DNA from: Methanoregula sp.
Lineage (GTDB): Archaea; Halobacteriota; Methanomicrobia; Methanomicrobiales; Methanospirillaceae
NCBI RefSeq assembly: GCF_002835825.1
Contig: NZ_PIZH01000018.1
Coordinates: 1 to 12,567 of the forward strand
Direction: 5' to 3'
DNA length: 12,567 nucleotides
The notes under the pieces are model-generated. The model saw nothing but the letters and a program-made list of their open reading frames with translations. It did not search any database and had not been told where the DNA came from. Position 1 is the stretch's first letter. Each line of letters opens with the position of its first letter. The translations under genes and the position numbers were made by a program. Positions 1 to 12,567 of the stretch are shown piece by piece.

Positions 1-330
1 GATCACACTCCTCGATGAATTCTCAAGAACGTTCTTCTTCTGCAGCTTCCGGTACCCCAGGTACAGGCCGAGCTTGATGAGGAGGAGGATCTCGAGAAGC
101 GTGAGAAGGTCCGGGAAGTTGTTGAGAGCATACAGCCAGAACTGATCGAGCGGTGTTGCCGGCACCGGAGGTTCAACCTTCACGGTATCTGCCGGCATAC
201 CCATCTCCGCGCCGGGCGGGAGTGGCTCGACAATGTAATCTCCCGGCAGGGCTCCCGCGGGATAGAGGATGAGCAGGAGGCAGCCAAGCGCGAACAGAAC
301 GGTGTGCAGGCTGCCCCGGCAGAGTATCAT
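1..330 (-). CDS. Membrane protein, N-terminal part; possible membrane-anchored winged-helix regulator (partial)
   Basis: The reading frame is open for 110 codons from an ATG at 330 to the window edge, so the C-terminus is missing. Residues about 8-28 form a hydrophobic signal peptide or signal anchor. A Pro-rich extracytoplasmic stretch follows (about 30-62), then a second hydrophobic helix (about 73-93) and a basic patch (YRKLQKKN). The last visible residues are VLENSSRSVI. In Methanomicrobiales many membrane-anchored transcription factors have this layout, with a winged-helix DNA-binding domain starting at a similar LENSSR segment. The DNA-binding domain itself lies outside the window, so that assignment is inference. 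A TATA-like element centred 27 bases upstream supports this ATG and a leaderless transcript. An in-frame GTG five codons upstream is the alternative start. It may follow the 377-826 gene in one direction of transcription. Confidence 0.7.
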   Translation of the reverse strand, partial: MILCRGSLHTVLFALGCLLLILYPAGALPGDYIVEPLPPGAEMGMPADTVKVEPPVPATPLDQFWLYALNNFPDLLTLLEILLLIKLGLYLGYRKLQKKNVLENSSRSVI

Positions 331-352
331 ATCCCGGTAATCTGCCACAAAT

Positions 353-362
353 CCATTAAATT
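353..362 (-). promoter_or_regulatory. TATA-like element for the partial gene at 1-330
   Basis: The minus strand reads AATTTAATGG, centred about 27 bases upstream of the ATG at 330. That is the archaeal TATA-to-start distance expected for a leaderless mRNA. It was placed by eye only. Confidence 0.4.
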
Positions 363-376
363 CTTGTTATTTTATC

Positions 377-826
377 TCAACTGAGCGATGTCTGGTACGA
401 ATAGGTTTCAGTCCCGCTCACCACGTGACCGTATACGGAGGATGGCCAGCTCCCGGGTGCAAGACCCCCGGCACGGGAAATTTTCAGGTTGATGCGCCCA
501 TCCGTAAAACCATCGGAAGAATCATAATACGTGCCGAGAATCCCGGACGGCGTCTCTATCGTGAGTGCCAGTGAGTTGGCGACGGATCCCCAGGAGAGGT
601 AATGCGAAAAGGACGTCTTACCCGAAGGAACATACGTTGAATAATAGTCTCTTTGTCCCTGCGTGATTGTGGACACAGACCGGAGTGCAAACCCTGCAAC
701 CCGGGTGTCCTCGTCAATGGTCGAGACAACGTACCCGTCCTTTTCTTCGATAATCTTAGCCGATACCGCTGGTGCGAGAAGTGCTGCACCAAGCACAATC
801 AGGATTGCTATCCAGTGAACCTTCAT
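377..826 (-). CDS. Small secreted beta-rich protein of unknown function
   Basis: This encodes 149 residues. A clear Sec-type signal peptide (residues 1-23: MK, a hydrophobic core, then AVSA) predicts cleavage after A23. The mature part of about 126 residues has alternating Thr/Ser/Tyr/Gly-rich segments, including ITQGQRDYYSTYVPSG, the YDSSDGFTDGRINLKIS region and VYGHVVSGTETYSY. I recognise the flavour of the small secreted beta-sandwich modules seen in methanogen exported proteins, which resemble pre-peptidase C-terminal domains, but I cannot name a family. No catalytic residues are evident. The frame stays open upstream to 1078, but the ATG at 826 is chosen because it begins the signal peptide and has a TATA-like element about 33 bases upstream. 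It is probably anchored to or released from the cell surface. Confidence 0.75.
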   Translation of the reverse strand: MKVHWIAILIVLGAALLAPAVSAKIIEEKDGYVVSTIDEDTRVAGFALRSVSTITQGQRDYYSTYVPSGKTSFSHYLSWGSVANSLALTIETPSGILGTYYDSSDGFTDGRINLKISRAGGLAPGSWPSSVYGHVVSGTETYSYQTSLS

Positions 827-855
827 GGTATCACGGGAGAGCGTACGGGAAGGGG

Positions 856-863
856 GTATATAC
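856..863 (-). promoter_or_regulatory. TATA box for the secreted-protein gene
   Basis: GTATATAC, inside the palindrome GGTATATACC, lies about 30 bases upstream of the ATG at 826. This predicts a very short leader. An AAAA run just upstream on the minus strand could serve as part of a BRE. Confidence 0.5.
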
Positions 864-1120
864 CTTTTATCACCGAGTACCTTTCGCTTTCCTGCTCCGG
901 AGCCCAAATTGAGGAGAACGTGCACGGGAGCGCAGGAAATGGAGAGAACGTGCAATCCCCCTGCCTGCAGGGATTCCCTGATGGAGAATACCCTGCCGGT
1001 TCTTTCACAGGCGGTTGCCATCAGTCGTCCCCACGCAAGAGTTGTTGCCCCCAATCCCATCCATGGTAAGATAAACACGGGGGGCAGTGAAACGTCAGTT
1101 AGTCCGCATAGCCCGTAATG

Positions 1121-1127
1121 ATTTTAA
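1121..1127 (+). promoter_or_regulatory. TATA-like element for the SnoaL-like gene
   Basis: ATTTTAA is centred about 30 bases upstream of the ATG at 1154. This favours 1154 over the in-frame ATG at 1118, which would overlap the element. Confidence 0.4.
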
Positions 1128-1153
1128 GCGAGCAGGGGAGACAACTAGATCCT

Positions 1154-1585
1154 ATGACCATTACCAAAGCACAGGAAGCGGAAATTATTGCCACCATGGA
1201 GCAGTACGCCTTGGCGTACCGGAAGAAAGACATCCAGGCATTCTCAGCGATCTTCTCCCCCGAGATCAGCGGGTTTGGCAGCGGGGCCGACGAGGTGATC
1301 CGGGATCATGCAGGCCTTCTCCGCCAGATCCGGCGTGACATGAGCCAGGCCGACGTGCATGCGGTCGAGTTCTCGGACCGGCAGATCTTCGGCGATGGCA
1401 GGGTTGCCTGGGTAACTTCTAAGAGTACGATGACCTTCTCTATCGGTGGGTCGGCAAAGCATACCCTCTTTGGACGGTCAACGATGGTGCTGAAAAACAC
1501 CGGGAGCCGGTTGGTAATTGTACAGCTCCACTTCTCGCTGCCGTTTGGCGGCCAGTCAACAGGCCAGTCATTCCCCGGCGCGTAA
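1154..1585 (+). CDS. SnoaL/NTF2-like domain protein (DUF4440/SnoaL_3 type)
   Basis: This encodes 143 residues forming a single cone-shaped NTF2-like domain, predicted cytoplasmic. Visible family features are an N-terminal helix (EAEIIATMEQYALAYRKKD) followed by an acidic 'AIFSPE' turn. A Gly-rich GFGSGADE loop comes next, then VAWVTSKSTMTFSIGG, the segment HTLFGRSTMVLKN, and the closing strand with LHFSLP. This order matches the SnoaL_3 pattern 'G-R-x-T ... W-x-I-x-H-x-H-x-S'. Members are small ligand-binding proteins or enzymes of varied role, so no substrate can be named. The start is at 1154 rather than 1118, because of the TATA-like element at 1121-1127 and an upstream GGGGAG. It converges on the membrane-protein gene at 1632 and appears monocistronic. 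Confidence 0.8.
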   Translation: MTITKAQEAEIIATMEQYALAYRKKDIQAFSAIFSPEISGFGSGADEVIRDHAGLLRQIRRDMSQADVHAVEFSDRQIFGDGRVAWVTSKSTMTFSIGGSAKHTLFGRSTMVLKNTGSRLVIVQLHFSLPFGGQSTGQSFPGA

Positions 1586-1590
1586 GGCTC

Positions 1591-1614
1591 CAAAAAGACC
1601 AGTCATCTTTTTTC
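1591..1614. terminator. Convergent terminator region
   Basis: Between the converging genes there is a T6 run on the + strand (1608-1613). On the opposite strand there is a T5 run (A5 at 1592-1596). Archaeal RNA polymerase terminates at such oligo-T tracts, so both directions are served. Confidence 0.45.
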
Positions 1615-1631
1615 CCGCGGCAAAACCGGGA

Positions 1632-2447
1632 TCATCCTCCTGGTTTTCCCTGTACGTGTTCTTCGGCACGGCGTATCCATGTGAGACCGGGCCGGCAGAG
1701 GAGGATGACAAGAACGCACGCGATCAGCGCAATAGCACCGATCTCCCATCCTGCTGATGACGGTGGCAGGAGAATGACGCGGAAGATACTGCGCCAGTCA
1801 AAGACAAAGAACGCGGCAAGGAAGAGGAGGGCATACCGGACCGGCCGGGAATCACCGGCAATGATCACATTTGCCCGGGGGAGGATACGGAAGAAAAGGA
1901 TTCCCAGGAAAAGAAGAATGAGAAGTGTCCCCGGGAAGAACAACACCCACGGGGAGAGACCAAGCCCGTGGTTGATATTCCCGATGTCGCCATTACTGGC
2001 AAACGCCCGCAGGGGCATATAGGCAATGAGCTCCATCAGGTTTACGATGATGAACCAGAAGACAAGATGGAACGCCCACTTCCTCCGGACCAGGAACGGC
2101 GAGAGAAGAAGCCAGAGGCCGGCAATGACTACAACCGCGTGGAAAACGAGCGGCATGACCGCGATGACCGCTGCATCGGCACCAAGCCCGGCATTGAACA
2201 GATCGGAATACGAGACACCCTCATCCCAGCCGTCCAGCGTCAGCGGATTGCCCCAGACGATCGCGAGCGGATCCTGCATCCTTCCCAGGAGAAAAGCCGT
2301 CGTGCTGTGGATATGCTCGTGGATGATGACGATCGCGGACTGAAAGAAAAAATACGTTGCCGCTGCAATCATGGCATAGACGATGCCGTCGCGGATCCCG
2401 GTCTGCCCGGCCATAAATACCGTCACCAGCCAAGACAAAATAATCAT
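1632..2447 (-). CDS. Polytopic membrane protein with HExxH motif; possible M50-like intramembrane metalloprotease
   Basis: This encodes 271 residues that are almost entirely hydrophobic, with about six to seven predicted helices. Residues 43-47 read HEHIH, a zinc-metalloprotease HExxH motif placed inside a hydrophobic helix (QSAIVIIHEHIHSTTAF), as in site-2 proteases. A second polar element, NLMELIAYMP at 136-145 followed by NGD at 152-154, sits within or beside a later helix. It could supply the third metal ligand, as N/D/G-containing motifs do in M50-like families. The zinc-site reading is inference because overall similarity to a named family is not evident to me. It is transcribed divergently from the receiver-PAS-kinase gene across 80 bases. 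The ATG at 2447 is the first start; GGATTAAGA on the minus strand, about 24 bases upstream, is a weak TATA candidate. A substrate cannot be guessed. Confidence 0.75.
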   Translation of the reverse strand: MIILSWLVTVFMAGQTGIRDGIVYAMIAAATYFFFQSAIVIIHEHIHSTTAFLLGRMQDPLAIVWGNPLTLDGWDEGVSYSDLFNAGLGADAAVIAVMPLVFHAVVVIAGLWLLLSPFLVRRKWAFHLVFWFIIVNLMELIAYMPLRAFASNGDIGNINHGLGLSPWVLFFPGTLLILLFLGILFFRILPRANVIIAGDSRPVRYALLFLAAFFVFDWRSIFRVILLPPSSAGWEIGAIALIACVLVILLCRPGLTWIRRAEEHVQGKPGG

Positions 2448-2527
2448 TGTGGTTTTATCCCACGGGTCTTAATCCGGCCCGCAAAAGGACAAAGTAGTAC
2501 ATCGGCATACATCTCTATCGCAATCCC

Positions 2528-4036
2528 ATGGAAAAGAAGTCCATTCTCATTGTCGAAGACGAGGCGGTGTCGGCACTTGACCTGTCGAATATCCTGAAAA
2601 ATCTCGGGTACCAGGTAGCGGATATCGTCACTACAGGTGAAAAGGCAATTGCAGCCGCAGACGCACTGCACCCGGATCTCATCCTGATGGACATCCACCT
2701 GGCAGGCAAGATGACCGGTATCGAGGCAGCGGTGAAGATCCTCCGGAACCATGCCGTACCGATCATCTATCTTACGGCTCACTCGGAGCCGGATATTGTA
2801 AGGGAGGCCACGATCACCCGGCCCTACGGGTATATCATCAAACCGTTCACGGAACGCGAGCTCCAGACCGTAATCGAGATTGCACTCTATAAGGCGGAAC
2901 TGGACCGGGAGTACCGGAAGGAACATGCCCGTCTGGAGGGCTGGGTCCGGCAGCAGACAGAGGACCTGAAGCAGGTAAATGAAGCTCTCGCTGCAAGCGA
3001 GCGGAAGTACCATGAGTTCATCTCCCTCCTTCCGGAGATCGTTTTTGAGTGTGACCTTGCCGGGAACCTGACCCTGGTGAATGAGAACAGCCTGCAATTC
3101 TTCGGATATACCAAAGAAGACCTGAAACGCGGGCTCAACCTGTTCAACCATATTGTTCCGGAGGACCGGGACCGGGTAAGGCAGGGCATCGGCAGGATTG
3201 CCGGCGGGGGCAAAACAACCGGGACAGAGTATACCGCTATGCTGCGGGACGGCACACGGTTCCCGCTCCTTGTGTACACGACACGGGTAATCGAAAATGG
3301 CCGCTGCACGGGGATCCGGGGCATCCTTGTCGACATCTCCGAACAGAAAAATGCCGGGCAGGCAATGCAGCAGGTCATAAAAAAACTGGGGATCCTCAAC
3401 AGCATCACCCGGCACGATATCCTCAATAAACTGACCTCCCTCTCCTGTTTTCTTACCCTGATCAGCGAGGGTGGGCCCGACACGATGAGGAAGGACTATG
3501 TTGTGCAGTGCACCGCGATCGTTGCAACCATCAACCGCCAGGTCGAGTTCATGCGCGATTACCAGGAGATCGGTATCCGGTTGCCGGTCTGGCAGGACCC
3601 GGCTGCCATCATCCGCTATGTGGCAGAGGTGAATTATGCTCCGGACCTCACGATACAGGTCTCGGATCCGGGCTTTGAGATCTTCACCGACCCGCTCTTC
3701 GAGAAAGTGATCGAGACCTTCATCGACAATGCCATCCGGCACGGGGAACACGTAACGACCATGACGTTCTCTGTCCGGGAAGAGGAAAGCGAACTTCACA
3801 TCACCTGCGAAGATGACGGCGCCGGCATCCCTGCCGGAGACAAGGAACATATTTTCGAGAAGGGATTTGGCAGGAACACCGGCCTTGGCCTCTTCCTTGC
3901 CCGGGAAATCCTTGATATCACCGGCATTATTATTCGTGAAACCGGAGAATACCAGAAAGGTGCCCGTTTCGAGATTATTGTGCCAAAAGAAGCCTACCGG
4001 AAGGGATCTTTGGCATCCTCCCGTTCCGGCACCTGA
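2528..4036 (+). CDS. Receiver-PAS-histidine kinase signalling protein
   Basis: This encodes 502 soluble residues with no transmembrane segment. Residues 1-120 are a CheY-like receiver: acidic pair E10/D11 region, phospho-acceptor D55 in LILMDIHL, T83 and K105 (IIKPF). A helical linker (about 122-158) leads to a PAS domain (about 160-275) with the usual DGTRFP and VDISEQK edges. The kinase part has the H-box SITRHDILN with H296, the N-box FIDNAIRHG with N401, G1 DDGAGIP (429-435) and G2 GLGLFLA (452-458), ending in the strand FEIIVP. It therefore has its receiver in front of the kinase and no DNA-binding output. Methanomicrobiales carry many such proteins, which signal by phosphotransfer to partners encoded elsewhere. 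The PAS ligand cannot be inferred. No Shine-Dalgarno is visible, so leaderless translation is likely. A 468-codon open frame on the opposite strand is a shadow. Confidence 0.93.
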   Translation: MEKKSILIVEDEAVSALDLSNILKNLGYQVADIVTTGEKAIAAADALHPDLILMDIHLAGKMTGIEAAVKILRNHAVPIIYLTAHSEPDIVREATITRPYGYIIKPFTERELQTVIEIALYKAELDREYRKEHARLEGWVRQQTEDLKQVNEALAASERKYHEFISLLPEIVFECDLAGNLTLVNENSLQFFGYTKEDLKRGLNLFNHIVPEDRDRVRQGIGRIAGGGKTTGTEYTAMLRDGTRFPLLVYTTRVIENGRCTGIRGILVDISEQKNAGQAMQQVIKKLGILNSITRHDILNKLTSLSCFLTLISEGGPDTMRKDYVVQCTAIVATINRQVEFMRDYQEIGIRLPVWQDPAAIIRYVAEVNYAPDLTIQVSDPGFEIFTDPLFEKVIETFIDNAIRHGEHVTTMTFSVREEESELHITCEDDGAGIPAGDKEHIFEKGFGRNTGLGLFLAREILDITGIIIRETGEYQKGARFEIIVPKEAYRKGSLASSRSGT

Positions 4037-4069
4037 TACAGTTACCCCTATACAACACTAAAATTACGG

Positions 4070-4084
4070 TTTTTCCTGCTTTTT
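4070..4084 (+). terminator. Oligo-T terminator after the kinase gene
   Basis: Two T5 runs (4070-4074 and 4080-4084) lie 34-48 bases past the kinase stop codon. This is typical of archaeal intrinsic termination. Confidence 0.45.
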
Positions 4085-4118
4085 CCCGCTCCGTTCATTT
4101 TCACGCCCCGTGCCTCAC

Positions 4119-4151
4119 CTATATCTCCCGCGTGGCAGACACAGAGGGGAG
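4119..4151 (+). promoter_or_regulatory. Promoter and ribosome binding site of the Endonuc_Holl-type gene
   Basis: A TATA-like CTATATC is at 4119-4125. A strong Shine-Dalgarno GAGGGGAG at 4144-4151 lies five bases before the ATG at 4157. This is one of the clearest Shine-Dalgarno-led starts in the window and decides that start. Confidence 0.5.
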
Positions 4152-4156
4152 AATTT

Positions 4157-4624
4157 ATGCTCTTGTCCGAAATCCTCATCGCAGTTGCCGCGTTCCTCTC
4201 CGGCATCGTGGTTGCGTACCTCTTCTTTCGTGCCCGGGTCGGCATATTCGAGGAGCGGGCAAGAAACGATCTCGAACGCTGGAAGCAGGAATGCACAGAG
4301 GCGATCCGGAAGGACTCCGTCAACCGTTCGCGCTCAACCCTGAAAGGAAAGATCGCGGAACAGATGGCTCCGTACCTCCCGGGATTTCCCTACTCTGCTG
4401 CGGATGCCCGTTTCATCGGGAGCCCGGTCGATTTCATTGTCTTTGACGGGTACTCAACCGCAAAAGACGGGGATTGTGGGGAGGTCAGCGTTGTGCTGGT
4501 TGAAGTGAAACAGGGGAAAGGGAAGCTGACCCGCGGGGAGTCGCTGGTCCGGAGGGCTGTCGAGGGGGGCAGGGTCAGCTGGAAGACGGTAACGATACAA
4601 AACGAGGATGTCGGATCTGACTAA
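4157..4624 (+). CDS. Membrane-anchored Holliday-junction-resolvase-related endonuclease (Endonuc_Holl family)
   Basis: This encodes 155 residues. Residues 3-24 are one hydrophobic helix, followed by a charged, probably coiled-coil stretch (about 28-58). The C-terminal half is a compact PD-(D/E)XK-like domain. It contains GKIAEQMAPYLPGFPY (E68), DARFIGSPVDFIVFDG with D92 as likely metal ligand, and the strand VVLVEVKQGKGKL with E116-x-K118 as the catalytic E-x-K. RRAVEGGRVSW closes the domain. This pattern matches the family described as 'endonuclease related to archaeal Holliday junction resolvase' (PF10107). Cellular role and substrate are not established for that family to my knowledge. The membrane anchor argues against an ordinary recombination enzyme and suggests action at the membrane, for example on incoming or nucleoid-attached DNA; that is inference. 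It is monocistronic, with the next gene converging. Confidence 0.85.
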   Translation: MLLSEILIAVAAFLSGIVVAYLFFRARVGIFEERARNDLERWKQECTEAIRKDSVNRSRSTLKGKIAEQMAPYLPGFPYSAADARFIGSPVDFIVFDGYSTAKDGDCGEVSVVLVEVKQGKGKLTRGESLVRRAVEGGRVSWKTVTIQNEDVGSD

Positions 4625-4660
4625 AAAATTGTGAGGGGAGAGGATGGATGTTCACCGGAA
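4622..4660 (-). terminator. Terminator candidate for the zinc-ribbon gene
   Basis: The minus strand carries T6 (A6 at 4623-4628) shortly past the zinc-ribbon stop at 4691. A small CCGG-AAAAA-CCGG stem-loop lies just before it, around 4651-4663. Confidence 0.3.
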
Positions 4661-4690
4661 AAACCGGAAAGTCGGACCTCTCATTCCGGC

Positions 4691-4879
4691 TTATGCCGGG
4701 GTCATGATGTTCAGGCGTGTCCGGCAATGACGGCAGGAGGCGACCCGGGACTTCTTGAAATGATCGCGGGGCGAGTTGTTGACGATGATGCTTTCGGCTG
4801 CACATGCGGGGCAGGTGAACCGGATCACATAACCGGTGCGGGTGCCCCGTATCTCGGGATACGGTTTCTGGATTGCCAT
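4691..4879 (-). CDS. Small zinc-ribbon protein
   Basis: This encodes 62 residues. It has two CxxC knuckles, TCPAC (residues about 22-26) and SCRHC (about 49-53), separated by 23 residues that include INNSPRDHFKK-like polar positions. It ends in RLNIMTPA. This is the spacing of a zinc ribbon, with strands expected on either side (GYVIRFTC and RLNI). Such tiny ribbon proteins in archaea may bind nucleic acid or act as protein adaptors, and nothing here chooses between those. A weak AATACT element on the minus strand about 26 bases upstream would give a leaderless start at 4879. Overlapping frames on both strands (4575-4895 and 4631-4996) lack any domain. The paired CxxC motifs are the main reason to believe this frame. 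Confidence 0.75.
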   Translation of the reverse strand: MAIQKPYPEIRGTRTGYVIRFTCPACAAESIIVNNSPRDHFKKSRVASCRHCRTRLNIMTPA

Positions 4880-5037
4880 AGTCTTGAGGTAACAAAGATG
4901 AGTATTCTCTCTGGTTCCCGCATTATCGGGGAATGTCCGGAACGGTTATCAGAAAAGGTCTTGCGGAGTACAGAGCGGGCAGGGGATCTCTTTTAGTCCT
5001 GCACGGATCGCGGGTGTCAAAACCGATAATGAGTGTA

Positions 5038-5049
5038 TACCTATAGGTA
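5038..5049. promoter_or_regulatory. 12-bp palindrome with TATA core
   Basis: TACCTATAGGTA is a perfect inverted repeat with a CTATAG core. It could be a TATA box, an operator, or both, but no clear gene follows at the expected distance. Confidence 0.3.
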
Positions 5050-5200
5050 CCCGGAGTAAATACAATGATGGGCCGGGATCTCAAAAACTGGTCCTGAATA
5101 CATAGTTTCAACAGATCAACCGCCATTGAGACAGGTACCACATGGTTGCCCGTATGAGGTTATGTTCCAGGGTTCCCTGCGTTTTTCCAGCGATGGATAT

Positions 5201-5230
5201 GATACCCCCGGGTATCCTGAGATCTTTTTT
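5201..5230 (+). terminator. Hairpin plus T6, terminator-like
   Basis: GATACCC (5201-5207) and GGGTATC (5210-5216) form a perfect 7-bp stem. T6 at 5225-5230 follows eight bases later. It has the look of an intrinsic terminator on the + strand, although no gene clearly ends just before it. Confidence 0.4.
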
Positions 5231-5302
5231 CCCCTGCCGGCCTGAGATACAATTCCCCGGGCGGAAGGTGCAGGCAGGACAGCACCTGCCGGGTCGTGCG
5301 CC

Positions 5303-5464
5303 ATGACCTCCCTGTGGAACTGGTTGCTGGGAAGATCGGAGATTTTGCGTTCCCGCCCCTGGGACCTGACCGAGATTGTTCCACTCTCTGAACGGCTGTG
5401 GTTCCGTCTGCTTCTCATCGCGCTTGGCATACTTCTGCTTGTCGCAGTATTCCTGATGCTCTGA
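5303..5464 (+). CDS. Possible small tail-anchored membrane protein (doubtful)
   Basis: This encodes 53 residues. The N-terminal 30 are polar and Trp-rich (W5, W7, W20), and residues about 34-53 form one hydrophobic helix (FRLLLIALGILLLVAVFLML) that runs to the C-terminus. That gives a tail-anchored topology. Codons favour G or C in the third position as in neighbouring genes. Against it, there is no Shine-Dalgarno, no TATA-like element about 27 bases upstream, and no family I recognise. It sits alone between the gene-poor region and the convergent DUF2769 gene. I consider it a candidate only. Confidence 0.35.
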   Translation: MTSLWNWLLGRSEILRSRPWDLTEIVPLSERLWFRLLLIALGILLLVAVFLML

Positions 5465-5509
5465 GGGGAGACGTAAACCCTGCAGCCATAACCCTGCAGG
5501 TTCCCCAGA

Positions 5510-5550
5510 TACCGGATCGGTTCCGGTAAAAACAGGTCTTATTAAAAAAG
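5510..5550 (-). terminator. Terminator for the first DUF2769 gene
   Basis: Reading the minus strand past the stop at 5556, there is a T6 run (A6 at 5544-5549). A T5 run follows (A5 at 5528-5532), leading into a perfect 7-bp stem-loop TACCGGA-TCGGT-TCCGGTA (5510-5528). Confidence 0.45.
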
Positions 5551-5555
5551 GGGGA

Positions 5556-5801
5556 TTATCGCCGCACGCAGAAGAACCCGCCGCGGAGGTGGTTCTTTAT
5601 GTAGATCTCGCAGGCCTGACAGAAGCATCCCATCATCTTCATGTCTGTTGCTGACGAGGGACCACGGGCACAGAAGAGCTCGGTGGGCTGGTACTTGTCC
5701 AGGCAGTGGTGCTTGGCATTCGGGCACCGCGTGCAGTAGTTCCTGCAGATCTTCCGGTTCTCTTCGGTATCCTCGATGACGGGTTTGCTGGATTCAAACA
5801 T
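5556..5801 (-). CDS. Cys-rich DUF2769-type protein, copy 1
   Basis: This encodes 81 residues with nine cysteines at 19, 23, 26, 33, 44, 59, 61, 64 and 78. Landmarks are NYCTRCPN, LDKYQP (34-39), LFCARG (42-47), GCFCQACE (58-65) and a closing FFC. This is the DUF2769 pattern known mainly from methanogens: a short Cys-rich protein probably holding zinc or an iron-sulphur cluster, function unknown. It aligns without a gap to the second copy at 9449-9694, which also has 81 residues and shares eight of these cysteines in exact register. The ATG at 5801 has a TATA-like GATATTA (minus TAATATC) about 27 bases upstream, so a leaderless mRNA is likely. It is transcribed divergently from the FMN-binding gene. 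Confidence 0.88.
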   Translation of the reverse strand: MFESSKPVIEDTEENRKICRNYCTRCPNAKHHCLDKYQPTELFCARGPSSATDMKMMGCFCQACEIYIKNHLRGGFFCVRR

Positions 5802-5824
5802 GATGGAAAAGGTGGGAATCCAAG

Positions 5825-5831
5825 GATATTA
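5825..5831 (-). promoter_or_regulatory. TATA box of DUF2769 copy 1
   Basis: The minus strand reads TAATATC within AAAGATCTAATATCC, centred about 27 bases from the ATG at 5801. A purine-rich A-tract lies just upstream. Confidence 0.5.
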
Positions 5832-5907
5832 GATCTTTTTGTTTTTTCTCCCGTCATCCATCATGCAGTACAGGGACAAGTCCTCGCCCGGTGCAATGTG
5901 TACGGGG

Positions 5908-5945
5908 CTTATTCTGCATGGAGCGATCCTGCGTCGTGCGGAAGG
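5908..5945 (+). promoter_or_regulatory. Candidate promoter and Shine-Dalgarno of the FMN-binding gene
   Basis: CTTATTC (5908-5914) is a weak TATA candidate that would place transcription start near 5937. GGAAGG (5940-5945) then lies eight bases before an ATG at 5954, which is an alternative to the start chosen at 5996. Confidence 0.3.
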
Positions 5946-5974
5946 AAACACCTATGTGCCATTGCCGTGAAGTT

Positions 5975-5986
5975 ATCCTGCAGGAT
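5975..5986. promoter_or_regulatory. 12-bp palindrome just upstream of the FMN-binding gene start
   Basis: ATCCTGCAGGAT is a perfect inverted repeat ending nine bases before the ATG at 5996. Its AGGAT also serves as the best-spaced Shine-Dalgarno for that ATG. It may be an operator, or chance. Confidence 0.25.
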
Positions 5987-5995
5987 GAAATGATC

Positions 5996-6394
5996 ATGGT
6001 TGCACTCAACAGCGAGGTTACGGAGTCCCTTGAAGGGACAAAGATTGTCTTTTTTGCAACGGCGTCAAAGAACGGGATCCCCAACGCGGTGCCGGTGGGG
6101 GCATTCAAGCTCCTTGACGATGCAACGCTCCTCATCTCCGACCAGTTCTTCAACAAGACATTAGCGAACATGAAAGAGAACCCGAACGCGGCGGTCACCT
6201 GGTGGGGGGACAAGGGAGGATTCCAGGTGAAAGGGACCGTGACCATCCACACGGACGACAAGGTCTTTTCAGACGATGTTGCCTGGATGAAGGAGCTCCG
6301 ACCCCAGCTGAAACCCAAGTCCGCGGTTGTCCTGAAAGTGACCGGTGTCTTCAGCATCAAGCCCGGGGCTGATGCCGGCAAAAAGATCCTCTGA
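5996..6394 (+). CDS. FMN-binding split-barrel protein (pyridoxamine 5'-phosphate oxidase-like family)
   Basis: This encodes 132 residues. The order of strands and motifs fits a PPOX-class split barrel. These are a leading helix (LNSEVTESLEGTK), the strand IVFFATASKNGIPNAVPVG (18-35), LLISDQFFNKTLANMKENP (45-63) with the family's N/K-x-T-L-x-N-hydrophobic-x-x-N-P turn, then AAVTWW, GGFQVKGTVTIHTDD and a closing VVLKVTGVFSIKPG. Such proteins bind FMN or F420 at a dimer interface and act as reductases, oxidases or flavin-binding proteins; the substrate here cannot be read. I chose the ATG at 5996 because homologues begin about 20 residues before ATASKNG and AGGAT is well spaced. ATGs at 5990 and 5954 (adding a Cys-bearing MCHC start) are possible. 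The gene is closed by T8 directly after its stop, so it is probably not in an operon with marR. Confidence 0.85.
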   Translation: MVALNSEVTESLEGTKIVFFATASKNGIPNAVPVGAFKLLDDATLLISDQFFNKTLANMKENPNAAVTWWGDKGGFQVKGTVTIHTDDKVFSDDVAWMKELRPQLKPKSAVVLKVTGVFSIKPGADAGKKIL

Positions 6395-6402
6395 TTTTTT
6401 TT
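6395..6402 (+). terminator. Oligo-T terminator after the FMN-binding gene
   Basis: T8 begins immediately after the TGA stop. The following TATATCC could also act as a weak promoter element. Confidence 0.45.
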
Positions 6403-6449
6403 ATATCCCTCCGCCGGGCATGGTTGAGATCCTGTCCCGGATCACCATC

Positions 6450-6459
6450 TTTATTATTA
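6450..6459 (+). promoter_or_regulatory. TATA box of the marR gene
   Basis: TTTATTATTA is centred about 34 bases upstream of the ATG at 6489, giving a leader of about 8 bases. It overlaps the left half of the TTAG-N11-CTAA site, as expected for a repressor-controlled promoter. Confidence 0.5.
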
Positions 6460-6475
6460 GGCACACCCTAACTAA
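6457..6475. promoter_or_regulatory. Putative MarR operator, marR promoter
   Basis: TTAGGCACACCCTAACTAA contains the inverted half-sites TTAG and CTAA separated by 11 bases. It also has an internal TTAGG-CACAC-CCTAA inverted repeat. The same TTAG-N11-CTAA spacing occurs in the lon promoter at 6930-6948. Its location between TATA box and start codon suggests autorepression. Confidence 0.55.
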
Positions 6476-6488
6476 TTTCGATCGGAGC

Positions 6489-6908
6489 ATGGACGAGACA
6501 GAGGAGCAGCTGTTCGAAGCATTAGGCGGGCTGCTGAAGATCAAGAACGAATGTTCCTGCTCTGTCTTCTCCGAATGCGGCCTCTCCGATATGACCGTAA
6601 AGCAGATCGCGTACCTGAAAGTGATCAATGAACAGGGCGAGGTCACGTTCAGCAGGCTCGCCGAGCTCACCGGGACGTCAAAGCCCACGGTGACCGAGAT
6701 GATCAACCGCTGCGTCCGGATGGACTGCGTGTACCGCGAGCCGTGTCCCGATGACCGCCGGATCCAGTATATCCGGCTCACGGACAAGGGCCGGATGATC
6801 GCCAGGGCCGAACAGGCGGCCCTTCTTCGGGTTGCTGAACGGATGCTGGATGCGCTCGATGACCAGGAACGGGATCTGCTTGTCAGGATCCTGCGGAAAG
6901 TCCGGTAA
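6489..6908 (+). CDS. MarR-family winged-helix transcriptional regulator with six cysteines
   Basis: This encodes 139 residues with a complete MarR fold. It has an N-terminal dimerisation helix, MTVKQIAYLKVI (35-46), the helix-turn-helix SRLAELTGTSKPTVTEMINR (55-74), and the wing with PDDRRIQYIRLTDKG (87-101). A long C-terminal helix (102-123) follows, then a closing dimer helix. It should bind DNA as a dimer. Cysteines at 22, 24, 30, 75, 80 and 86 are unusually many: three precede the DNA-binding domain in ECSCSVFSEC, and three surround the end of the recognition helix and the wing. That suggests redox or metal control. A 5'-extended frame exists, but the ATG at 6489 is favoured by the TATA box and operator directly upstream. 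It sits 55 bases before lon on the same strand, and both promoters share TTAG-N11-CTAA, so autoregulation plus control of lon is the inference. Confidence 0.92.
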   Translation: MDETEEQLFEALGGLLKIKNECSCSVFSECGLSDMTVKQIAYLKVINEQGEVTFSRLAELTGTSKPTVTEMINRCVRMDCVYREPCPDDRRIQYIRLTDKGRMIARAEQAALLRVAERMLDALDDQERDLLVRILRKVR

Positions 6909-6915
6909 TTTTTTT
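6909..6915 (+). terminator. Oligo-T tract after marR
   Basis: T7 follows directly on the TAA of marR and could end the marR transcript before lon. The AATTTTTTT could instead be part of the lon promoter. Confidence 0.35.
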
Positions 6916-6929
6916 CGCCGGAAGAAAAG

Positions 6930-6948
6930 TTAGGTAAATTCGAACTAA
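6930..6948. promoter_or_regulatory. Putative MarR operator, lon promoter
   Basis: TTAGGTAAATTCGAACTAA has the same TTAG-N11-CTAA architecture as the marR site. It is also identical at the following G and at the AA before CTAA. It lies 15 bases upstream of the lon start and overlaps the expected core promoter, so binding there would block transcription. Confidence 0.55.
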
Positions 6949-6963
6949 ATGATTGAGGAAACA

Positions 6964-9348
6964 ATGCAAACGACAACAACAGATGCACCTGAAGAGACGC
7001 TGGTGATACCGCTCTTCGAGCTGGTCGTCTACCCCCAGACACAGACAAAATTCGGGGTGGACAGGACAACCGGAGACTTACTCCTGAAAGCAGAAGGAGC
7101 AACCGGTGCCGCCCATGCGGTGGCACTCACCGTCAGGAGCGGTGTCAGGGCATCCGAACTGACTGCCGGGTCCCTGTATAAGACCGGAAACCTGCTGGAG
7201 GTGGTGCACGTAGAGCCATCCGACGATGGCTATATCATCTGCGCAGAGGTCGTGGAGAGGGTGACCGCTCTTGCGATAACAGAACGGGAGGGGCGGTTTT
7301 ATACCACCTACCGGTCCCTGCCGGATGAACAGGACATCGAGAAAGAGTTGCAGGAGCGGATCCTCACCGACATCAAGCTCACCATCCACGAGACGAGCAG
7401 CCGGTTCTCGGGATCCGAGCAGTTCACGCGGCCGATCGACAGCATGGACTCGATCGACCAGGTACTGGGCTTCGTCATGCCCTTCCTCCCGGTCAGTGTT
7501 GAGGAGAAGCAGGCGCTTCTCGAGATCTCGTCAGTCCGCCAGCGGTACATCACGTTCCTCGAACTCCTGATCCGGACACGGGACACGATCGCGATCCGGA
7601 TGGAGATGGCAAAGAAGGTCTCCGACCGGGTCGGCAAATCCAACCGCGAGGCCATGCTCCGCGAGCAGATGCGGGTGATCCGTGAGGAGCTGGGCGAAGA
7701 GGACGGCCCGGCTGCAGACAGCGGGTACCGCGAGCGCATCGTGCAGTCGAAGATGCCGGAGGACGTACAAAAGAAGGCACTTTCAGAGGTCAGAAAACTT
7801 GAGACGGGCGGGCCGCAGAACCATGAGAGTTCCGTGATCCGGAACTGGCTCGATCTGTTGCTCGACCTTCCCTGGACTACAGAGGAGAAGAAGAGCATTG
7901 ACATCAAAGAGGCACGGAAGGTCCTGGAGAGCCACCACAACGGCCTGGAGAAGGTGAAGGAGCGGATCATCCAGCACCTCGCAGTCATGAAACTCAAGAA
8001 AGAGAAGCAGGGGTCCATCCTCCTCTTCTCCGGACCGCCCGGTACCGGCAAGACGAGCCTTGGGAAGAGCATTGCCGAGGCGCTGGGCCGGAAGTACGTC
8101 CGGATCAGCCTTGGCGGCGTGCGGGATGAGGCCGAGATCCGGGGCCACCGCCGTACCTATGTCGGGGCGCTGCCGGGCAGGATCATCCAGGGCATCCGGA
8201 AGGCCGGGACACGGAACCCGGTCTTTGTCCTGGACGAGATCGACAAGCTGGCCTCATCCTATGCGGGCGACCCGGCCAGTGCACTCCTCGAAGTCCTTGA
8301 CCCGGAGCAGAACAGCACCTTCTCGGACCACTACCTCGAGGTCCCCTACGACCTCTCGGATGTGCTCTTCATCGCAACGGCCAACACCCTGGCAACCATC
8401 CCGGCACCGCTCCTCGACCGGATGGAACTGATCCCCATCTCGGGATACACCAAGAACGAGAAGTTCGCGATTGCAAAGGACCATCTTATCCCGGCAGTGC
8501 TTGCCGAGCACGGCCTCGATGCCGATACCCTCCGGTTCGATGACGACGCCCTGAAAATGATCATCGACAAGTATACCCGGGAGGCCGGTGTCCGCTGGCT
8601 CCGGAAGCAGCTGGCGAAAGCAGCACGCTATGTGTCGGAAAAGATCGTTGAAGGGGTGACAGAGAAGCCCTTTGTGATAACGGTGGAGAACCTGGGGGAG
8701 GTCCTGGGAAAGGAGCTGATCCGCCAGGAGGTAATCCGGAAAGAACCGGTCCCGGGCGTTGTCACGGGGCTTGCCTGGACTCCGGTCGGGGGCGAGATCC
8801 TCTTTATCGAGGAGACGTTCATGCCGGGCACCGGAAAGCTCACGCTCACCGGCCAGCTGGGGGACGTAATGAAGGAGTCGGCGACCATCTCGCTCTCCCT
8901 GATCCGGTCCCGGCTTGCCGGGCAGCAGACAGGATTCGACTTCATGACAAGCGACATCCACATCCACGTGCCCTCCGGTGCAACGCCCAAGGACGGCCCG
9001 TCAGCGGGAGTCACGCTCTTTACCGCGCTCGCGTCGCTCATCACCGGAAAGACGGCTGATCCAGAACTTGCCATGACCGGGGAGATCACGCTTTCCGGGG
9101 CAGTCCTTCCGGTGGGCGGGATCAAGGAGAAGGTGCTCGCAGCCCACCGTGCGGGGATAAAAAAAGTGATCCTCCCGCGGGAGAACCTCCGCGACCTGGA
9201 GGACGTGCCGGAAGACGTGCGGGCGGATCTCGCGTTCGTGCCGGTGGACTCGGTCGAGGACGTGCTCCATGAAGCGCTCGGCATCACCCTCTCTCGTTCC
9301 CTGGGCCGGCATCCCGCAAACAGCGCAGTCCCGGTCCAGAATACCTGA
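6964..9348 (+). CDS. lon: ATP-dependent Lon protease, bacterial LonA type
   Basis: This encodes 794 residues, about the length of bacterial LonA, with all three parts. An N-terminal substrate-binding LON domain starts at LVIPLFELVVYP. A helical region leads to the AAA+ module with Walker A GPPGTGKT (357-364), pore segment YVRISLGGVRDEAEIRGH, Walker B VFVLDEID (420-427) and a sensor ATANTL. The S16 protease domain has the Ser in KDGPSAG (S680) and Lys in GGIKEK (K723), the same 43-residue spacing as E. coli S679/K722. It degrades misfolded and regulatory proteins in the cytoplasm using ATP. Most archaea use the membrane-anchored LonB, which has two transmembrane segments within the AAA+ module; none is present here. 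ATG 6964 is chosen because GAGG (6955-6958) is five bases upstream; ATG 6949 is the alternative and would overlap the operator. Confidence 0.97.
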   Translation: MQTTTTDAPEETLVIPLFELVVYPQTQTKFGVDRTTGDLLLKAEGATGAAHAVALTVRSGVRASELTAGSLYKTGNLLEVVHVEPSDDGYIICAEVVERVTALAITEREGRFYTTYRSLPDEQDIEKELQERILTDIKLTIHETSSRFSGSEQFTRPIDSMDSIDQVLGFVMPFLPVSVEEKQALLEISSVRQRYITFLELLIRTRDTIAIRMEMAKKVSDRVGKSNREAMLREQMRVIREELGEEDGPAADSGYRERIVQSKMPEDVQKKALSEVRKLETGGPQNHESSVIRNWLDLLLDLPWTTEEKKSIDIKEARKVLESHHNGLEKVKERIIQHLAVMKLKKEKQGSILLFSGPPGTGKTSLGKSIAEALGRKYVRISLGGVRDEAEIRGHRRTYVGALPGRIIQGIRKAGTRNPVFVLDEIDKLASSYAGDPASALLEVLDPEQNSTFSDHYLEVPYDLSDVLFIATANTLATIPAPLLDRMELIPISGYTKNEKFAIAKDHLIPAVLAEHGLDADTLRFDDDALKMIIDKYTREAGVRWLRKQLAKAARYVSEKIVEGVTEKPFVITVENLGEVLGKELIRQEVIRKEPVPGVVTGLAWTPVGGEILFIEETFMPGTGKLTLTGQLGDVMKESATISLSLIRSRLAGQQTGFDFMTSDIHIHVPSGATPKDGPSAGVTLFTALASLITGKTADPELAMTGEITLSGAVLPVGGIKEKVLAAHRAGIKKVILPRENLRDLEDVPEDVRADLAFVPVDSVEDVLHEALGITLSRSLGRHPANSAVPVQNT

Positions 9349-9362
9349 ACGTACCCTTACCC

Positions 9363-9427
9363 TTTTTCTCTTGAGAGCGCGTGGGCACTCTCACAAGAGA
9401 CCTCCGTTCTCCTGTTTTTTAAAAAAC
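9363..9427. terminator. Bidirectional terminator between lon and DUF2769 copy 2
   Basis: T5 (9363-9367) is followed by a stem-loop with arms CTCTTG/CAAGAG (9368-9373 and 9394-9399) and AGAG/CTCT. Then comes a perfect 14-bp palindrome GTTTTTTAAAAAAC (9414-9427), which gives T6 on both strands. It suits the two converging genes. Confidence 0.6.
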
Positions 9428-9448
9428 GGCCCCCCGTACCAGGGCCGG

Positions 9449-9694
9449 TTACTGCTGCTGGCAGAAGTGCCCGATGACCAGGCTGTGCCGGGCGAAGAGC
9501 TCGCAGGCAGGACAGAAGCATCCTGCTTCTTTCCTGTGGGGTGCGCCCGATGTCCCGCGGGAACAGAAGAGCGCGACGGGTTGGTACTTGTCCAGCAAGT
9601 TCTGTCGGTAACTTGGGCAGGCGCCGCAGTACTTCATGCAGATCTGTTCATTCAGAGGGGAGTCCTCCACCTTTGTTGTGTCAGGTTTCATCAT
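9449..9694 (-). CDS. Cys-rich DUF2769-type protein, copy 2
   Basis: This encodes 81 residues with eight cysteines at 19, 23, 26, 44, 59, 61, 64 and 78, the same positions as in copy 1. Shared blocks are KYC/NYC-x2-CP, LDKYQP (34-39), LFC-x-RG (42-47), GCFC-x-ACE (58-65) and G-x-FC near the end. By eye about 35 of 81 positions are identical with no gap. The frame is open further upstream to 9751, but the ATG at 9694 is chosen because it gives exactly the length and register of copy 1. It also has a TATA-like GATAAGAG (minus CTCTTATC) about 27 bases upstream. The cysteines probably bind zinc or an iron-sulphur cluster; the function of the family is unknown. It is monocistronic and converges on lon. 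Confidence 0.88.
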   Translation of the reverse strand: MMKPDTTKVEDSPLNEQICMKYCGACPSYRQNLLDKYQPVALFCSRGTSGAPHRKEAGCFCPACELFARHSLVIGHFCQQQ

Positions 9695-9717
9695 AATGGA
9701 TGGATAGTGCGATCCGG

Positions 9718-9725
9718 GATAAGAG
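9718..9725 (-). promoter_or_regulatory. TATA box of DUF2769 copy 2
   Basis: The minus strand reads CTCTTATC, centred about 27 bases upstream of the ATG at 9694. It supports a leaderless start there rather than at the further-upstream ATG. Confidence 0.45.
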
Positions 9726-9770
9726 GTTTCTCCCACCGGGTCCAGGAACATGAGGCCCCCCTCCGCCCCA

Positions 9771-11183
9771 TCATGCCGGCTTCTTTGCCCGCATCAGCGA
9801 GGCACCGATCCCAAGAACAGAGAGTGCGGTAAAGAGGTAAAAGGCATACCGGAGGCTCGTGAGGAACTGCGAATAGAACTCCGGTGTGATCTCCACGCGC
9901 CCGAGAACGAGCGCAAAGAGCATCATCGCAATCCCCATGGAGAGCATCTGTCCGATGACCCGCATGGTGCCGTTCATGCCGGACGCAACGCCATACTGCC
10001 GTTTTTCGACAGCGCTCATGATGGCGTTGATGTTCGGGGACGAGAAGAGGCCGAGGCCTGCGCCGAAGATAATGAGGCAGATGACAATATACCAGAGGGG
10101 CGTTGATTCGGACAGGAAACTGAGCAGGAAGAGCCCGATGGCACCGAGCCCCATCCCGGACGATGCAACGATCTGCGGATCGATGCGATCGGAAAGCCTG
10201 CCGGCCACGGGAGAGACCAGCGCCATCGCTGCCGGCTGGATGATCAAAACAAGCCCGGCTAATTCCGGGGAGAAGCCCTTGGTGTACTGGAGATCGAGAC
10301 TTAAGAGAAAGGTCACGGCATAGGTTGCGCTGTAATTGATCAGTGCGGCGAGGTTCGAGAAGATGAAGACCCGGTTTGTGGAAAAAAGGTGCATGTCAAG
10401 GACCGGAGACGGCGTCCGCGTCTCGTACCAGACAAAGACTGCCCCGAGGACCAGGCCGGCGGGGATGAGGACAAAACCCGCCGTGCCCGGCACTTCCGAG
10501 AACCCGTACATCAGGGCAATGAGGGAGAGCGCATACAGTACCGACCCGGTGAGGTCAAAGGACTCCCCCGCGCACTCCGCCCATTCGCCGTCAAGTTTCG
10601 TTACAATAAGGAGACAGGCGATGATCCCAAGGGGGATGTTGACAAAAAAGATGCTCCGCCAGCCGAAGTAATCGGTGAGGAGTCCGCCGAGCAGGGGCCC
10701 GGCCATGAGTCCGACAAAAACTGCCGTGACATAGATCCCCAGCGCCTTCCCGCGTTCATGCGGGGGAAAGACCGAGGTGAGGATGGCGATGCTGGTACCA
10801 TAGATGAGGGCGCCACCGAACCCCTGGAGTGTCCGTGCCAGGATGAGCAGGGCCGTGGTCGGGACCATCGTTACGAGAAGCGAGGCAATGGTAAATACCG
10901 CGATGCCGTACAAAAAGACCCGCTTCCTGCCATAGATGTCTGCAATCCTCCCGAACGGGACAAGGAAGATGGCTGCAGCGAGGAGATACGCGGTCGAGAT
11001 CCATGAGAGCGAGACCGCGTCCATGTGGAACTCGTCACTGATGGACGGGAGCGCGATGTTGACTGCCGAGCCGTCAAAGGGCGTGATGAAACCGGCCAGC
11101 AGCGCGATGAAGAGCACAGTATAGCGCAGGGAGCGGGAAGGCGTGATTCCCTTGGACTGGACCGGTAACGGCAAGAGGATCAC
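9771..11183 (-). CDS. MFS multidrug efflux transporter, DHA2 (EmrB/QacA) type
   Basis: This encodes 470 residues, very hydrophobic, with about 14 predicted helices as in the DHA2 family. Diagnostic pieces are FDGSAVNIALPSI in helix 1 (D37), motif A GRIADIYGRKRVF (78-90) between helices 2 and 3, and ARTLQGFGGA in helix 4. Motif C of antiporters spans about 158-186 (GLMAGPLLGG through WRSIFFVNIPLG). The protein should export drugs or other amphipathic compounds in exchange for protons; the substrate cannot be predicted. The start codon is GTG at 11183, which overlaps the TGA of the zinc-finger-like gene in a GTGA junction. GGGAG lies just upstream, so translation is probably coupled. It is the second gene of a two-gene unit. 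Confidence 0.93.
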   Translation of the reverse strand: MILLPLPVQSKGITPSRSLRYTVLFIALLAGFITPFDGSAVNIALPSISDEFHMDAVSLSWISTAYLLAAAIFLVPFGRIADIYGRKRVFLYGIAVFTIASLLVTMVPTTALLILARTLQGFGGALIYGTSIAILTSVFPPHERGKALGIYVTAVFVGLMAGPLLGGLLTDYFGWRSIFFVNIPLGIIACLLIVTKLDGEWAECAGESFDLTGSVLYALSLIALMYGFSEVPGTAGFVLIPAGLVLGAVFVWYETRTPSPVLDMHLFSTNRVFIFSNLAALINYSATYAVTFLLSLDLQYTKGFSPELAGLVLIIQPAAMALVSPVAGRLSDRIDPQIVASSGMGLGAIGLFLLSFLSESTPLWYIVICLIIFGAGLGLFSSPNINAIMSAVEKRQYGVASGMNGTMRVIGQMLSMGIAMMLFALVLGRVEITPEFYSQFLTSLRYAFYLFTALSVLGIGASLMRAKKPA

Positions 11184-11383
11184 CCGCTCCCGGGATCCGT
11201 CGCTTCCCTTGAGGGAGAAAACCGCTCAAGGTAACATTCTCCCGAGGAAAGGCTCGTACCGGGGGCAAGTTCAAGAAGGAGAGATGAGGCATGGTCATGG
11301 CAGACATACGCAGTGCAACACCCAAAGGACTCAACGCCAATCGCGTCCTTCCCGCATCGTGCACACTTCTTTTCTTCGGCCAT
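11180..11383 (-). CDS. Small zinc-finger-like protein preceding the MFS transporter
   Basis: This encodes 67 residues. KCARCGKDA (C7, C10) is followed by the segment FGCCTAYVCHDHA, giving a CxxC...CC...C-x2-H array typical of treble-clef or RING/AN1-like zinc fingers. One more Cys follows in GECYLERF. It resembles in layout the short archaeal DUF2180-type proteins, but I cannot assign it. The ATG at 11383 is chosen over the upstream frame start at 11437 because GGAG lies seven bases before it and the finger begins at once. Its TGA overlaps the GTG start of the transporter gene by four bases. A role as regulator or partner of the transporter is suggested only by this coupling; the fold alone could bind DNA, RNA or protein. 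Confidence 0.75.
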   Translation of the reverse strand: MAEEKKCARCGKDAIGVESFGCCTAYVCHDHASSLLLELAPGTSLSSGECYLERFSPSREATDPGSG

Positions 11384-11500
11384 GGCTATACTCCGGTTTT
11401 GCATGTCAGATACATGAGTCTTTGTGGTCTTTTGCATGGCCAGCCCATGGATTATGGTAGGAAACGGGAGACTGCGAAAATAACCGCACTCATCGCCACG

Positions 11501-11507
11501 TATATTT
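11501..11507 (+). promoter_or_regulatory. TATA box of the serpin gene
   Basis: TATATTT is centred 27 bases upstream of the ATG at 11531. It predicts a leaderless transcript and argues against the longer frame beginning at 11291. Confidence 0.55.
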
Positions 11508-11530
11508 CCCCAACAGATAAAACCGGAAGT

Positions 11531-12565
11531 ATGAAAAAAGAATTCCTCTCCGCAGGGATCCGCATATCCCTCATCATTGCAACTCTCCTCGTGGCAGGCT
11601 GTACCGGCCCTGCCGGTTACCCGGTCTCATCCCCGGGGGAGACCTCCATCGTCACCCCTTCGCCATCACCCGGCGCTACCGGGACGCCGGGTGATGCCGG
11701 GTCGGTTGCCAAAGCAAACAACCTGTTTGCCTTTGACCTCTACCCGGCCCTTGCCGTGCTACCGGATACTGCCAACAGGAACCTCTTTTATTCCCCGTTC
11801 TCCCTGTCAACCGCCCTTGCGATAACCGGTGAAGGGGCAAACGGGAAGACCGCAGATGAGATCTTTTCCGTTCTCCACCTCCCAAAGGACCCCGTTACCC
11901 GTCGCACCGGGTTTGCCGGTCTGAACGCAAGACTCAACAATGCCAGTGCCGACTACACACTCCGGACCGCAAATGCGCTCTGGGCAGAGAAGACCTATGC
12001 GTTCCTCCCGTCCTTTACCGGGACTGCCCGCCAGTACTATTCCGCTGAAACCACGAACCTGGACTTTTCAAGGGCTCCGGAGGAATCACGGTCAACCATC
12101 AACAACTGGGTTGAGGAAAAGACCGAGAAGAAGATCCGCGACCTCCTTCCACAGGGAAGCATCACTCCCCTGACCCGCCTCGTTATAACGAACGCGATCT
12201 ACTTTAAGGGAACCTGGGCCCGGCAGTTCGATGCGAATCTCACAGGAGATGCGGATTTCACCACCTCTTCAGGACAGGTCATAAAAGTCAGGATGATGCA
12301 GGACAGGGGAGAAGACGCGAAATACTGGTATGCTGAAACCGCCGATCTCCAGTACATCGAACTCCCGTATTTCCAGAAAACAGGAAAATCGCTGTCCATG
12401 GCCGTCCTGCTGCCGAAAGGAAATGACCTCAGCCCTGCAGAAGCTGCCCTTTCTGAGAGCAACCTTTCAGCACTCAAACAGAGCGCACAGCACCGGACGG
12501 AAGAGGTGTACATCCCGAAATTCCGCGTCGAGACCGGGAATACGCTGGCCCTTATCCAAATCTGA
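11531..12565 (+). CDS. Serpin-family protease inhibitor, predicted lipoprotein; frame broken or truncated at C-terminus
   Basis: This encodes 344 residues up to a TGA two bases before the window end. A signal peptide with lipobox LLVAGC (C24) predicts lipid anchoring on the outer face of the membrane. A Pro/Ser/Thr-rich linker (about 25-55) leads into the serpin fold. Visible family landmarks are NLFYSPFSLSTALAITGEGA and GKTADEIFSVLHL, then NNWVEEKTEKKIRDLLP, RLVITNAIYFKGTWARQF and VYIPKFRVET. Serpins trap serine or cysteine proteases through a reactive-centre loop near the C-terminus, and that loop is absent here. In frame the end reads NTLALIQI-stop; one extra C near 12558 would continue as LALIPNLK, the expected helix before a 'MGM'-type turn. 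So the gene is a frameshifted pseudogene or carries a one-base sequence error. The promoter and signal peptide are intact. Confidence 0.85.
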   Translation: MKKEFLSAGIRISLIIATLLVAGCTGPAGYPVSSPGETSIVTPSPSPGATGTPGDAGSVAKANNLFAFDLYPALAVLPDTANRNLFYSPFSLSTALAITGEGANGKTADEIFSVLHLPKDPVTRRTGFAGLNARLNNASADYTLRTANALWAEKTYAFLPSFTGTARQYYSAETTNLDFSRAPEESRSTINNWVEEKTEKKIRDLLPQGSITPLTRLVITNAIYFKGTWARQFDANLTGDADFTTSSGQVIKVRMMQDRGEDAKYWYAETADLQYIELPYFQKTGKSLSMAVLLPKGNDLSPAEAALSESNLSALKQSAQHRTEEVYIPKFRVETGNTLALIQI

Positions 12566-12567
12566 AA

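Follow-up and report, generated by a model that had tools for sequence, protein, structure and literature searches.

Two TTAG-N11-CTAA sites, one in the promoter of a marR gene and the other just before the neighbouring lon gene of a Methanoregula genome, are an old, locus-specific pair of putative operators, through which a dedicated MarR protein would, with good confidence on our part, repress both itself and a bacterial-type LonA protease. The sites are conserved at both genes and occur almost nowhere else, as a two-target local MarR regulon predicts, and the reach of the MarR seems limited to its own gene and the adjacent lon. Such a local regulon, with a MarR controlling LonA, was the central proposal of the original prediction, and it gains support here from conservation of the motif at both genes and from the placing of 82 of 86 genomic matches at marR or lon.

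The two sites and their surroundings

The window, by which we mean the whole stretch of DNA analysed (12,567 nucleotides), carries TTAGGCACACCCTAACTAA at 6457–6475 and TTAGGTAAATTCGAACTAA at 6930–6948, both on the forward strand, which together form the predicted pair of 19-base TTAG-N11-CTAA segments at exactly the places first proposed. The pair is rare: two exact matches occur in the window against 0.04 expected by chance, and none of 200 shuffles of the window yielded two. On the strength of this rarity and of the conservation described below, we designate the first, in the marR promoter, putative operator 1 and the second, upstream of lon, putative operator 2. Across the source genome (2.6 Mb in 814 contigs) the pattern occurs at three places, against 20 for a reversed control pattern; the third (C168:2144) is probably due to chance, because it is without the longer G5/AA consensus and overlaps the final bases of a doubtful 195-aa open reading frame.

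The sites have dyad symmetry, and variants in the Methanosarcinaceae come close to perfect palindromes (TTAGTTAGCACCTAACTAA). Their polarity with respect to transcription is fixed at both genes, with TTAGG to the left and TTAGTT to the right in nearly all of the 69 marR and 60 lon sites compared. A symmetric dimer would need no fixed left–right asymmetry of a pseudo-palindrome, as seen in the window sites and across 70 related loci.

The marR–lon pair is flanked by two small cysteine-rich DUF2769 genes on the opposite strand (5559–5801 and 9452–9751, both reverse), and a gene for a pyridoxamine-5′-phosphate-oxidase-like flavoprotein (5891–6394, forward) lies directly upstream of marR. Further downstream, a forward frame running to the window end (11291–12565) looks, by eye, like a serpin-type protease inhibitor with a lipoprotein-type start.

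Conservation of the sites with marR and lon

Among 150 genomes of the order Methanomicrobiales, 49 encode a clear MarR orthologue (at least 56% identity, with all other matches at 39% or below), one of them as a fragment at a contig end. lon directly follows marR in all 49 loci, although in one genome (G092) the contig holds the start of lon alone. The expectation that the motif should accompany orthologous marR–lon pairs in related Methanomicrobiales is borne out, and the motif is not missing from such pairs: allowing one mismatch, the marR site is present in 48 of 48 testable loci (44 exact and four with one mismatch; one locus untestable) and the lon site in 39 of 49 (38 exact, one with one mismatch). 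In the remaining ten loci the lon site is absent, the best match there having four or five mismatches at the 11 set bases.

Whole-genome scans with the longer consensus, TTAGG-N8-AACTAA, returned matches in 50 of the 150 genomes, comprising all 49 with a MarR orthologue and a single one of the 101 without. There were 86 matches in total, of which 82 fall at marR (44) or lon (38) and four elsewhere, and a reversed control pattern gave between 0 and 9 matches per genome in the same sample. The absence of the motif from genomes without MarR is in part trivial, as a genome that lacks the locus also lacks the sites in it; the non-trivial part of the co-occurrence is that the site is found almost nowhere outside marR and lon.

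The arrangement extends beyond the order. Orthologues were found in 44 of 294 genomes of the phylum, 23 in Methanomicrobiales and 21 in one family that we take to be the Methanosarcinaceae, and in all 21 loci of the latter lon is adjacent and both sites are present with at most one mismatch (marR site, 17 exact and four with one mismatch; lon site, 20 exact and one with one mismatch). The Methanosarcinaceae MarR proteins are only 47–63% identical to that of the window, yet both sites are kept, and putative operator 2 remains beside marR while the gap to lon grows. A similar picture emerges from named records, taken as the best 80 of 119 loci and including Methanoregula, Methanoculleus, Methanospirillum, Methanosarcina, Methanolobus and others, some of whose genomes overlap with the other samples. 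Among these best 80 of 119, 73 of the 79 loci testable at marR carry an exact TTAG-N11-CTAA there, five more have one mismatch and one has two; at lon, 65 of the 80 are exact and two more have one mismatch. lon lies next to marR in 79 of the 80, and in the remaining locus a contig end cuts it off. Of 3,244 control stretches, each 159 bases long and taken elsewhere in the named loci, one contained an exact TTAG-N11-CTAA.

A wider regulon is unsupported by these scans, which covered exact matches in all of the genomes and one-mismatch sites in six. Only four of the 86 matches in the 150 genomes lie off the locus, and in 21 genomes of the Methanosarcina group TTAGG-N8-AACTAA has 59 matches, 39 at marR or lon and 20 elsewhere, compared with 84 matches for the reversed control.

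Promoter context and the start of lon

Both sites had been predicted to lie between a core promoter element and a start codon, which stands for marR and fails for lon as far as the promoter element is concerned. At marR, a TATA-like box, CTTTATTA (6449–6456, forward), directly abuts operator 1, and the eight bases 5′ of the marR site read CTTTATNN or are TATATA-like in most of 69 loci (mean A+T 0.81), the TTTATA-like form prevailing in most Methanomicrobiales and the TATATA-like form in most Methanosarcinaceae. Since the site abuts this box, a dimer sitting on the site would probably be in competition with the basal machinery. At lon, by contrast, comparison of the leaders revealed no conserved TATA box directly before the site, only an oligo-T tract straight after the marR stop (6909–6915, forward) that ends 14 bases 5′ of the site and is probably a marR terminator or else a far-upstream part of the lon promoter.

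In the Methanomicrobiales the oligo-T tract and the lon site go together. Each of the 39 loci that have the site shows a run of at least five T, and none of the ten that lack it does (49 loci; Fisher p 1.2e-10, a value that ignores relatedness), and presence or absence of the lon site has changed at least six times on a tree of 69 MarR proteins (fragment G145 left out). Most simply, transcription of marR would stop at the Ts, and lon would then be served by its own, operator-controlled promoter. At the ten loci where site and oligo-T are both missing, lon is probably read from the marR promoter, under operator 1. The terminator reading is imperfect, since in three of the 21 Methanosarcinaceae loci a lon site is present with no T-run (T-run in 18 of 21, lon site in 21 of 21); alternatively, the tract may be part of the lon promoter.

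Comparison with relatives also places the conserved lon start at the ATG at 6964 and not at the ATG at 6949 that abuts the site, as 19 of 27 compared loci having the lon site possess no ATG at the earlier place. A Shine–Dalgarno-like GAGG (6955–6958, forward) precedes the conserved start, with a similar layout in many relatives. With lon starting at 6964, both sites begin 32–34 bases 5′ of their start codons, counted from the first base of the site, and operator 1 ends 13 bases before that of marR.

The MarR protein and its LonA neighbour

marR (6489–6908, forward) encodes a 139-aa winged-helix protein that passes two MarR family profiles (PF12802, 49.5 bits against a cut-off of 27; PF01047, 43.8 bits against 24.6) and has the family architecture, with the winged helix set between N- and C-terminal dimerisation helices. 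Another mark of the family is an inverted repeat in the gene's own promoter, and such a site is present here, with no more than one mismatch, at all 48 testable Methanomicrobiales loci and all 21 Methanosarcinaceae loci. The predicted recognition helix opens with Ser64-Lys65-Pro66-Thr67, four residues in which the 70 proteins compared do not differ, matching the conservation of the TTAG and CTAA arms. Three cysteines are largely conserved as well (Cys22 in 66 of 69, Cys30 in 68 of 69 and Cys80 in 68 of 70, one fragment being short of the first two), which suggests thiol or metal sensing.

More specific assignments were not reached by the window MarR, which scores 25.9 bits against the SlyA equivalog (NCBIfam) cut-off of 120 and 21 bits against the cut-off of 26 for the DtxR/IdeR profile PF01325. 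Residues 35–109, the winged helix, superpose on DtxR (1g3y) at 1.1 Å rmsd over 68 residues with 28% identity; the structural likeness is limited to the wing. This likeness may explain the DtxR-like TTAGGT arm of the sites. Among 39 PDB sequence matches at E ≤1e-3 none is named Phr, a statement about the names of the matches as opposed to a direct comparison with Phr. The protein is 18% and 20% identical, respectively, to the DNA-bound structure 3gfi (ST1710) and to 3bpx, which we take to be a Sulfolobus protein and MTH313 of Methanothermobacter, and we know of no link to lon for either.

The lon gene (lonA, 6964–9348, forward, its start set by comparison) encodes a bacterial-type Lon protease of the LonA class. 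The open reading frame taken from 6949 scores 848 bits against the endopeptidase La profile (TIGR00763; cut-off 608), and the translation carries ATPKDGPSAGVT as its LonA active-site motif (PKDGPSA, as defined in PMC2605481). LonB was above its cut-off in 12 of 12 genomes checked. At one locus of the sample (G085:C1:2604246-2606623; L006) lonA lies in two overlapping stretches in different frames, a frameshift or a sequencing error.

lon genes without marR

LonA (E ≤1e-100) was found in 52 of the 150 genomes, 48 of them with a MarR orthologue; G092, with the start of lon alone on its contig, is the 49th MarR genome. This leaves four genomes (G143, G121, G113 and G011) that have LonA and no MarR orthologue. 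The lon of G121 is interrupted by a contig end, that of G113 is a C-terminal remnant with a stop and that of G011 an N-terminal remnant; the stretches compared in G113 (L176) and G011 (L177) contain no marR and no site with up to two mismatches, and marR and lon seem to have been lost together there. Fourteen further genomes without MarR gave three incomplete lon matches (from residues 171, 553 and 671) and, in 11 cases, none at E ≤1e-40. As a natural control, lon without marR gave little.

The remaining case, G143, has an intact lon and no marR orthologue, and a one-mismatch site abuts a TATA-like box before lon (L174 1260-1300, on G143:C6). Genome-wide scans allowing one mismatch covered six genomes, and that of G143 returned 13 places against 41 for the control pattern. 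The site may reflect recent loss of marR, another user of the site or chance. The layout resembles one in which marR was removed from under its own promoter.

Relation to known regulators

A regulator with one site at its own promoter and another at a neighbouring gene is the ordinary layout of the MarR family, to which RovA of Yersinia, as a SlyA/RovA-type protein, presumably belongs. The closest parallels in DNA sequence are SlyA, whose operator is TTAGCAAGCTAA and which has a SlyA-type site before slyA (PMC5797941), and MepR, a self-repressive regulator with half-site GTTAG that binds both its own promoter and that of its target gene (PMC3617543). Like the window protein, these are MarR-family members, and their sites, like those of the window, have TTAG half-sites; however, the SlyA half-sites are spaced as TTAG-N4-CTAA, whereas those of the window stand farther apart as TTAG-N11-CTAA, and the window differs from both systems in having a protease as proposed target and an operator that abuts an archaeal TATA-like box.

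In function, the nearest archaeal counterparts are Phr from Pyrococcus furiosus and HSR1 from Archaeoglobus fulgidus, both of which regulate their own genes together with a gene for a protein-quality AAA+ protein (PMC9133787, PMC10653856, PMC5852551). They are placed in arCOG01684, and LonA is not among the targets named in PMC5852551, which are Hsp20 and CDC48. The site of HSR1, CTAAC-N5-GTTAG, is made of words like those of the window sites, set the other way round; it has no match in the window, even with one mismatch, which excludes an HSR1-type site there. RovA has a functional tie to Lon, as the window MarR would; it is a protein thermometer, autoactivator and Lon substrate (PMC2676509), and no control of lon by RovA appears in the excerpted text of that report. 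LoiA of Salmonella does repress lon by binding the lon promoter (PMC8308502); unlike the window MarR, it is bacterial and tied to pathogenicity-island genes. Judged by titles and the opening lines of abstracts, none of the PMC matches listed describes MarR control of an archaeal lon.

Regulatory model and alternatives

In an unstressed cell, a MarR dimer would occupy operator 1, immediately 3′ of the TATA box that serves marR, as well as operator 2, a short way ahead of lonA, and would block assembly or escape of the archaeal transcription machinery, the outcome being negative autoregulation together with repression of LonA. A signal that reduces the affinity of MarR for DNA would let marR and lonA rise together; LonA would then clear damaged protein, and the extra MarR would reset the switch. 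As the signal we would guess thiol or metal chemistry involving Cys22, Cys30 and Cys80, or else thermal unfolding. Binding by MarR, repression as opposed to activation, and the signal are all inferred from the sequences compared. Blocking of lon by operator 2 is the less obvious step, because there is no clear adjacent TATA box, and two further observations count against the model, namely the fixed asymmetry of the sites, which a symmetric dimer does not need, and the near-site in G143 without marR.

The first alternative is that MarR, on binding both sites, acts as an activator of lonA, with or without repression of itself, much as SlyA and RovA do. Operator 2 lies downstream of the oligo-T and has no conserved adjacent TATA box, so the lon promoter may be weak and in need of help; moreover, RovA is described as an autoactivator (PMC2676509) and SlyA is able to act both ways (PMC5797941). 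We nevertheless think activation improbable. A dimer bound at operator 1, just 3′ of the TATA box and 13 bases from the start, is more likely to block, and the loci that have lost operator 2 appear to depend on operator 1 alone.

The sites might instead be read by a different regulator, for example a metal repressor of the DtxR/IdeR type, which the likeness of TTAGG…CTAA to such boxes had left in play in the original prediction. DtxR/IdeR regulons comprise symmetric 19-bp boxes at several genes. The corresponding box, TTAGG-N9-CCTAA, occurs in 11 of 80 genomes, not above the reversed control, and not at all in the source genome, and one would expect a metal regulator to act at further genes, whereas 82 of the 86 matches lie at marR or lon; operator 1, furthermore, sits within marR's own promoter. 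This alternative is accordingly disfavoured, and we hold it to be highly improbable.

We give hardly any credence to the idea that the repeats are core-promoter or 5′-leader elements common to the two genes and not protein operators. Such elements would suit the fixed polarity of the sites with respect to transcription and the tight placing after the TATA-like box at marR. They would not suit sites that are nearly unique to two genes in the sampled genomes, that have dyad symmetry with near-perfect palindromic variants in the Methanosarcinaceae, and that, in the case of operator 2 in that family, stay by marR as the distance to lon grows. Chance similarity of two A+T-rich intergenic stretches is refuted by the comparative data and has a negligible claim, given two matches against 0.04 expected, conservation in two methanogen groups and a single hit in 3,244 control stretches.

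Implications

Repression of marR and lonA by the MarR itself is the reading we prefer. The two-operator MarR–LonA module, common to Methanomicrobiales and Methanosarcinaceae, is a concrete and testable candidate mechanism by which methanogens would adjust the amount of the bacterial-type protease that they carry beside LonB. A genome usually has just two target sites, and with so few targets, so simple a geometry and the genetics available in Methanosarcina the question could be settled quickly. The MarR and its sites are, in addition, a candidate repressor–operator pair for methanogen genetics.

A bolder version, possible in our view though rather doubtful, is that the MarR is a protein-quality sensor of methanogens, whose cysteines or heat-labile fold sense proteotoxic or oxidative stress and release only marR and LonA, with LonA degrading its own repressor in a two-gene feedback loop. 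Excerpts of a review name Phr and HSR1 as the only two known regulators of the archaeal heat-shock response (PMC9133787). If true, the bolder version would describe an archaeal proteostasis switch distinct from both, kept together with a bacterial-type LonA alongside LonB.
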